64,000 nt of DNA. Source: Ancylobacter polymorphus (GTDB taxonomy: Bacteria; Pseudomonadota; Alphaproteobacteria; Rhizobiales; Xanthobacteraceae). A program made the translations under genes and the position numbers. Location: contig NZ_JAUSUI010000003.1 of assembly GCF_030813495.1 (NCBI RefSeq), positions 434,001-498,000 on the forward strand, read 5' to 3'. Shown one piece after another: positions 1-64,000 of the stretch. Numbering within the stretch: the stretch's first letter is position 1; each line of letters starts with the position of its first letter. A model generated the notes under the pieces. The model did not search any database and was not told the origin of the DNA. It saw only the letters and a list, made by a program, of their open reading frames with translations.

Positions 1-809
1 TGCGCCGACAGCAGCGCCATGCCGCGCAGCGCGAACGGGCCGAAGCCGCGTTCGGTCGGCGCATCCATGCCAAGCCAGGCCAGCGCCTCACGCAGCTCTC
101 CGGCGCCGACCTTGAGATCGCCCGACACCACCGGCCCGCCCGCCAGCCGGGCACCGCCGGTGAAACTGGCCGTGGCCAGCGGCGCGGCGAGCGACAGGGA
201 GAGCCCGCCGACCTCGCCCGCCGCCAGCGCGCGCAGATTGCTGAGCTTGCCGTCGATCGCCACCCGCTCGCCACGCCAGACAGCGGTGCCGGCCACCGTG
301 ACATTCGCCCCGCCGCGCCAGCCAATGGCGAGGTTCGCGTCGGGAACCAGCATTTCCGTGCCGTCGCCACGGGCGAGGGCGACGCTGCCATTGGTGACAA
401 CGAGATCACCGCGCGAATCGGCGCTGCCCAGCGAGGCAATGAAGCCGCCAAGCGCCGTCAGCCCGTCGCCGGGATCGGCGAGAACCAGCCGGGCCTCGGG
501 GAGTTCGATGGAATCGGCCCGGACATGGCCGGCGAGCAGAGGCAGCAGGTCCAGCACCACCCGCACGGAGGGGGCTTCGAGCCGGGCGCGCGGGTCCTCA
601 AGGCTCACCCCGTCAAGGGTGAAGGCAGGCCGGGGCAGGACGGTGAAGGAAACCGGGCCATCGATTCGTGGCTCGACGCCGGTGGCGGCGGCGATCATCG
701 CTCCCGCCTGCGCCCGCAGCGTTTCCTCGGAGGCGAGCTTGGGCGCAAGCGCTCCCGCCACCATCGCCAGTGCCACTGGCACGAGGAGGAATGGAATGTA
801 TTTCTTCAT
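1..809 (-). CDS. AsmA family protein, N-terminal part (cut by window edge)
   Basis: The reverse strand reads from an ATG at 809 without a stop to base 1, about 269 residues, so the C-terminus lies outside the window. The protein opens with one N-terminal hydrophobic segment (MKKYIPFLLVPVALAMVAGA) and continues with the alternating polar/apolar beta-rich pattern of AsmA proteins, including an early SFTVLPRPAFTLDGVSLEDP stretch typical of their N-terminal domain. AsmA-like proteins are inner-membrane-anchored periplasmic proteins linked to envelope lipid transport. It is divergent from the acetoacetyl-CoA synthetase gene, with 224 bp between the starts. Assignment to the family rests on pattern recognition. 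Confidence 0.75.
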   Translation of the reverse strand, partial: MKKYIPFLLVPVALAMVAGALAPKLASEETLRAQAGAMIAAATGVEPRIDGPVSFTVLPRPAFTLDGVSLEDPRARLEAPSVRVVLDLLPLLAGHVRADSIELPEARLVLADPGDGLTALGGFIASLGSADSRGDLVVTNGSVALARGDGTEMLVPDANLAIGWRGGANVTVAGTAVWRGERVAIDGKLSNLRALAAGEVGGLSLSLAAPLATASFTGGARLAGGPVVSGDLKVGAGELREALAWLGMDAPTERGFGPFALRGMALLSA

Positions 810-1033
810 TGCGTCGTCAGGCTCCACGCCCTCGCTACCCCATCGCAGCCAGGCCGCGCAAGCAAGAGCGGCGCTCGGAGAGGTACGGATCGCGCGCAGT
901 TGGCGTACCGAAAGTTGCCGCACCATGTTGGCGCTCTGTGTCTGTTTGATGGCCTGACAGGCGGCGTGGCCGGCGCTATGAGTGTTGCAGTGCAAAACGC
1001 CGACGCAACGGCGCCTGAAACGGGAGGAAGGCC

Positions 1034-3031
<1,998 letters not shown>

Positions 3032-3078
3032 GCCGGTATCAATGCGGCTCCCGGGGCGCGGCCCCGAGGGCGTACCCG

Positions 3079-3702
3079 TCAGATCGCCGGCAGGTCCAGC
3101 CACTTGGCCGCGGCGCTGAGGATGAGGTCCACCGCCAGCGCAGCGAGGATCATGCCCATCACCCGGCTGATGATGGAGGCGCCGCCACGGCCGATGATGT
3201 TCACCAGCCGCCCCGCCGCCAGCATGATGGCGAGCGTCACCAGCAGCACCAGGCTGAAGGTGGCGATGGTCATCATCCGGTCGGGAAAGTCGTGCCGCGC
3301 ATTGTCGGAAAGCACCACGGCGGCCAGCATCGCGCCGGGGCTGGCGATGGAGGGGATCGCCAGGGGATAGATGGCGATTTCCATCGGGTTCATCTCGGCC
3401 GGCGTGTGCGGGTCGGCGTGGCTCTTGCCGTGGATCATGGTGAGGGCGAAGAGGAACAGCACGATGCCGCCGGCGATCTGGAAGGAGTCGATCGACACAT
3501 CCATCGCCCGCAGCAGCCAGCTACCCGCCATGGCGAAGAACACCAGCACGCCGAAGGAGATGATCACCGAGAGCACCGCCGCCTTGTTGCGATCGGCGGC
3601 GGAGAAGCCGGTGGTGACGGCGAGGAAAACGGGCAGCGTGCCCAGCGGATCGATCACCACCCACAGGGTGACGAATTCCTGAATGCGTTCCGCCCAATTC
3701 AT
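3079..3702 (-). CDS. MarC family integral membrane protein
   Basis: The protein has 207 residues and about six membrane segments, starting MNWAERIQEFVTLWVVIDPLG. The early VIDPLGTLPVFLAVT motif and the later NPMEIAIYPLAIPSIASPGA motif are characteristic of the MarC/UPF0056 family. The family is widespread in the inner membrane and its transported substrate is not settled. A longer open frame runs upstream to 4284, but that extension is antisense to rnhB and lacks family similarity, so I place the start at 3702. The gene is convergent with aacS. Confidence 0.88.
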   Translation of the reverse strand: MNWAERIQEFVTLWVVIDPLGTLPVFLAVTTGFSAADRNKAAVLSVIISFGVLVFFAMAGSWLLRAMDVSIDSFQIAGGIVLFLFALTMIHGKSHADPHTPAEMNPMEIAIYPLAIPSIASPGAMLAAVVLSDNARHDFPDRMMTIATFSLVLLVTLAIMLAAGRLVNIIGRGGASIISRVMGMILAALAVDLILSAAAKWLDLPAI

Positions 3703-3832
3703 GATCCGCCCACCCGTTCGCCTCTGCCTTATAGCGGTATCTTCGGCGGCGCCAAGTTGCATCGCGGCCGGGCCGTGGGCATGGTGCCGGCCGGCGCGCC
3801 GGCGCCGGCGAATCGTATGAGAGACCCTGCAC

Positions 3833-4468
3833 ATGGCGGAGCCGCGACAGAAACCGGACTTTTCGCGGGAGATGGACGCCCATCGCGCCGGCGAGGTGCC
3901 GGTGGCCGGTGTCGACGAAGTGGGGCGTGGCCCCTGGGCCGGGCCGGTGGTGGCCTGCGCGGTCGTGCTCGATCCCGCGCGGGTGCCGGTGGGCCTCGAC
4001 GATTCCAAGCGGCTGTCGGCGGGCCAGCGCGAGAAGCTGTTCGAGGAAATCTGCGCCACCGCCGATGTCTCGCTGGCTTTCGCGCCGCCGACGCGGATCG
4101 ACGGCCACAATATCCGCCAGGCGACGCTGTGGGCGCTGGCCCGCGCGGTGGCGGGCCTCGCCTGCACCCCGCGCCTCGTGCTGGTGGACGGCAACGACCT
4201 GCCGCCGGTGCCTTGCGCCGCGCGCACCATCATCGGCGGCGACGGGCTGGTGGCGTCCATCGCCGCCGCCTCCATCGTCGCCAAGGTGACGCGCGACCGG
4301 CTGATGGGGGCGCTCGGCGCCGCCCATCCCGGCTATGGCTTCGAGCGCCATATGGGCTATGGCACGCCCGAGCATCAGCAGGCTCTGGCGGCGCTCGGCG
4401 TGTGCCGCCACCACCGCACCTCGTTCGCGCCGATCCGCCTGCGCCTCGGCGAAACCCCGGCGGCCTGA
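3833..4468 (+). CDS. rnhB: Ribonuclease HII
   Basis: RNase HII cleaves the RNA strand of RNA-DNA hybrids and nicks at single misincorporated ribonucleotides. The 211-residue protein carries the type-2 signature [13 protein letters not shown] at 26-38 with acidic residues D28 and E29, a third acidic residue D119 in LVLVDGN, and the [15 protein letters not shown] segment. All key residues are present and the length is normal. It starts at an ATG 130 bp from the divergent marC start, with no strong Shine-Dalgarno sequence visible. Confidence 0.95.
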
Positions 4469-4479
4469 GCCGCGAGGGA

Positions 4480-4557
4480 AGAGGCAGCGGGCAGGAGAGG
4501 CGGGCAACAGGCGGCGGGCAACAGGCAGGCGGCGGGCAACAGGCGGCGGGCCGGATC
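4480..4557. repeat. Short GC-rich tandem repeat downstream of rnhB
   Basis: The 109 bp gap between the convergent rnhB and cydB genes contains a degenerate tandem array of the word GGCGGGCAACAG, about four copies, some separated by an extra AGGC. No ORF or clean hairpin is associated with it. It looks like simple replication-slippage sequence. Confidence 0.6.
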
Positions 4558-4577
4558 AGCCGCCCGCCGCGCGTGCT

Positions 4578-5603
4578 TTAGTGGTAGCCCTCGCCCTCGC
4601 GCACCTTGCCGCGGAACAGCCAGTAGACGAAGGCGATGTAGCCAAGGATCACCGGCAGCATGAAGATGGTGCCGATGAGCATGAACACCTGGCTCGCCGG
4701 GGCGGCGGCGGTTTCCCACACGGTGAGCGAGGGCGGCACCAGATAGGGGAAGATCGACACGCCGATGCCGACATAGCCGAGCAGGAACAGGCCGATGACG
4801 CCGAAGAAGGGCAGATTGTCATGGCCCTTCTCCAGCCAGCGCCACACCGCATAGGCCAGCACCAGCGTGAGCAGCGGCACCGGCGCGAGGTAGAACAGGT
4901 TCGGCGTGGTGAACCAGCGCTCGGCGATGCGCGGGAAGGCGATGGGCGTCCACAGGCTGACAATGCCCATGAAGACGAGCACCGCCGGCAGCAGCAGCTT
5001 GGCCCGCGCCCGCGCACGGGCAGCGGCGGCGCCGTCGGTCTTCATGACCAGCCACACGCAGCCGATCAGCGCATAGCCGGCCACCACGCCGACGCCGCAC
5101 AGCAGGGCGAAGGGGGTGAGCCAGTCCAGCGGGCCGCCAGCGAAGGCGTTGTTCTCCACCTTGATGCCCTGAACGAAGCCGCCCAGCAGCACGCCCTGAA
5201 AGAAGGCGGCGAGCGTCGAGCCGCCGGCGAAGGCGATGTTCCACAGGAAGCGGCTGGTGTCCGCGACATGGCGGAACTCGAAGGCGACGCCGCGAAAAAC
5301 CAGCGCCAGCAGCATGAAGATGACCGGCAGATACAGCGCCGGCATGACGATGGAGTAGGCGAGGGGGAAGGCGACCAAAAGGCCGCCGCCGCCGAGGATG
5401 AGCCAGGTTTCGTTGCCGTCCCAGAACGGGGCGACGGAACTCATCATCTGATCCTTCTCGGTCTCGCTGGCCGCGAAGGGGAAGAGAATGCCCATGCCGA
5501 GGTCGAAACCGTCCAGCACCACATACATGGCGATGGCGACGGCCAGCAGCAGCGACCAGATGACGGGCAGATACCATTCCATGCCAAGGCCGGTCATGTT
5601 CAT
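4578..5603 (-). CDS. cydB: Cytochrome bd-type ubiquinol oxidase subunit II
   Basis: This is the second subunit of the cytochrome bd quinol oxidase, an inner-membrane terminal oxidase that reduces oxygen to water without proton pumping. The 341-residue polytopic protein begins with the family pattern WYLPVIWSLLLAVAIAMYVVLDGFDLG and retains the PFWDGNETWLILGGG motif near residue 55. The start ATG overlaps the cydA stop by four bases (ATGA), so the two are translationally coupled. An alternative start two codons downstream (MTGLGM) is possible. The adjacent subunit I indicates the cyanide-insensitive CIO sub-type. Confidence 0.95.
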   Translation of the reverse strand: MNMTGLGMEWYLPVIWSLLLAVAIAMYVVLDGFDLGMGILFPFAASETEKDQMMSSVAPFWDGNETWLILGGGGLLVAFPLAYSIVMPALYLPVIFMLLALVFRGVAFEFRHVADTSRFLWNIAFAGGSTLAAFFQGVLLGGFVQGIKVENNAFAGGPLDWLTPFALLCGVGVVAGYALIGCVWLVMKTDGAAAARARARAKLLLPAVLVFMGIVSLWTPIAFPRIAERWFTTPNLFYLAPVPLLTLVLAYAVWRWLEKGHDNLPFFGVIGLFLLGYVGIGVSIFPYLVPPSLTVWETAAAPASQVFMLIGTIFMLPVILGYIAFVYWLFRGKVREGEGYH

Positions 5604-7009
5604 TCCCCCGGATGGTTGATGGCGGCGCGCGTCGCCTTGTGCGCCGAGGCGAGCGGACGGCTCGGCACGCCTTCCGGCGGCTCGACGGCGGAACCCTGCG
5701 GGCCGCGGGCGATCAGGCGGTTGATGTAGTAGATGCCGCCGGAGAACACGATGCCGTAGACGAAGACGAACAGCGCCAGCGTGGTGGCCACCGCCCAGCC
5801 CTCGACCGGCGAGATCGCGTCCGCCGTCCGCAATATGCCATAGGCGACCCAGGGCTGGCGGCCGACCTCGGTGACGAACCAGCCGGACAGGATGGTGACG
5901 AAGCCGATGGGCCAGATGTGCTGCAGCGGGGCGAGATACCAGTCGGTTTCGAACAGCCGGTGCCGCCAGAGCAGGAACACGCCGAGCCAGCCGACGAGGA
6001 TCATGACGATGCCGAGCCCGACCATGACGCGGAAGGCGAAGAACGGCACGGCGACCGGCGGGCGCTCGTCGCGCGGGTATTCCTTCAGCCCCTTGAAGGT
6101 GTCGTCCCAGCTATGGGTGAGGATGAGGCTGCCCAGATGCGGGATGGCAATCTGGTAGTCGTTGCGCTCTTCCGCTTCATTGGGCCAGGCGAACAGCACC
6201 AGCGGCACGCCGCTGGCGCCGGGCTCGTTCTGCCAATGCGCCTCGATGGCGGCGATCTTGGCCGGCTGGTGCGCGAGCGTGTTCAGCCCGTGCGCGTCGC
6301 CGATGAAGGCCTGCAGCGGCGCGAGAATGGCGATGAGGCCGAGCGCCATGCGCATCATGGTGCGCCCGTCTTCCGGGTAGCGGCCGGAATAGACATAGCG
6401 CGCGCCCACCGCCAGCACCACGAAGGCGGTGGTGAGGTAGCAGGCCGTCACCATATGGGCGAGGCGGTAGGGGAAGCTCGGGTTGAAGATCACCGCCAGC
6501 CAGTCCACGGGATGGGCGACGCCGTCGATGATCTCGTGCCCGGCGGGGGTCTGCATCCAGCTATTGGCGGAGAGAATCCAGAAGGCGGAAAGCGTGGTGC
6601 CGACCGCGACCATGACGCAGGAGAACACGTGCAGGCCGCGCGGCACCCGGTTCCAGCCGAACAGCATGATGCCGAGGAAGGTCGCTTCCAGGAAGAAGGC
6701 GGTCAGCACCTCATAGCCGATGAGCGGGCCGATGACATTGCCGACCACACGGGAGAAATGGCTCCAATTCGTGCCGAACTGGTAGGACAGCACGATGCCG
6801 GACACCACGCCCATGGCGAAGGAGACGGCGAAGATCTTGGTGAAGAAGCGGGCGATGCGGTGATAGCGCTCATGCCCGGTGCCGATCCACAGCAGCTCCA
6901 GCGTCGCGATATAGGCGGCGAGGCCGATGGTGAAGCTGGGAAAGATGATGTGGAAGGAGACAGTGAAGGCGAACTGAATGCGCGCCAACATTGTGGGATC
7001 TAGTTCCAT
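5600..7009 (-). CDS. cydA: Cytochrome bd-type ubiquinol oxidase subunit I (short Q-loop, CIO type)
   Basis: Subunit I holds the three haems and the quinol site. The 469-residue protein has His20 (haem b595 ligand position) in FTVSFHIIFPSFTIG, His185 in RLAHMVTACY (haem b558), a downstream Met in FRVMVGLG, and the GRQPW motif. At 469 residues, against about 520 for Escherichia coli CydA, it fits the short Q-loop class often called CIO, many members of which are relatively cyanide-resistant. It is the first gene of cydAB. The operon has no cydX or cydDC beside it in the window. Confidence 0.95.
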   Translation of the reverse strand: MELDPTMLARIQFAFTVSFHIIFPSFTIGLAAYIATLELLWIGTGHERYHRIARFFTKIFAVSFAMGVVSGIVLSYQFGTNWSHFSRVVGNVIGPLIGYEVLTAFFLEATFLGIMLFGWNRVPRGLHVFSCVMVAVGTTLSAFWILSANSWMQTPAGHEIIDGVAHPVDWLAVIFNPSFPYRLAHMVTACYLTTAFVVLAVGARYVYSGRYPEDGRTMMRMALGLIAILAPLQAFIGDAHGLNTLAHQPAKIAAIEAHWQNEPGASGVPLVLFAWPNEAEERNDYQIAIPHLGSLILTHSWDDTFKGLKEYPRDERPPVAVPFFAFRVMVGLGIVMILVGWLGVFLLWRHRLFETDWYLAPLQHIWPIGFVTILSGWFVTEVGRQPWVAYGILRTADAISPVEGWAVATTLALFVFVYGIVFSGGIYYINRLIARGPQGSAVEPPEGVPSRPLASAHKATRAAINHPGE

Positions 7010-7147
7010 CGCTCACACTCCGCAGTCACCACCAGCGAGGGTGACGCCGGCAGGGTAAGCCGCCGGGCGCGTCAATGGAATGACTCAAATCAGCCGCACC
7101 ATGGTCAAATTGTCTGAGGTGCACGCCGGCGCTGGGGCGAAAGCCAG

Positions 7148-7250
7148 AGCACGTCCGGTGAAAGCCCGTTCACCGGACGTGCTCCAGCTTGTTGATTTGA
7201 CGCATTTTCTTCATGCGGACCGGAGCCCGCGTCGCTCGAAAATGCTCTAG
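7148..7250 (-). repeat. Dispersed repeat, family A, copy 1 (core plus perfect hairpin)
   Basis: On the minus strand the element begins CTAGAGCATTTTCGAGCGA, continues through a CCGGTCCGCATGAAGAAAATGCG core and ends in a perfect 16-bp hairpin (arms 7148-7163 and 7170-7185, six-base loop). A second copy with the same core but an unrelated hairpin lies at 32641-32742. The TAG stop codon of the uracil-DNA glycosylase gene (7247-7249) is formed by the CTAG at the edge of the element. It resembles REP-like intergenic repeats common in Hyphomicrobiales genomes. Confidence 0.75.
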
Positions 7251-8173
7251 GCGCCGTCGGGCTTTTCCGCCAGCTTCGCCTCGATGGCGAGCAGGTCGCG
7301 CCAGGCCATGCGCTTGCCGAGCGGCGTGCGCAGGAGATAGGCGGGGTGGAAGGTGGCCAGCGCGGGGATGACCCGGCGGCCGGTATCGTACGCCATCCAG
7401 CGCCCGCGCGCCTTGGTGATTCCGTCGCGTATGCCGAGCAGGGTCTGCGCCGAGGGGCCGCCGAGGCAGACGAGGATGTCCGGGTTCGCCAGTTCGATCT
7501 GCCGGCGGATGAAGGGCAGGCAGATGGCGGTTTCCTGCGGGGTCGGCGTGCGGTTGCCCGGCGGGCGCCAGGGCACGACATTGGCGATGTAAGCGCTCGT
7601 GCGGTCGATGCCGATCGCCGCCAGCATGCGGTCGAGCAGCTTGCCGGAGCGGCCGACAAAGGGCTTGCCCTCGATATCCTCCTCGCGCCCCGGCGCCTCA
7701 CCCACCAGCATCAGCCGCGCCGCCGGATTGCCATCGGCGAAGACGAGGCGGGTGGCGGTGTGCTTGAGCGGACAGCCGTCGAAGCTCTCCAGCAGCGCCC
7801 GCAGCGCGTCGAGGTCCGGGGCGGAGGCGGCGGCTTCGCGGGCCTCCAGCGCGGCGACATCCGGCGGCGGCGGGGCGGCGGGGCTGAGCAGGGCAGGGGC
7901 GGGCGCGACGGCGCGGCGCGCGGCCGGCTCGTCCGCCGGGGGGGATGCGGGCGCACGGGTCAGCGCCGGGCGCGAGGCGTCGCGTGCCGGGGCGGTGGAT
8001 GGGGCGGCGCGGCTCGCCTCGCTCTCGGCGAAGCGGTTCACCGGCTCTTCGCCCAGCGCGACATCGACTCCCGCCTCCAGATGGAAGGCGAGAATGTCGG
8101 CGAGGGCGTCGCGGTCGCCCGCCCAGTCGTCGCCGCTCCCGCTATCGCTAAGTGTCGAACTCATCAGGTGCAT
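7247..8173 (-). CDS. Uracil-DNA glycosylase, family 4 (iron-sulfur type)
   Basis: The enzyme excises uracil from DNA to start base-excision repair. The 308-residue protein has a Pro/Ala-rich, probably disordered N-terminal 125 residues and a C-terminal catalytic domain. The domain shows motif [10 protein letters not shown], the [16 protein letters not shown] block and motif B HPAYLLR. Cysteines in DGCPLK, AICLPFI and LVCLGG are placed as expected for the family-4 4Fe-4S cluster. The start may be the ATG at 8173 or the one three codons later (8164). It diverges from the ETF-QO gene with about 105 bp between them, and its stop codon abuts repeat family A. Confidence 0.92.
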
Positions 8174-8278
8174 TCTATCCCGTCGGAGCGGTGATCCTAT
8201 CCGTCGCGGGGAGAGTTGTCAGGCCGGGGCAAGCGTGGAAGAAGTCCAATCAGCACCCGGCGGGAGCGGAGAGACGGA

Positions 8279-9937
8279 ATGAATGCGGCGGAACTGCCCG
8301 AACGCGAGGCGATGGAGTTCGACGTGGTGGTCGTCGGCGCGGGGCCGGCGGGGCTCGCGGCGGCGATCCGGCTCAAGCAGCTGGACGAAAATCTCTCGGT
8401 GGTGGTGGTCGAGAAGGGATCGGAGGTCGGCGCGCACATCCTCTCCGGCGCGGTGGTGGACCCTTCCGGGCTCGACATGCTGTTCCCGGACTGGCGCGCG
8501 GAGGCCGACGCGCCGCTGAAGACCCCGGTGACGGATGACCGCTTCTATTTCCTCGGCCCCGCCGGCTCGCTGCGCCTGCCCAATGCGCTGATGCCGCCGC
8601 TGATGAACAATCACGGCGCCTATATCGGCTCGCTCGGCAATGTCTGCCGCTGGCTCGCGGCCAAGGCGGAGGGGGTGGGCGTCGAGATCTATCCCGGCTT
8701 CGCCGCCGCCGAGGTGCTGTATGAGGACGGCGCGGTCGTCGGCATCGCCACCGGTGACATGGGGATCGGCCGCGACGGCGCGATCACCGACCGCTTCACC
8801 CGCGGCATGGAACTCAGGGCCAAATACACGCTGTTCGCGGAAGGCGCGCGCGGCCAGCTCTCCAAGCAGCTCATTGCCCGCTACGGCCTCGATGCCGGGC
8901 GCGAGCCGCAGAAATACGGCATCGGCCTCAAGGAATTGTGGACCGTGCCGGCGGACAGGCACCGGCCGGGGCTGGTGCAGCATTCCTTCGGCTGGCCGCT
9001 CGACAACGCCACCGGCGGCGGCTCCTTCCTCTACCATATGGAAGACCGGCAGGTGATGGTGGGCTTCGTCGTCCACCTCAACTACGCCAATCCCTGGCTC
9101 TCGCCCTTCGAGGAATTCCAGCGCTTCAAGACGCATCCGCTGGTGCGCGAGACGCTGGAGGGCGGCAAGCGGATTTCCTATGGCGCCCGCGCCATTACAG
9201 AGGGCGGCTACCAGTCGGTGCCGAAGCTGGTGTTCCCCGGCGGGGCGCTGATCGGCTGCGCCGCCGGCTTCGTCAATGTGCCGCGGATCAAGGGCAGCCA
9301 TAATGCGGTGCATTCCGGCATGCTCGCCGCCGCCGAGGTGGTGAAGGCGCTCGGTGAGGGGCGCCAGCATGACGAACTCGCGGGCTATGAGGCCGGCTGG
9401 CGCCAGTCCGCCATCGGGCGCGATCTGTGGAAGGTGCGCAACGCCAAGCCGCTGTGGTCGAAGCTCGGCACCGCCATCGGTATCGCGCTGGGCGGGGTCG
9501 ATATGTGGCTGAACACGCTGCTGGGCGTCTCGCCCTTCGGCACGCTGGCGCATGGCAAGCCGGATTCGGCGACGCTGGTGCCGGCCGCAAAGGCGAAGCG
9601 GATCGACTACCCCAAGCCGGATGGCGTCGTTTCCTTCGACCGGCTGTCCTCGGTGTTCCTGTCCAACACCAATCACGAGGAAGACCAGCCGATCCACCTC
9701 AAAGTCGCCGACATGACGGTGCAGAAAGCCTCGGAACACGATGTCTATGCCGGGCCGTCGGCGCGCTACTGCCCGGCGGGCGTCTATGAATGGGTGGAGG
9801 AGGGCGCGGGCCCGCGCTACGTGATCAACGCGCAGAACTGCGTCCACTGCAAGACCTGCGATATCAAGGACCCGAACCGCAACATCACCTGGGTGGCGCC
9901 GGAAGGCGGGGGCGGGCCGAACTATCCCAATATGTGA
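8279..9937 (+). CDS. Electron transfer flavoprotein-ubiquinone oxidoreductase
   Basis: ETF-QO is a membrane-associated FAD/4Fe-4S enzyme that passes electrons from acyl-CoA and other dehydrogenases, through ETF, to the ubiquinone pool. The 552-residue protein has the FAD-binding dinucleotide motif VVVVGAGPAGLAAAI at about 16-30 and the C-terminal cluster cysteines in YCPAGVYEW and NCVHCKTCDIKDP. The product length matches the family. I chose the ATG at 8279 (MNAAELPERE), which follows a GGAGCGGAGAG site; a longer frame from 8216 lacks support. The next gene follows after nine bases. Confidence 0.95.
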   Translation: MNAAELPEREAMEFDVVVVGAGPAGLAAAIRLKQLDENLSVVVVEKGSEVGAHILSGAVVDPSGLDMLFPDWRAEADAPLKTPVTDDRFYFLGPAGSLRLPNALMPPLMNNHGAYIGSLGNVCRWLAAKAEGVGVEIYPGFAAAEVLYEDGAVVGIATGDMGIGRDGAITDRFTRGMELRAKYTLFAEGARGQLSKQLIARYGLDAGREPQKYGIGLKELWTVPADRHRPGLVQHSFGWPLDNATGGGSFLYHMEDRQVMVGFVVHLNYANPWLSPFEEFQRFKTHPLVRETLEGGKRISYGARAITEGGYQSVPKLVFPGGALIGCAAGFVNVPRIKGSHNAVHSGMLAAAEVVKALGEGRQHDELAGYEAGWRQSAIGRDLWKVRNAKPLWSKLGTAIGIALGGVDMWLNTLLGVSPFGTLAHGKPDSATLVPAAKAKRIDYPKPDGVVSFDRLSSVFLSNTNHEEDQPIHLKVADMTVQKASEHDVYAGPSARYCPAGVYEWVEEGAGPRYVINAQNCVHCKTCDIKDPNRNITWVAPEGGGGPNYPNM

Positions 9938-9946
9938 GGAACGACG

Positions 9947-10978
9947 ATGCGGAGCCGTGTTCTCGCCGCCCTGGCGATCGGGGCCAGCCTGTTCATGGGG
10001 GGCGGCCTGCCGGCGCGGGCGCAGGAGAAGCCCGACTACGCCCCCTACCGGGAAGGGCTGTTCCTGCGCTACCTCAACGCCGAGTCGGGCGAGATCGACG
10101 GCGTGCCGCGCATCGGCCTCTCCTTCGGCGGGCGGCCGCTGCGGGCGGTGATCGATTCCGGTTCCACCGGCATCGTGGTGGCGGCCGAATTCGTCCCCGG
10201 CTTCGAGACCATGCCCTCGCTGGGGCCGGCCAAGCTCACCTATTCCAGCTCCGGCCGGGTGATGCTGGGCCAGTGGGTGGTGATGCCGGTCACGCTTTCC
10301 GGCCGCGAGGGGGCGAGCGTCACCACCGATCCGCTGCCGGTGCTCGTCGTCACCGAAGTGCAGTGCCTCGACTATGCCCGTGTCTGCCAGCCCACCACCT
10401 CGCCGCGCAACATCGCCATGGTCGGTGTCGGCTTCGCCCGCGAGGGCGACAGCCAGAGCCAGAGCACGCCGGACAAGAACCCGCTGCTGCATGTGACCGG
10501 CGGCGAGCGGCGGCAGGGCTATATTCTCTCGCCCGAGGGCGTGCATGTCGGGCTCACCGCCGCCAATACGCGCGGCGCCTTCCGCTATGTGAAGCTGGAG
10601 CGGCGGCCCGATGGCACGGACTGGGCGCCGCTGCCCGCCTGCATTTCGCTGAACGGCGCCACGCCGCCGGCCTGCGGCACGGTACTGGTCGATACCGGCG
10701 TGTCGGTGATGTACATGACGGTGCCGGAAGCGCAGGCGCAGGGGGCGCAAGGCACGCTGCCTCCGGGCACGCAGGTCGCCATCAGCATCGGCACGGAAGA
10801 GAGCGCCTTCCCGCTCTACAGCTTCAGCGCGGGGGATGGCGGGCCGGTGACGCCGAGCGCGATCCATCTGCGGGTGGCGGCGGACCGCACCTTCGTCAAC
10901 ACCAGCTACCACCTCTTGAACGGCTTCGACGTGCTGTTCGACGGCGAGGGCGGCTATGTCGGGTTTCGGCCGCGCTGA
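9947..10978 (+). CDS. Putative secreted two-lobed (pepsin-like) aspartic peptidase
   Basis: This 343-residue protein has a signal peptide ending ARA-QEK near residue 25. Two candidate aspartic-peptidase motifs lie about 180 residues apart: AVIDSGSTGIVV with Asp70 and VLVDTGVSVMYM with Asp249. Each is followed by a hydrophobic strand, as in the two lobes of pepsin-type (A1) enzymes; retropepsins have only one motif per chain. Bacterial A1 homologues are known but uncommon. The gene starts nine bases after the ETF-QO stop and is probably cotranscribed with it, although no functional link is evident. Whether it is catalytically active cannot be judged from sequence alone. Confidence 0.6.
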   Translation: MRSRVLAALAIGASLFMGGGLPARAQEKPDYAPYREGLFLRYLNAESGEIDGVPRIGLSFGGRPLRAVIDSGSTGIVVAAEFVPGFETMPSLGPAKLTYSSSGRVMLGQWVVMPVTLSGREGASVTTDPLPVLVVTEVQCLDYARVCQPTTSPRNIAMVGVGFAREGDSQSQSTPDKNPLLHVTGGERRQGYILSPEGVHVGLTAANTRGAFRYVKLERRPDGTDWAPLPACISLNGATPPACGTVLVDTGVSVMYMTVPEAQAQGAQGTLPPGTQVAISIGTEESAFPLYSFSAGDGGPVTPSAIHLRVAADRTFVNTSYHLLNGFDVLFDGEGGYVGFRPR

Positions 10979-11053
10979 GGCGCGGCCTTGGTTCGCTCTT
11001 GCCGCGCAGAGGCGCGGCCTGGAGTTGAAGTCCTGCCGCGCTGAGGCGCGGCC
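10968..11053. repeat. Three phased GC hairpins between convergent genes
   Basis: Three copies of a self-complementary 19-20 base word, GCCGCGCTGAGGCGCGGCC, lie at 10968-10987, 11001-11019 and 11035-11053, about 33-34 bases apart. The middle copy has one change. The first overlaps the stop codon of the aspartic-peptidase gene. They probably act as a strong bidirectional transcription stop or mRNA 3' stabiliser for the two convergent genes. No U-run follows. Confidence 0.65.
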
Positions 11054-11061
11054 CGCAACCT

Positions 11062-11523
11062 TCAGAACAGGCTGAACAGGAACACGGCCAGCAGGATGGC
11101 GGCGGCCCAGAGGTCGGTCACCATGGCGACGTTCTCATGCATGGTGCGGTGCGGGCGCATCAGGTGATTAATGCCGGCGAGGCCGAGGAACAGCCCGCCG
11201 ATGAAGGCCACCGGCAGCGCCCAGATCGAGAACAGGATCGACAACAGCCCCGCGAGGCCGAGGGAGACATTGGCGAAGCCGAGTTCCTGCACCACCACAT
11301 GCGCGCCCGGCGCGTCGACGCCGAGAATGCCCTTGAGGGTGAAGCCGGGCTTGAGAATCTGCGACAGGCCCGCCAGCAGCAGCCGCACGCCCACCGCCCA
11401 GAAGGCGAACCATTTGGTGGCGATGACGATGAAGCTGCCGAGCCCGGTGATGTTGGGGTATTCGGCCGCGATGCTCATCAGCGGCGCCACGACCATCGTC
11501 ACCGCGACCAACACGTAATACAT
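11062..11523 (-). CDS. Conserved small membrane protein, probably DUF6790-like
   Basis: The protein has about 153 residues and four hydrophobic segments, ending in an INHLMRPHRTMHENVAMVTD motif followed by a last membrane helix. I associate this pattern with the uncharacterised DUF6790 family, from memory and without a search. The start at 11523 (MYYVLVAVTM) is preceded by GGGGAA; an upstream alternative at 11568 would add 15 residues. No biochemical role can be inferred. The gene lies between two unrelated convergent or tandem genes. Confidence 0.6.
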   Translation of the reverse strand: MYYVLVAVTMVVAPLMSIAAEYPNITGLGSFIVIATKWFAFWAVGVRLLLAGLSQILKPGFTLKGILGVDAPGAHVVVQELGFANVSLGLAGLLSILFSIWALPVAFIGGLFLGLAGINHLMRPHRTMHENVAMVTDLWAAAILLAVFLFSLF

Positions 11524-11622
11524 GCGCCATTCCCCGTGCGGCGGAAGAGCCTTCTCCCGCATTCCCATTCCCCGGCGGCAGTTGGAGCCGGGGAATGGGG
11601 CGCTGTCAATCGCGGGGGCGGT

Positions 11623-13041
11623 TCACGGCGTGCCGAGCGGCAGCACCGCGCCGGCGCGCGTGACCGCAGGCGGATTCCAGCGCCCGGTCAGCGCGTCGGT
11701 GCGCGGGGCGTAGAGGCGCATGGTGAGGTTGAACGGGCCTTTCGGCGCCGGCAGCCAGTTCGATTCGCGGTCCGCGCCGGGGCTGTCGGGCTGGATGTAG
11801 AGCACCAGCGTGCCGTCCGGCTCGGTCTTCAGTGGCATCCAGCTCGACAGGGCGAAGCGGTCGAGCGGGTTGGCGACCTGGTAGCCGGCCGCGTCATAGA
11901 GCGTGACCGACCAGAACGCATCCGCCGGGGGCTGGTGGCCGGGCGGGAAGCGCACCGTGTAGCGGTGCGTCCCGTCCAGCGGGTGCCCGCCGGCATCGAC
12001 GAAGTTGAGCGGGTAGATGGCGTCTTCCGGCAGATTCGCGCCGAGGCCCTGCTGCGCGACGATGGCGCGCTTGAGATAGTAATTGCCGTACACGCCCATC
12101 GTGTCGACATTCATGCTCCAGCCGTTCACCACGTCGGCGAGCGTCGGCACCTTCCACGCCATCAGTTCTTGCGCGCGCGCGGGGGCGGCGTCGATGGCGG
12201 CCTTCACCGAGGGCGACTGCGCGCGCGCATCGAACGAGGCACCGGGCACGAGGCCGAGACGCTTCATCTGGGCGAGGATCGGCTGGTCGGTGAGGTGCGG
12301 CGGGTGCAGCTTCAGCAGCTCGGCCGCCTTGGCGAAGAAGGCGGGGCCGCTCATGCCGTCCACCTGCAGCTTCGGCGGGGTCTTCACATCCACCGCCGGG
12401 TCGATCTTCTGCACCGGCGGCGGCTCCGGCGCGCGGCCCCAGGCGGCGAGCGGGGTGACGCGAAAGCCGGCCTGCACCTTGTGCACGGCGGCATAATCGG
12501 CCGGCCCGTCGGTCTTGGTGCGGCCGATGATCCAGACAATGGGCGTCGGCGCGGCGATGCGGGTGAGGCCGGCGGGCACGTCGCCGCTCCAGCCGGGCGG
12601 GGTGAGGAGATAGTCCGCCGCCGCCGTGCCGGTGGTGCGCCAACCCGGCGAGGCGAACACGTCGGTCCACATGTCCAGCATCGGCAACAGGTAGTAGCGG
12701 CCCTGCGTGTCGGGGGCGGAGATCACCAGCGGCCCGGCGGAGAGGTCGAGCCAGGCGGAGGAATAGAGCGTGTCGAAATTGGGCCGCACCACCGTCTTCA
12801 TCTCGGCGGTGGGAAAGCCCGGCACATTGACGAACACGTTCATCGGCCCGCCGAGGCCGGAGGACGGCGGCAGGTTGATGAGCTGCTGGCGCGTCACTTC
12901 CATGGTGACGAGCGGGTAGAGATAGATATAGGCGTCGCGCGCAATCGTCGCTTCGTCCGGGCCCTCGCTGGCGCGGGCCGGGGTGCCAGCCGCCAGAAAT
13001 GCCGCCATCAGCGCGGCGGCGCGCCTTGCAATCGCTTTCAT
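11623..13041 (-). CDS. Periplasmic DUF1254/DUF1214 domain protein
   Basis: This 472-residue secreted protein has a signal peptide ending TPARA-SEG near residue 25. The N-terminal half carries the DUF1254 pattern (IARDAYIYLYPLVTMEVTR, then RPNFDTLYSSAWLDLS). The C-terminal half carries DUF1214 (WLPAPKGPFNLTMRLYAP). The family is frequent in soil bacteria and its function is unknown. The ATG at 13041 follows an excellent GGAGGAAGG site; longer upstream frames are not supported. It diverges from phnC, and the Pho box at 13148-13176 sits about 107 bp upstream of its start, so phosphate control is possible. Confidence 0.85.
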   Translation of the reverse strand: MKAIARRAAALMAAFLAAGTPARASEGPDEATIARDAYIYLYPLVTMEVTRQQLINLPPSSGLGGPMNVFVNVPGFPTAEMKTVVRPNFDTLYSSAWLDLSAGPLVISAPDTQGRYYLLPMLDMWTDVFASPGWRTTGTAAADYLLTPPGWSGDVPAGLTRIAAPTPIVWIIGRTKTDGPADYAAVHKVQAGFRVTPLAAWGRAPEPPPVQKIDPAVDVKTPPKLQVDGMSGPAFFAKAAELLKLHPPHLTDQPILAQMKRLGLVPGASFDARAQSPSVKAAIDAAPARAQELMAWKVPTLADVVNGWSMNVDTMGVYGNYYLKRAIVAQQGLGANLPEDAIYPLNFVDAGGHPLDGTHRYTVRFPPGHQPPADAFWSVTLYDAAGYQVANPLDRFALSSWMPLKTEPDGTLVLYIQPDSPGADRESNWLPAPKGPFNLTMRLYAPRTDALTGRWNPPAVTRAGAVLPLGTP

Positions 13042-13147
13042 GCCTTCCTCCTCGCAGCGCCTTGACGGCGCTTGGCGGCGCCATTGTACCGCCGAGGCAG
13101 CGTGCCGTTTTGAGGCGGCGCAAGGCCCTGCCGCAGCTGGATGGGGG

Positions 13148-13176
13148 ATGTCATGAAACTGTAATCCCGGTTTCAT
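13148..13176 (+). promoter_or_regulatory. Pho box upstream of phnCDE (three phased half-sites)
   Basis: The half-sites ATGTCAT (13148-13154) and CTGTAAT (13159-13165) are separated by four bases (GAAA), the 11-base spacing of PhoB-binding direct repeats with consensus CTGTCAT. A third, weaker repeat, GTTTCAT, follows at 13170-13176 in the same phase. The site ends 59 bp before the phnC ATG, which fits PhoB activation under phosphate limitation. Confidence 0.75.
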
Positions 13177-13235
13177 CCACCCGTCACCGGGGGCGACTAC
13201 CCCAAGCCGGTCTTCAACAGGCCGGCGGAGCTCCG

Positions 13236-14078
13236 ATGGCGGCAGCCCTTCAACTCGACCGAGTGAGCAAGACCTACGGGCAGATGCGTGCGGTGGAGAA
13301 TGTCTCGCTCACCATTCAGCCCGGCGAGCGTGTCGCCCTCATCGGCGCCTCGGGCTCCGGCAAGTCGACGCTGATCCGTCTCGCTTCCGGCCTCATCCTG
13401 GCCGACCGCAACGGCGCCGGTTCCGGTGCCGTGCACTCCTTCGGCGTCAAGGTGCAGGAAGGCGGCAAGCTCAGCAGCGAAGTGCGCAGCGCCCGCCGCC
13501 ATATCGGCCTCGTCTTCCAGCAATTCGCGCTGTCCGGCCGGCTTTCCGTGCTGACCAATGTTCTGGTCGGCGCGCTCGGGCGGATGAACGCGCTGCGCGG
13601 CACGCTCGGCCTGTTCAACGCCGATGAACGCCGCACCGCCTATGCCGCGCTCGCCGAGGTCGGCATCGCCCAGCACGCGGCCAAGCGTGCCCGCGAGCTT
13701 TCCGGCGGCCAGCAGCAGCGCGTCGCCATCGCCCGCGCGCTGGTGCAGGGCGCCAAGCTGGTGCTCGCCGACGAGCCGATCGCCTCGCTCGACCCCAAGA
13801 GCGCCAAGCGGGTGATGGATACGCTCGTGACGATGAGCCGCGACCACGGCATCGCGCTGGTCGTCTCGCTGCATCAGGTGGACTACGCCACCGCCTATTT
13901 CGACCGCGTCGTGGCGATGAACGCCGGCAAGGTCGTGTTCGATGGGCCCGCCTCGCAGATCAACGCGGCCTTTTTGACCGAACTCTACGGCGCCAGCGCC
14001 GAGGAGCTGATCCTGCCCAGCCAGTTCGTGGTGCCGGCGCCCGCCGATGCCGCTCCCTCCACCCAGACCGTTTCCTGA
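13236..14078 (+). CDS. phnC: Phosphonate ABC transporter, ATP-binding protein
   Basis: PhnC is the ATPase that energises uptake of phosphonates or related reduced-phosphorus compounds. The 280-residue protein has the Walker A motif GASGSGKST at 37-45, the Q-loop FQQFALSG, the ABC signature LSGGQQQRVAIARAL and a Walker B LVLADEP. The HSFGVKVQEGGKLSSEVR insertion after Walker A is characteristic of the PhnC family. The start is the ATG at 13236 behind GGCGGAG; the open frame extends upstream but that part has no family similarity. It is followed 14 bases later by phnD and is preceded by a Pho box. Confidence 0.92.
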   Translation: MAAALQLDRVSKTYGQMRAVENVSLTIQPGERVALIGASGSGKSTLIRLASGLILADRNGAGSGAVHSFGVKVQEGGKLSSEVRSARRHIGLVFQQFALSGRLSVLTNVLVGALGRMNALRGTLGLFNADERRTAYAALAEVGIAQHAAKRARELSGGQQQRVAIARALVQGAKLVLADEPIASLDPKSAKRVMDTLVTMSRDHGIALVVSLHQVDYATAYFDRVVAMNAGKVVFDGPASQINAAFLTELYGASAEELILPSQFVVPAPADAAPSTQTVS

Positions 14079-14092
14079 CAGGAGCAACCCCC

Positions 14093-15097
14093 ATGAAGCG
14101 TCTCATCGCCGCCGGCCTCGCGCTGGCCGCTCTCGCGAGCACCCCGGTTCGCGCCGAAGAGATCAAGGAGCTGAACTTCGGCTTCATCTCCACCGAGTCC
14201 TCGGCCAACCTCGCCAAGAGCTTCGAGCCCCTGCTCAAGGACATGGAAAAGGCCATCGGCATTCCGGTGAAGCCCTTCTTCGTCGGCGACTATGCCGGCG
14301 TGATCGAAGGCATGCGCTTCAAGAAGGTCGATATCGGCTGGTTCGGCAACAAGTCGGGCATGGAAGCGGTGGACCGCGCCAATGGCGAAGTGTTCGTCAA
14401 GACCGCCAAGCCGGACGGTTCCTCGGGCTATTACGCCCTCATCGTCACCAATGCCGACCGCAAGGACCTGAACGAGCTGAAGGACGTGCTCGACTGCTCG
14501 AAGGGCTTCAACTTCGGCAATGGCGACCCGAACTCCACCTCGGGCTTCCTCGTCCCCAGCTACTACGTCTTCGCGCTGAACAATGTCGACCCGAACAAGT
14601 GCTACAAGCGCGTCGTGGCCGGCAACCATGAAGCCAACCTGCTCTCGGTCGCCAACAAGCAGGTCGACTTCGCCACCAACAACACCGAAAACATCACCCG
14701 CCTGCAGCAGACCCGTCCGGAAGAAGCCGCCAAGATCAAGGAAATCTGGCGCTCGCCGCTGATCGCCGGCGACCCGATCATTTGGCGCAAGGACCTGCCG
14801 AACGATCTCAAGGCGAAGATCTACTATTTCTTCATGAGCTATGGCCGCCTCGGCACCGACGAGGAAGTCGCCCACGCCCGCGAAGTTCTCGCCAAGACCT
14901 CCGATGGCTGGGGCCCGTTCCTCGCCTCCTCCGACGCCCAGCTGCTGCCGGTCCGCCAGCTTGAGCTGTTCAAGGCCAAGGTGAAGCTGCAGAACGACGA
15001 CAAGCTCTCGGCCGACGAGAAGGCGAAGAAGATCAGCGAGATCGACGCCAAGCTCGCCGCGCTGGTGGAAGAGCAGAAGAAGTTCCCCGCCATGTGA
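14093..15097 (+). CDS. phnD: Phosphonate ABC transporter, periplasmic substrate-binding protein
   Basis: This 334-residue protein has a signal peptide ending PVRA-EE near residue 22 and the PhnD-type sequence LNFGFISTESSANLAKSFEPLLKD, with GDYAGVIEGMRFKKVDIGWFG further on. It would capture phosphonate, or possibly phosphite or phosphate esters, in the periplasm; the substrate cannot be set from sequence. It has a clear AGGAGCAACCCC ribosome site. A 136-base gap with a strong hairpin separates it from phnE, an arrangement often linked with higher expression of the binding protein. Confidence 0.92.
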   Translation: MKRLIAAGLALAALASTPVRAEEIKELNFGFISTESSANLAKSFEPLLKDMEKAIGIPVKPFFVGDYAGVIEGMRFKKVDIGWFGNKSGMEAVDRANGEVFVKTAKPDGSSGYYALIVTNADRKDLNELKDVLDCSKGFNFGNGDPNSTSGFLVPSYYVFALNNVDPNKCYKRVVAGNHEANLLSVANKQVDFATNNTENITRLQQTRPEEAAKIKEIWRSPLIAGDPIIWRKDLPNDLKAKIYYFFMSYGRLGTDEEVAHAREVLAKTSDGWGPFLASSDAQLLPVRQLELFKAKVKLQNDDKLSADEKAKKISEIDAKLAALVEEQKKFPAM

Positions 15098-15147
15098 GAC
15101 GCGCGGGGCCGCTCGTCCGGTCCCGCCTTCTCGCCATCGACACACGT

Positions 15148-15178
15148 ATCCCGGACGGCCGAAGGGCCGGTCCGGGAT
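15148..15178 (+). terminator. Strong intercistronic hairpin between phnD and phnE
   Basis: ATCCCGGAC (15148-15156) pairs with GTCCGGGAT (15170-15178), and an inner GGCC/GGCC stem extends it. There is no U-run, so it is more likely to protect the phnD message from 3' decay or partly attenuate read-through than to act as a full terminator. Confidence 0.6.
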
Positions 15179-15233
15179 CGCTGTGACAGAGCCGCCGACG
15201 ATTCAGGCCGCACGACGCTCACGGGGATAGCCA

Positions 15234-16058
15234 ATGTTTGCCGCCGCCGACGCCGCCCACCGCACCGCCACGCGCACCATGCCCGCCCCGCCGGTGACAC
15301 CGCTGGGCACACGCCTGTTCCGTCTCGCGGTCGCGGCGCTCACCATCGTGGTGCTGGTCGCCGCCTGGTACGAGGCGGAAATGAACCCGGCGCAGCTCGT
15401 CCGCGACGCCGGCAACATGGCGACGCTCGGCGCCGACTTCCTGCGCCCTGATTTCACCGATTGGGATGTCTACGCCAACGCCATGCTGGAGACGCTGGCG
15501 ATCGCCATCTGGGGCACGCTGCTCGCCGTCATCGCCGGCATTCCGCTCGGCATCCTCTCGGCCGAGAATGTCGCCCCGCACTGGCTGGCCTTCGTCATCC
15601 GCCGGCTGATGGACGCCTGCCGCGCCATCAACGAACTCGTCTTCGCGCTGATCTTCATCGCCGCCGTCGGCCTCGGCCCCTTCGCCGGCGTGCTGGCGCT
15701 GTTCATCCACACCACCGGCGTGGTCGCCAAGCTGTTCTCCGAGGCGGTGGAGGCCATCGACCCCGCGCCGGTGGAGGGCATCCGCGGCACGGGCGGCACC
15801 TGGCTGCAGGAAATCATCTATGGCGTGCTGCCGCAGGTGCTGCCGCTGTGGATTTCCTATGCGCTCTACCGCTTCGAATCCAATGTCCGCTCCGCCACCG
15901 TGCTCGGCATCGTCGGCGGCGGCGGCATCGGCATGACCTTCAACGAGACCATGCGCGGCTTCCTCTATTCGCAGGCCTCGGCGATCCTGATCATCGTCAT
16001 CATCACCGTGACCGCGCTCGACATGGTGAGCCAGCGCATCCGCAAGAAGTTCATCTGA
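15234..16058 (+). CDS. phnE: Phosphonate ABC transporter, permease
   Basis: PhnE forms the membrane channel of the phnCDE importer. The 274-residue protein has about six membrane helices and the permease EAA loop around [25 protein letters not shown], which contacts the ATPase. The [25 protein letters not shown] segment is typical of PhnE. It starts with ATG at 15234 behind GGGGAT. Only one permease is present; some phosphonate systems have two. No C-P lyase or other phosphonate-degrading gene is visible in the window. Confidence 0.92.
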
Positions 16059-16091
16059 CCGCGCGCCTCCGGGCACCCCAATTCCATCAGA

Positions 16092-16119
16092 AGCGCGGAC
16101 GCCCGGCGTCCGCGCTTTT
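16092..16119 (+). terminator. Rho-independent terminator of phnCDE
   Basis: AGCGCGGACGC (16092-16102) pairs perfectly with GCGTCCGCGCT (16106-16116) around a CCG loop. A TTT follows, 34 bases after the phnE stop. Confidence 0.8.
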
Positions 16120-16132
16120 GCCGTTTCGCACG

Positions 16133-16250
16133 CTAGAGTGCGATCCGATCAGATTGAATCAATCTGCTCGGTAAATCGCCCTCTAACTCCAAGATAGAGA
16201 ACGCGTTATCCGATCAGCTTGCGATGCAAGCTGATCGGCGCGTGCTCTAG
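16133..16250. repeat. Dispersed palindromic repeat, family B
   Basis: This is a 118-bp element bounded by CTAGAG at 16133 and CTCTAG at 16250, with partly matching terminal inverted repeats. It contains a small hairpin, CAGATTGA/TCAATCTG, near the left end and a perfect 13-bp hairpin, CCGATCAGCTTGC/GCAAGCTGATCGG, near the right end. It has no coding capacity. It resembles non-autonomous REP/MITE-like repeats of Hyphomicrobiales, although only one copy is in this window. Confidence 0.65.
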
Positions 16251-16333
16251 GGGCGGCGGTAGCCCGGCATGGTACGCAAGCTCTCCAATCGGTAATGTGG
16301 CGGACACGGTCCCGCCAGCTTCGCCCGGCGTAG

Positions 16334-18118
16334 ATGAGCGGATCGCGACCTCTGCCCGGAGTAGCCCCCTTGCACGCCCTTCGTTCCCTGCTCGCCGATG
16401 TCTGGCGGCTCTCCATCCCCTATTTCCGCGGCGAGGACCGCTGGCGCGGCGGGGCGCTGCTGGCGGCGATCATCGCGCTGGAGGTCGGCTGGGTCTATGT
16501 GATCGTGCTGCTCAACGAGTGGAACGCGGTGTTCTACAATGCGATCCAGGAGAAGAACTATCCCGCCTTCGTCCACCAGCTCTGGATCTTCGCGCTCTAT
16601 GCGGCGGTGGCTATCGCCGTGGCGGTGTACCAGATTTATCTGCGCCAGTGGCTGCAGATACGCTGGCGGACCTGGATGACGGAGAAATACCTCACCGCCT
16701 GGCTGGCGGACGAGACCCATTACCGCATGCGGCTGAAGGGCGACGAAGCTGACAACCCCGACCAGCGCATCGCCGAAGATATCAGCTCCTATGTCACCCA
16801 GACGCTCAGCCTGTTCCTCGGCGTGCTGAACGCGGTGATGACGCTCGCTTCCTTCGCGGTGATCCTGTGGGGCCTGTCGGGCGATTTCTCCTTCAACCTG
16901 TTCGGCGCCGACTGGAGAATCCCCGGCTATCTCGTCTGGGCCGCCTTCGCCTATGCGGCGCTCGGCACCTATCTCACCCATCTCATCGGCCAGGTGCTGA
17001 TCAAGCTGAACTACGACCAGCAGCGTTATGAGGCGAATTACCGCGTCGATCTGGTGCGGGTGCGCGAGAATGGCGAGCAGATCGCACTCATGCAGGGCGG
17101 TCCGGTGGAACGCGAGCGCCTGCTCTCCCGCTTCGGCCATGTGGTGCACAATTACTGGGGCATCATGGTCGCGCAGAAGCGCCTGACCTGGTTCACGTCA
17201 GGCTATGGCCAGCTCTCGACCGTGTTCCCCTTCGTGGTGGTCGCGCCGGCCTATTTCACCGGCGCGATCCCGCTCGGCCAGCTGATGCAGACCGCCTCCG
17301 CCTTCGGTCAGGTGCAAAGCTCGTTCTCTTTCTTCATCAACGCCTATACCACGCTGGCGGAGTGGAAATCGGTGGTCGACCGCCTCGTCGGTTTCGAACG
17401 CTCGGTGCAGGAGACGCAGGCCGAGGCGCTGCGCAGCGACTTCCGCCGCGTGCCGGCGCACGGGCCGGCGCCGCTTTCGGCGCAGGCCATGGAGGTGCGG
17501 CTGCCGGACGGGCGGGCGCTCTTGGAAGTGGCGGCGCTGGATCTGGCGCGCGGCGAGCGGGTGCTGCTCACCGGCCCTTCGGGCAGCGGCAAGAGCACGC
17601 TCTTGCGCGCCATCGCCGGCATCTGGCCGCACGGCCATGGCGAGGTGGCGGTGGCGCCCGGCGCGCGGGTGCTGACCCTGCCGCAGCGGCCCTATCTTCC
17701 CTTCGGCACGCTGCGCGGCGCGCTCGCCTATCCCGACCCGCTGGAGAACTATGACGACGAGCGCCTGCGCGAGGCGCTGGAAGCGGTGGGCCTGCCGGCG
17801 CTGGCCGCGCGGCTGGACGAGAGCGGGCCCTGGGCCTCGATCCTCTCCGGAGGCGAACAGCAGCGCCTCGCGGTCGCCCGCGCGCTGCTGGTGGCGCCCG
17901 ACGTGCTGCTGCTCGACGAGGCGACCTCGGCGCTCGACGAGGCGAGCGAGGCGGCGCTCTACCGCCTGCTGCGGGCGCGGCTGCCGCAGACCGCGATGCT
18001 CTCCATCGGCCACCGCTCGACGCTGATCGAGCAGCATGAGCGCCAGCTGGTGCTGACCCGCGAGGGCGAGGGGCCGGCGCGGCTGACCGATCTTCCGCCG
18101 GCGCCGGCGGCGGCGTGA
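16334..18118 (+). CDS. BacA/SbmA-like ABC transporter with fused ATPase (BclA/YddA type)
   Basis: This 594-residue protein fuses a SbmA/BacA-like transmembrane domain (about residues 20-340) to an ABC ATPase. The membrane part shows YVIVLLNEWNAVFYNAIQ and NPDQRIAEDI, which are characteristic of the SbmA/BacA clan. The ATPase has Walker A GPSGSGKST, the signature LSGGEQQRLAVARALL and Walker B VLLLDEATSALDE. Relatives take up or tolerate antimicrobial peptides (BclA in Bradyrhizobium) or import cobalamin (Mycobacterium Rv1819c). The ATG at 16334 has only a weak ribosome site, so the start is uncertain. The gene is tail-to-tail with the ClC gene, four bases apart. Confidence 0.85.
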   Translation: MSGSRPLPGVAPLHALRSLLADVWRLSIPYFRGEDRWRGGALLAAIIALEVGWVYVIVLLNEWNAVFYNAIQEKNYPAFVHQLWIFALYAAVAIAVAVYQIYLRQWLQIRWRTWMTEKYLTAWLADETHYRMRLKGDEADNPDQRIAEDISSYVTQTLSLFLGVLNAVMTLASFAVILWGLSGDFSFNLFGADWRIPGYLVWAAFAYAALGTYLTHLIGQVLIKLNYDQQRYEANYRVDLVRVRENGEQIALMQGGPVERERLLSRFGHVVHNYWGIMVAQKRLTWFTSGYGQLSTVFPFVVVAPAYFTGAIPLGQLMQTASAFGQVQSSFSFFINAYTTLAEWKSVVDRLVGFERSVQETQAEALRSDFRRVPAHGPAPLSAQAMEVRLPDGRALLEVAALDLARGERVLLTGPSGSGKSTLLRAIAGIWPHGHGEVAVAPGARVLTLPQRPYLPFGTLRGALAYPDPLENYDDERLREALEAVGLPALAARLDESGPWASILSGGEQQRLAVARALLVAPDVLLLDEATSALDEASEAALYRLLRARLPQTAMLSIGHRSTLIEQHERQLVLTREGEGPARLTDLPPAPAAA

Positions 18119-18122
18119 GCGA

Positions 18123-19424
18123 TCAGCGCGAGGCGGCGGCGCGGGCCTCCGCCTCGATGGCGAGGGTGCGTTCCAGCAGGATCTCGTAGATCGGCCGCCC
18201 GCCGAGCGCGAGGAACACCATATGGGCGAAGATGGCGGTGATCATGACCGGCACCAGCACCGCATAGGCGCTGGTGAGTTCCAGCACCAGCACCATGCCG
18301 ACCAGCGGCGCGCCTATGGTGGCGGCGAACAGCCCGCCCATGGCGGCGATGGCGAAGGTGGTGTGCGCGAGGTCGGGCAAGGTGAAGAACAGGTCGAGCG
18401 TGGTGCCGTAGCACAGGCCGATCGTGGTCGCCAAAGCGAGGATCGGCGCGAAGATGCCGCCGGCGACGCCGGTGGAATAGCTCGCCATGGTCATGACGAA
18501 GCGCAGCAGCACCACGAACACCAGCATGGCGAGCGGCAGGTTCTCGCGCGTCAGCTGCACCGCCAGCAATTCGCCGCCCTGCGTCGCCTCCGGCCGCACG
18601 AACATCAGCACGCCGACGGTGAGGCCGACAAAGCTCGGGAAGATGTAGAAGGAGCTGCGCTGGCCGAGCCGGCGGACATGGTCGAGCGACCACACCAGCG
18701 TGCGGTTGAACACGAAGCCGGCCCCGCCGAGGATCACGCCCAAGACGGCGAAGGCCGGCAGCCAGACATAGGGAATGGTGACCGCTTCCAGCAGCATATA
18801 GGGACGGCTGCCGGTGAGATATTCGGTGACGATGGCGCTGGCGATGGAGGCCAGCACCACGGCGATATAGGTGCGCGAGGAATAGGGGAACTGCCGGCGC
18901 GTTTCCTCGATGACGAACAGCACGGCGGCGAGCGGGGCGTTGAAGGCGGCGGCAAGGCCGGCCGCGCCGCCGGCGGCGAGCAGGCCGCGCATGTCCTCGC
19001 CGGACCATTTCATCAAATCGGAGGCCGCCTTGGCGACGGAGGCGCCGATATGGATGGTCGGCCCCTCGCGCCCCAGCACCATGCCGGAGGAAAGTGACAG
19101 CAGGCCGGCAACGAACTTCACCGGCAGCACGCGGTGCCAGCGCACCTCGCGCAGCCCTTCCATCGCCCCCTCGATCTCCGGCACGCCGGAGCCGCTGGCT
19201 TCCGGCGCGAAGGTGCGCACGAGCCAGAGCGAGACCAGCGTCATGGCGGCGGCGACCAGAGCGGCGGCGGCGTAGAGCGGAAGCCCGTCCAACCCCAGCC
19301 CGGTGTCGAGATAGGCCGGCCAGGCGGCGGTGAGTTTCTCGACGCCGACATGAAAGGCCGAGCCGAGAACGCCGACGACAGTGCCCACGCCGATCGCCAC
19401 GAGGTGATACGCCAGATTTCCCAT
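18123..19424 (-). CDS. ClC family chloride/proton antiporter
   Basis: This 433-residue polytopic protein contains the ClC selectivity motifs GSGVPEIEGAM and GREGPTIHIGA. The gating glutamate of GREGP and a second glutamate in VIEETRRQF (the proton-transfer position, E203 in E. coli ClC-ec1) are both present. Established structure-function data on ClC-ec1 then suggest an exchanger rather than a channel. Such proteins help in acid resistance and ion homeostasis. The start at 19424 (MGNLAYHLVAIGVG) has AAGGG upstream; longer frames run into noncoding sequence. Confidence 0.92.
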   Translation of the reverse strand: MGNLAYHLVAIGVGTVVGVLGSAFHVGVEKLTAAWPAYLDTGLGLDGLPLYAAAALVAAAMTLVSLWLVRTFAPEASGSGVPEIEGAMEGLREVRWHRVLPVKFVAGLLSLSSGMVLGREGPTIHIGASVAKAASDLMKWSGEDMRGLLAAGGAAGLAAAFNAPLAAVLFVIEETRRQFPYSSRTYIAVVLASIASAIVTEYLTGSRPYMLLEAVTIPYVWLPAFAVLGVILGGAGFVFNRTLVWSLDHVRRLGQRSSFYIFPSFVGLTVGVLMFVRPEATQGGELLAVQLTRENLPLAMLVFVVLLRFVMTMASYSTGVAGGIFAPILALATTIGLCYGTTLDLFFTLPDLAHTTFAIAAMGGLFAATIGAPLVGMVLVLELTSAYAVLVPVMITAIFAHMVFLALGGRPIYEILLERTLAIEAEARAAASR

Positions 19425-19499
19425 GCCCGCCCTTCCGCGTCCCAACGGCCCCCGCATCGGTTAGCATCGCCGGGCGGGGATCGGAAGGCATGATGCGAC

Positions 19500-19530
19500 C
19501 GTCATGGCCGGGTCGTGCCCGGCCATGACG
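19500..19530 (-). terminator. Hairpin downstream of thiY
   Basis: CGTCATGGCCGGG (19500-19512) pairs perfectly with CCCGGCCATGACG (19518-19530) around a five-base loop. It lies 16 bases beyond the thiY stop and before clcA. No U-run is visible, so it may be a 3' stabiliser or a REP-like palindrome rather than a classical terminator. Confidence 0.55.
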
Positions 19531-19546
19531 GCGTGGCGCCTCCGCC

Positions 19547-20497
19547 TCAGGGCAAAGCGGGGGTGTAGACGCTGGCCGGCTCGACCGTGTCGATCAGGCC
19601 GTGGCTCTTCATGAACTCGCCGAAGCGGACATAGCGGCCCTCGTCCCGCGCCGCCGGGGCATGGGCGAAGCGGCGCAGCGTGTCGGTCCAGGCGGTGCGG
19701 TTCAGCTCGTCGTCGAGCTTCGGATTGGCTTTGACGAACACGCCCCAGGCTTCCTCGGGGTGGTTGAGGATGTAGATTGTGGCTTCTTCCACCGCCGCCA
19801 GGAACCGCTTGAGGCGCGGATCGGCGAGCTTGTCCTTGTGGGTGACATAGATCAGCTCGTCGAAAACAGGCACGCCGTGCTCCTCCGGGAAGAAGGCGAC
19901 GCCTTCCTTGCCTTCCAGCCGGATCTGGGTGAGTTCGAAATTGCGATAGGCGCCGATCACCGCATCGACCTTGCCGGCAATGAGCGCGGGAGAGAGGGCG
20001 AAATTGACGTTGATCATGGTGACGTCGGTCGGCTTCAGCCCGGCGCTCGCCAGCATGGTGCCGAGCAGCGCGTCTTCCAGCCCGGCGACGGAATAGCCCA
20101 CCGTCTTGCCCTTGAGATCGGCGAGCGACTTCACCGGGCCGTCCTTCAGCGCCACCAGCGCGGTGAGCGGGGTGGAGATGAGCGTGCCGAAGCGCACCAG
20201 CGGCAGGCCTTCCTTCACCTGCAGATAGAGGCTCGGCTGGTAGCTCACCGCCACATCCGCCTGACCGGCGGCGACGAGGCGCGGCGGGGCGGCGGGATCG
20301 GCCGGGGCCACCAGCTCGACATCGAGATCATGGGCTTTGAACAGCCCCTTTTCCTGTGCGATGATCAGCGGCGCGTGGTCGGGGTTCACATACCAGTCGA
20401 GCAGGACGGTGAGCTTGTCCGCCGCAGCGGCGGGCGCCAGCGAGAGCGACAGGGCGACGATGAGGCCGCCGGTGCGGGCGGCGAGGTTCTTGAACAT
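19547..20497 (-). CDS. thiY: ThiY-like HMP/thiamine-precursor ABC transporter binding protein
   Basis: This 316-residue NMT1/THI5-like periplasmic protein has a signal peptide ending PAAAA-DKL. It shows the family pattern LTVLLDWYVNPDHAPLIIAQ followed by EKGLFKAHDLDVELVAPADP. ThiY binds formylaminopyrimidine or related pyrimidine precursors salvaged for thiamine synthesis. A TPP riboswitch lies 90 bases upstream on the same strand, which supports the thiamine role. The ATG at 20497 follows a GGGAGGAG site. No permease or ATPase gene directly adjoins it; a candidate permease is 2.7 kb upstream. Confidence 0.9.
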   Translation of the reverse strand: MFKNLAARTGGLIVALSLSLAPAAAADKLTVLLDWYVNPDHAPLIIAQEKGLFKAHDLDVELVAPADPAAPPRLVAAGQADVAVSYQPSLYLQVKEGLPLVRFGTLISTPLTALVALKDGPVKSLADLKGKTVGYSVAGLEDALLGTMLASAGLKPTDVTMINVNFALSPALIAGKVDAVIGAYRNFELTQIRLEGKEGVAFFPEEHGVPVFDELIYVTHKDKLADPRLKRFLAAVEEATIYILNHPEEAWGVFVKANPKLDDELNRTAWTDTLRRFAHAPAARDEGRYVRFGEFMKSHGLIDTVEPASVYTPALP

Positions 20498-20587
20498 GGA
20501 TCTCCTCCCAGTTGGAGACCCGGCGCGAGCTTTCGGGGGAAATCCGGCGCGGGAGTCACGCACCGCGTGGGGCCCCGCCGTCGCTCC

Positions 20588-20684
20588 GTCCCTTCGCCGG
20601 CATGACCCGGATCAGGTTCAAAGGGTCTGGCTTCTGCCATCTCAGCCCCTTGATCGGTGAGGATCGCGGGACACCCCTCGGACG
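20588..20684 (-). ncRNA. TPP riboswitch (THI element)
   Basis: Read on the minus strand, the region contains the conserved GGGGTGTCCC start, the CTGAGAT box at 20639-20645, ACCCTTTGAACCTGATC at 20610-20626 and a closing CCGGGTCATGCCGGCGAAGGG. These are the invariant parts of the thiamine pyrophosphate aptamer. It precedes thiY, so TPP binding would lower thiY expression, probably through the 90-base expression platform before the start codon. Confidence 0.95.
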
Positions 20685-20762
20685 CGCGCAGGCTAACAGA
20701 GCGGCCGGGCAGGGGCAAATGGGGGCGTGCCGGGCAGAGCCGGGCGCAGACAACGGCGTGGC

Positions 20763-20846
20763 CCTCATGCCCGGGCTTGACCCGGGCACCCAGTGACGGG
20801 GGGCGCGGTGAAAGGTCTGGGTCCCCGGGTCAAGCCGGGGATGAGG
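20763..20846. repeat. Palindromic repeat, family C, copy 1
   Basis: The two arms, CCTCATGCCCGGGCTTGACC... (20763-20793) and its near-reverse complement ending GGATGAGG (20817-20846), form an imperfect 30-bp inverted repeat with a 23-base loop. The same palindrome occurs at 37222-37306. Repeats containing CCGGGCTTGACCCGGG are widespread between genes in alphaproteobacteria. Confidence 0.8.
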
Positions 20847-20887
20847 AAGAGTGGGGAGGAATGAGGGGTGGGCGACGGGCGACCATC

Positions 20888-22075
20888 TCACTCCCCCCGC
20901 CAGCCCTCGGCATAGACGATGCGCTCCACCCCGGCGAAGCGGGCGTGGCGGGTGAGCTCAGTGTCGAGCGCGTCGAGCCGCCCGGCGGAGGCGCGCACGC
21001 CCGGCTCCAGCCACAGCCGGCGCACATCGAGCGTGCCGGCCTTGCGGTCCGCCTTCATGTCGAGGCGCCCGACCATGCGGTCGCCTTCCAGGATCGGGAA
21101 GACGTAATAGCCATAGACACGCTTTTCCGCCGGCACGAACACCTCGATGCGGTAGGAAAAGCCGAACAGCCGTTCCGCCCGGGCGCGGTCGCGCAGCAGC
21201 GGGTCGAACGGGCTCAGCACCCGCAGCCGCGCCGGCGGGGCCGGCAGCGAGGCGAACAGGGCGGCGCTGTCGGCGAAGGCGTGCGAGGCGCGGGGCTTGC
21301 CGTCCACCCCCTCGATCAGCACCGGCTCCAGCCGGTCGCGGTTCGTTTCCACCCAGGCTTTCGCCTCGGCCGGCGTGACGAGGTCCCAGAAGGCGGCGAT
21401 CTCGCCATGGGTGGCAAAGCCGAGCCGCTGCAGCGCCGACGCGCAGGACCAGTCGATGAAGGCGGCCTCATCGACCTCGGCCTCGCGATGCCGGGCGGGG
21501 ATGACCCGCTCGGTGAGGTCATAGACCTTCTGGAAACCCTCGCGCCCGGCAATGGCCAGCGCGCCGGTGCGCCAGTGATATTCCAGCGCCGTCTTTTCCG
21601 GGTGCCAGTTCCACCAGCCGCCGGGCGGGCGCTTCTCGGCCTCGAAATGCCGCGCCATCAGCGGCCCTTCGCGGCGCACCCGTTCCAGCACATGGTCGAC
21701 ATAGGTCTCGAAGCCGTTCTCGTGCCATGAGCGCCAGCGCGCGGCGAGCGTCGCTTTCGCGCGGGCGAAGCGGTGCTTCCAAAAGGGAAAGAAGGTGCTG
21801 GGGATGATGGCCGCATCATGCGTCCAGTGCTCGAACAGCGCATGGTCTTTTTCGAGCAGTGCCGTGAGATGCTCCCGCTTATAGCCGGGGTTGCGGGCGA
21901 ACAGGATGTGATGATGCGCCCGCTCCACCGTGGCGATGCTGTCCACCTGCACGAAACCGATGGCCTCGATCAGTTCCAGCAGCCCGGCCTTGCTCAGCGC
22001 CCCGCGCGGGCGGCTGAGGCCCTGGGTGGCGAGGAAGACGCGGCGGGCATCGCTGTTCGAGAGGCGAATCGTCAT
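20888..22075 (-). CDS. YcaQ-like DNA glycosylase (HTH_42 winged-helix family)
   Basis: This 395-residue protein of the HTH_42/DUF1006 family resembles E. coli YcaQ (AlkX), a glycosylase that unhooks DNA interstrand crosslinks. The catalytic QxD motif is present as Q43-V-D45 in FVQVDSIATVERAHHHILFARNPGY. It also carries the HWTHDAAIIPSTFFPFWKHR segment and SPFDPLLRDR near residue 285, all family hallmarks. Length and motifs are complete. It lies between the family C repeat and the divergent siderophore-interacting protein gene, with no operon partner. Confidence 0.85.
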   Translation of the reverse strand: MTIRLSNSDARRVFLATQGLSRPRGALSKAGLLELIEAIGFVQVDSIATVERAHHHILFARNPGYKREHLTALLEKDHALFEHWTHDAAIIPSTFFPFWKHRFARAKATLAARWRSWHENGFETYVDHVLERVRREGPLMARHFEAEKRPPGGWWNWHPEKTALEYHWRTGALAIAGREGFQKVYDLTERVIPARHREAEVDEAAFIDWSCASALQRLGFATHGEIAAFWDLVTPAEAKAWVETNRDRLEPVLIEGVDGKPRASHAFADSAALFASLPAPPARLRVLSPFDPLLRDRARAERLFGFSYRIEVFVPAEKRVYGYYVFPILEGDRMVGRLDMKADRKAGTLDVRRLWLEPGVRASAGRLDALDTELTRHARFAGVERIVYAEGWRGE

Positions 22076-22357
22076 GGGCTGATCTTAGGACGCGGCAGGC
22101 GATGGGAACAGATGGAGTACGAAACGCGCGCGCTCGTGAGCCGCCGGCCGTTGCGGGAGGCGGCGGCGCAAATTACAAAGGGCGGCAACTGCACGCGGAG
22201 CGCGGTGCAGGCCGGAAGTGCCGACGGGCATCTCCGGTGAACCGCGCGCGTGCACGTAAGCGTTAACGTCACTCAACGCGCATGATCGAACGGCCTTCGG
22301 GACGTGATCGGCGCGACTTTGTCCTGCCGGCGCGTCCATGGCCGGAGAGGACCCGAG

Positions 22358-23128
22358 ATGAACGTTGCCAGCCCCGTTTTCCCCGCCGCCCCCACCCTGA
22401 CCCGCCACCGCTTCGAGCCGAAGCGGCGCCGCCTCACCGTACTCTCCGTCGAGCGGGTGACTCCCGCTATGCTCCGCCTTGTGCTCGGCGGCGAGGAGCT
22501 TGCCGATTTCGTCAGCGCCGCGCCGGACGACCATGTGAAGGTCGCCATCACCCGGCCGGACGGGACGGAGGAGCGGCGCGACTACACGCCCCGGCGCTTC
22601 GATGCGGCGCGGCGCGAACTCACCCTCGACTTCGCGCTGCACGAGGCCGGGCCCGCCACGCTTTGGGCGATGGCGGCGCGGCCGGGCGACCGGCTCGACG
22701 TGCTCGGGCCGCGCGGCTCCGCCGTGGTCGAGGACGCCGCAGTGGCACGCTGGCTCCTCATCGGCGACGAGACGGCGCTGCCGGCGATTGGCCGGCGCAT
22801 CGAGGAGGCGGCTGCGGGCGCGCGCCTCACCAGCCTTGTCGCGGTGACGGGCGCCGGCGAGGAGCAGCGTTTCGCCACGGCGGCAACACTCGAACCGCGC
22901 TGGATCCATCGCCCGGCCAGTGCGGTGAGCGAGGCCGCACCGTTCATCGCCGAACTTGAGACGATGGATCTGGCGCCGGCCACCTATGTCTGGCTCGCGG
23001 CCGAGGCGGCCGTGGCGCGGGCGGTGCGGGCCTATCTGACCGAGCGGCGCGGCGTCCCGGTCGGCTGGATCAAGGCGGCCGGCTACTGGGTGCTGGGCCA
23101 GGCCGACGCGCATGAGAAGATGGGGTGA
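22358..23128 (+). CDS. Siderophore-interacting protein (FAD-dependent ferric reductase family)
   Basis: This 256-residue cytoplasmic protein of the SIP/ViuB family reduces ferric-siderophores or haem-like compounds to release iron. The FAD-binding motif RDYTPRRFD lies near residue 70, and DVLGPRGSAVVEDAA and LLIGDETALPAIGRRIEE match the domain junction and NAD(P)H-domain start. The ATG at 22358 follows GAGAGG. The adjacent 281 bp to ycaQ shows no obvious Fur or Irr site that I can assert. No siderophore receptor is nearby. Confidence 0.85.
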   Translation: MNVASPVFPAAPTLTRHRFEPKRRRLTVLSVERVTPAMLRLVLGGEELADFVSAAPDDHVKVAITRPDGTEERRDYTPRRFDAARRELTLDFALHEAGPATLWAMAARPGDRLDVLGPRGSAVVEDAAVARWLLIGDETALPAIGRRIEEAAAGARLTSLVAVTGAGEEQRFATAATLEPRWIHRPASAVSEAAPFIAELETMDLAPATYVWLAAEAAVARAVRAYLTERRGVPVGWIKAAGYWVLGQADAHEKMG

Positions 23129-23152
23129 AGCAGTTGAGGCGATACCGCCCGC

Positions 23153-23917
23153 TCAGGCGGGTGCGTTGCCGGCGTTGGTCTCCGGCGCCCAGGGCAGCAG
23201 CCGCGTGAGCCCGCGATCGACCAGCGTGAACAGGATCAGCGCCATGGCGAGCAGCACGGCGAGCGCGGCGAACACCATGTCGGTCTGCATGCGGGCATTG
23301 GAATAGATCATGAGATAGCCGAGCCCGGCCGAGGCGCCGACCCATTCGCCCACCACCGCGCCGATGGGGGCGACCGCGGTGGCGACCTTCAGCCCGGAGG
23401 CGAGCGCCGGCAGCGCGGCGGGAATGCGGATGAAGCGCAGCGTCGTGAGGATGCCGGCGCCGTTGAGCCGGGCGAGATCGACCAGCCCGGCCTCCGTGCG
23501 CGCCAGCCCGTCGTGAAAGGCCGAGGCGACGGGAAAGAAGATGATGAGGCTCGCCATCACGATCTTGGAGGCAAGGCCGAAGCCGAACCAGATGACCAGC
23601 AGCGGGGCGATGGCGAAGACCGGCAGTGCCTGCGCCACCAGCAGTACCGGCCGCATGGCGCGGCGGGCGAGCGGCGAGGCCGCCATGGCGAGTGCGCAGG
23701 CGATGCCGAGAAGCGAGCCGCAGGCGAGGCCGAGCAGCATCTCGCCCAGCGTGATGCCGGCATTATGGGCGAGGATGCCGGCATTGTCCCACGCTGTCAT
23801 GCCGATGCGAAGCGGGCCGGGCAGGATGTAGGCGGGGACGGCGAAGAGGCGCACCGCACCTTCCCACAGGCCGAGCAGAACGAGAGTGACGGCGAGCGCG
23901 CGCCCGATGGCGGCCAT
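23153..23917 (-). CDS. ABC transporter permease, ThiX/SsuC/TauC family
   Basis: This 254-residue permease has about six helices and the EAA-type loop FHDGLARTEAGLVDLARLNGAG, followed by GEWVGASAGLGYLMIYSNARMQTDM, typical of ThiX, SsuC and TauC permeases. Given thiY 2.7 kb away on the same strand it may serve thiamine-precursor uptake, but two unrelated genes, one on the opposite strand, lie between them and no riboswitch precedes this gene. No ATPase gene accompanies it. The start at 23917 is supported by AGGAA. Confidence 0.75.
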   Translation of the reverse strand: MAAIGRALAVTLVLLGLWEGAVRLFAVPAYILPGPLRIGMTAWDNAGILAHNAGITLGEMLLGLACGSLLGIACALAMAASPLARRAMRPVLLVAQALPVFAIAPLLVIWFGFGLASKIVMASLIIFFPVASAFHDGLARTEAGLVDLARLNGAGILTTLRFIRIPAALPALASGLKVATAVAPIGAVVGEWVGASAGLGYLMIYSNARMQTDMVFAALAVLLAMALILFTLVDRGLTRLLPWAPETNAGNAPA

Positions 23918-24097
23918 GAGGCAATTTCCTGCATTCGTTGCAGCCCTTATAGCCGCCGCCGGCCAAATGCGCGACGTTTGCGTCCGTGGGGAGAACGCAA
24001 GCAGGGCCGGCCGGCGCCCAAAGACTTGACGGCCGTCAATGCGACGACACTTCTTTGAATGCAAAAAAGCCATCACCGAATGCGTGGAGGAAAGCAG

Positions 24098-24943
24098 ATG
24101 ATCAAGGATATTCTCGTCAGCCTGCGGGTGGCCGACGTTGGGGAAGATGTCGCCGGCGATTATGCGGTCTCTGCCGCCGCCGCGCTGGATGCCCATCTGA
24201 CGGGCGTGGCCGTGAGCTACGAGATCGATGTGCCGCCGGTCTATACGGAAGCCTTCTCCACCGATTTCATCGAAGCGCAGAGGGCGGAAGCCCAGCGTCT
24301 GGCGCGCACCTCCGTGGAACGCTTCGGCGAGGCGGCGCGCTCGCTCGGCCTCACCGGCGAGGTCCGGCTGGTCGACGGCACGCCCGGCGGCGCGGCCGAG
24401 CAGATCGGCGTGATGGCCCGCCTTTATGACCTCACCATCGTCAGCCAGGCGGACCCCGACAAGCTCGGCCCGGAGGATGTGGTGACCGAGGCGGTGCTGT
24501 TCGATTCGGGCCGGCCGGTGCTGGTGGTGCCGCGCAAGCAGCAGAAGCCGTTCTCGGCCAAGCGCATCATGGTCGCCTGGGACGGCAGCCGCACCTCGGC
24601 GCGCGCCGTGGCGGAGGCGCGGGCGCTGCTCGGCCATGCCCATCTGGTCGAGGCGGTGGTGGTCGATACCGGCAAGCCGCTGCGCAAGAAGGGCGTCGAC
24701 CTGCCGGGCGCCGACCTCGCCCGCCATCTGGCGCGCCACGAGAAGACGGTGGAACTGCGCACGCTGGTGCCGAGCGGCGACGAGAGCATCGCCGACGTGC
24801 TGCTGAAGGAAGTGGCGGCGCGCGACATCGACATCGTGGTCATGGGCGGCTACGGCCACTCGCGGCTGCGCGAATTCGTGCTCGGCGGCGTGACCCGCGA
24901 CATGCTGGAACGGATGACGGTGCCGCTTTTCCTCGCCCATTGA
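24098..24943 (+). CDS. Universal stress protein, tandem UspA domains
   Basis: This 281-residue protein contains two UspA folds. The second has the ATP-binding signature GGYGHSRLREFVLGGVT at about 250-266, while the first half lacks a clear motif and is probably degenerate. Proteins of this class respond to energy and oxidative stress. The start at 24098 follows GTGGAGGAAAG; a frame from 24059 has no better site. It is a single-gene unit ended by a strong terminator at 24972. Confidence 0.88.
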   Translation: MIKDILVSLRVADVGEDVAGDYAVSAAAALDAHLTGVAVSYEIDVPPVYTEAFSTDFIEAQRAEAQRLARTSVERFGEAARSLGLTGEVRLVDGTPGGAAEQIGVMARLYDLTIVSQADPDKLGPEDVVTEAVLFDSGRPVLVVPRKQQKPFSAKRIMVAWDGSRTSARAVAEARALLGHAHLVEAVVVDTGKPLRKKGVDLPGADLARHLARHEKTVELRTLVPSGDESIADVLLKEVAARDIDIVVMGGYGHSRLREFVLGGVTRDMLERMTVPLFLAH

Positions 24944-24971
24944 GGCCGGCCGGTACCGGCACGACATCAAG

Positions 24972-24996
24972 GCCCGGCGTCCGCGCCGGGCTTTTT
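24972..24996 (+). terminator. Rho-independent terminator of the UspA gene
   Basis: GCCCGGCG (24972-24979) pairs with CGCCGGGC (24984-24991) and is followed directly by five T. Confidence 0.88.
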
Positions 24997-25146
24997 CGTT
25001 TCCGGCCCGCTTTCCTGTTTCCGGGCCGGCCTGGCCGTTGCGCACGCATGGCGGCCGGGCCGCCGATCTCGATATGTGAAGGGACAGGCCCGCCGGATGA
25101 CGTTACCTGTGCGCCATGGGGCCGAACGGAGCCCGGAGGAAACACC

Positions 25147-26247
25147 ATGAAAAGGCTGCTCGCGACCACGCTGGCGTTGCTCGCCACCGTCAACCTGTCT
25201 CTCGCCTGCACGGCGGTCGACATCGTCGCCAAGGACGGCACGGTCATTGCCGGGCGCACCATGGAATGGGCCTATGACATGAAGTGGCAGCTGGTGAGCC
25301 AGCCCAAGGGCACCGAGATCACGCTGGTCGCCCCCGCCGCGCTGAATCTGCCCGCCCACAAGGTGGCGACGAAATATGCGGTGGTCGGCGTCAATGCCGG
25401 CATCATCCCCGGCGGGGCGCTGCTCGACGGGCAGAACTCCGAAGGCCTGTCGATGAGCGGCAATTTCCTGCCGGGCTTCACCCAGTACCAGACGGTGACG
25501 AAAGACGACAAACAGTACCAGACCGTGCTGACCTTCGGCTCCTGGGCGCTGGGCAGCTTCGCCACTGTCGCCGACCTGCGCGCGGCGCTGCCGGCGATGA
25601 AGGTGTGGGCGGATGCCACGCTGCCGAGCGGCCCGACGCCGCCGACCATTCATTTCGTCTTCGTCGACCGCAGCGGCGCCGGCATGGTGGTGGAATATGT
25701 CGGCGGCGAGTTGCGCATCCACGACAATGTCGCCCACGTGCTGACCAATGCGCCGACCTATGACTGGCACCTCAACAATGTCCGCAACTATCTCAGCCTG
25801 AGCACGGTGGGCGTGCCTGCCCGCGAGATCGGCACGACGAATGTCACCGAACTCGGCCAGGGCGGCGGGCTGATCGGGCTTCCCGGCGACTACACGCCGC
25901 CCTCGCGTTTTGTCCGCGCCACTCTGCTGCGGCACGGCGTGGTGCCGCCCCAGGATGCCGGCGAGGCGGCGCAGGCGGTCGCCCATATTCTCAACAATGT
26001 CGATATCCCGCTCGGCATCGCCCAGTCCCGGCTGCCGGACGGCTCGACGGTCTCCGATTACACCCAGTGGGTGGTGGTGAAGGACCTGACGCATAACCGG
26101 CTGATGATCGCCGATTACGCCAACCGGCTGAACTATCTCACCATCGACCTCGCCCCGCTGTTCGCGCAGACGACGCCGGCGGCGCGGCTGGTGACCGAGC
26201 TGCCCTACCCGAAGACGAGCGCCGGCGCCGAGGTGCTGGCACCCTGA
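25147..26247 (+). CDS. Linear amide C-N hydrolase (choloylglycine/penicillin V acylase-like)
   Basis: This 366-residue Ntn-hydrolase family protein begins with a signal peptide that ends directly before Cys21 (NLSLA-CTAVDIVAKDG). Cys21 would become the N-terminal nucleophile on cleavage, as in periplasmic penicillin V acylases. The following GRTMEWA places the conserved arginine. Related enzymes hydrolyse penicillin V, bile salts or N-acyl homoserine lactones; the substrate is unknown here. The ATG at 25147 has a textbook CGGAGGAAAC site. It is alone between the stress gene and a small unknown ORF. Confidence 0.87.
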   Translation: MKRLLATTLALLATVNLSLACTAVDIVAKDGTVIAGRTMEWAYDMKWQLVSQPKGTEITLVAPAALNLPAHKVATKYAVVGVNAGIIPGGALLDGQNSEGLSMSGNFLPGFTQYQTVTKDDKQYQTVLTFGSWALGSFATVADLRAALPAMKVWADATLPSGPTPPTIHFVFVDRSGAGMVVEYVGGELRIHDNVAHVLTNAPTYDWHLNNVRNYLSLSTVGVPAREIGTTNVTELGQGGGLIGLPGDYTPPSRFVRATLLRHGVVPPQDAGEAAQAVAHILNNVDIPLGIAQSRLPDGSTVSDYTQWVVVKDLTHNRLMIADYANRLNYLTIDLAPLFAQTTPAARLVTELPYPKTSAGAEVLAP

Positions 26248-26323
26248 GACCGGGCCGGCCGGTTCTCGCCCGGCTGGCCGGCGGCTTGCATGGCGCTTGT
26301 CCCCCCGTGAGGAGACCGCGCCG

Positions 26324-26527
26324 ATGCTCTCCATGCCGCCGCCCACGCCGTCGCGCCCGATTCCGCCGTCCCAGCCGCTGACCGCCGAGAGGGTGCGCGC
26401 CGCCGAGGCGTTCGCCCTCGCCTATGCCCGCAAAAGGGGCGGGCGGGTGCGCGTGCGGCCGGATGTGTGGCTGGAATTGCGGGCGGCCGGGGCGGACATG
26501 TCGCTCTATATCTGCGACACGCGCTGA
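26324..26527 (+). CDS. Small hypothetical protein
   Basis: This 67-residue protein has no recognised family. It has a proline-rich N-terminus (PPPTPSRPIPPSQPLTAERV) and a basic helical middle (FALAYARKRGGRVRVRPDVWLEL). The ATG at 26324 follows GAGGAGACC; a TTG-initiated form nine codons longer is possible. Codon bias is GC-rich like its neighbours. It is tail-to-tail with the macro-like gene. Confidence 0.5.
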   Translation: MLSMPPPTPSRPIPPSQPLTAERVRAAEAFALAYARKRGGRVRVRPDVWLELRAAGADMSLYICDTR

Positions 26528-26552
26528 ATCGCCGGCGGATGGCGCGCGCCGA

Positions 26553-26918
26553 TCAACTGCGCCCGAGCGCGGCCTTGAACTCGTCCGGCAGCAGCACATT
26601 TTCGGACGCCTGCGCGAACATCGGCGCGATGTCGGCCGGGGTGTAGCCGGCGAGGCCGCAGCCGATGGGCGTGAGCTGGAAGCTGAGATCCGGCCGCGCG
26701 GCGGCGAATTTCAGAAAGCGGCGGACATATTTCTGGATGTCGGCCAGCGGCAGCGTCTCGATGTCCCAGTCTTTGGTCGGAATGGCAAACGCGGTGCCGG
26801 TAAGGCCGAAGCCGACGCCCCATTCCGCGCCCCGGTTGTCATGCGCCCAGCGCGCCGCCCCGCCCGCATGGATGCCGGCGAGATTCGAGCCGAAGACGAA
26901 GATCGGGTTGCGCCCCAT
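26553..26918 (-). CDS. Macro-domain-like protein of unknown function
   Basis: The protein has 121 residues. The IFVFGSNLAGIHAGGAARWA start, the later WGVGFGLTGTAFAIPTKD and the FQLTPIGCGLAGYTP segment make a set I recognise as a small macro-like family found in phages, plasmids and some chromosomes. Macro domains bind ADP-ribose, but that activity is not shown for this family. The start at 26918 (MGRNPIFVFGSN) is preferred; the open frame extends upstream into tRNA-His. It lies 98 bp downstream of that tRNA on the same strand. Confidence 0.65.
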   Translation of the reverse strand: MGRNPIFVFGSNLAGIHAGGAARWAHDNRGAEWGVGFGLTGTAFAIPTKDWDIETLPLADIQKYVRRFLKFAAARPDLSFQLTPIGCGLAGYTPADIAPMFAQASENVLLPDEFKAALGRS

Positions 26919-27016
26919 GAAGCCATTCCTTGCCCTTGCCGCTGCTGCCGAGCGCAGGCCCGGCGCGCCAGGGCACCGGCGATAAGCGAGGAAAATGACC
27001 GGGGCAAGGATGTTTC

Positions 27017-27093
27017 TGGTACAGCTGGGTGGGCTCGAACCACCGACCTCCGGTTCCACAGACCGGCGCTCTAACCAACTGAGCTACAGCTGC
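27017..27093 (-). tRNA. tRNA-His (anticodon GTG)
   Basis: The minus strand folds into a 77-nt cloverleaf: GCAGCTG/CAGCTGT acceptor stem, D arm with GTTGGTT, anticodon stem CCGGT/ACCGG enclosing CTGTGGA (anticodon GTG), TTCGAGC T-loop and encoded CCA. The discriminator is A73, pair 1-72 is G-U and the preceding base is C. Thus the usual G-1:C73 identity pair is missing, as reported for many alphaproteobacteria. Confidence 0.97.
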
Positions 27094-27269
27094 GTGCCAG
27101 AACGGCGCGGAACCTACTTTGGCGGCCGGCGCTTTGCAAGGCCGCCGCGCATGCTTCCGCAAAGGAGGTGGACAACCTTTTCCCGCCAGCCGCCCAAGGC
27201 AGGTGCTGAAGGCCGTCGCGTGGCACGCTTCCTGTATCATCGGCGGCTGAATTCAGGACGGAGGCGGCG

Positions 27270-27473
27270 ATGCGGACAGAGGCGGACGGCGAGGACAGGG
27301 CAGCCTGCGGGGCGCTGCTCGATGCGGGGCTCGCCATGGCGCGGCTGCCGCTGGAGCCGCAATTGCGGCCGCGCGTGCTGATGCATCTGGAAACCGCCAC
27401 GGCGATGGCGGCGCTGGTGATGGAATTCCCGCTGCCCGACGAGGCCGAGCCCGCGCCGGTGTACCGGCCATGA
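27270..27473 (+). CDS. AtzG-like protein (DUF4089 family)
   Basis: This 67-residue helical protein matches the AtzG/DUF4089 pattern (ALLDAGLAMARLPLEPQLRPRVLMHLETA, then a PLPDEAEPAPVY tail). AtzG-type proteins form a stabilising complex with the amidase AtzE and are structurally related to GatC. It overlaps the downstream amidase gene by four bases (ATGA), as expected for a coupled pair. A GACGGAGG-like region upstream serves as its ribosome site. Confidence 0.8.
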   Translation: MRTEADGEDRAACGALLDAGLAMARLPLEPQLRPRVLMHLETATAMAALVMEFPLPDEAEPAPVYRP

Positions 27474-28891
27474 GCGCGCCCATGTCCCCCGATGCCGCCG
27501 CCGCGACGCTGCTCGCCGGACCCGCCACCGACCTCGCCGCCGCCGTGCGCGAGGGGCGGGTGAGCGCGCGCGCGGTCACGCAGGCGGCGCTGGCGCGGAT
27601 CGACGCGGTCGATCCCGTGCTGAACGCCTTTACCGATGTGACGCGCGACCGCGCGCTTGCCGAGGCCGAGGCGCTCGATGCCGCCCGGGTGCGCGGGGAG
27701 ACGCTGGGGCCACTCGCCGGCGTGCCGTTCGCAGCCAAGAACCTATTCGATCTCAAGGGCCTGCCGACGCGGGCCGGGGCGAAGATCAACCGCGACCGGG
27801 CGCCTGCCGCGCGCGACGCGACGCTGGTGGAACGCATGAACGCCGCCGGGGCGGTGTGCCTCGGCGGGCTCAATATGGGCGAATATGCCTATGACTTCAC
27901 CGGCGAGAACCGGCATGACGGGCGCTCGGCCAATCCGCATGACCCGGCGCACATGTCCGGCGGCTCCTCCGGCGGCTCGGGTTCCGCGGTCGGCGGCAAG
28001 TTGGTGCCGCTGGCGCTCGGCTCCGACACCAATGGCTCGATCCGGGTGCCGTCCTCCTTCTGCGGCATTTTCGGGCTGAAGCCGACCTATGGAAGGCTGT
28101 CGCGGGCGCGCAGCTTTCCCTTTGTCGCCAGCCTCGACCATCTCGGCCCCTTCGCCCGCCATGTCGGCGACCTCGCCGCGACCTATGACGCGTTGCAGGG
28201 CCCGGATACCGAGGACCCGGCGCTGGCCGACGCGCCCTTGGCGCCCACGCTTTCCACCCTTGATTCGCCCGGCGATCTCAAGGTCGCGGTGCTCGGCGGC
28301 TGGTTCGCCCGGCAGGGAACGCCGCAGGCCTATGCGGCGGTGGCCCGCGCGGCGAAGGCGCTGGGCGCGACGCGTACGGTGGAGTTGCCGGAGGTGGAGC
28401 GGGCGCGGGCGGCGGCCTATCTCATCTCCATGGCGGAAGGGGCGGCGCTGCATGAGGGGCGGCTGCGCGCGCGCCCGCACGATTTCGACCCGGCGGTGCG
28501 CGAGCGCCTGCTGGCCGGGGCGGTGCTGCCGGCGATATGGATCGCACGGGCGCAGATCTTCCGCCGCTGGTTCCGCGAGCGGGCGCTGGAGCTGTTCGCC
28601 GATTGCGACGTGCTGATCGCGCCCTCGACCCCCGTGCCCGCGCCGCGCGGCGGCCAGACGACCTTCGTGCTCGACGGGCGGGAAATGCTGGTGCGGCCGA
28701 ATATCGGCATCTACACGCAACCCATCTCCTTCATCGGCCTGCCCGTCGCCGCGGCGCCGATCCCGACCGACGACCCGCTGCCCATCGGCGTGCAGCTCAT
28801 CGCGGCCCCCTGGCGGGAGGACAAGGCGCTGCAGGCGGCGCGGGTGCTGGAACGGGCGGGCGTCGCCCTCGCGCCGGAACCGGTGCTGTAG
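27470..28891 (+). CDS. AtzE family amidohydrolase (amidase signature enzyme)
   Basis: This 473-residue amidase-signature enzyme carries the Ser-cisSer-Lys triad at K90 (FAAKNLFD), S166 (GGSSGGSGSAVGG) and S190 (SDTNGSIR), at the same spacings as GatA. AtzE hydrolyses 1-carboxybiuret in the cyanuric acid pathway, but most chromosomal AtzEG pairs sit outside triazine clusters and their substrate is open. No cyanuric acid hydrolase, AtzH or AtzF is present in the window. It is translationally coupled to the AtzG-like gene. Confidence 0.85.
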   Translation: MSAPMSPDAAAATLLAGPATDLAAAVREGRVSARAVTQAALARIDAVDPVLNAFTDVTRDRALAEAEALDAARVRGETLGPLAGVPFAAKNLFDLKGLPTRAGAKINRDRAPAARDATLVERMNAAGAVCLGGLNMGEYAYDFTGENRHDGRSANPHDPAHMSGGSSGGSGSAVGGKLVPLALGSDTNGSIRVPSSFCGIFGLKPTYGRLSRARSFPFVASLDHLGPFARHVGDLAATYDALQGPDTEDPALADAPLAPTLSTLDSPGDLKVAVLGGWFARQGTPQAYAAVARAAKALGATRTVELPEVERARAAAYLISMAEGAALHEGRLRARPHDFDPAVRERLLAGAVLPAIWIARAQIFRRWFRERALELFADCDVLIAPSTPVPAPRGGQTTFVLDGREMLVRPNIGIYTQPISFIGLPVAAAPIPTDDPLPIGVQLIAAPWREDKALQAARVLERAGVALAPEPVL

Positions 28892-28900
28892 GTCTCAGTC

Positions 28901-29668
28901 TCAGTCGCGGCGGAAGGCGATATTGGCGATGAAGCCGACGGTGAGCGCCATCAGCGCGGTGGCGAGGCCGTAGAGCCAGGGATAATCCTGCGCGGTGATG
29001 GCCACCGTCTGCTCGAAATCGACCTTCGCCACTTCCAGCGGCAGCGTCCCCTGACCGGCGAGGGCGCCGCCGTTGAAGGTCTTCACCACCACCTCATAGG
29101 CGCCGATGGGGGCGGTGCCGGGAATGGGAATGGTGGCGCGAAACACGTTCGGGGCGATGAACTCCACCCCGGCCGGGCGCTCGAAATACAGCCCCTGCGC
29201 CTGTTTCACCCGCAGAAAAGCCTGCCGGAACGGGTCTTGCGGCACCACATCGGCATAGTCCGAACCGATGCGCTGCAGCAGCCGGTTATTGTCCAGCCCC
29301 GCCTGTTCCCAGCGCAGCGTCTCCGCATCGGCCATGTCAGCCGGCGGGCGGTTGGCCAGCACGGCGAGATAGGAAGGGGCGGCGAGGAAGCTGCGGCCGT
29401 CCACATTCACCCACAGGCCGAAGCGCCGCTCCTTGCGCCAGGTGGTGAAGCTCTCGCGGGGGCCCCGCACGGTGACGACGACATCGGGCGAAGCGGACGG
29501 CGCCACCACGCCGGGATCGATGACGCCGAACAGCACCAGCGTGTCGCCGGTGAAGTTCGAGGTGATGGTGACGCGGGCCTTGGACAGCGACAGCACCAGT
29601 TCCGCCCGCGCCGGCGTGCCGGCGAGGAGCAGCAGGAGGGCGAGAAGCGATGCGGCCATCCCCCTCAT
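28901..29668 (-). CDS. TIGR02186-type membrane-anchored periplasmic protein
   Basis: This 255-residue protein has a signal peptide ending TPARA-ELV, a beta-rich periplasmic part (LSKARVTITSNFTGDTLVLFGV) and one C-terminal membrane helix (WLYGLATALMALTVGFIANIAF). I recognise it as the alphaproteobacterial TIGR02186 family, which is almost always encoded beside a TauE/SafE transporter. Here the start overlaps the TauE/SafE stop by four bases. Its function is unknown, probably an accessory to that transporter. Confidence 0.85.
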   Translation of the reverse strand: MRGMAASLLALLLLLAGTPARAELVLSLSKARVTITSNFTGDTLVLFGVIDPGVVAPSASPDVVVTVRGPRESFTTWRKERRFGLWVNVDGRSFLAAPSYLAVLANRPPADMADAETLRWEQAGLDNNRLLQRIGSDYADVVPQDPFRQAFLRVKQAQGLYFERPAGVEFIAPNVFRATIPIPGTAPIGAYEVVVKTFNGGALAGQGTLPLEVAKVDFEQTVAITAQDYPWLYGLATALMALTVGFIANIAFRRD

Positions 29669-30591
29669 CGTGCCGCCTCGTCGATCGAGACGGCGTAGAG
29701 GTCCGCCGGGGTGACGATCTGGTCCACCGCCACGCGCAGGCCGACGGCGAGCACCAGCAGGCCGAGCAGCAGGCGCAGCTTTTCCGCCCGCATCGCCTGC
29801 CCGGCGCGGGCGCCGAACTGCGCCCCGATGGTGCCGCCGACCATCAGCACCAGGCCAAGCACCGCATCGACCGTCTGGTTCAGCACGGCGTGCATGAGGA
29901 TGGCGGCGGTCATCGTCACGAGCGTCAGCATGAGCGCCGTGGCGATGGAGGTCAGCGTCGGCACGCGCAGGAGATAGATCAGCGCCGGCACGAGCAGGAA
30001 GCCGCCGCCAATGCCCATCAGCGCGCCGAGAAAGCCGATGGCGAAGCCGATCGTCACCACGGGAATGACCGAGACATAGATGCGCGACTGGCGGAAGCGC
30101 ATCTTCAACGGCATGCGCAGAAACCAGGGATGCGCCCCCGGCCGCTTCACCTGCGCCTTCTCGCCCCGCCATTCGCGCAGCAGGGCGCGCAGGCTTTCCG
30201 CCACCATCAGCGAGCCGATGGTGCCGAGCAGGACGATATAGGTGACGGCGATGACGAGATCGAGCTGGCCGAGCTGGCGCAGCAGCATGAAGCTGACGAC
30301 GCCGGCCAGCGTGCCGGTGAGGCCGCCGGCCAGCAGCACAAGCCCCAGGCGGACATCCACCAACCCCCGTCGCAAATAGGTGAGCGTGCCGGAAAAGGAC
30401 GAGGCGGCCATGTGGGTGGAGACGCTCGCCACCGCCACGGCCGGCGGCACGCCGAGGAAAATGAGCAGCGGCGTCATCAGGAACCCGCCGCCGACGCCGA
30501 ACATGCCGGAGATAAAGCCGACCGCGATCCCCAGCGCCAGAAGCGTGAAGATGTTCACCGGCAGTTCCGCTATCGGCAGATAGATCGTCAC
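29665..30591 (-). CDS. Sulfite exporter TauE/SafE family protein
   Basis: This 308-residue polytopic protein of about eight helices has two internal repeats, each with a glycine-rich motif: GFISGMFGVGGGFLMTPLLIFLG and GFLGALMGIGGGFLLVPALIYLL. Family members export sulfite, sulfoacetate or similar small organic anions. The paired TIGR02186 gene overlaps its 3' end. No sulfur-metabolism genes adjoin it, so the substrate is open. Confidence 0.88.
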   Translation of the reverse strand: MTIYLPIAELPVNIFTLLALGIAVGFISGMFGVGGGFLMTPLLIFLGVPPAVAVASVSTHMAASSFSGTLTYLRRGLVDVRLGLVLLAGGLTGTLAGVVSFMLLRQLGQLDLVIAVTYIVLLGTIGSLMVAESLRALLREWRGEKAQVKRPGAHPWFLRMPLKMRFRQSRIYVSVIPVVTIGFAIGFLGALMGIGGGFLLVPALIYLLRVPTLTSIATALMLTLVTMTAAILMHAVLNQTVDAVLGLVLMVGGTIGAQFGARAGQAMRAEKLRLLLGLLVLAVGLRVAVDQIVTPADLYAVSIDEAAR

Positions 30592-30924
30592 GGGCAGATC
30601 CGGCAGCGTCGGGGCCTCACCGAGCCCATGGACAGCCCATAGCAGGATTCGGCCGGCAAGGGTTTAACGCCGGTGCGAACCGGGCGGCGGCCATCGGGGC
30701 GGGTAGGGCGGTTCTGTAATACATTATGCGCGATAATGCTTGGTTTCTTCTTGAGGCAACTGTAGTATCGGGCTGTTGAACTGGCTTGCTTGGTAAAAAT
30801 TTTTGGCCGCGAAGGTCATTTCAGGCCAGATGGGCCAGTATTGCTGACTTAACGTTCAGTGAGGTCGTGCTAGCGTGCCGCGGCAACGGACCCGAACGAG
30901 GTCCGGCATCCTAGGAGGAACCCC
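30592..30924 (+). promoter_or_regulatory. 333-bp intergenic region upstream of the PQQ sugar dehydrogenase
   Basis: This gap between divergent genes is markedly more AT-rich from about 30710 to 30860 than its surroundings. It contains a palindrome, CATTATGCGCGATAATG (30722-30738, six-base arms), that could be an operator, and runs such as GGTAAAAATTTTTGG. I could not fix a single promoter hexamer pair with confidence. The downstream gene has a strong TAGGAGGAACCCC ribosome site. No small ORF is convincing here. Confidence 0.45.
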
Positions 30925-32205
30925 ATGTCTCTTTTCCGGCGCGGTTCGCGGACCGCGGCGCTGCTCGCCACCACCATGTTCGCGGGCGCGGTGATGCTGT
31001 CGGCTTCGGCCCAGGCCCAGTCGACCGACAACATGCAGAAGCTCTCGAATTTCCAGCAGACCGGCGCCTCCATGGAAATGGAAACGGTGCCGCAGACCGG
31101 CCCGCGCGTCGATGCGTTCAACAAGACGCTGGCCGGCATCAAGCTGCCGGACGGCTTCAAGATTTCGCTCTATGCCATCGTGCCGGACGCGCGCGAGATG
31201 GCGGTGGGGCCGACCACCGGCGTCGTCTTCGTCGGCACCCGCAAGTCGAAAGTATGGGCGGTGACCGACCGCGACAAGGACCGCGTCGCCGACGAGGTGA
31301 AGGTCTTCGCACCCTCCATCCAGTTCAAGCTGCCGAACGGCGTGTGCTTCTCCAAGGACGGCTTCCTGTTCGTCGCCGAACAAAACCGCGTCCTGCTCTT
31401 CCCCGCCGCCGAATTCTTCTATGAAGGGCCGGATGTCGCGGCATTCGAGGTGGTGAAGCAGGGCGATCTCATTCCGGCCGCCGAGGAATCCTACAACCAC
31501 ACCGCCCGCGTCTGCCGCATCGGGCCGGATGACAAGCTCTACATCACGCTCGGCCAGCCCTTCAACGTCTTCGCGCCGGAGAAATACGACCTGTACAAGA
31601 AGACGGGCATTGGCGGCATCGTGCGGATGGACCGCGACGGCAAGAACCGCGAAGTCTATGCGTGGGGTATCCGCAATTCGGTGGGCATGGACTTCAACCC
31701 GAAGGACAAGACCCTCTGGTTCACCGACAACCAGGTTGACGGCATGGGTGACACCATTCCGCCGGGCGAACTGAATCGCGCAATCAAGCCCGGCCAGACC
31801 TTCGGCTTCCCCTATTTCGGCGGCGGCAATGTCCGCACCGTCGAATATAAGGACCAGACGCCGCCGGCCGATTCCGTGCCGCCCGAAGTCGAGATGGAAG
31901 CGCATGCCGCCGATCTCGGCATGACCTTCTACACCGGCAAGCAGTTCCCGGCGAAATATAAGGGCGGGATCTTCTCGGTCCAGCACGGCTCGTGGAACCG
32001 CACCGATCCGGTCGGGGCGCGGGTGATGTTCACCACGCTGAACGAGGACGGCACCGCCGCCAAGACCGAGCCCTTCGCCGAGGGCTGGCTGGTCGATGGG
32101 GAATATCTCGGCCGTCCGGCCTCCGTGGCGCAGCTGAACGACGGCTCGCTGCTGGTGGCGGACGATACGTCGGGCGCGATCTACCGCATCTCCTACGAGA
32201 AGTAA
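30925..32205 (+). CDS. PQQ-dependent sugar dehydrogenase-like protein (sorbosone dehydrogenase type)
   Basis: This 426-residue secreted protein has a signal peptide ending SASAQA-QST near residue 32. The body shows the six-bladed propeller pattern of soluble glucose/sorbosone dehydrogenases: GIKLPDGFKISLYA, VGTRKSKVWAV, LPNGVCFSKDGFLFVAE and YAWGIRNSVGMDFNPKD, with FTDNQVDGMGD. It would oxidise an aldose or similar sugar in the periplasm using PQQ. A small class I cytochrome c gene follows within 70 bases and is a likely electron acceptor. No pqq biosynthesis genes are in the window. Confidence 0.88.
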   Translation: MSLFRRGSRTAALLATTMFAGAVMLSASAQAQSTDNMQKLSNFQQTGASMEMETVPQTGPRVDAFNKTLAGIKLPDGFKISLYAIVPDAREMAVGPTTGVVFVGTRKSKVWAVTDRDKDRVADEVKVFAPSIQFKLPNGVCFSKDGFLFVAEQNRVLLFPAAEFFYEGPDVAAFEVVKQGDLIPAAEESYNHTARVCRIGPDDKLYITLGQPFNVFAPEKYDLYKKTGIGGIVRMDRDGKNREVYAWGIRNSVGMDFNPKDKTLWFTDNQVDGMGDTIPPGELNRAIKPGQTFGFPYFGGGNVRTVEYKDQTPPADSVPPEVEMEAHAADLGMTFYTGKQFPAKYKGGIFSVQHGSWNRTDPVGARVMFTTLNEDGTAAKTEPFAEGWLVDGEYLGRPASVAQLNDGSLLVADDTSGAIYRISYEK

Positions 32206-32275
32206 GCGGCCGTGCCTCATCGCCCCTGCGCCGGGAGACGGGCGCGGGGGCCCTTTCTCTTGCCGGGAATCGTCA

Positions 32276-32608
32276 ATGAAACGCATGTTTTGCGTGCCGC
32301 TGCTGATGGCGGCGGCACTCGGCGTTACCCCCGCTTTGGCGCAGGACGCCAAGGCGGGGCGCGCCAAGGCTTCGGCCCAATGCGCGGTCTGTCACGGCAT
32401 GGACGGCATCGCCCAATTGCCGACGGCGGCCAATCTTGCGGGACAGCAGGAAGTCTATCTCGTCAAGGCGCTGGAGGATTTCCGCGCCGGCCGCCGCGTC
32501 AACGAGATGATGACGGTGGTGTCCAAGGACCTGACCGACGCCGACATCGCCAATCTCGCGGCGTGGTACGGCTCGATCAAGATCACCGTGCAACTGCCGG
32601 CGCGTTGA
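32276..32608 (+). CDS. Small periplasmic class I cytochrome c
   Basis: This 110-residue cytochrome has a signal peptide ending PALA-QDA and a single haem motif C36-AVC-H40. A methionine pair in NEMMTVVSKDL may supply the distal ligand. The pattern resembles cytochrome c4/c553-type domains (LAGQQEVYLVKALEDFRAGRR). Immediately following the PQQ dehydrogenase, it is the probable route for electrons to the respiratory chain. The ribosome site is weak (CCGGGAATC). Confidence 0.9.
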   Translation: MKRMFCVPLLMAAALGVTPALAQDAKAGRAKASAQCAVCHGMDGIAQLPTAANLAGQQEVYLVKALEDFRAGRRVNEMMTVVSKDLTDADIANLAAWYGSIKITVQLPAR

Positions 32609-32640
32609 GCGTCGGGTCGACCCCGGGGCGGATGCCGCGC

Positions 32641-32742
32641 GCGAGCGTTTTCGAGCGAAGTGGATACCGGTTCGCGTGAAGAAAACGCGAAGAACAAGGA
32701 ATAAGATCATTTCACTGTTTCCGTGAAACAGTGAAATGATCT
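32641..32742 (+). repeat. Dispersed repeat, family A, copy 2 (core plus perfect hairpin)
   Basis: It begins GCGAGCGTTTTCGAGCGAAG, shares the CCGGTTCGCGTGAAGAAAACGCG core with the copy at 7148-7250, and ends in a perfect hairpin: arms at 32704-32721 and 32725-32742 (AGATCATTTCACTGTTTC and its complement) around a three-base CGT loop. The hairpin sequence is unrelated to that of copy 1. It lies between the convergent cytochrome c and pyroglutamyl-peptidase genes. Confidence 0.78.
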
Positions 32743-32773
32743 GAGCGGTGTCCGCCCTTTCTTTCCCCGTCGC

Positions 32774-33424
32774 TCAGGCGCGCAGGCGGCTCTGCCGGAA
32801 CTGCGCCAGCAGCGCGACGAGCAGTGCTTCCAGCCCTCGCGCCAGCTGCGGCAACGCGAGCCGGCCGGGACGCGGCAGCGGCACATGCACGAACACCGCA
32901 AGCCGCGGGCCGCCATCGGCGCGACGGCCGGCGCGCGCCCAGCCATAGGCGCGGAAGGTCAGCGCGTTGCAGACATAGCGGCCGGCATGGCGGGAGAGAT
33001 GGGCGGGGACGCCGGCCGCGCGCAGCGCCGCCAGCAGCGGGGCCGGGCGGGCGGTCAGCGCCCGTTGCGCCGGTGCGCCGGGCTCCAGCACGCCCGAGGC
33101 CGGACGGCAGCCGGCGGCATCGGGAAACGCGCCCGTCGCCTTGCGGCCGACGATTTCGATCGAGACAAGCCGGCGCCGGGCGGCGACGCCCAGCATCAGC
33201 ACAATATCCGGCTGGGTTCGTGCGAGCAGGGCGGGGAAGCCGGCGGCCTCGTCCCAGCGGGTGGCGAGCAGGAGCAACTCGGTCGCGGCGCCCGCGGCCG
33301 GACGGCTGCGCGCGAGGCGGCGGGCCAGCTTGGCGGACGGATTGGCCGGCATGCCGGGAAAGCGGCCGAAGCCTGTGACCAGCAGGCGCGGGAGAGCCGG
33401 AGCCTTCGCCCGTCCGGCGCGCAT
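32774..33424 (-). CDS. Pyroglutamyl-peptidase I-like protein (C15 family)
   Basis: This 216-residue cytosolic cysteine peptidase-like protein would remove N-terminal pyroglutamate. The LLVTGFGRFPGMPANPS start, a glutamate in VSIEIVGRK, the cysteine in GRYVCNALTF and the histidine in AVFVHVPL correspond to the Glu-Cys-His triad of C15 enzymes. Overall similarity is limited and the chain is Ala/Arg-rich. Its start ATG shares a base with the stop of the upstream response-regulator gene (TGATG), so translation is probably coupled. Confidence 0.75.
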   Translation of the reverse strand: MRAGRAKAPALPRLLVTGFGRFPGMPANPSAKLARRLARSRPAAGAATELLLLATRWDEAAGFPALLARTQPDIVLMLGVAARRRLVSIEIVGRKATGAFPDAAGCRPASGVLEPGAPAQRALTARPAPLLAALRAAGVPAHLSRHAGRYVCNALTFRAYGWARAGRRADGGPRLAVFVHVPLPRPGRLALPQLARGLEALLVALLAQFRQSRLRA

Positions 33425-33810
33425 CAGGCCGCGCGCGCCTCCAGCGCCCGCGCCAGGGCGCCCTCGAGATCGGCCAGCTGGAACGGCTTGTTCAGCACCG
33501 GGCATTTGCGCCAGGCCGCGTCGATGGCGCTGTCATTATAGCCGGTGGAGAAAACGATCGGGATGCCGTGACGGGCGATCGCCTCGGCAATGTCGTAGCT
33601 GTGGCGCGTGCCGAGATTGAGGTCGAGCATGGCGACATCGATCTCTTCATGGCGCGCGGCGACGAAGTTCAACGCATCGTCGAAGCGCGATTCATTGCCG
33701 ACGACGGTGGCGCCCAGTTCCTCAAGCATGCCCTCGATCATCATTGCGACGAGCGTCTCGTCCTCGACCACGAAGACGCGCTGGCCCGACAGCGTGGGCT
33801 GATCCTGCAT
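33424..33810 (-). CDS. Single-domain response regulator (CheY-like receiver)
   Basis: This 128-residue receiver domain has no output domain. The phospho-acceptor is D63 (VAMLDLNLG), the acidic pair is E16/D17, T89 lies in IVFSTGYND and the conserved lysine is K108 in LNKPF. All core residues are present. Such stand-alone receivers often relay phosphate from HWE-type kinases in Hyphomicrobiales, but no kinase gene lies nearby. The gene overlaps the pyroglutamyl-peptidase start by one base. Confidence 0.9.
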   Translation of the reverse strand: MQDQPTLSGQRVFVVEDETLVAMMIEGMLEELGATVVGNESRFDDALNFVAARHEEIDVAMLDLNLGTRHSYDIAEAIARHGIPIVFSTGYNDSAIDAAWRKCPVLNKPFQLADLEGALARALEARAA

Positions 33811-33917
33811 GATGATGTATCACTCCTTCTGGTCGGGCTTGCCTGTCCGGTGCCGACCAGCAACCGTCGCCATTTTGAATATTCTTCCCTCATTTCGGCT
33901 TTTTTGCGAGTCCGGCC

Positions 33918-34919
33918 TTACAGTTCCGGCCAGCCGAACAGATCGGCGATCTTCGCGGCGCCGAGCGTGGGGGACAGTGCGCCCGCCGCCACGGCCTGTT
34001 CGATCGCCGGAAGTTGCGCCCGCAGCGCCGGGGCGCGGCGAAGCGCCTCGCGCACCCGCTCGTCGAACAGGGTCCACATCCATTTCACCTGCTGGCCGCT
34101 GCGGCGCGCAGAAAAGGCCCCCGCCTGCGTCGCGCGATCGCGATGCGACACCACCGTCGCCCACAACGCATCTATCCCCTCGCCGGTAAGGCCGGAATAG
34201 GTGAGCACCGGCACCGACCAGAACGGTTCGCGCCCACCCAGCACATGCAGCGCCGCGCGGTACTCCCCCGCCGCCGCCTTGGCACGGGCGAGATTGGCGC
34301 CGTCCGCCTTGTTGACGGCGACGATATCGGCCAGTTCGATGATGCCCTTCTTGATGCCCTGCAATTCATCGCCGGCGCCGGGCAGCATGAGCACGAGAAA
34401 GGTGTCGGTCATGTCAGCCACCGCGGTTTCCGACTGGCCGACGCCGACCGTCTCCACCAGCACCACGTCATAGCCCGCCGCCTCGCACAGCAGCAGGGTC
34501 TCGCGGGTGCGCGCCGCGACCCCGCCGAGCGTTCCTCCGGCCGGGGAGGGGCGGATGAAGGCGCGCTCCTCCAGCGACAGGCGGGCCATGCGCGTCTTGT
34601 CGCCGAGGATGGAGCCGCCGGTGCGGGTGGAGGAGGGGTCCACCGCCAGCACCGCCACCCGGTGCCCCCGGGCGATGAGATGGCTGCCGAGCGAATCGAT
34701 GGTGGTCGACTTGCCGACCCCCGGCACGCCGGTGATGCCGAGGCGCAGGGCGCGCCCGGTCTGCGGCAGCAGCGCCTGCAACAGCTCGCCCGCCAGCGCG
34801 CGATGCGCCGGCTTGCGCGATTCCACCAGCGTGATCGCCCGCGCGAGCGTGGCGCGGTGGCCGGAACGGACACCCTCAATGAGCGCGTCGAGTGCGGGCA
34901 GCGGGGCGGCGTGCGTCAC
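33918..34919 (-). CDS. meaB: Methylmalonyl-CoA mutase-associated GTPase MeaB
   Basis: MeaB is the G3E-class GTPase that protects and reloads the B12-dependent methylmalonyl-CoA mutase. The 333-residue protein has Walker A GVPGVGKST at 64-72, LAVDPSSTRTGGSILGDKTRM, VETVGVGQSE and the NKADG base-specificity motif. The start is GTG at 34919, one base after the preceding aminotransferase stop. The mutase gene itself is not in the window. It shares a tightly packed cluster with the aminotransferase and the M20 peptidase, which suits branched-chain amino acid catabolism via propionyl-CoA. Confidence 0.93.
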   Translation of the reverse strand: MTHAAPLPALDALIEGVRSGHRATLARAITLVESRKPAHRALAGELLQALLPQTGRALRLGITGVPGVGKSTTIDSLGSHLIARGHRVAVLAVDPSSTRTGGSILGDKTRMARLSLEERAFIRPSPAGGTLGGVAARTRETLLLCEAAGYDVVLVETVGVGQSETAVADMTDTFLVLMLPGAGDELQGIKKGIIELADIVAVNKADGANLARAKAAAGEYRAALHVLGGREPFWSVPVLTYSGLTGEGIDALWATVVSHRDRATQAGAFSARRSGQQVKWMWTLFDERVREALRRAPALRAQLPAIEQAVAAGALSPTLGAAKIADLFGWPEL

Positions 34920-34920
34920 C

Positions 34921-35781
34921 TCAGGAATGGGCGAACTCCCAATAGAGTTCGCGGGCGCGGCGATAGACCGGGCCGGGCTGGAGGTCGCGGTCCTCGATCC
35001 GCGTTACCGGCGTCACCTTGGAATAATTGCCGGTCGAGAAGATTTCGTCCGCCTCCAGGAAGTCGCGCCAGGTGAGCGCGGATTCCACCACCTCGATGCC
35101 TGCCTCCCGCAGCAGATTCGCCGTGCGGGTGCGGGTGATGCCGGCGAGGAAGGTGCCGTTCGGCGCCGGAGTGAAGGCCACCCCGTCCTTGGCGAGGAAG
35201 ACATTGGCGGTGGCGAGCTCGGCGACATTGCCCAGCATGTCGCACAGCACCGCATTGTCGAAGCCGCGCGCATGCGCCTCGACCAGCGCGCGGGCGTTGT
35301 TGGGGTAGAGGCAGCCGGCCTTGGCGTCGGTGACGGCGCATTCGATGGTCGGCCGGCGGTAGCGCGACAGGGTGATCGCCGTGCCGTGGTCGGGGCTCGG
35401 TATGCCGGCCTCATAGAGGCTGAGGCACCAGCGGGTGGATTCCGGGTCGGCATCCACCGTCCGCGCGCCGGGATATTCGGCCCAGTACATCGGGCGGATA
35501 TAGAGCGCGGCGCCGGGCGCGAAGCGCTTCACGCCCTGATGCGCCAGCTCGACCCATTTCTCCACCGAGACGAGCGGTTTCAGCCCCATCGCGAGCGCCG
35601 AGCGGTTGACCCGCGCGCAGTGCAGGTCGAGGTCCGGCGTCACCCCCTCAAAGGCGCGGGCGCCGTCGAACACCGAGGTGCCGAGCCAGGTGGCATGGCT
35701 GCGTACGCCCAGGATCGGGATATTGCCCTCCTGCCAGGTGCCGTTGAAGAAGGTCCAGGTCTGCGTCCAGTGATGCGACAT
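34921..35781 (-). CDS. Branched-chain amino acid aminotransferase (class IV PLP enzyme)
   Basis: This 286-residue fold-type IV aminotransferase has the PLP-binding lysine at K154 (TDAKAGCLYPNNARAL). The family pattern continues through NVAELATANVFLAKDGV and FLAGITRTRTANLLRE, which places the phosphate-binding residues. It catalyses reversible transamination of leucine, isoleucine or valine with 2-oxoglutarate; a D-amino acid or other class IV substrate cannot be excluded. It lies between M20 peptidase and meaB, with five bases and one base between them. Confidence 0.88.
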   Translation of the reverse strand: MSHHWTQTWTFFNGTWQEGNIPILGVRSHATWLGTSVFDGARAFEGVTPDLDLHCARVNRSALAMGLKPLVSVEKWVELAHQGVKRFAPGAALYIRPMYWAEYPGARTVDADPESTRWCLSLYEAGIPSPDHGTAITLSRYRRPTIECAVTDAKAGCLYPNNARALVEAHARGFDNAVLCDMLGNVAELATANVFLAKDGVAFTPAPNGTFLAGITRTRTANLLREAGIEVVESALTWRDFLEADEIFSTGNYSKVTPVTRIEDRDLQPGPVYRRARELYWEFAHS

Positions 35782-35786
35782 GTCCG

Positions 35787-37184
35787 CTACTCCGCCAGCG
35801 CCGCGAGAATGCGGACCCAGCTGCGAATGCCCTTGTGGAAGGAGGTGAGGTCGTATTTCTCGTTCGGCGAATGGATGCGGTCATCGTCCAGCGCGAAGCC
35901 GACCAGCAGCGTGTCCTGCCCCAGCACCTTCTTGAACTGGCCGACCACGGGGATGGAGCCGCCCTCGCCATAGGTGACGGCCGGCGCGCCCCATTCCTCG
36001 CCCAGCGCGCTCGCGGCCTTGGCGAGCAGCGGGTTGTCATGGGCGACGGCCACGGCGCGGTTGCCCTCGCCGCCGAGGAATTCCACCGTGCAGTCCGGCG
36101 GCAGCTTGGAGCGGATATAGGCGCGCACGCAGTCGCGGACATGGGCGGGGTACTGGTCCGCCACCAGCCGGCAGGTGATCTTGGCGGTGGCGATGGACGG
36201 GATGACGGTCTTGGCGCCCTCGCCGATATAGCCACCCCACATGCCGTTGACCTCGAAGGTCGGGCGGGTCGAGACCATCTCGATCAGCAGCCGGTCCTTC
36301 TCGCCGATGGGATGGGAGAGGCCGACGGGGCCGAGGAAGTTCTCCGTCGTCAGGTCGAGCTTCGCCCAGGAATCACGCATGTGGTCGGACGGCTCGACCA
36401 CGTCGTCATAGAAGCCGGGAATGGTGATGCGCCCGTCCGGGCCATGGACGCCGGCGATGATCTTGGAAATGACATGCAGCGGGTTGGCGGCGGCGCCGCC
36501 ATAATAGCCGGAATGCAGGTCGCGGTCGGCGCAGCGCACGACGAACTCGTCATGCATCAGCCCGCGCAGCGAGAGGATGATGGCGGGCGTCTGCGCGTCC
36601 CACATGCCGGTGTCGCAGACGAGGGCGAGATCGGTTTTCAGCTCGTTCTTATGCGCTTCCAGGAACGGGCCGATATTGGCCGAGCCGCTCTCCTCCTCGC
36701 CTTCGATGACGATGGCCACATCGACCGGCAGGCGGCCGATGGTGCTGATATAGGCGCGGCAGGCCTCGACAAAGGTCATCACCTGGCCCTTGTCGTCGGA
36801 GGAGCCCCGGGCGACGATCCGCTTCACGCCCTCCGCATTTTCGACAATGCGCGGCTCGAAGGGCGGGCTGTCCCACAAGTCCAGCGGATCGACCGGCTGC
36901 ACGTCGTAATGGCCGTAGAACAGCACCCGCCGTTCCGCGCCCCCGGACGACGTGCCGGTGACGATGGGATGGCCGGGCGTGTCGTTGAGCTTGGCGACGA
37001 GGCCGAGCGTGGCGAGGTCGTCCGCCAGCCACTGGCCGGCGCGGCGGCAATCGGCGGCATAGGCGCGGTCGGTGGAAATGGAGGGGATGCGCAGGAAGTC
37101 GAACAGACGCGCGAGCGAGGCGTCGAGATCGGCATCGACGGCCGCGAGCACGCGGTCGAGGTCTGTCCTGGAGAGAGCGGCCAT
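35787..37184 (-). CDS. M20 family dinuclear metallopeptidase (dipeptidase)
   Basis: This 465-residue M20 dipeptidase-like enzyme has metal ligands in FYGHYDVQP, the acidic catalytic block EGEEESGS and RGSSDDKGQ. The central HSGYYGGAAANPLH stretch is the dimerisation-domain signature of carnosinase/CNDP-like members. It probably splits small peptides in the cytoplasm. The start at 37184 follows AAGGA; four bases upstream options are less good. It is first in the three-gene run with the aminotransferase and meaB. Confidence 0.9.
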   Translation of the reverse strand: MAALSRTDLDRVLAAVDADLDASLARLFDFLRIPSISTDRAYAADCRRAGQWLADDLATLGLVAKLNDTPGHPIVTGTSSGGAERRVLFYGHYDVQPVDPLDLWDSPPFEPRIVENAEGVKRIVARGSSDDKGQVMTFVEACRAYISTIGRLPVDVAIVIEGEEESGSANIGPFLEAHKNELKTDLALVCDTGMWDAQTPAIILSLRGLMHDEFVVRCADRDLHSGYYGGAAANPLHVISKIIAGVHGPDGRITIPGFYDDVVEPSDHMRDSWAKLDLTTENFLGPVGLSHPIGEKDRLLIEMVSTRPTFEVNGMWGGYIGEGAKTVIPSIATAKITCRLVADQYPAHVRDCVRAYIRSKLPPDCTVEFLGGEGNRAVAVAHDNPLLAKAASALGEEWGAPAVTYGEGGSIPVVGQFKKVLGQDTLLVGFALDDDRIHSPNEKYDLTSFHKGIRSWVRILAALAE

Positions 37185-37221
37185 GGCCGGGAGTCCTTGT
37201 CGTTTCAAAGAGGCCTTTCCG

Positions 37222-37306
37222 CCTCATCCCCGGGCTTGACCCGGGGACCCAGACACCTTGCGCCTCCGTCAAGGACTGGGTGGCCGGGTCAAGCCCGGCC
37301 ATGAGG
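37222..37306. repeat. Palindromic repeat, family C, copy 2
   Basis: CCTCATCCCCGGGCTTGACC... (37222-37252) and the near-complement CTGGGTGGCCGGGTCAAGCC... ending ATGAGG (37275-37306) form the same inverted repeat as at 20763-20846, with a different 22-base loop. It fills the gap between the M20 peptidase and HerA-like genes. Confidence 0.8.
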
Positions 37307-37319
37307 GTCTCATTGGTGT

Positions 37320-38840
37320 CTACCGCCGGCGGGCGCCGCCGAGCACGTTGCGAAGAATGGCCTTGGTCACTTCGTTGGTGACCTGTCGCGTCACCTGGTT
37401 GACCACCCGCTCGCCCATGCTCATGCCGCCGCGCGGGCCGCGCCGGAAAAGGCCGCCCAACGCATCGGAGAGCCAGCCCCCGCCGCTCTGCGCCTCCGCC
37501 TCGGCCGGCGTGGCCTCGGGCGCGGTGGCCTGCTCGGCGCGCTTGGCCAGGATTTCATAGGCGGATTCGCGGTCCAGCGTTTCGTCATAGGCGTGGCGCA
37601 CCGGGCTTTGCGCCATCGCCACCTTGCGCAGTTCCGGGGTGATGGGGCCGACGCGGGCGGCGGGCGGGGCGATGAGGGTGCGCTCGACCATGGAAGGTGT
37701 GCCGTTGCCCTCCAGCATCGAGACCAGCGCCTCGCCCTTGCCGAGCTGGGTGATGACCTCGGCGGTGTTCAGCGTCGGGTTGGGGCGGAAGGTGTCGGCC
37801 GCCGCCTTCACCGCCTTCTGGTCGCGCGGGGTGAAGGCGCGCAGCGCGTGCTGCACCCGGTTGCCGAGCTGGGCGAGCACGCTGTCGGGAATGTCGAGCG
37901 GGTTCTGGGTGACGAAATACACGCCCACCCCCTTGGAGCGGATGAGCCGCACCACCTGTTCCACCTTCTGCAGCAGTGCCTTCGGCGCCCCGTCGAACAG
38001 GAGATGCGCCTCGTCGAAGAAGAACACGACGCGCGGCTTGTCGGGGTCGCCGATCTCGGGAAGCTCCTCGAACAGTTCGGACAGCAGCCACAGCAGGAAG
38101 GAAGCGTAGAGGCGGGGCGAGGCCATCAGCCTGTCGGCGGCGAGAAGCGAGATGGTGCCGTAGCCCGAGCGTGGCTCGACCCGCATCAGATCGGTGATCT
38201 TCAGCGCCGGCTCGCCGAAGAATTTGTCCGCGCCCTGATTTTCCAGCACCAGCAGCGCGCGCTGGATGGCGCCGACGGTCGCGGGCGAGACATTGCCATA
38301 GGTGGTGGTGAGTTTCGCCGCGTTTTCCGCGACGAAGGCGAGCATCGCCCGCAGATCCTTGAGGTCGAGCAGCAGCAGGCCCTGCTCGTCGGCGATGCGG
38401 AACACGACGTTCAGCACGCCTTCCTGCACATCGTTGAGGTCCAGGAGCCGCGCCAGAAGCAGCGGTCCCATTTCCGACACGGTGGCACGGACCGGGTGGC
38501 CCTGTTCGCCGAACAGGTCCCAGAAGAGGACGGGGAATTCGTCCGGCACATAGTCGATGCCGATCTCGGCGCAGCGCTTGACAATCCAGTCCTGGCCCTC
38601 GCCGGGCATGCCGATGCCGGAGAGGTCGCCCTTAATGTCGGCGGCGAAGACCGGCACGCCGGCGCGGGAAAAGCCCTCCGCCAGCGTCTGCAGCGTCACG
38701 GTCTTGCCGGTGCCGGTGGCGCCGGTCGCGAGGCCGTGGCGGTTGGCGAGCTTCAGCGCGAGATATTCGGCCTTGCCCGCGCCGCCCTCACTCGAAGGGC
38801 TTCGCCCGACGAAGATCTGGCCGTCGGTGTCACCGGACAT
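37320..38840 (-). CDS. HerA-like ATPase (DUF853 family, YjgR type)
   Basis: This 506-residue P-loop ATPase has Walker A GATGTGKT at 40-47, a Walker B-like VVFFFDEAHLLFDG and the VYFVTQNPLDIPD sensor region. It matches the DUF853 helicase HerA-like family; the family's role in DNA transactions or translocation is unsettled. The C-terminal 90 residues (NQVTRQVTNEVTKAILRNVLGGARRR) are basic and helical. It starts at ATG 38840 after a weak site. No HerA partner nuclease (NurA) is nearby. Confidence 0.85.
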   Translation of the reverse strand: MSGDTDGQIFVGRSPSSEGGAGKAEYLALKLANRHGLATGATGTGKTVTLQTLAEGFSRAGVPVFAADIKGDLSGIGMPGEGQDWIVKRCAEIGIDYVPDEFPVLFWDLFGEQGHPVRATVSEMGPLLLARLLDLNDVQEGVLNVVFRIADEQGLLLLDLKDLRAMLAFVAENAAKLTTTYGNVSPATVGAIQRALLVLENQGADKFFGEPALKITDLMRVEPRSGYGTISLLAADRLMASPRLYASFLLWLLSELFEELPEIGDPDKPRVVFFFDEAHLLFDGAPKALLQKVEQVVRLIRSKGVGVYFVTQNPLDIPDSVLAQLGNRVQHALRAFTPRDQKAVKAAADTFRPNPTLNTAEVITQLGKGEALVSMLEGNGTPSMVERTLIAPPAARVGPITPELRKVAMAQSPVRHAYDETLDRESAYEILAKRAEQATAPEATPAEAEAQSGGGWLSDALGGLFRRGPRGGMSMGERVVNQVTRQVTNEVTKAILRNVLGGARRR

Positions 38841-39011
38841 GGCTGCCTCCTGCGCACGCTCGCGTCCTCTCCTTTAGAGCGCAGCCGGGGGCGGTTCGGC
38901 AAGCCGGGCGAAAGCTCGGCGCGCGTGAATGGCGCCACCCTGCCGCGTCGGCGCTTGCCTTCGCGGCCCGCTCGCGCGATGTGAAAGCCAAACGCCAACC
39001 CTTGGGATGCC

Positions 39012-39854
39012 ATGGCCGCTCTTGTTCCGCCCACCCAACGCCTGCTCGATGCGCGCGGTCGCCGGCTGGACTATGCCGGCCGCACTCTGGTGATGGGTAT
39101 CCTCAATGTGACGCCCGATTCCTTCTCCGATGGCGGGCGCAGCGCGGCGCTCGACGACGCGGTGGCCAATGCCCACCGGCTGGTGGCGGAGGGGGCGGAT
39201 ATTCTCGACATTGGCGGGGAATCGACCCGGCCCGGCCATACGCCGGTGCCGGCGGAGGAGGAACTGCGCCGCGTGCTGCCGGCGGTGGAGGCGCTGGCCG
39301 ACGTGCCGGTGCCGCTCTCCATCGACACGCAGAAGGCGGCGGTCGCCGAAGCGGCGCTGAAGGCCGGGGCCAGCCTTCTCAACGACATATGGGGGTTGAT
39401 GGGCGATCCCGAGATGGCGCGGGTCGCCGCCGCCTATGACGCCGGCGTGGTGGCGATGCACAACCGCGCCAATGTGGACCCGGAAGTCGACATCGTTGCC
39501 GACATTCTCGGTTTTTTCGAACAGGCGCTGGAGCGGGCGGCGCGCGCGGGCATCCGCCCGGACCGCATCGCCCTCGATCCCGGCATCGGCTTCGGCAAGA
39601 CCTTCGAGCAGAACCTGAAGGCGCTCGCCTCGCTGGAGACGTTCGGCCGGCTCGGTTTCCCGCTGCTGCTCGGCACCTCGCGCAAGTCGCTGATCGGCAA
39701 GGTGATCGAGACCACGCCGGCCGAGCGCCTGCCGGGCACCATCGCCTCCAATGTGCTCGGCATTCGCGCCGGCTGCGCCATCATCCGCGTGCACGATGTG
39801 GCCGCCCATGTACAGGCGGCGCGGGTGACGGAGGCGATCCTCCATGCCTGCTAA
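39012..39854 (+). CDS. folP: Dihydropteroate synthase
   Basis: FolP condenses p-aminobenzoate with dihydropterin pyrophosphate in folate synthesis and is the sulfonamide target. The 280-residue protein has LVMGILNVTPDSFSDGG near residue 27, ADILDIGGESTRPG and the DPGIGFGKTFEQNL block. All motifs are intact. Its last codons overlap folK by 11 bases, so the two are probably cotranscribed and translationally coupled. Confidence 0.95.
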   Translation: MAALVPPTQRLLDARGRRLDYAGRTLVMGILNVTPDSFSDGGRSAALDDAVANAHRLVAEGADILDIGGESTRPGHTPVPAEEELRRVLPAVEALADVPVPLSIDTQKAAVAEAALKAGASLLNDIWGLMGDPEMARVAAAYDAGVVAMHNRANVDPEVDIVADILGFFEQALERAARAGIRPDRIALDPGIGFGKTFEQNLKALASLETFGRLGFPLLLGTSRKSLIGKVIETTPAERLPGTIASNVLGIRAGCAIIRVHDVAAHVQAARVTEAILHAC

Positions 39855-40395
39855 GCCGACGCCCGATTTCTTCGTCCGCCGGCCGCGCAAGGTGGAGAAG
39901 GCGGTCGCCTATCTCTGCCTCGGTTCCAATCTCGGCGACCGCGCCGGCACCATGGCGAAAGCGGTGGGGCTCATCGCCCGCGCGGGGCTGAAGATCATCG
40001 CCCGTTCCTCGCTCTACGAGACCCCGCCCTGGGGGCCGGTGCCGCAGGGACCCTATCTCAACATGGTGGTGGCGGTGGAGACGGAGCTTTCCGCACGGGA
40101 ACTGCTCAACCTGCTGCTCGGCGTCGAGCATGCCTTCGGGCGCGACCGCACGCGCGAGGTGCGCTTCGGCCCGCGCAAGATCGACATCGACATATTGCTC
40201 TATGGCGAGGAGGTGATCGCCGAGCCGGACCTCGAAATTCCGCATCCGCGCATGATGGAGCGGGCCTTCGCGCTGATCCCGCTCAGCGAACTGGCGCCGG
40301 AGCTGAAGGTCGGCGGCGCGTCGGTGGCCACGGCTCTCGCCGGGCTCGACCGCAGCGGCATCGTCAAGGTCGAGCCGCCGCCGGCGAGCGACTGA
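39844..40395 (+). CDS. folK: 2-amino-4-hydroxy-6-hydroxymethyldihydropteridine pyrophosphokinase
   Basis: FolK transfers pyrophosphate from ATP to the hydroxymethyl-dihydropterin, making the FolP substrate. The 183-residue protein has YLCLGSNLGDR near the N-terminus, RSSLYETPPWGPVPQGPYLN and the catalytic R-x-x-R-FGPRKIDIDILLY motif. An N-terminal extension of about 18 residues precedes the family start. It overlaps folP directly; the folB gene often found between them in this group is absent here. Confidence 0.95.
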   Translation: MPAKPTPDFFVRRPRKVEKAVAYLCLGSNLGDRAGTMAKAVGLIARAGLKIIARSSLYETPPWGPVPQGPYLNMVVAVETELSARELLNLLLGVEHAFGRDRTREVRFGPRKIDIDILLYGEEVIAEPDLEIPHPRMMERAFALIPLSELAPELKVGGASVATALAGLDRSGIVKVEPPPASD

Positions 40396-40477
40396 CCGCG
40401 GCCTCCGAACACGCGAAGGGCGGCAGATCGCTCCGCCGCCCGCTCGTCCGTCACGCCTTGGGGAGGGTGGGCGCCGC

Positions 40478-40870
40478 TCAGCGGCAGACCTCGACATCGC
40501 GGTAGTAGGGCTGGCCCCAGCTGTTGTAGAGCGTGCGGGTCTCGGTCCAGCAGCTCGGGCGGTAGTAGTTGTTGGCGGCGCCGGCCGCGATGGCGCCGAC
40601 GGCGAGGCCACCGATGATGCCGGCGGCGATGGCGGCACCATTATTGTTGCGGCGCGGGCCGTAATAATAGCCGGGCGCACCCCAGCCGGGGCCACGCCAG
40701 CCGGGACCCGGACGGCCCCAGCCGGGGCCGCCATGGCGGTGACCGCCCCAGCCCGGGCCGCGCCAGCCATCGGCGGCGGCGGGAACGGTGGCGAGGAGGG
40801 TGGTGCCGGCGAGGGCGAGGGCGACGAGCTTGCTTGTCTTGGTGATGCCTGTCTTGGTGATGCCGGTCAT
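40478..40870 (-). CDS. Secreted Gly/Trp-rich hypothetical protein with a glycine zipper
   Basis: This 130-residue protein has a signal peptide ending PAAA-DGW, then GPGW repeats (GWRGPGWGGHRHGGPGWGRP) and an alanine/glycine-rich hydrophobic span GAAIAAGIIGGLAVGAIAAGAA. It ends with a cysteine pair (PSCWTETRTLYN and VEVCR). This architecture is common among small envelope proteins in Hyphomicrobiales with no known function. The N-terminus contains a perfect repeat of five residues (GITKT) caused by a 15-bp tandem duplication at 40836-40865. Confidence 0.7.
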   Translation of the reverse strand: MTGITKTGITKTSKLVALALAGTTLLATVPAAADGWRGPGWGGHRHGGPGWGRPGPGWRGPGWGAPGYYYGPRRNNNGAAIAAGIIGGLAVGAIAAGAANNYYRPSCWTETRTLYNSWGQPYYRDVEVCR

Positions 40871-41039
40871 GGCGGTATCCTCGGGTGCTCAGCGGGCCGG
40901 CTCGGCCCTTGATGAACGCACCCTAGCGAGGGCCGGCCGAACCCAAGCTGAACCCGCTGTTGCAATAGGTTCATCAAACTGAACGCATTCCACTAGCGGC
41001 GTTCATCTGCCATTCATTCGGCAAACGCAGGAGCCAGCA

Positions 41040-42029
41040 TTGCCCGATCACGACAAGGAAGGCCTCGTTTCCGCCTGGACCTTCGACGGCAATGGCGGAG
41101 CGCGGCGCATCGGCTGGGATGAAATCGCGCAGGGCGTTCCGTCCGGCGAACGCTTCCAGTGGATCAACCTCCAGCTTCTGGAGCATCGCCACGGCCGCAG
41201 CACCTGGCTCGACATGCACAGCGGTGTCGATCCCTCCATCGTCGAATCCCTGGTGGCGGCGGAAACGCGGCCGCGCTGCGCCCTGTTCGACAACGGCGCC
41301 TTCCTCAACCTGCGCGGCATCAACCTGATGCCCTATTCGCTGCCGGACGAAATGCACTCGATCCGCTTCTGGGTGGAGCCGCACCGCATCGTCTCGGTGC
41401 GGCGGCGGGCGCTGTCGGCGGTCGGCGATTTCGAGGACGCCATCCAGCGCGGGCGGGCGCCGCGCACCCCGGGCGAGTTCGTCGCCGATCTCTCCATGCG
41501 CCTCGTCGATCGCATGGACACGGTGATCACCGCGCTGGCCGAGCAGGCGGACGAGCTGGAAGAGCAGGTGCTGAGCGCCACGCTCTCCAATCTCAGCCCC
41601 AAGGTCTCCGAGGTGCGGCGCGTCGCCATCATCCTGCGCCGCTACATCGCCCCGCAGCGGGAGGCGCTGAACCATTTCTCGCTGGAAGACGCCGAATGGC
41701 TCTCGCCGCGCGACCGCAACCGGCTGCGCGAGGCGGCCGACCGGGTGACGCGCTTCGCCGAGGAACTGGATTCGGTGCGCGACCGCGCCGCCGTCATCTA
41801 CGACCAGATGGTGGAAAGGCGGGCCGAGCAGATGAACCGTTCCATGCTGGTGCTGGCGGCGGTGACGGTGATCTTCGCGCCGCTGACGCTGATCACCGGC
41901 CTGATGGGCATGAATGTGGAAGGCATCCCCGGCGCGCAGGACCCGAACGGCTTCTGGGCCGTGACCGTGCTGGCCGCTGGGCTCGGCGTCGGGCTGGTGG
42001 CGTGGCTGCGGATGATCCGCTGGCTGTGA
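41040..42029 (+). CDS. zntB: CorA-like zinc transporter ZntB
   Basis: This 329-residue CorA-superfamily protein has two C-terminal membrane helices separated by the signature GMNVEGIPG. The N-terminal soluble domain (WINLQLLEHRHGRSTWLD) is typical of ZntB rather than CorA. ZntB moves zinc across the inner membrane. The best start is TTG at 41040 with a GGAG site ten bases upstream; the next methionine would cut into the family domain. Confidence 0.88.
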   Translation: MPDHDKEGLVSAWTFDGNGGARRIGWDEIAQGVPSGERFQWINLQLLEHRHGRSTWLDMHSGVDPSIVESLVAAETRPRCALFDNGAFLNLRGINLMPYSLPDEMHSIRFWVEPHRIVSVRRRALSAVGDFEDAIQRGRAPRTPGEFVADLSMRLVDRMDTVITALAEQADELEEQVLSATLSNLSPKVSEVRRVAIILRRYIAPQREALNHFSLEDAEWLSPRDRNRLREAADRVTRFAEELDSVRDRAAVIYDQMVERRAEQMNRSMLVLAAVTVIFAPLTLITGLMGMNVEGIPGAQDPNGFWAVTVLAAGLGVGLVAWLRMIRWL

Positions 42030-42106
42030 CCCCTTCCCGTGGACCGGCGGGGGCATAGAATGATGAGAAGCGGGCCGCGATCGTCTGCGGCCGGGAGGAA
42101 AGTGCC

Positions 42107-42481
42107 ATGAGCGGGAAATGGATGGCCTCGGTCGCGGTCGTCGCCGGGCTGATGCTGGGGGCGGGCGGCGGGCCGGCTGCGGCCTATGAATTCACCGGGA
42201 CCTTTCCCGGCGGCGACTGCCGCAAGATGGCGGCCTCGACCCCCGGGGCGCAGCTCTGGTACGGTCATTTCACCGGCCGCCGGCAGGCGCCGTGGAATTT
42301 CGACTTCATCGAGGGTCGCACGGTCGAAGGCTGCTTCCGCACCAAGGCGGAATGCGACAACTGGCTATACCAGTGGCGCTCGGCCTGGCAGTTCAATTTC
42401 TGGAACGACTACTGCGTGAAGGGCTGGCCGCCCAAGGCGCGCCCGGCTGGCCCGCGTACAGAGGTTCCCTTCGGCCAGTGA
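42107..42481 (+). CDS. Small secreted cysteine-containing protein of unknown function
   Basis: This 124-residue protein has a signal peptide ending PAAA-YEF near residue 26. Four cysteines (GGDCRK, EGCF, AECDN and DYCVK) could form two disulfides, and tryptophans are abundant (WNFDF, WLYQWRSAW). No family is recognised. It starts at an ATG 78 bases after zntB with a GGGAGGAAAG site. It is convergent with sodB, sharing a hairpin in the short gap. Confidence 0.6.
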   Translation: MSGKWMASVAVVAGLMLGAGGGPAAAYEFTGTFPGGDCRKMAASTPGAQLWYGHFTGRRQAPWNFDFIEGRTVEGCFRTKAECDNWLYQWRSAWQFNFWNDYCVKGWPPKARPAGPRTEVPFGQ

Positions 42482-42497
42482 GCGGTGCCAGGCCATG

Positions 42498-42529
42498 AAA
42501 AAGGGCGCCGTCGACCTGCGACGGCGCCC
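42498..42529 (-). terminator. Rho-independent terminator of sodB
   Basis: GGGCGCCGTCG (42503-42513) pairs perfectly with CGACGGCGCCC (42519-42529) around a five-base loop. On the minus strand it is followed by a CTTTTT run (42498-42502), so it terminates sodB; it may also block the convergent transcript. Confidence 0.88.
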
Positions 42530-42549
42530 GATTTCGAGGTGAAGACCGC

Positions 42550-43146
42550 TCAGACGGCTTTGGAATACAGCTCGGCGACGTAGTCCCAGTTCACCAGGTT
42601 CTCGACGAACGCCTTGAGATAGTCCGGGCGGCGATTGCGGTAGTCGATGTAGTAGGAGTGCTCCCACACGTCGCAGCCCAGGATCGGGGTAGCACCGTGA
42701 ACCAGCGGGCTCTCGCCATTGGCGGTCTTCATCACGACGATCTTGCCGTCCTTGACCGCCAGCCAGTTCCAGCCCGAACCGAACTGGGTCACGCCGGCCT
42801 GGATGAAGTCTTCCTTCATCTTGTCGACCGAACCGAGGTCCTCGACGATCTTCTTCTCAAGCTCGCCGGGGATCGCGCCGCCGCCATTCGGCTTCATCCA
42901 GTTCCAGAAATGCAGGTGGTTGAAGTGCTGGCCGGCATTGTTGAACAGGCCGGCATTCTTGCCGAAGGAACCCTTGACGATCTCTTCCAGCGACTGGCCT
43001 TCCCACTCCGTGCCCTTCAGCAGGTTGTTGCCGTTGTTCACATAGGCGAGGTGGTGCTTGTCGTGGTGATATTCGAGCGTCTCGCGCGACATATAGGGGG
43101 CGAGGGCGTCGTAGGAGTAGGGAAGCTCGGGAAGCGTGAAGGACAT
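42550..43146 (-). CDS. sodB: Superoxide dismutase, iron type
   Basis: This 198-residue Fe/Mn-SOD family enzyme dismutates superoxide in the cytoplasm. Metal ligands are H27 (YHHDKHH), H78 (NHLHFW), D158 and H162 (CDVWEHSYYIDY). The outer-sphere glutamine is supplied by Q73 in NNAGQHFNH, the FeSOD position, and the MnSOD glutamine position in TANGESPL is Gly, so iron is the more likely metal. The gene ends in a strong terminator and its promoter region (43147-43418) is shared with the divergent next gene. Confidence 0.92.
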   Translation of the reverse strand: MSFTLPELPYSYDALAPYMSRETLEYHHDKHHLAYVNNGNNLLKGTEWEGQSLEEIVKGSFGKNAGLFNNAGQHFNHLHFWNWMKPNGGGAIPGELEKKIVEDLGSVDKMKEDFIQAGVTQFGSGWNWLAVKDGKIVVMKTANGESPLVHGATPILGCDVWEHSYYIDYRNRRPDYLKAFVENLVNWDYVAELYSKAV

Positions 43147-43418
43147 GGAATCTGTCTCCGCAGAAATGAAATCCGGCCGCGCCGCCTCGGCGCCCCTTGC
43201 GGGTGCGCAGGCACCGTGAAAGATCGGCTCCGACTAGATAGGGCGCCATACGGCGGGCGACAACCAAAAGCATCGCGCGCGGCCGAATTCTTCCCCGCCG
43301 AAACCCCTCGGCGCCGCAGCGGCGGACAAGTGCGCTGCCGGCTTTCGTTAAAGCTGTACTGGACGTAAGGTCTCGTACAAGAAGGGCCGACGGCGAATCG
43401 GTCCGGCGGAGTTTCTTC

Positions 43419-44564
43419 ATGGGTACAGCAGTCATCGGAATCGGCGCGGCTCTGGCCGTGCTCGGCCTCGTCTTCGGCCTAATCGGGTTCGGCTCGGCGG
43501 AGACGACTTCCGGCGCGGGCCTGATGATGGTCGGCAGCTCGGTTTTTGTCGGCGGTCTTCTGATGGTCGCCCTCGGCTTCATTCTGCGGATCTTGATCGA
43601 CATCGCCAACAAGCTGGAAGGGGCGGTGCATTTCGAGGCGCTGGAGGACGAGCACCCCGCCGCCGCGGTCGAGACGACGGCGGTCGCTTTCGCTGCGGAA
43701 GCCATTGTCCCGTCCGCGCCGTCCTTTGACGAGGTGACTCCCGTGCGGGCGCCGGAGGATCTTGCGCCGCTCGACGAGACACCCGCGCCTCCGGCCTGGT
43801 TCGGCCGCAAGCGTCCGCCCGCACCGTCGCGCGCGGAGGAGCCGGCGTTCGAGCCGGAGCCGGATTACGCGCCCGAGCCGGCCCTGGCGCCGCCGCGCGA
43901 GCCGGAATTCGAGCGCGAGGCCGAGCCCCTGCCGCCCTTCCGCTCGCCGCTGACCGCCGCGCGGCCGGAGCCTTTCCATGCCGAGCCGGTTCGCCACGAG
44001 CCTCCCCGCCACGAGCCTCCCCGCCACGAGCCGACCGCGCACGAGCCGGTTCGGGTCGAGACGCCGCGCGTCGAGGCTCCGCGTTCCGCGTCGGTTCGCC
44101 CGGAGCCTCTGCGGTCCGAGTCGCGCACCGAGCCCGTTCGTGCGGACCTTCACCGTGCCGAGCCTCACCGTTCCGAGCCGGAGGCGCCGGAGCCTTCGCC
44201 GGCGGAACAGCGCCGCGAACTCCCGGGCTTCCTGCGCGGCTCGGCCGGCGCGGCGCCTGTGCCGGAGCGTCCGGCGCCCGCTCCCGCCATCGAGGAGCCC
44301 TTGCCCGCACCCGCGCCTGAGGCTTTCCCCACCGAGCCGGCGGCGGCGCCGTCTGCCTTCCTCAGCGATGCGGATCTGCTCATCGAGGAGCCCGCGCCGG
44401 TCCCGCCTTCCGTCACTGTGCTTAAATCCGGCACGATCGGCGGCATGAGCTACACGCTCTATTCCGACGGTTCGATCGAGGCGGACCTGCCGGACGGCGT
44501 GCTGCGTTTCGCCTCGCTGCAGGATCTGCGCGACCACGTGTCCGGCAGCGCCGCCCGCGAGTGA
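43419..44564 (+). CDS. Membrane-anchored Pro/Glu-rich protein of unknown function
   Basis: This 381-residue protein has two N-terminal membrane helices (VIGIGAALAVLGLVFGLIGF and a second near residue 38). A long low-complexity linker follows from about 90 to 325, rich in Glu, Pro and Arg, with tandem RHEP/AEP words near 180-200. A short conserved C-terminus follows, TIGGMSYTLYSDGSIEADLP, then LRFASLQDLRDHVS. The C-terminal block is what I recall as conserved in Hyphomicrobiales. Function is unknown. A terminator follows the stop at 44589. Confidence 0.65.
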   Translation: MGTAVIGIGAALAVLGLVFGLIGFGSAETTSGAGLMMVGSSVFVGGLLMVALGFILRILIDIANKLEGAVHFEALEDEHPAAAVETTAVAFAAEAIVPSAPSFDEVTPVRAPEDLAPLDETPAPPAWFGRKRPPAPSRAEEPAFEPEPDYAPEPALAPPREPEFEREAEPLPPFRSPLTAARPEPFHAEPVRHEPPRHEPPRHEPTAHEPVRVETPRVEAPRSASVRPEPLRSESRTEPVRADLHRAEPHRSEPEAPEPSPAEQRRELPGFLRGSAGAAPVPERPAPAPAIEEPLPAPAPEAFPTEPAAAPSAFLSDADLLIEEPAPVPPSVTVLKSGTIGGMSYTLYSDGSIEADLPDGVLRFASLQDLRDHVSGSAARE

Positions 44565-44588
44565 GAAGCCGCACCGTCTTGAATGTGG

Positions 44589-44616
44589 AAAGGGCGCCCG
44601 ACGGGCGCCCTTTCTG
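44589..44616 (+). terminator. Rho-independent terminator
   Basis: AAAGGGCGCCC (44589-44599) pairs with GGGCGCCCTTT (44603-44613) with a GAC loop, followed by a short pyrimidine run, 25 bases after the upstream stop. Confidence 0.85.
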
Positions 44617-44640
44617 TGTCTGGGGCCGAGGACGGCTGCG

Positions 44641-46743
44641 TCAGCGCCCGGCGGTGGCGAGGGCGAAGGCGTAGATCATCGCCGTTTCCTCCAGCCGGTC
44701 GAAGCGGCCGGACGCGCCGCCATGGCCGGCTTCCATATTGGTGCGCAGCAGCAGCGGGCGTCCGTCGGTCTTGGTCGCCCGCAGCTTGGCCACCCATTTC
44801 GCCGGTTCCCAATAGGTCACGCGCGGGTCGGTGAGGCCGGCCAGGGCGAACAGGGCGGGGTAGTCCTGCGCCGTCACATTGTCATAGGGCGAATAGGCGC
44901 GGATGGTGGCGAAGGCCTCGGCATCGGTAATCGGGTTGCCCCATTCCGGCCATTCCGGCGGGGTGAGCGGCAGCGTGTCGTCGAGCATGGTGTTGAGCAC
45001 GTCGACGAAAGGCACTTCGGCCACGATGCCGGCGAACAGGCCGGGCCGCATATTCGCCACCGCCCCCATGAGCATGCCGCCGGCCGAGCCGCCATGGGCG
45101 ACGATGCGGTCCGACGCCACGATCTTCTCGGCGACGAGGTGCTCGCCGGCGGCGATGAAATCGGTGAAGCTGTTGGTCTTCTTCGCCAGCTTGCCCTCGC
45201 GGTACCAGCGCCAGCCCTTTTCCGTGCCGCCACGGATATGGGCGATGGCGAAGACGAAGCCGCGATCCACCAGCGACAGCCGCGAGACGGAGAAGCTGGC
45301 GGGCATGGAGACGCCATAAGCGCCATAGCCATAGAGCAGGCACGGGGCGCTGCCGTCGAGCGGCGTGTCGGCGGCGTAGAGCAGCGACACGGGCACAAGC
45401 TCGCCATCCGCCGCCGGCGCCATCAGCCGCCTTGTGACATAGCGCTTGGGGTCGTGGCCGGAGGGCACCTCCTGGCGCTTGCGCAGCACGTGGGCGCGGC
45501 TCGCCACGTCATAGTCCCACACTTCCGAGGGCGTGGTCATGGAAGAATAGGTGAAGCGGATTTCGGTCTTGTCGAAGCCGAAGCCGGGATCGAAGCCGAG
45601 CGAATAGGCCTCCTCGGCGAAGGCGACGGCATGTTCGGCGCCGTCCTCCAGCGCGCGGATGACGAGACGCGGCAGCCCGTCCTCCCGCTCCAGCCGGATG
45701 AGATGGCCACGCAGCACGCACACCGACAGCAGCAGGCGGCCGGGCTTGTGCGGCACCAGATCGCGCCAGTAGGCACGGCCGGGCGTGCTGAGCGGCGTGG
45801 CGACGATCTTGAAATCCTCGGCGCCGTCGGCATTGGTCTCGATGATCAGACTTTCGACGCCATCGAGCGCGGGATGGTGCTCGACACCGTAGCGCAGGCC
45901 GGCTTCGCGCGGCTCGACAAGCACGGGGGCCTCAAGCGGGGAGTCGAGGTCTATGAGCCAGACTTCGCTGGTGTCGTGGTCGCCGCAGGAAATGAGGCCG
46001 AAGCGGCGCGACTGGGTGTGGCCGAGCGAGACGAAGAAGCCCTTGTCCGGCTCCTCATAGACCAGCACGTCCTGCGCTGGGTCGGTGCCGAGCTGGTGGC
46101 GGTAGACGAAGCTCGGGCGATGCTCGGCGTCGCGGCGGATATAGAACAGGTAAGCGCCATCCGCGCTCCACAACACGTCGCCGGTGGTCTCGGCGACGCG
46201 GTCGGGCAGGTCGGTGCCGGTGTCGATGTCGCGGATGCGCAGCGTGTAATATTCCGAGCCCGCCTCGTCGGCGGTCCAGGCATAGAGGCGGTGGTCGGGC
46301 GACTGGCGCGCATCGCCGAACTGGAAATAGGCCTTGCCTTCCGCCAGCGCGTCGCCGTCGAGCAGCACGGTTTCCCCGGCAATGGCGCCGGCCGGGCGGC
46401 GGCAGATGAGCGGATGCTGGCCGCCCTCGCGGAAGCGGGTGAAATAGGCGAAGGGACCATCGGTGGACGGCACCGAGGCGTCGTCCTCCTTGATGCGGCC
46501 GCGCATTTCCGTCACCAGCTGGCGCCGCAGCTCGGCATGGGGTTCGAGCCACGCCTCGGCGGCGGCGTTCTCGGCCTCCAGCCACTCGCGTATGTCGGGG
46601 GCGAGCAGAGCGGGGTCGCGCATGACCTCGCGCCAGTTCTCGGCCCGGAGCCAGGCATAGGGATCGCTCAGCGTCTGGCCGTGGAACGAGCGGACCAGCG
46701 GCATGTGGGTGGAAGCCGGCCGCGCGGCGGTGTCGGTGCTCAC
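44641..46743 (-). CDS. ptrB: Oligopeptidase B (S9A family serine peptidase)
   Basis: This 700-residue prolyl-oligopeptidase-family enzyme cleaves short peptides after basic residues. It has the N-terminal propeller pattern [15 protein letters not shown] and [13 protein letters not shown], and the catalytic C-terminal domain with [12 protein letters not shown] (Ser nucleophile), [12 protein letters not shown] (Asp region) and [12 protein letters not shown] (His). I place the start at GTG 46743, which overlaps the msrB stop by four bases (GTGA). A longer frame to 47130 is antisense noise over msrB. Confidence 0.9.
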
Positions 46744-47177
46744 GCCTGCGTTCCCTCGCTCGCCGTGTTGTCGGCCTCGAAGGCGAGGGCAACGCCGTTG
46801 ATGCAGAAGCGCTGGCGGGTCGGAGGCGGGCCGTCGGGGAACACATGGCCGAGATGGGCGTCGCAGCTGGCGCAGCGCACCTCGACCCGGTGCATGCCAT
46901 AGGAATGGTCGTGATAGGCGCTCACCGCCTCGGCATCGACCGGCTGGAAGAAGCTCGGCCAGCCCGTCCCCGATTCGAACTTGGCGTTGGAACGGAACAG
47001 CGGCGCCTCGCAGCACACGCAGCGGTAGAGGCCCGGCTCCTTCTGGGAGAGGTGCGGGCCGCTGAAAGCGCACTCGGTGCCGTGGCCGCGCGTGACACGA
47101 TACTGCTCCGGCGTGAGCTGGGCGCGCCACTCCGCGTCCGACTTCACCACGCGGGGACGGCGAGAGATCTGGTCCAT
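46740..47177 (-). CDS. msrB: Peptide-methionine (R)-S-oxide reductase
   Basis: MsrB repairs R-methionine sulfoxide in proteins. The 145-residue protein has the catalytic cysteine C125 in RFCINGVAL and four zinc-binding cysteines in [10 protein letters not shown] and [11 protein letters not shown]. The motif [11 protein letters not shown] is invariant. The start at 47177 follows AAGGA; the frame opens further to 47231 but without better support. It forms a two-gene translationally coupled unit with ptrB. Confidence 0.95.
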
Positions 47178-47543
47178 GGGAAAATCCTTGAGGTTTTCCG
47201 ATGAGATAATCGCTGTGGCGAGCAGCGGCAAGTGTTCTCGCCCTTCACGAAGTTTTGCCCGCCCGAACGCCGGCGGGCCCGGCGCGTCGCCGCAGGCTTA
47301 CGCTTTGATTGAGCTTGCGACAGGTGGGTGACAGCCTCCGTGGTGTTCCGCATTGCACGCGGCATTGCGCCCCGGCTGCTCGAAAAACCTTGTCGCCGAC
47401 CGTTTTCAAGTTTATCTGTGTCCTCGTGGTTTCCTGTCGCGTGAATACGTCAAAAAATGACGTATTTTGACGTACAACTATCGTCGGTACGCCGCGATCG
47501 GGGACTGCACGAGAATTCTGCAACTTGTATTGAAGAATGTATC
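47178..47543 (+). promoter_or_regulatory. Intergenic region upstream of mucR with TGACGTA palindromes
   Basis: This 366-bp gap between divergent msrB and mucR holds AATACGTCA (47444-47452), five A, then TGACGTATT (47458-47466), a perfect 9-bp inverted repeat. A third TGACGTA follows at 47468-47474. The site lies about 70-100 bases upstream of the mucR ATG. MucR homologues autoregulate through A/T-rich sites, so this is a plausible autoregulatory target. I could not define the promoter hexamers. Confidence 0.5.
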
Positions 47544-47966
47544 ATGAGCGATATCAACGACGCCGACAGCTATATCGAACTCGCCGCCGATATCGTCTCG
47601 GCGTATGTGAGCAATAATGCGGTCTCGGCCAATGAACTTGTCACCCTCCTTGCGGAAGTGCACGGCGCTCTGCAGCGCGTGAACAAGGGCGAGGTGGAGA
47701 TGGTGGTTGAGCCGCTGAAGCCCGCCGTGCCGCCGAAGAAGTCCGTGATGCCCGACTACATCGTGTGTCTGGAGGACGGCAAGAAGTTCAAGTCGCTCAA
47801 GCGGCATCTGCGCACGCAGTACAACCTCACTCCCGAGGCGTATCGCGAGAAGTGGGGCCTGCCGGCCGACTACCCCATGGTTGCGCCCAATTACGCCGCC
47901 GCCCGTTCGGCGCTGGCGAAGGAAATGGGCCTCGGCCAGCAGCGCCGGCGCAGCACGGCGGGCTGA
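47544..47966 (+). CDS. mucR: MucR/Ros family zinc-finger transcriptional regulator
   Basis: This 140-residue regulator controls exopolysaccharide, motility and cell-cycle genes in Hyphomicrobiales relatives. The C-terminal Ros/MucR zinc-finger region reads CLEDGKKFKSLKRHLRTQYN, then LTPEAYREKWGLPADYPMVAPNYA. The N-terminus (LAADIVSAYVSNNAVSANEL) is the oligomerisation region. The ATG at 47544 is best; the frame extends upstream to 47457 but lacks similarity. It is preceded by the TGACGTA palindromes and ended by a terminator at 47996. Confidence 0.93.
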   Translation: MSDINDADSYIELAADIVSAYVSNNAVSANELVTLLAEVHGALQRVNKGEVEMVVEPLKPAVPPKKSVMPDYIVCLEDGKKFKSLKRHLRTQYNLTPEAYREKWGLPADYPMVAPNYAAARSALAKEMGLGQQRRRSTAG

Positions 47967-47995
47967 ACCGCACCGTCCGAGTCCGAATCGACGTG

Positions 47996-48026
47996 AAAGG
48001 CCGTCACCCCGTGTGGCGGCCTTTTT
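47996..48026 (+). terminator. Rho-independent terminator of mucR
   Basis: AAAGGCCGTCAC (47996-48007) pairs with GTGGCGGCCTTT (48013-48024), one G-U pair included, and runs into five T. The stop codon of the convergent hypothetical gene at 48004 lies inside the hairpin. Confidence 0.8.
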
Positions 48027-48321
48027 CGTTGCGCGCGACGGCGGCGGGCCTGAGTGGCGCATCCAGTTCCGCGAGCAGCCGCGCCAAGGCGGCGTGGCGG
48101 GCGGCATCATAGCCGAGGCCCGAGCCGGCGGCGCGGCGCTCGGCGCGCAGCAGGCGCCGCAGTACCGTGCGGCATTCCTCGCCGCCGCGCCCGAGAAAAG
48201 GCCGCAGCGCGGCGGCCCGGCGGCCAATGATGGCGTCGCGCTCCTCGCTGCGCGCGGCGCGTATGCGGCGGCCTGTGGCGCGGCGGTTCGTTTCAAAGGG
48301 CTGGGACGCTTGCGATCGCAT
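48004..48321 (-). CDS. Small basic hypothetical protein convergent with mucR
   Basis: This 105-residue, Arg/Ala-rich, helical protein (RRIRAARSEERDAIIGRRAA, LRRLLRAERRAAGSGLGYDAAR) matches no family I recognise. Support comes from a GAGG sequence seven bases before the ATG and a GC-rich third codon position like its neighbours. Against it, the C-terminus is encoded by the mucR terminator hairpin and Arg/Ala-rich open frames arise easily at this GC content. It could be a chance frame. Confidence 0.4.
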   Translation of the reverse strand: MRSQASQPFETNRRATGRRIRAARSEERDAIIGRRAAALRPFLGRGGEECRTVLRRLLRAERRAAGSGLGYDAARHAALARLLAELDAPLRPAAVARNEKGRHTG

Positions 48322-48455
48322 GGTGAACCTCGCTCTACCAAGGCGAGTATGGCTGGCGGCGGGAGGGTGCGGATAAAAATCCTATTACCTTCCGCCGGAA
48401 TCAGGCGGGCATCCCCCGAGGCTCCACGGAGCGTCACTGTCGATGTGTTCATCTT

Positions 48456-48485
48456 TTGTTCTTGTCAGGCAGCGAATCCGATAAT
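48456..48485 (+). promoter_or_regulatory. Candidate sigma-70 promoter of the DnaA-domain gene
   Basis: TTGTTC (48456-48461) and GATAAT (48480-48485) are 18 bases apart and lie 31 bases upstream of the ATG at 48516, in a locally AT-rich stretch. The match is good but not proven. Confidence 0.4.
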
Positions 48486-48515
48486 AGGCTTTAATTCCTT
48501 GATCGGAGATGTCCC

Positions 48516-48893
48516 ATGCCCGTGACCCCGGCCTCCCCGCCATCCCTGCGGCCGACCGCCGAGCCGTGCCTGCTCGCCGCCCGGCTCGCCGCCGACGCCA
48601 CCGCCATTCCGCTGCCGCTCGTGCTGCATCCCCGCCGGCTGGATCGCCGCTGCGCCTCCGCCCGCGCGCTGGCGATGTATCTCGCCCATGTCGGGCTTGG
48701 CCTGCCGATGAGCCGCGTGGCGTCCGGCTTCGGCCGGCACCGCTCCACCGTCGCCCATGCCTGCCGGCGCATCGAGGAGCGACGCGAGAGCGCCGGCTGG
48801 GACCGTTGGGTCGCGGCGCTGGAAGAGGATGCGCGCCGCCTGTCGTCCCCCGCGGGCGCCGGCGCGCCACCGGCGGGAGGGCCGCATGGCTGA
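48516..48893 (+). CDS. Orphan DnaA domain IV-like helix-turn-helix protein
   Basis: This 125-residue protein has a segment resembling the C-terminal DNA-binding domain of replication initiator DnaA: ARALAMYLAHVGLGLPMSRVASGFGRHRSTVAHACRRIEE, residues 49-88 when numbered from the ATG. The DnaA signature GRDHTTV appears as GRHRSTV (73-79), so the Asp-His DNA contacts are replaced. The ATPase and other DnaA domains are absent. The ATG at 48516 follows GGAGATG. It overlaps the DUF6456 gene by eight bases, so both are cotranscribed. Confidence 0.8.
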   Translation: MPVTPASPPSLRPTAEPCLLAARLAADATAIPLPLVLHPRRLDRRCASARALAMYLAHVGLGLPMSRVASGFGRHRSTVAHACRRIEERRESAGWDRWVAALEEDARRLSSPAGAGAPPAGGPHG

Positions 48894-49431
48894 GCGTCAT
48901 ATCGACCATATCGAAGTGGAAATAGACGGCGTACGCCGCGCCGTCGCCGTCGATCTCGACGAAAGCCCGCTCGGCTGGCTGGCCCGGCGGCGCGGGCGCG
49001 ATGGACGCAGCTTCATCGCGCCCGTCCAGCTCATTGCCGGGGAGCGGCTGCGGGCCGACTTCACCCGCGCCGGCATGGCCCCGCGCCTCACCGCCAATTG
49101 GGACGCGGTGACGCGCACCGACCGCGCCGGCGGTGGCGCCGGGCTCAACGCTTCCGAGGCCATGCTCGCCGCCCGACAGCGCGTGGGGCGGGCGATGGAG
49201 GCCGTGGGGCCGGAATTCTCCGGCCTGCTGGTCGATGTCTGCTGCTTCCTGAAAGGTCTGGAGCAGGTGGAGCAGGAGCGCTTCTGGCCCGCGCGCACCG
49301 CCAAGGTGGTGCTGGCGCTCGGGCTCGACCGGCTGGCCCGGCACTACGGGCTCAGCGCGGCGGCGCAGGGGCCGGCGCGCGCCCGCACCCGCGCCTGGAA
49401 GGCGCCGGAGCCGCCGGAGGGCAAGGATTAG
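48886..49431 (+). CDS. DUF6456 domain-containing protein
   Basis: This 181-residue protein has the DUF6456 pattern: SPLGWLARRRGRDGRSFIAP, QLIAGERLRADFTRAGM, then VGRAMEAVGPEFSGLLVDVCCFLKGLE and LGLDRLARHYGLS. DUF6456 is known mainly from Alphaproteobacteria and has no established role; the last part resembles a helix-turn-helix. The start codon lies inside the last codons of the DnaA-like gene. It ends tail-to-tail with sufE, the two stop codons overlapping. Confidence 0.82.
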   Translation: MAERHIDHIEVEIDGVRRAVAVDLDESPLGWLARRRGRDGRSFIAPVQLIAGERLRADFTRAGMAPRLTANWDAVTRTDRAGGGAGLNASEAMLAARQRVGRAMEAVGPEFSGLLVDVCCFLKGLEQVEQERFWPARTAKVVLALGLDRLARHYGLSAAAQGPARARTRAWKAPEPPEGKD

Positions 49432-49862
49432 GCGGCCGCGCCTTCCAGCGCCGCGCGGGCGTCGGCGCGGATGCGTTCGACCATGGAACGCAGCCCGTTC
49501 GAGCGCTGCGGCGTCAGATGGTCCTTGAGGCCGATGCGCGCGAACACGGCACCGGGGTCCGCCGCGAGAATCTCGCGGGCCGTGCGGTCCGAATAGAAGG
49601 CGAGCAGGATGGCGACAAGGCCGCGCACGATATGGGCGTCGGAATCGCCGTGAAAGGCGAGGCGGAGATCGTCCGCGCCGCCGGCAGGCTCGCTCACCAG
49701 CCACACCTGGCTGGCGCAGCCCTGAACCTTAAATTGGTCGCTGCGCTGCTCCTCCGGGAAGGGCGGCAGAGCGCGCCCCAGCTCGATGAGGTAGCGGTAG
49801 CGGTCGTCCCAATTATCGAGGAGCTCGAAGTCCTCGATGATGCTGTCGATCTTGGATGTCAT
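49428..49862 (-). CDS. sufE: SufE family cysteine desulfuration protein
   Basis: SufE accepts persulfide sulfur from the SufS desulfurase for Fe-S cluster assembly. The 144-residue protein has the acceptor cysteine C49 in VQGCASQVWLV, and the typical ELGRALPPFPEEQRSD start and GLVAILLAFYS. The rest of the suf operon is elsewhere. The start at 49862 is preferred; the frame opens to 49910. It is convergent with the DUF6456 gene, overlapping at the stops. Confidence 0.92.
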   Translation of the reverse strand: MTSKIDSIIEDFELLDNWDDRYRYLIELGRALPPFPEEQRSDQFKVQGCASQVWLVSEPAGGADDLRLAFHGDSDAHIVRGLVAILLAFYSDRTAREILAADPGAVFARIGLKDHLTPQRSNGLRSMVERIRADARAALEGAAA

Positions 49863-49933
49863 CACGCGCCTCTCCGGCCGCATATAGGGGCGCGGGGCGG
49901 CCGAGCGCAATGCGCACGGCGTCGCTTTGCCGC

Positions 49934-50488
49934 TCAGGCGGGGCGTTTCGGCGGCAGCGGTACCCCGCCGGATGTCCCGCCAGATGCGGCAGGGGCGGCG
50001 GGAGCTACGCCCGGCGGAGTCGTCGTCGGGGCCGGGCTGGCGGCGCCGGTCCGCTCCGCCGGGGCCACGCCGGCCGGGGGGCGCGGGCCCTGCCAGGCGG
50101 GACTGAGATCGTGGGTGGTCAGCGTATCGCCGGCCCGCCCGCCATTGGCGCGGGCCGCTGCCTTGCGCTTTTCCTCCACGATCTGGTCGGAGAGATAGCT
50201 CAGCGCGAAGCGGGCGCCGGCCTCGGCCCGCTCGCCGATCAGCTCGATGAGGCTGGCGCCGATGGCGCAGGCCTGCGGCTGGCGGGCGCAGAAGCCGCCG
50301 GCATCCGCTGCCGCCGCGCTGGCGGCCGAGAGCGCGTCGAAGGCGTTGACCTTCGGGTCGCCAGTGGTCGCCGCGCCATTTGCCGCCGGTCCGTTGTCCG
50401 GAGCGTGCGAAGCCGGCCCGCCGACCACGGCGGGCAGTAGCAGGAAAACGACGGTGAGCCAGAAACCGATACGCAGCAGAAAAAACAT
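49934..50488 (-). CDS. DUF5330 domain-containing membrane protein
   Basis: This 184-residue protein has an N-terminal membrane helix (LLRIGFWLTVVFLLLPAVVG), the DUF5330 core (FCARQPQACAIGASLIELIGERAEAG) and a Pro/Ala-rich C-terminal tail. The family is found in Hyphomicrobiales, often beside sufE as here, and has no known function. Two cysteines bracket the core motif. Confidence 0.82.
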   Translation of the reverse strand: MFFLLRIGFWLTVVFLLLPAVVGGPASHAPDNGPAANGAATTGDPKVNAFDALSAASAAAADAGGFCARQPQACAIGASLIELIGERAEAGARFALSYLSDQIVEEKRKAAARANGGRAGDTLTTHDLSPAWQGPRPPAGVAPAERTGAASPAPTTTPPGVAPAAPAASGGTSGGVPLPPKRPA

Positions 50489-50689
50489 GGGCGGTCTCGC
50501 GGGGGTCTCATGCGGGAGAATAAAGGCTCCGGGTTGCCCAAGCTGTGTCGAAAAACCGCGAAATTGCGGCTTCGTGGAAAGCGGATGTTAAGCACGCGGC
50601 GGGCTTTTAGGGTTCGCTTAAGCCCCGCATGGCACTGTCTCCCGACAGCGCCGCGTGTCCTTCGATTCGGATTTCCAGAACACGGTTCC

Positions 50690-51361
50690 ATGCCCCGTTC
50701 CTATGCCAGCGATCTTCTGGTGGACGATATCGACCTCCACGGCGAACGCGTCGCGGGGCGCCCCTACCGGCAGGGGCGGCGGCGCTCCGACCTTTTCATG
50801 CTCGTTCTTGCCGCCGGTGCCAGTGCCGCCGTGCTGTTCAATGCCCTGGCGCTGCAGCAGGGCCGACCGGGTACCGCCGCGCGAGGCGCCGCGCCGGCCG
50901 CGCCCGATATCCGCCAGGTCAACACGCCGCGTCCCACCTCGACGTCGCCGGCCGTGATACCGGCCGCGCCGCCCGCCGCCTCCGTCACCCCCACCGCGCC
51001 GCTGCCGCTCGACGCCGTGCCCGCCCCGGTGGCGACGCCGGTGCCCCCGGCCAAGCCGGCCGCCCCGCGCGCGGCGCCGGCCGCCGCCCCCGCCACGGCG
51101 CCGATGGCGGAGAAGGCCCCCGCGTCCCCCGCCGACCTTCTGCCGCCGGGCGACGTGCCGGTATCGCCGCGCGTGATGGACATTCAGAAGGCGCTGGCGC
51201 GTCTTGGCTACGGCCCGATCCGCATTGACGGCATTTTCGGCGCCGCCACCGAGGAGGCGATCCAGCGCTTCGAGCGCGACCGCCGCCTGCCGGTGACGGG
51301 CCAGATGTCCGACCGGGTGATCCGCGAACTGACCGCCGTCTCCGGCTTCACCATCCGGTAA
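50690..51361 (+). CDS. Membrane-anchored peptidoglycan-binding domain protein
   Basis: This 223-residue protein has a basic N-terminus, one membrane helix (DLFMLVLAAGASAAVLFNAL), a long Pro/Ala linker (about 60-150) and a C-terminal PG_binding_1 domain (MDIQKALARLGYGPIRIDGIFGAATEEAIQRFERD). It probably tethers the inner membrane to the cell wall. The ATG at 50690 is preceded by a weak site (CACGGTTCC). DUF1491 follows after six bases, so the two form an operon. Confidence 0.85.
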   Translation: MPRSYASDLLVDDIDLHGERVAGRPYRQGRRRSDLFMLVLAAGASAAVLFNALALQQGRPGTAARGAAPAAPDIRQVNTPRPTSTSPAVIPAAPPAASVTPTAPLPLDAVPAPVATPVPPAKPAAPRAAPAAAPATAPMAEKAPASPADLLPPGDVPVSPRVMDIQKALARLGYGPIRIDGIFGAATEEAIQRFERDRRLPVTGQMSDRVIRELTAVSGFTIR

Positions 51362-51367
51362 GGCGCC

Positions 51368-51715
51368 ATGCGGCTGAAAAGCGGGATCTTCGTGTCCGCC
51401 CTTCTGCGCCGGGCCAATGGGGCCGGCGCCTTCGCCGCCGTGCGCCGGCGCGGGGCGGAAGAGGCGGGCGCCGTTTTCGTCATCGTCGCGACGCAGGACG
51501 GCAAGGCCGCGCTCTACGGCCCGGCGCTGCCCTCGCTCGACGCCGCGCCGCACGAGGAGGGCGTGCGGCTTTTCACCCCGCTCGTGCCGCCCGGCAGCCC
51601 CGAGAGCGAGGTCGAGGCGCGTATGGCGCGCGAGGCGCGCTATGATTCGGATTTATGGCTGGTGGAGATCGAGGACCGCGCCGGGCGCTGCTTCCTCGAT
51701 CTGGCTGCCGACTGA
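51368..51715 (+). CDS. DUF1491 family protein
   Basis: This 115-residue protein matches the DUF1491 pattern: MRLKSGIFVSALLRR, RRRGAEEAGAVFVIV and SDLWLVEIEDRAGRCFLDL. The family is restricted mainly to Alphaproteobacteria and is uncharacterised. It follows the peptidoglycan-binding gene by six bases and is convergent with the DUF2336 gene. Confidence 0.85.
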   Translation: MRLKSGIFVSALLRRANGAGAFAAVRRRGAEEAGAVFVIVATQDGKAALYGPALPSLDAAPHEEGVRLFTPLVPPGSPESEVEARMAREARYDSDLWLVEIEDRAGRCFLDLAAD

Positions 51716-51730
51716 GCTGTTCAGGCCATC

Positions 51731-52831
51731 TCAGCTCTTACGCTGGCGACTTTCGGTCGAGGCGGTGGCCGCCGCAGCGGCATAAGGTGCGTTGAAGCTG
51801 CGCATGGACGGCGCCTCTTCCGCCCTCTCGCGTAGCGGGCGCCTTCCGGCGCGCCAGGAGGCGACGAGATGCTGGGCGCTGGCAAGGGGCAACTCGTCGA
51901 ACATTTCCGCCAGCCGCGCCATCTCGCCGGCCGAACGGCCGGCCACCGGGTGCAGCCGGAACAGCACGCGCGAGAGGATGGCGAAGGACAGACCGAGGGC
52001 GCGGGCGACCACGGCGAGCGCCTGCCCTGTCTCGTCGGCGATGATGCGCACGGCATTCTCCGGCGTGACATGGAGCGCACGCTCCATCAGCCCGGCGAGC
52101 GCGCGCGCATCCTTGGCCTTGGCGGCGTCGAGCAGCTCGTCGATGAAGCCGGCCGCCGCCGCCGCCGGCCGTTCGGACAGCGCCAGCGGGGGCAGGGTGA
52201 CGAGACGGGCGATGAGGCTGGCGCGCTCCTCCGGCCCGGCGAGGAAGAACTCCGGCACCGGCAGCGGGGCCGGTTCAGCTGCGGGCGTTTCCACCGGCGC
52301 GGCCTGCGGCGGCACAGCGGGGCGTTCTTCGGCCAGGGGGGCGGGCATTTCCGCCGCAGCGGCTTCGCGGGCGCCCTCCGACCCGGAGACGTGGCTGCGG
52401 CGATGGGTCAGCTCGGCGAGGCGCTTGGCGAGGGCCGGCGTCACTTCGCGCCGCGCGGCCATGGCGGCGAGATGGGCGGGGCCGAGCTGCTCGGCCAGTT
52501 CGCTGAGATCCTTTTCCGCCAGCACGGGCGACAGGCGCAGGATCGGCCCGGCGAGCGACAGCGGCCCGGCGGCGAGGTGGCGGGCGAGCGCGCGCGGCAG
52601 CGCGGGATGGGCGGCGAGTTCGCGCACATGGCGCGCCGCCACTGCGAGATCGACGCCTTCGATCAGGCGGATGGCGAGGGTGGTGAAGCGGGCTTCCGCC
52701 GCTTCGCCGGGCACGGGCTGCCGCAGAAATTCGCGCACCAGCAGCCGCAACATCGCCGGCCGCGTGTCCTGGAACGGGCGGCGCGCCGTGTCGTGCGGAG
52801 GTGTGGGGCCGGAACCGGAAAGAGAGGGCAT
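51731..52831 (-). CDS. DUF2336 domain-containing protein
   Basis: This 366-residue, mostly helical protein matches the DUF2336 family, with repeat-like helices (LAGPILRLSPVLAEKDLSEL, FIDELLDAAKAKDARALAGL) and the C-terminal VARALGLSFAILSRVLFRLHP. A Pro/Ala-rich linker sits near the middle. DUF2336 proteins are alphaproteobacterial and their role is unknown. The start is ATG 52831 or GTG 52858; neither has a good site. Confidence 0.78.
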   Translation of the reverse strand: MPSLSGSGPTPPHDTARRPFQDTRPAMLRLLVREFLRQPVPGEAAEARFTTLAIRLIEGVDLAVAARHVRELAAHPALPRALARHLAAGPLSLAGPILRLSPVLAEKDLSELAEQLGPAHLAAMAARREVTPALAKRLAELTHRRSHVSGSEGAREAAAAEMPAPLAEERPAVPPQAAPVETPAAEPAPLPVPEFFLAGPEERASLIARLVTLPPLALSERPAAAAAGFIDELLDAAKAKDARALAGLMERALHVTPENAVRIIADETGQALAVVARALGLSFAILSRVLFRLHPVAGRSAGEMARLAEMFDELPLASAQHLVASWRAGRRPLRERAEEAPSMRSFNAPYAAAAATASTESRQRKS

Positions 52832-52974
52832 GGCAGGCGGACAGCTCGCATGTGGCACGTTGCGCCGCCCGAACGGGGGCGCGAAACCAAATTAGCCTGC
52901 GAACGTTAGAAAGGCGTTAACCATGCTTGTTCCGTACTGAGCCCATGCCGTTTGGCGGGACAGGGGAGGGCGCG

Positions 52975-53136
52975 ATGGGTGCCTTAGTGCCGTTTCCGAC
53001 AGTGCAGGCGCAGGGCGGGCCGGTGGGGCCGAGATTGCCCACCGACACCCCGGCCAAGGTGATTATTCTTCCCGTGGTGCAATATGTCCGGCCCCTGGCG
53101 CCGACGGCCGCCAGCGCTGCCTGCGAGAAGCGCTGA
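52975..53136 (+). CDS. Small hypothetical protein
   Basis: This 53-residue protein (MGALVPFPTVQAQGGPVGPR...) has an excellent GGGGAGGGCG ribosome site before the ATG at 52975 and GC-rich third positions. It has no recognised domain. It lies between the divergent DUF2336 gene and the convergent DUF1254 gene. A longer start at 52945 is possible but lacks a ribosome site. Confidence 0.5.
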   Translation: MGALVPFPTVQAQGGPVGPRLPTDTPAKVIILPVVQYVRPLAPTAASAACEKR

Positions 53137-53147
53137 AGCCACCCGGT

Positions 53148-53693
53148 TCAGGCCGCCGGCGCGCAATTGGCCAGCTGCATCCGCGCGCGTACCTCATCGC
53201 GGGCGCTGCGCTCGCGCACCATTGCCCGGATGAGCACGATGCCCTCCTCGCTGGGCGATTCGACGATCAGCCGGTCGGCGGCGGTCACTTCGTCGTCTTC
53301 CGGCAGCGCCGCGCGCTGCTTGGCGTTCATCAGATCCAGCTCGATGATGGAACGGCCCGCCGAGCGGTCATTGATGGCGTAAAAGGGCAGGCCGTAGCGG
53401 GTGTAGAACGACACCGAGGTGTAGTCCTCCGTGGTCGGCACCCGCACCTTCAGCGGCCCCCCGGAGAGATCATAGAGGCAGACGGCCGAGATGAAGGCGG
53501 GATCGGTGGATGGCAGCACCGCGCCGACATCGGAGGGATCCTCGATCGGCACCACCTCATTCGGCCCCGCGATCGCCGCCAGCCGGGCATAGGCGTCGCG
53601 CTCGGCGAGATAGGGCAGCACCAGCACGGCGCCGAGATGTACGATGAGGCCGAGCACCAGGCCGGCCAGGGCGGCGAGAATGAAACGGCTCAT
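53148..53693 (-). CDS. Membrane-anchored DUF1254 protein (split pair, second gene)
   Basis: This 181-residue protein has an N-terminal helix (FILAALAGLVLGLIVHLGAVLVLPYL) and a DUF1254-type periplasmic domain (AFISAVCLYDLSGGPLKVRVP, then YTSVSFYTRYGLPFYAIND). It lies ten bases downstream of the DUF1214 gene. Together they resemble the two halves of the single protein encoded at 11623-13041. A longer frame to 53945 overlaps the DUF1214 gene and is not real. Confidence 0.8.
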   Translation of the reverse strand: MSRFILAALAGLVLGLIVHLGAVLVLPYLAERDAYARLAAIAGPNEVVPIEDPSDVGAVLPSTDPAFISAVCLYDLSGGPLKVRVPTTEDYTSVSFYTRYGLPFYAINDRSAGRSIIELDLMNAKQRAALPEDDEVTAADRLIVESPSEEGIVLIRAMVRERSARDEVRARMQLANCAPAA

Positions 53694-53703
53694 CGGCGCG
53701 GGC

Positions 53704-54294
53704 TCATGAGCTGCGCTCCCAGGGGCAGTGCTCGGTGACGATGCGGGGCATTTCCGGAGCGTCGCTGGTGCGGTTGGCGAGGCCGACCGCGGTGTCGTAC
53801 AGGCGGAAGGCGAGCGTGACGCGGTCGCGGGCGCCGGTGGGCAGCCAGTTGCCGGCCCGCGCCCGTGGCCCCAGCACCACATCGAGCGTGCCGTCGCGGT
53901 TCCACACCACCTCCGCGCTGGTGAAGCCGCTGCGCTCGGCGGCATTGTCGATCAGCCGGCCCTGCGCGTCGGTGAGCGTGAGAGTCCAGAACCGCGCCTG
54001 CGGCAGACTGCCCGAGATGCGGATGTCGCAGCGCCCGTCGAGCGCGCGGCCGGCGGAATCGGTGGCGGCGACGAAGGCGATGCCGTCCGCCAGTTCCAGC
54101 GGCAACTCGCCGGCGCGGGCGAGGGCGGCGCGGGCATAGGGATCAGCGGTCTCGGTGCCGGCGCGCGGCCAGGTCTCCCAGGGACCCGAGCGCACCAGCC
54201 CCGGCCCATAGCCATTGACCGTGGTGACCCAGGTCAGGCCGAGCCCGACGACGGCGCCGATGGCCAGGATCAGGAGGAACAGCAGGGAGCGCAC
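53704..54294 (-). CDS. Membrane-anchored DUF1214 protein (split pair, first gene)
   Basis: This 196-residue protein has an N-terminal helix (LLFLLILAIGAVVGLGLTW) and a DUF1214-type domain (PQARFWTLTLTDAQGRLIDNA, then NWLPTGARDRVTLAFRLYDT). Paired with the next DUF1254 gene, it sits beside the PBP1A gene, an order I recall from other Hyphomicrobiales. The function is unknown. Confidence 0.8.
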   Translation of the reverse strand: MRSLLFLLILAIGAVVGLGLTWVTTVNGYGPGLVRSGPWETWPRAGTETADPYARAALARAGELPLELADGIAFVAATDSAGRALDGRCDIRISGSLPQARFWTLTLTDAQGRLIDNAAERSGFTSAEVVWNRDGTLDVVLGPRARAGNWLPTGARDRVTLAFRLYDTAVGLANRTSDAPEMPRIVTEHCPWERSS

Positions 54295-54366
54295 AGGCGG
54301 AAGCTCTCCGGTGGAGCGGGGCGCCCATGGATGGGCGCTTGCGGCGGGAAGGTCAATCGCGACGGG

Positions 54367-56601
54367 TCAGTTGCTTCCCACGAGGCTGGTGCCGGCTGGC
54401 GGGGCGACGCCCGCCGTCGGCCGGCGCGGGGGCGCGGCCGCCGCCTCGCCGAGGCGGGCCGAGAGGTCCATCAGCCGCGCCGCCGAGGCCGGCGACAGTG
54501 TCACTGGCCGCTGCACGCCGTCGATCTGCAGCGCGGAGGCCTGTGCGGCGGCGCCATCGAGCACCGGCGCCGGCTGGTTGCCGAGGCCGGGCGTCGGCTT
54601 CAGCTCGATACCCTGATGGGCGAAGGCCATCACCTTTTGCCAGGTCATGGCCGGGAGGGAGCCGCCGGTCATCTTGCGAGTGGACTGATAGTCGTCATTG
54701 CCGAACCAGATGGCGCCGACATAATTGCCGGTGAAACCGACGAACCAGGCGTCGCGATAGGCGTTGGTGGTGCCGGTCTTGCCCGAGACCTTGGTGCCGG
54801 GAATCATGGCGCGCCGGCCGGTGCCGTTCTCCACCACGCTGTTCAGCATCGGGTTGATCATGGCGATGATGTCCGGCGGGATCAGTTCCTTCGGCGCGGG
54901 GCCGTTCTGGGCGAAGCTCCAGACCGGATCACCATTGGGCGTGCGCATCTCGACCACGGCATGGGCGTCGACGGAGTAGCCGCCATTGGCGAAGACGGAA
55001 TAGGCGGTCGCCATGTCCACCACCGTCACCTCGGCGGCGCCGAGCGGCAGGGCCCGCGTGACCTTGAGCTCGGTCTTGAGGCCCATGGAATGGGCGAGAT
55101 CGACGATTCGGCCGCGGCCGATATTCTCGGCCAGCTTCACCGCCACCGTGTTCAGCGAGCGGGTGAGGGCATTGATGAGGGTAATGGAGCCGGCATAGGA
55201 ACGGCCGTAATTCTGCGGGCACCAATTGCCGATGCAGATCGGCCCGTCGACGACGATGGTGCTGGGCTTGTACTTCCCCGTCATCAGCGCCGCCGTGTAG
55301 ACGAAGGGCTTGAAGGACGAGCCAGGCTGGCGCAGCGCGTCGGTGGCGCGGTTGAACTGGCTTTCGCCATAGTCCCGCCCGCCGACCATCGCCCGCACCG
55401 CCCCGTTCGGCTCCATCACCACCATGGCCGACTGCTTGGCGCCATAATCCTTGCCGAACTGGCGCAGGCTGTCGCGGATGGCGGTGTCGGCCGCCTTCTG
55501 GATGTTGGGATCGAGCGCGGTGCGCACGATGAAGGAGCGTTCGGCATAGGTCTTGGGCAGCGTCTCGACGATCTGCTTCACCTGATCGAAGGCGTAGTCG
55601 AGGTAATATTCCGGCAGGTCGTCCTGCTTGCGGTCGACGGGCGTCGCCGGGTTGCGGCGGGCGCCGAACACCTGGCCCTCGGTCATGAAGCCGGCATCGA
55701 CGAGATTGTCGAGCACCACGCTGGCGCGCCCGCGCGCCGCCGGCAGATTGATGTGGGGGGCGAATTTCGACGGCGCCTTGAACAGGCCGGCGAGCATCGC
55801 CGCCTCGGCCAAGTTCACGTCGCGCGCCGATTTGCCGAAATAATACTGCGCCGCCGCGTCCACGCCGAAGGCGCCGCCGCCCATATAGGCGCGGTCGAGA
55901 TAGAGCTTGAGGATCTGGTTCTTGGTGAGGTGGAATTCCAGCCACAGCGCCAGAAAGGCTTCCTTGATCTTGCGCTCGAGCGTGCGCTCGTTCGACAGGA
56001 ACAGGTTCTTGGCCAGCTGCTGGGTCAGCGAGGAGCCGCCCTGCACCACGCCGCCGGCGCGCGCATTCGACAGCACGGCGCGGAAGGTGCCGGGAATGTC
56101 GATGCCGAAATGCTCGTAGAAGCGCCGGTCCTCGGTGGCGAGCACCGCCTTGATGAGGTGGTCCGGGAATTCTTCCAGCGGCACCGTGTCGTTGTGGCGG
56201 ATGCCGCGCTCGCCGATCGTGTTGCCGTAGCGGTCGAGGAAGGTGACGGACAGCTCGGCGCGCTTGAGCCAGTCGTCGGAGGTTTCCTGGAAGGCCGGCA
56301 CCGCCAGCGCCAGCATCAGCACCGCGCCCACCGCGCCCCAGGTCATCGCCTCGGAGCCGAGCGAGATGGCGTAGCGGGCGGGGCCCTGCACGTTGAAGCG
56401 TTCGGTGAAGGCGACGAAGCTGTCCCAGCCAGAGCGCAGGTTCACGCCGCCGGAATAGATCGACGAATCGATCCAGGAATCGATCGCCAGCAGCGCATTG
56501 CGCAGGCGCCGGCGGAACGCCGAGGGCGGGCGCTGGCCGGGGGCGGATTCCCTCGGCCTCTCCTGCGGGGGATGGTCGGACGGCGTGTCGTTCAAGCCCA
56601 T
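54367..56601 (-). CDS. Bifunctional penicillin-binding protein 1A
   Basis: This 744-residue class A PBP polymerises and cross-links peptidoglycan at the inner membrane. After a cytoplasmic and membrane N-terminus, the GT51 domain has the catalytic region ATEDRRFYEHFGID and QGGSSLTQQLAKNL. The transpeptidase has the SxxK motif GSSFKPF, SLN and SGKTGTTN. All active-site motifs are intact. The start at 56601 (MGLNDTPSDHPP) follows CTGGAG; the frame opens 27 codons further. It lies upstream of the DUF1214/1254 pair on the same strand. Confidence 0.93.
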   Translation of the reverse strand: MGLNDTPSDHPPQERPRESAPGQRPPSAFRRRLRNALLAIDSWIDSSIYSGGVNLRSGWDSFVAFTERFNVQGPARYAISLGSEAMTWGAVGAVLMLALAVPAFQETSDDWLKRAELSVTFLDRYGNTIGERGIRHNDTVPLEEFPDHLIKAVLATEDRRFYEHFGIDIPGTFRAVLSNARAGGVVQGGSSLTQQLAKNLFLSNERTLERKIKEAFLALWLEFHLTKNQILKLYLDRAYMGGGAFGVDAAAQYYFGKSARDVNLAEAAMLAGLFKAPSKFAPHINLPAARGRASVVLDNLVDAGFMTEGQVFGARRNPATPVDRKQDDLPEYYLDYAFDQVKQIVETLPKTYAERSFIVRTALDPNIQKAADTAIRDSLRQFGKDYGAKQSAMVVMEPNGAVRAMVGGRDYGESQFNRATDALRQPGSSFKPFVYTAALMTGKYKPSTIVVDGPICIGNWCPQNYGRSYAGSITLINALTRSLNTVAVKLAENIGRGRIVDLAHSMGLKTELKVTRALPLGAAEVTVVDMATAYSVFANGGYSVDAHAVVEMRTPNGDPVWSFAQNGPAPKELIPPDIIAMINPMLNSVVENGTGRRAMIPGTKVSGKTGTTNAYRDAWFVGFTGNYVGAIWFGNDDYQSTRKMTGGSLPAMTWQKVMAFAHQGIELKPTPGLGNQPAPVLDGAAAQASALQIDGVQRPVTLSPASAARLMDLSARLGEAAAAPPRRPTAGVAPPAGTSLVGSN

Positions 56602-56765
56602 GCTCCAGGGGACTTGCGAGCCCCGCCTGCTCTTATAACCGAGCCCATGCCGCGCGACGAGGGCAGCATCAAGGCTCGCCACGGCGCGGCCGCGAGGATA
56701 TCTAAGGAGTGATTGCCGGTTCGTGAAGTGTGCCGGCGCCCGAGGCTGCGGGACTTTTCCGACCG

Positions 56766-57272
56766 ATGCACGACGATCCGACCACCCTCGCGGCGGCCCC
56801 GTTCTGGCGCCGCAAGACCCTTGAGGAACTGACCGCCGAGGAGTGGGAAAGCCTGTGCGACGGCTGCGGCCGCTGCTGCCTCGTCAAGCTGCAGGACGAG
56901 GATACCGAGGCGATCGCCTATACCGATATTGGCTGCCAGTTGCTCGACGACTTCAACTGCCGCTGCCGCAATTATCCGGAGCGGCAGCAGCATGTGCCCG
57001 ACTGCGTGCGGCTGACGCCGGAGACGGTGCGCGCGCTCGACTGGCTGCCGCCCTCCTGCGGCTATCGGCTGGTGGAGGAGGGGCGCGATCTTTACTGGTG
57101 GCACCATCTCGTCTCCGGCGACCGCGAGACGGTGCATGCGGCCGGCGTTTCCGTGCGCGGCAAGGTGGCGGCGCTGGAGGACGAATTGCCGCTGGAAGAC
57201 TATGTCGACCACATGGTGCGCTGGCCGCTGCGCCTGCCGCGCGGCGCCGTGCGGCGCAAGGCGAAGGGCTAG
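56766..57272 (+). CDS. YcgN/UPF0260 family cysteine-cluster protein
   Basis: This 168-residue protein has the cysteine-rich YcgN pattern [35 protein letters not shown] and LPPSCGYRL. The clustered cysteines suggest metal or Fe-S binding. The family is widespread in Proteobacteria and uncharacterised. A GTG start at 56730 would add 12 residues; neither start has a strong ribosome site. It is convergent with the lactate dehydrogenase gene. Confidence 0.88.
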
Positions 57273-57298
57273 GGCGCCCGGCAAGGCGCCCGCCTCCC

Positions 57299-58435
57299 TC
57301 ACAGAGCGAGCACGCTCCGGTCCACCTGCTCGATGTCCTTGACGCCGGTGAGCGCCATGGACACGTCGAGCTCCTTGCGCATGATTTCGATCGCCTTGGC
57401 GACGCCAGCCTGGCCGCCGGCCGCGAGCGACCACAGGAAGGCCTTGCCCATCATGCAGCCCTGTGCGCCCAGCGCGCGGGCTTTCAGTATGTCCTGGCCG
57501 GACTGCACGCCGCCGTCGAACCAGATTTCGCTTTTTCCCCCGCCAATGGCGTCGACGATCTTCGGCAGCGCCTTGATCGAGGAGACGGCGCCGTCGAGCT
57601 GGCGCCCGCCATGGTTCGACACCACGATGGCATCGGCGCCGGTGGCGGCGGCGATCCTGGCGTCCTCGACATCGAGCACGCCCTTGAGGATGAGCTTGCC
57701 CGGCCAGATGGAGCGCACCCATTCCACATCCTTCCACGACAGGGAGGGGTCGAACTGACCGGCGATCCACTGCGAGAGGGTGGAGAGGCTGTCGCTCTCC
57801 TGCCGCACGGCGAGATTGCCGAAGGAATGGCGCTTGCCCATCAGCACGCTGGCGATCCAACGCGGCTTGGTGGCGATGTCGAGCGCATTGGCCAGCGTCA
57901 GTTTCGGGGGAACGGCGAGTCCGTTCTTGATGTCCATGTGGCGCTGGCCCTGAATCTGCAGATCGAGGGTCAGCACCAGCGCCGAGCACTTGGCCGCCTT
58001 GGCGCGCTCGATCAGCGATTCCGAGAATTTGCGGTCCCGCATCACATAGAGCTGGAACCAGAACGGCTTGTCGACCGCGCCCGCTACATCTTCGATCGAG
58101 CAGATCGACATGGTGGAAAGGGTGAAGGGAATGCCCGCCGCCTGCGCCGCGCGGCACCCATGGATTTCGCCGTCGCCATGAAACAGGCCGGTAAGGCCGG
58201 TGGGCGCGATGGCGAGCGGCAGCGCCACCTTCTCGCCGATCATGGTGGTGGCGGTGGAGCGATCGGACACGTCGATCATCACCCGCTGCCGCAGCGGGAT
58301 GGCGGCGAGGTCCGCCTTGTTGGCGCGCAGCGTCGTCTCGTCATAGGAGCCGCGGTCGGCATAGTGAAAGATGGCGCGGGGCACCTTGCGCATCGCGATG
58401 GCGCGCAGATCCTGGATGTTGGTCACGGTCGCCAT
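57299..58435 (-). CDS. lldD: L-lactate dehydrogenase (FMN, cytochrome/quinone linked)
   Basis: This 378-residue alpha-hydroxyacid dehydrogenase oxidises L-lactate to pyruvate and passes electrons to the membrane quinone pool. It has the catalytic histidine in VVSNHGGRQLDGAVSS, the FMN-binding LPLAIAPTGLTGLFHGDGE and WFDGGVQSGQDILKARALGA. The first gene of the pair upstream, lldP, encodes the permease, and lldR is divergent, a complete lactate locus. The ATG at 58435 follows an AGGAG-type site. Confidence 0.93.
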   Translation of the reverse strand: MATVTNIQDLRAIAMRKVPRAIFHYADRGSYDETTLRANKADLAAIPLRQRVMIDVSDRSTATTMIGEKVALPLAIAPTGLTGLFHGDGEIHGCRAAQAAGIPFTLSTMSICSIEDVAGAVDKPFWFQLYVMRDRKFSESLIERAKAAKCSALVLTLDLQIQGQRHMDIKNGLAVPPKLTLANALDIATKPRWIASVLMGKRHSFGNLAVRQESDSLSTLSQWIAGQFDPSLSWKDVEWVRSIWPGKLILKGVLDVEDARIAAATGADAIVVSNHGGRQLDGAVSSIKALPKIVDAIGGGKSEIWFDGGVQSGQDILKARALGAQGCMMGKAFLWSLAAGGQAGVAKAIEIMRKELDVSMALTGVKDIEQVDRSVLAL

Positions 58436-58501
58436 GCGCGTGCTCCTTCTGCCCTTAGGTCATGATGTGAGGGGAGGCTGATACGCCTCCCCCCGCCGGC
58501 G

Positions 58502-60187
58502 TCAATGGTGAATGACGAGGTTGCTGAACGGCCAGACATAGGCCTGCAACGTCACCAGCATGCCCACCAGCACCGCCAGCGCGATGGAATGGAAGAACAC
58601 GTAGCGCAGGATCACGCCTTCCTTGTTCACCCAGCCGGTGGCGGTGGAGGCGACGACGATGGACTGCGCGTCGATCATCTTGCCCATGACGCCGCCCGAG
58701 GAATTCGCCGCCGCCATCAGGGTCGGCGACAGGCCGAGCTGCTCGGAGGTGATCTTCTGCAGGCCGCCGAACAGCACGTTCGAGGCGGTGTCCGACCCTG
58801 TCAGCGCGACGCCCAGCCAGCCGAGCAGCGTGCCGAACAGCGGGTAGAACGGCCCTGTCGTGGCGAAGGCGAGGCCGAGCGTGGCGTCGAGGCCGGAGTA
58901 GCGGGTGAGGAAGCCCAGCGCCAGCATGATGGCGATGGTGGCGAGCGAGAAGCGCACCTTCCACAGCGTGCGGCCATAGATGCGCGCCAGCCCCAGCGGC
59001 GAGAAGCCCATCAGCAGCCCGGCGATCACCGCCGACACGAAGATGCCCGAGCCGGTCATCGACAGGATATTGAAGGTGAACACCGCCGCTTCGGGATGCG
59101 CGGTCGCCACCACCGGCGGGACCTTGAAGACGAGGTTGTGCAGGCCCTCGAACGGAATTTTCTGGATGAAGAATCCGTCGAGCCAGCCCTTCATTTGCGG
59201 GACGCCCCAGGCGAAGACGAACACGGTGAGGATGGCCCAGGGCAGCCACGCTTTCACGAGATCGCCGGTCGAGGGGCGCTGGTTGAGGGACGGGTCGATC
59301 TTGGCCTTGGCCGCCACATCTTCCGAGCCGTCATTGCCCTGCCGGCCCTTCAGCGCGGTCGAGGTCCAGATCGTCTTCGGTCGCCAGACGCGCAGAAACA
59401 GCACCAGGCTGACCATGGAGACGATGGCGGCGACCACGTCCACCAGCCACGGCCCATGGAAGTTCGAGACCAGGAACTGCGGCACGGCGAAGGTGATGCC
59501 GCAGACCAGGATCGCCGGCCAGATTTCCAGCATCCCGCGCCAGCCCGCGAACGCCCAGATCAGCCAGAACGGCACAATGAGCGAGAAGAAGGGGAGCTGG
59601 CGACCGATCATCGCCGAGAGGTCGAGCAGGTCGAGCCCCGTTACCGCCGCCAGCGCGATGACCGGCGTGCCCAGCGCGCCATAGGCGACCGGCGCGGTGT
59701 TGGCGATGAGCGAGAGGCCGGAGGCGGCGAGCGGCGAGAAGCCGAGGCCGATCAGCAGCGCCGCCGTCACCGCCACCGGCGTGCCGAAGCCTGCCGCGCC
59801 CTCGAAGAACGCACCGAAGGAGAAGGCGATAAGCAGCAGCTGGAGGCGACGGTCGCCGGTGATGCCGGCAATGGAGTGCTGCAGCGTGGTGAAGGAGCCG
59901 TTGGCTTCGGTCAGCTGGTGCAGGAAGATGATGTTGAGCACGATCCAGCCGATCGGCATCAGGCCATAGGCCGCGCCGTAACCGGCGGCGAGGCCCGCCT
60001 TTTCGGCGGGCATGCCGAAGAAGAAGACGGCAATGACGAAGGCGGCAACCAGCCCGGCAAAGGCAGCGACATGCGCCTTCATATGCAGGAAGCCGAGGCC
60101 GACGAGCATGACGACGATGGGCACAGCGGCGAACAGCGTCGACAGCGCCATGCTGCCGAACGGGTCGTAGACTTGATTCCAGGTCAC
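58502..60187 (-). CDS. lldP: L-lactate permease
   Basis: This 561-residue inner-membrane carrier of the LldP family has about 13 helices. It has the N-terminal pattern WNQVYDPFGSMALSTLFAAVPI and the conserved GAFFEGAAGFGTPVAV and GSDTASNVLFGGLQ motifs. It imports lactate with protons. The start is GTG 60187 (MTWNQVYDPFG), with GGAGAAACGCCC upstream, which aligns with E. coli LldP; the frame runs further to 60238. LldR half-sites lie in its promoter region. Confidence 0.92.
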   Translation of the reverse strand: MTWNQVYDPFGSMALSTLFAAVPIVVMLVGLGFLHMKAHVAAFAGLVAAFVIAVFFFGMPAEKAGLAAGYGAAYGLMPIGWIVLNIIFLHQLTEANGSFTTLQHSIAGITGDRRLQLLLIAFSFGAFFEGAAGFGTPVAVTAALLIGLGFSPLAASGLSLIANTAPVAYGALGTPVIALAAVTGLDLLDLSAMIGRQLPFFSLIVPFWLIWAFAGWRGMLEIWPAILVCGITFAVPQFLVSNFHGPWLVDVVAAIVSMVSLVLFLRVWRPKTIWTSTALKGRQGNDGSEDVAAKAKIDPSLNQRPSTGDLVKAWLPWAILTVFVFAWGVPQMKGWLDGFFIQKIPFEGLHNLVFKVPPVVATAHPEAAVFTFNILSMTGSGIFVSAVIAGLLMGFSPLGLARIYGRTLWKVRFSLATIAIMLALGFLTRYSGLDATLGLAFATTGPFYPLFGTLLGWLGVALTGSDTASNVLFGGLQKITSEQLGLSPTLMAAANSSGGVMGKMIDAQSIVVASTATGWVNKEGVILRYVFFHSIALAVLVGMLVTLQAYVWPFSNLVIHH

Positions 60188-60268
60188 GGGCGTTTCTCCG
60201 GGGAGGGAAGTGTGCGGTTGGGTCCGCTTTTTCCGCATTGGGCCCGGTCTTTGCCGCGCCGCCCTCCT

Positions 60269-60362
60269 TTGGTAAGGAGATTATCATGAAGTGTTGTTTG
60301 GTAAGTTTTATTTACCGAGCAAGTCAATTGGACAACGATTCGACTTTCGTGGCATTTACCGA
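60269..60362. promoter_or_regulatory. Clustered LldR-type operator half-sites between lldP and lldR
   Basis: TTGGTAA occurs at 60269-60275 and 60298-60304, and TTTACCGA at 60311-60318 and 60355-60362. The middle pair forms an inverted repeat with a seven-base spacer (60298-60318). FCD-type GntR regulators such as LldR bind short inverted repeats of this kind. The block spans the shared divergent promoter region. Confidence 0.6.
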
Positions 60363-60406
60363 AGGTCAAGCCGAAAGATCGTCGGCGACATGAGGGAGAC
60401 GCACGC

Positions 60407-61168
60407 GTGGAGCGCCTGCACACACCGAAGCTGGCGGAGGCGATCGCCGAGCATATCGAGCGGCTGATCCTCGAAGGCGTGCTGCGCCCCGGCGAGAAGC
60501 TGGCCAGCGAGCGCGACCTCGCCGAGCGGCTGGAAGTCTCCCGTCCCTCCTTGCGCGACGCTCTTGCCCTGCTGGAACAGCGCGGCCTGCTGGCGACCAG
60601 CCGCGAGGGCACCCGCGTGACCGAGTTTCTTTCCGGCCTGACCGATCCTCTGGCAGGGTTGCTGCAATCCAACGAGCAGGTGACGGCGGATTACTTTGAA
60701 TACCGCACGGCGGTGGAGCGCATGGCGGCCGGGCTGGCGGCGGTGCGTGCCACCGCGCCCGAGCGGCAGGCGATCCGCGAGTGCCTTGCCGAAATGCAGG
60801 CCGCGCACGCAGCCGGCGATCCCGACCGCGAGGCGGAGGCGGATATCGTGCTGCACCGGCTGATCTATGCCGCCTCGCACAATCTCGTCATCCTGCACGT
60901 CATGCGCGCCTTCTCGGAGATGCTGCGCCGGGACATTTTCTTCAACCGCACGAGCCTGTTCGCCGAGGCCACCTTCCGCGAGGCGCTGCTCGTCCAGCAC
61001 AAGGCGATCGGCGAGGCGGTGGTGGCCGCCGACCCGGACGCGGCGGAGAAGGCGATCCACCACCATCTCACCTTCACCGGCGATGCCGTCGCCCGCACCC
61101 GGCGGGACGCGGCGCGGGTCGACCTCGCGGTACGCCGGCTCAATCGCTCGACGCTTCTGTCGGGCTGA
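60407..61168 (+). CDS. lldR: FCD-type GntR transcriptional regulator of lactate use
   Basis: This 253-residue regulator has an N-terminal winged helix (AEAIAEHIERLILEGVLRPG, then LASERDLAERLEVSRPSLRDAL) and a C-terminal FCD ligand domain with metal-binding histidines (LHRLIYAASHN, HKAIGEAV, IHHHLTF). Lactate probably relieves repression of lldPD. The start is GTG at 60407 behind AGGGAG. It is divergent from lldP with four half-sites between them. PdhR-like members share this architecture, so the effector is inferred from context. Confidence 0.9.
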   Translation: MERLHTPKLAEAIAEHIERLILEGVLRPGEKLASERDLAERLEVSRPSLRDALALLEQRGLLATSREGTRVTEFLSGLTDPLAGLLQSNEQVTADYFEYRTAVERMAAGLAAVRATAPERQAIRECLAEMQAAHAAGDPDREAEADIVLHRLIYAASHNLVILHVMRAFSEMLRRDIFFNRTSLFAEATFREALLVQHKAIGEAVVAADPDAAEKAIHHHLTFTGDAVARTRRDAARVDLAVRRLNRSTLLSG

Positions 61169-61333
61169 GCGCGGGGGAAAGCGCGGGAAGGGCGGAACGG
61201 CCGTGTTGGCGTAACGTTAGTCTCCGACACGGGGCGACGGCGCGGGCATTCCGTCGTCGGTTCGCCGGCGCAATGCGCCACAGAGCGGCATACCTCGCCG
61301 GCGCGCCCCGCAACCCCGCTACAGGAGACGCTT

Positions 61334-61876
61334 ATGCGCCGCTCGACCCTCGCTTTTGCCGCGTTCTGCGCCGCCGCAAGCCCGGCTCTCGCCCAGACGG
61401 CGGGCTCGGATGTCGCCCCCGAGAACACCGCCTCCGCCAGCCTCATCGATCCCAAAGGTGAGCAACTCGGCAACGCCACGCTGCGGCAGACGCCGCATGG
61501 CGTGCTGATCTCGGTGGAGCTTCAGGGCATACCGCCCGGCCCGCACGGCTTCCACATTCACGAGATCGGGCGCTGCGACCCGGCCGACGGCTTCGAATCC
61601 GCTGGCGGGCACTACAATCCGCACGGCAAGCGCCACGGTCTTCTCGACCCCGACGGGCCGCATGCCGGCGACATGCCGAATCAGTTCGTCGGCCCGAATG
61701 GTGTGCTGAGCGTGCAGGTGCTCAACACCTTCGTGACGCTGGAGCCCGGCCCGGGCTCGCTGTTGGATTCGGACGGCTCGGCGCTCATGATCCATTCCGG
61801 CCCGGACGACTATACGAGCCAGCCCGGCGGCAAGGCCGGCGACCGCATCGCCTGCGGGGTGATCGAGCGCCCCTGA
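61334..61876 (+). CDS. sodC: Periplasmic Cu/Zn superoxide dismutase
   Basis: This 180-residue SodC has a signal peptide ending PALA-QTA near residue 20. The copper and zinc site motifs HGFHIHEIGRCDPADGF and GGHYNPHGKRHG are intact, and a C-terminal cysteine in RIACGVIERP pairs with that in GRCD. It removes periplasmic superoxide. The start at 61334 has a CAGGAG site. It stands alone after lldR. Confidence 0.93.
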   Translation: MRRSTLAFAAFCAAASPALAQTAGSDVAPENTASASLIDPKGEQLGNATLRQTPHGVLISVELQGIPPGPHGFHIHEIGRCDPADGFESAGGHYNPHGKRHGLLDPDGPHAGDMPNQFVGPNGVLSVQVLNTFVTLEPGPGSLLDSDGSALMIHSGPDDYTSQPGGKAGDRIACGVIERP

Positions 61877-61960
61877 CGTGGTTTCGCGGGCGGTCGTCGC
61901 GAGGAGCGTGGCGGGCCGGTCACGCCCGAGAACAAGATGCCGTCGAGTGGTATGTCCGTG

Positions 61961-61988
61961 TTGAACGGTTTCCGCACGTGTCTATGGT
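61961..61988 (+). promoter_or_regulatory. Candidate sigma-70 promoter of the autotransporter gene
   Basis: TTGAAC (61961-61966) and TATGGT (61983-61988) are 16 bases apart, about 137 bases upstream of the autotransporter ATG. Only a motif match; low weight. Confidence 0.3.
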
Positions 61989-62124
61989 GTGTCTAAACTG
62001 CGACGAAGTTGCGTTCCGAATGTCGGGAGGCGCGGCCCGTCGCAGGATGTTCTGCCGGAGCGCGACAGCGTGCGTGCCGTGTCCGGGAGGGCGCGACTTC
62101 ATCTGACCCGGCGGGCGAGTTTCC

Positions 62125-64000
62125 ATGAGTTTTCGGCCTATGCGCTTCCCGCATTCGCAGGCGTCGCGGCGCGCCGCTCTTCTTGCTTCCGCTGCACTTC
62201 TCGTCGCCTCGCCGGCGCTCGGTCAATCCATGAATGGCGCGACCAACCCCACGGGTCCTGGCGGCAACGGCACGCCCTATCTCGAAGTGCCGCCCGGGGG
62301 CGGCGGCGGTGGCGGCGGTGGCGGTGTGACCGGCGGCTTCGGGGCGGCGGGCAATTCGCCGGAATTCGTTGCCATCAATGGCGATGCCGGGATCGGCGGG
62401 TTCCTACCGTCCATGCCGGGGACCGATGGCGGCGACGGCGATCTCGGCGGCAGCGGCGGCGGCGGCGGCGGGGGGGCGCACGGCTATGTCGGTACCGAGG
62501 CGCCGAGCGGGGACGCCATCGGCGGCCAGGGGGGCGACGGCGGCGAGGGCGGCGAGTTCAACGCCAAAGACATCGAGGGTATTGTCGGCGGTGGCGGCGG
62601 GCCGGGTGCTGGCGGTTATGGCGCTGTCATCGAGATTCAAGGCACGGGGACGACGCTGAGCCTGCCGAACGCGATGCTGGGCGGCGATGGCGGCGACGGT
62701 GGCAGCGGCGCTTCCATCATTTGGGAAAATGACGGCTTTTTCTATCCGTTCCAGGGGGGCGCCGGAAATGGCGGCGATGGCGGCACCGGCCTTTACCTCT
62801 ATGGCTCCGGCGGCGGCGCCAGCATTCTGGGTGAAGCCAAGGGCGGCGACGGCGGCATTGGCGGCCATGGATATCTCCCGAGCTTCGGGGGCATCGGCGG
62901 CAGCGGTCTCGAAGTCGCCGGCACGGCCGCCAATGTGATCATTGAGCCGACGGCGCAAGTCACCGGCGGTGATGGTGGCATCTCGCTGTCCGGTACCGGC
63001 GGGTCCGGCGGGGCCGGTATCCTCATTTCCGGCGATAACAACGTCGTCACACTCGCCGGCAGCGCCACCGGCGGCACGCAGGGCGGCAATCCTTCCGGTC
63101 AGGCGCTGGCGGTCTACATCACCGGGCAGGGCAACTGGCTCGTTCTCACCTCGACCTACAATCAGAGCGGCGGTATTTACGCCCAGGGTGGCGGCGCGCT
63201 GGCGCTTGGCGGCTCCTCGCCGGGAATCTTCGACGTCAGCGCGATCGGCTCTGCGATCACCAATTTCTCCTTCTACACCGTCATCGATGGGGCCTCCTGG
63301 ACGCTGCTCAACGAGCCAGAAAGCTTGGTCAGCTGGGACATCCAGGACGGCGCCCTGTCGATCGCCGACCCGCTGTCGCTCGGCGGCGATGGCGCGCTGA
63401 CCATCAGCAATTCCGGCCAGCTGACGACGACGGCCAGCATGGCGATCACCCTGCCGATCGAGTTGAGCGGCGGCAGCGGCCCGGGCGCTACCTTCGACGT
63501 CGAAAACGGCACGGTGCTCATCCTCGGCGGGGAGATTGCGGGCCCCGGTAATCTGATCGTCACCGGCGGCGGCATGCTCACCCTCGGCGCCAACAACCAG
63601 TACACCGGGACGACAACGGTCGAGCAGGGCACGCTCGCTGTCGGCGGCGCCTTCCCGTTGGGCGGGGTGCCGGGCACGCTGAGCCTCGCCGATGGCACCA
63701 CCCTCCAATTCGCCTTTGACGGGGATGGGCCGGCAACAAATCTCACGGGAGCTGTCACCCTCGCGGGCAATGTGACCATTTTCTCCCCTGAGGGATTGAG
63801 CGGGACGATCAGCGGCAACGTCAGCGATGGCAGCAGCAGCGGTGGTCTCACCCTTACCGGGGGGGGCGCGGTGCTGTTGAGCGGCGCCAACAGCTTCACC
63901 GGCCCGGTGACGATCGCCGCCGGCACGCTGATCGCCGGTTCCGCGACGGCGCTTGGCTCAAACGGCACGGTGACGGTAGAGGAGGGCGCGACTCTCCAAC
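62125..64000 (+). CDS. Glycine-rich autotransporter, N-terminal part (cut by window edge)
   Basis: The ATG at 62125 opens a frame that runs without a stop to the window end, at least 625 residues. It has a signal peptide (RRAALLASAALLVASPALG-QS), a glycine-rich region from about 55 to 300 with many GGDGG and GGGG runs, and then autotransporter-associated beta-strand repeats: ANNQYTGTTTVEQGTLAVGG and GANSFTGPVTIAAGTLIAGS. These repeats (TIGR02601/PF12951 type) belong to type V secreted beta-helix passengers, so a C-terminal beta-barrel is expected beyond the window. Its ligand or role is unknown. Confidence 0.85.
   Translation, partial: MSFRPMRFPHSQASRRAALLASAALLVASPALGQSMNGATNPTGPGGNGTPYLEVPPGGGGGGGGGGVTGGFGAAGNSPEFVAINGDAGIGGFLPSMPGTDGGDGDLGGSGGGGGGGAHGYVGTEAPSGDAIGGQGGDGGEGGEFNAKDIEGIVGGGGGPGAGGYGAVIEIQGTGTTLSLPNAMLGGDGGDGGSGASIIWENDGFFYPFQGGAGNGGDGGTGLYLYGSGGGASILGEAKGGDGGIGGHGYLPSFGGIGGSGLEVAGTAANVIIEPTAQVTGGDGGISLSGTGGSGGAGILISGDNNVVTLAGSATGGTQGGNPSGQALAVYITGQGNWLVLTSTYNQSGGIYAQGGGALALGGSSPGIFDVSAIGSAITNFSFYTVIDGASWTLLNEPESLVSWDIQDGALSIADPLSLGGDGALTISNSGQLTTTASMAITLPIELSGGSGPGATFDVENGTVLILGGEIAGPGNLIVTGGGMLTLGANNQYTGTTTVEQGTLAVGGAFPLGGVPGTLSLADGTTLQFAFDGDGPATNLTGAVTLAGNVTIFSPEGLSGTISGNVSDGSSSGGLTLTGGGAVLLSGANSFTGPVTIAAGTLIAGSATALGSNGTVTVEEGATLQ

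Follow-up and report, generated by a model that had tools for sequence, protein, structure and literature searches.

Genes and features at the locus

The window analysed here, a stretch of 64,000 nucleotides from the genome of Ancylobacter polymorphus, contains two small genes in tandem, the first for a DnaA-like protein and the second for a DUF6456 protein, between mucR and a convergent sufE (Table 1). As originally predicted, the two genes overlap by eight bases (48886-48893), the ATG of the second lying inside the end of the first, and mucR is about 550 bases away: 549 bases were counted from its end (47966) to the ATG of the first gene. The small divergent ORF in this interval matched no Pfam or NCBIfam family, and relatives of it were found at 30 of 80 loci. 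Gene transfer agents (GTAs) are phage-like particles that move host DNA between bacteria. We suggest that the pair is very probably GafY and GafZ of a resident GTA of the RcGTA type, and the names gafY and gafZ are used from here on. This identity rests on domain, fold, gene order and co-occurrence with GTA genes.

Table 1. Features around gafYZ (positions in the window) and viral contigs carrying a remainder of the GTA terminase gene.
Feature	Position	Strand	Description	Basis
mucR	47544..47966	+	Syntenic neighbour	ROS_MUCR, E 2.9e-53
Small divergent ORF	48004..48321	-	105 aa, motif YDxxRHxAL; between mucR and gafY	
Distal dyad CGGATAAAAATCCT	48370..48383	.	RogA-operator-like; between gafY and divergent small ORF	
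Candidate -35 of gafYZ, TTGTCA	48462..48467	+	17 bases to the -10	By eye, alignment of 18 upstream regions
Candidate -10 of gafYZ, TAGGCT	48485..48490	+	Overlaps proximal dyad	By eye
Proximal dyad AGGCTTTAATTCCT	48486..48499	.	RogA-operator-like; over candidate -10	
gafY	48516..48893	+	125 aa, stand-alone DnaA domain IV-like DNA-binding protein	PF08299, predicted fold, PDB profile matches
gafZ	48886..49431	+	181 aa, DUF6456 protein	PF20057, E 1.5e-48; sole match in genome
sufE	49428..49862	-	Syntenic neighbour, convergent	SufE, E 4.3e-47
Viral contigs with terminase remainder	L237-L243, L248, L264			

Domain, fold and contact motif of GafY

The original prediction described GafY as a stand-alone DNA-binding domain of the DnaA type, and profile, model and structure searches all bore this out. 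The only match above cut-off was to Bac_DnaA_C (PF08299; E 1.7e-9, scoring 38 bits where the cut-off is 31.5), in which residues 43-86 aligned to positions 25-69 of the profile, and an AAA+ ATPase domain was absent from the protein. When a model predicted from 46 aligned sequences (mean pLDDT 83) was searched against the PDB, the first 12 matches were all DnaA chains (1l8q, E 8.3e-4), with TM scores by target length of 0.77-0.80 to 1j1v and 3pvp. The profile of the GafY family also matched six sequences in the PDB with an E of 0.01 or lower, every one a DnaA (best E 3e-16). The fold is that of DnaA domain IV, but GafY has no ATPase, its contact His is replaced by Arg and one Gly of the GGRDH loop is missing.

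The Asp-His residues of the DnaA contact motif read the DnaA box. This motif is GGRDHTTV in the DnaA of A. polymorphus, and in GafY (residues 73-79) it has become GRHRSTV, as had been noticed in the original prediction, with the Asp-His pair not kept. In the 46 aligned GafY sequences, the position of the His is occupied by Arg in 40, Pro in four and His in two, whereas the Asp is kept in 24 sequences and replaced by His in 21 and by Asn in one. Because Arg replaces His in 40 of the 46, the change is not special to A. polymorphus, and judging from the alignment the altered motif is a trait of the GafY family. Such a change would fit the loss of DnaA-box recognition by the protein.

The predicted model of GafZ gave no significant match in the PDB (best E 0.47), and the fold search returned only partial sigma-4-like matches (3hug and 8jzt; TM 0.61-0.71 by target length, E > 1).

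Gene order and co-occurrence with GTA genes

DUF6456 proteins have been described as GafA, a direct activator of GTAs (PMC9638019), and in Caulobacter GafA is split into the DnaA-like GafY and GafZ (PMC9632790). The arrangement of a DnaA-like gene followed by a DUF6456 gene, tied to an RcGTA-type cluster, is shared with gafY and gafZ of Caulobacter crescentus (CCNA_01111/CCNA_01112). According to the papers, GafA of Rhodobacter capsulatus (rcc01865) has homologous N- and C-terminal parts, but there they form one fused protein. In Hyphomicrobiales, the small DnaA-like gene mostly precedes the DUF6456 gene, and the two are flanked by mucR on the upstream and sufE on the downstream side (PMC9638019), which is the order in A. 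polymorphus; the divergent small ORF, the promoter dyads and the prophage described below are features of A. polymorphus without mention in the excerpt of that paper. Gozzi et al. counted 759 GafZ homologs in 1,331 genomes, 494 of them with an adjacent GafY (PMC9632790). Protein families, gene order and these papers point to orthology with the Caulobacter and Rhodobacter proteins. The original prediction of a regulatory module was right in kind; however, the module is already published as a split GafA, its target being the GTA cluster, and the pair itself is a described system in one more genome.

Gene order was counted at 62 of 80 named loci, as 18 had too little flank. All three of gafY, mucR and sufE accompanied gafZ at 34 loci, mucR and sufE without gafY at 21, gafY and sufE at three, gafY alone at three and sufE alone at one. 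The closest named relatives of GafZ were mostly from Ancylobacter. Adjacency in related genomes, on which the original prediction had placed weight, is kept, although a good many relatives have no gafY at the locus. With this and the profile match to DnaA domain IV, neither outcome named beforehand as refuting the original prediction was observed.

The A. polymorphus genome has a single DUF6456 gene and a single GTA_TIM gene (PF13547, E 1.9e-133), and also GTA portal, capsid and tail genes and a terminase. An RcGTA-type cluster is thus present, split by a prophage; the GTA promoter and the terminase gene lie 26 kb downstream of gafYZ on the same strand. Among 198 genomes of the family, DUF6456 was matched in 149 and GTA_TIM in 119. 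When only strong matches were taken, leaving 135 of the 149 DUF6456 genomes (E no higher than 4.5e-42) and 114 of the 119 GTA_TIM genomes, 112 genomes had both, two had GTA_TIM only, 23 had DUF6456 only and 61 had neither, an association with a Fisher p of 4e-29 and an odds ratio of 149 when the kinship of the genomes is ignored. The GTA_TIM genomes left out of this count were G122, with a weak match, and four of genus g3 (G049, G146, G175 and G184), in which GTA_TIM was divergent or partial and DUF6456 was not matched. As for the two genomes with GTA_TIM only, G098 has a partial DUF6456 and G164 is a fragmented draft. With all matches counted, GTA_TIM occurred without any DUF6456 in five genomes, namely the four of g3 and G164, and with a partial or weak DUF6456 only in G098 and G122. 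In 14 control genomes, DUF6456 and GTA_TIM were found only in Caulobacter vibrioides.

GafY was directly upstream of GafZ in at least 93 of the 135 GafZ genomes. Among the matches listed, 34 of the 112 genomes with both GTA and GafZ had no adjacent GafY, and this apparent loss of GafY in genera keeping GafZ and the GTA adds to what is known of the pair.

Two genomes, G071 (C1:608418 and 633394) and G127 (C1:2386005 and 2409330), contained a second, divergent DUF6456 at 23-25 kb from a second GTA_TIM; perhaps these sets are related prophages with a GafZ of their own. In genus g26, the GafZ match of G169 and G189 came in two separate parts, interrupted by stops in G169, the terminase match was shortened or split, and GTA_TIM was not found among the matches listed; GafZ and the GTA are perhaps decaying jointly in these genomes. 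The occurrence of GafZ in phage records was considered and rejected. Five phage records were matched, of which one was good (MW462191.1, 55% over 129 residues) and is a bacterial-looking contig, and the other four matches were short (E 9e-4 to 2e-3). MW462191.1 (L235), a public 'Bacteriophage sp.' record, has the chromosomal order mucR-gafY-gafZ-sufE and is therefore probably no phage.

A prophage in the GTA terminase gene

The GTA terminase match of A. polymorphus ends at residue 415 of 453, and a prophage flanked by a 19-base core separates the terminase gene from the portal gene. In a relative, the flank of contig C3 and the GTA part of contig C5 correspond to a single stretch, on which they overlap by 18 bases, and both junctions (C3:510216 and C5; L043, L007-L042) carry GGACGAGATGTGCGATTTC within the codons for EDEMCDF. 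Both C3 and C5 end within the prophage, which is known from its two ends. An integrase gene adjoins one junction; its match to PF00589 is weak and under the cut-off (E 0.0041), and it matches annotated phage integrases in 35 records (e.g. E 4e-25). The integration removes the C-terminal end of the terminase, about 40 residues including the conserved SPDRLDALVWA, and leaves the head-tail genes separated from the promoter.

In a genome of another genus (G181), a single contig (C11, L201) contains the terminase gene as far as EDEMCEF, an insert of 17.8 kb and then the remainder of the terminase gene. The insert ends in an integrase related to that of A. polymorphus (57% identity). Related integrases were found on 29 viral contigs, and in nine of these (Table 1) the integrase is followed immediately by the terminase remainder, which starts at residue 409. 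One of these, L238, reads like G181 across the compared junction stretch and is probably the same insertion. Of the other 20 contigs, 11 extend no more than 40 bases past the integrase match, too little to show a remainder, and nine are longer, without a terminase remainder. The integrase of A. polymorphus lies on the opposite side of the core compared with G181 and the viral contigs.

The junctions in two genera and the remnants in nine viral contigs are observed. We tentatively suggest, as a possibility to be kept in mind rather than favoured, that the GTA terminase gene is a recurrent integration site of a family of tyrosine-integrase phages and that lysogeny would act as a reversible off-switch of the GTA. 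If this is true, integration would shield the prophage from GTA-driven lysis of the host, and excision would restore the operon. Phages targeting the terminase gene are an addition to the known system, and a literature search by title or start of the abstract found no earlier report of a prophage at this site. Together with the GTA promoter, the shared dyad and the apparent loss of GafY, this bears on how a lethal, virus-like particle owned by the host stays off, and on who profits once it is broken.

The interrupted cluster also raises the question of whether GafYZ is intact but idle in A. polymorphus, being kept for other targets or on its way to decay. The truncated terminase and the prophage ahead of the portal gene speak for this, as do the 23 of 135 genomes that keep GafZ without a strong GTA_TIM and the approximately 18 accessory target promoters of GafY in Caulobacter (PMC11150451). 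However, neither the reading frames nor the promoter elements are damaged, and a prophage with a flanking 19-base core may leave again. We consider an idle pair somewhat unlikely.

The gafYZ promoter and a candidate repressor

In Caulobacter, the gafYZ promoter has two RogA sites, GGAA-N4-TTCC (PMC9632790). An alignment of 18 gafY upstream regions from Ancylobacter and near relatives contained two conserved elements, both (A/C)GGN-N6-TCCT, and these dyads share the geometry of the Caulobacter sites. A strict form of the dyad with an A/T-rich centre, a pattern drawn from these dyads, was present in 17 of 17 gafY promoters of the Ancylobacter set (two dyads in 11), compared with 0.3-0.4% of shuffles. 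It was found in 14 of 30 other gafY promoters and was lacking in 16, and among 27 GafZ-only loci it was found in seven and lacking in 20. The distal dyad of A. polymorphus also sits upstream of the small divergent ORF.

A LexA-like protein of 208 residues with a Peptidase_S24 domain (C2:597033-597656) is our candidate for RogA, which has 213 residues in Caulobacter. The gene is present in 186 of the 198 family genomes, and among its 30 best-scoring promoters of the 186 genomes, 23 had a looser form of the dyad, compared with 2.4% of shuffles. The identity is given only as a candidate because the protein, read from its sequence, retains the serine of GDSM, unlike Caulobacter RogA, in which key cleavage residues are missing (PMC9632790).

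The dyads might instead belong to another XRE-type repressor, of the CdxB, RtrA/B or CdxA type, as such factors also act on the Caulobacter gafYZ promoter and repress it (PMC13236601). Nevertheless, the dyads have the geometry of RogA sites, and the promoter of the rogA candidate itself contains a similar one at most of the best-scoring loci, as counted above. An assignment to other XRE repressors seems unlikely to us, and a repressor of the RogA type is the candidate we favour.

The GTA promoter

In the own genus, the stretch before the small terminase gene was conserved at all 12 loci as TAGGAAAATAGTCCTTGACAGCG-N3-CGCTG...TAGGTT...CATGCTCCACA or close variants. It comprises a dyad, a consensus -35, a palindrome in a spacer of 17 bases, a -10 and a conserved start. 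The palindrome, AGCG-N3-CGCT, lies between TTGACA and the -10, and at 10 of the 12 loci a hairpin with a T run starts 54-116 bases past the presumed start. A loose form of the block was present at 59 of 69 family loci and missing from 10, the 69 being the 30 best terminase matches and 39 picked to span genera, with the orientation to the terminase left free for 18. Terminator-like hairpins within 600 bases were found at 31 of the 59 loci, compared with 24 of 295 shuffles.

The core pattern TTGACAGCGNNNCGCT has a single occurrence in A. polymorphus (C3:508260), which precedes the GTA terminase gene by 0.7 kb. Over the 198 genomes it had 174 matches, compared with 99 for the reversed control. 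Genomes with a strong GTA_TIM (114) accounted for 127 and 60 of these, and the other 84 for 47 and 39; hence the background is high and there is an excess in GTA genomes. Among 150 matches listed of the 174, 85 preceded a GTA terminase gene on the same strand by no more than 5 kb, where about 0.1 would be expected by chance, and 65 were elsewhere, 22 of these in genomes without a terminase in the table, which excluded the 11 weakest rows; one of these (G143) would give one more promoter match. Since loci of the own genus supplied the pattern, only the other genera test it independently. In one genus, extra copies of the pattern preceded the GTA promoter by about 8-10 kb on the same strand (e.g. 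G034 C1:2709555, G142 C2:461332 and G157 C35:374573).

Repressor-like dyads at the gafYZ promoter and a palindrome between the -35 and -10 of the GTA promoter are shared with Caulobacter, in which the palindrome is the element of GafZ and was likened in position to the lambda Q element (PMC11150451). The sequence of the palindrome differs, however, and the consensus -35 stands in contrast to the degenerate -35 of Caulobacter (PMC11150451). In addition, the 12 aligned promoters of the own genus had no conserved element upstream of the -35 dyad, where Caulobacter has GafY and IHF sites. Because of this and the consensus -35, GafY may act differently in A. polymorphus than in Caulobacter. Another difference is the operator-like dyad directly on the GTA promoter, as Caulobacter RogA was detected only at gafYZ and CCNA_02002 (PMC9632790). 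The layout of core promoter, element between -35 and -10, terminator and late genes is shared with the lambda Q module, a comparison made for GafZ before (PMC11150451). The likeness is one of layout only, since GafZ is described in the excerpt of that paper as without sequence or structural similarity to known anti-terminators.

This family-conserved promoter, with its layout like that of lambda Q, is an addition to the known pair, and so is the shared dyad, which would put the repressor directly on the GTA promoter. Our literature search found no earlier description of a family-conserved GTA promoter in which a consensus -35 is combined with a palindrome ahead of the -10 and, at many loci, a terminator, nor of a RogA-operator-like dyad at the gafYZ, GTA and rogA-candidate promoters.

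Two other candidates in this region were rejected. TGCTCCACA in the initial transcribed stretch, which resembles the DnaA-box consensus, was considered as a GafY site, but several genera that lack GafY retain it and some that have GafY show it altered. A known RNA at the GTA leader was sought by an Rfam scan of four loci, and the one match up to E 1 (M23 RNA, E 0.81, below the gathering score) is attributed to chance.

Proposed mechanism

GafY would be a DNA-binding activator derived from DnaA domain IV that lost the code for the DnaA box. GafZ would be loaded onto RNA polymerase at the palindrome inside the GTA promoter and would let the polymerase pass terminators into the GTA cluster, while a LexA-like repressor of the RogA type on the core promoters would keep the system off. 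Activation, anti-termination and contact between GafY and GafZ are suggested by work in Caulobacter and Rhodobacter; in Caulobacter, GafY binds RpoD, and GafZ works together with RNA polymerase and with Nus factors (PMC11150451). That the rogA candidate binds the dyads and acts directly on the GTA promoter is our own suggestion from the sites. Most likely the pair functions in the way described for Caulobacter, though the promoters differ in detail.

MucR affects cell-cycle genes in this bacterial order, as the original prediction pointed out; we found no evidence linking the pair to MucR function or to the cell cycle, and mucR, which neighbours the pair at 55 of the 62 named loci, appears to be a syntenic neighbour. 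A regulator of replication or the cell cycle tied to MucR was rejected as highly improbable, because although the DnaA domain IV fold and the neighbouring mucR would suit it and Caulobacter GafY was first named HdaB and can impact replication when overexpressed, GafY has no ATPase domain and an altered contact motif, its DUF6456 partner is strongly tied to GTA genes, and Gozzi et al. attribute the effect on replication to induction of the GTA and argue that GafY has no action on oriC replication (PMC9632790).

Other DnaA-like genes in the genome

A stand-alone DnaA domain IV protein of 192 aa that keeps GGRDHTT is encoded in the prophage region of C5 (L003:1420-1998, minus strand). A second full-length DnaA, with matches to the N-terminal, ATPase and domain IV families, lies on C13 (L009:2615-4015), a contig of 60 kb, and its neighbours appeared by eye to be phage- or plasmid-like.
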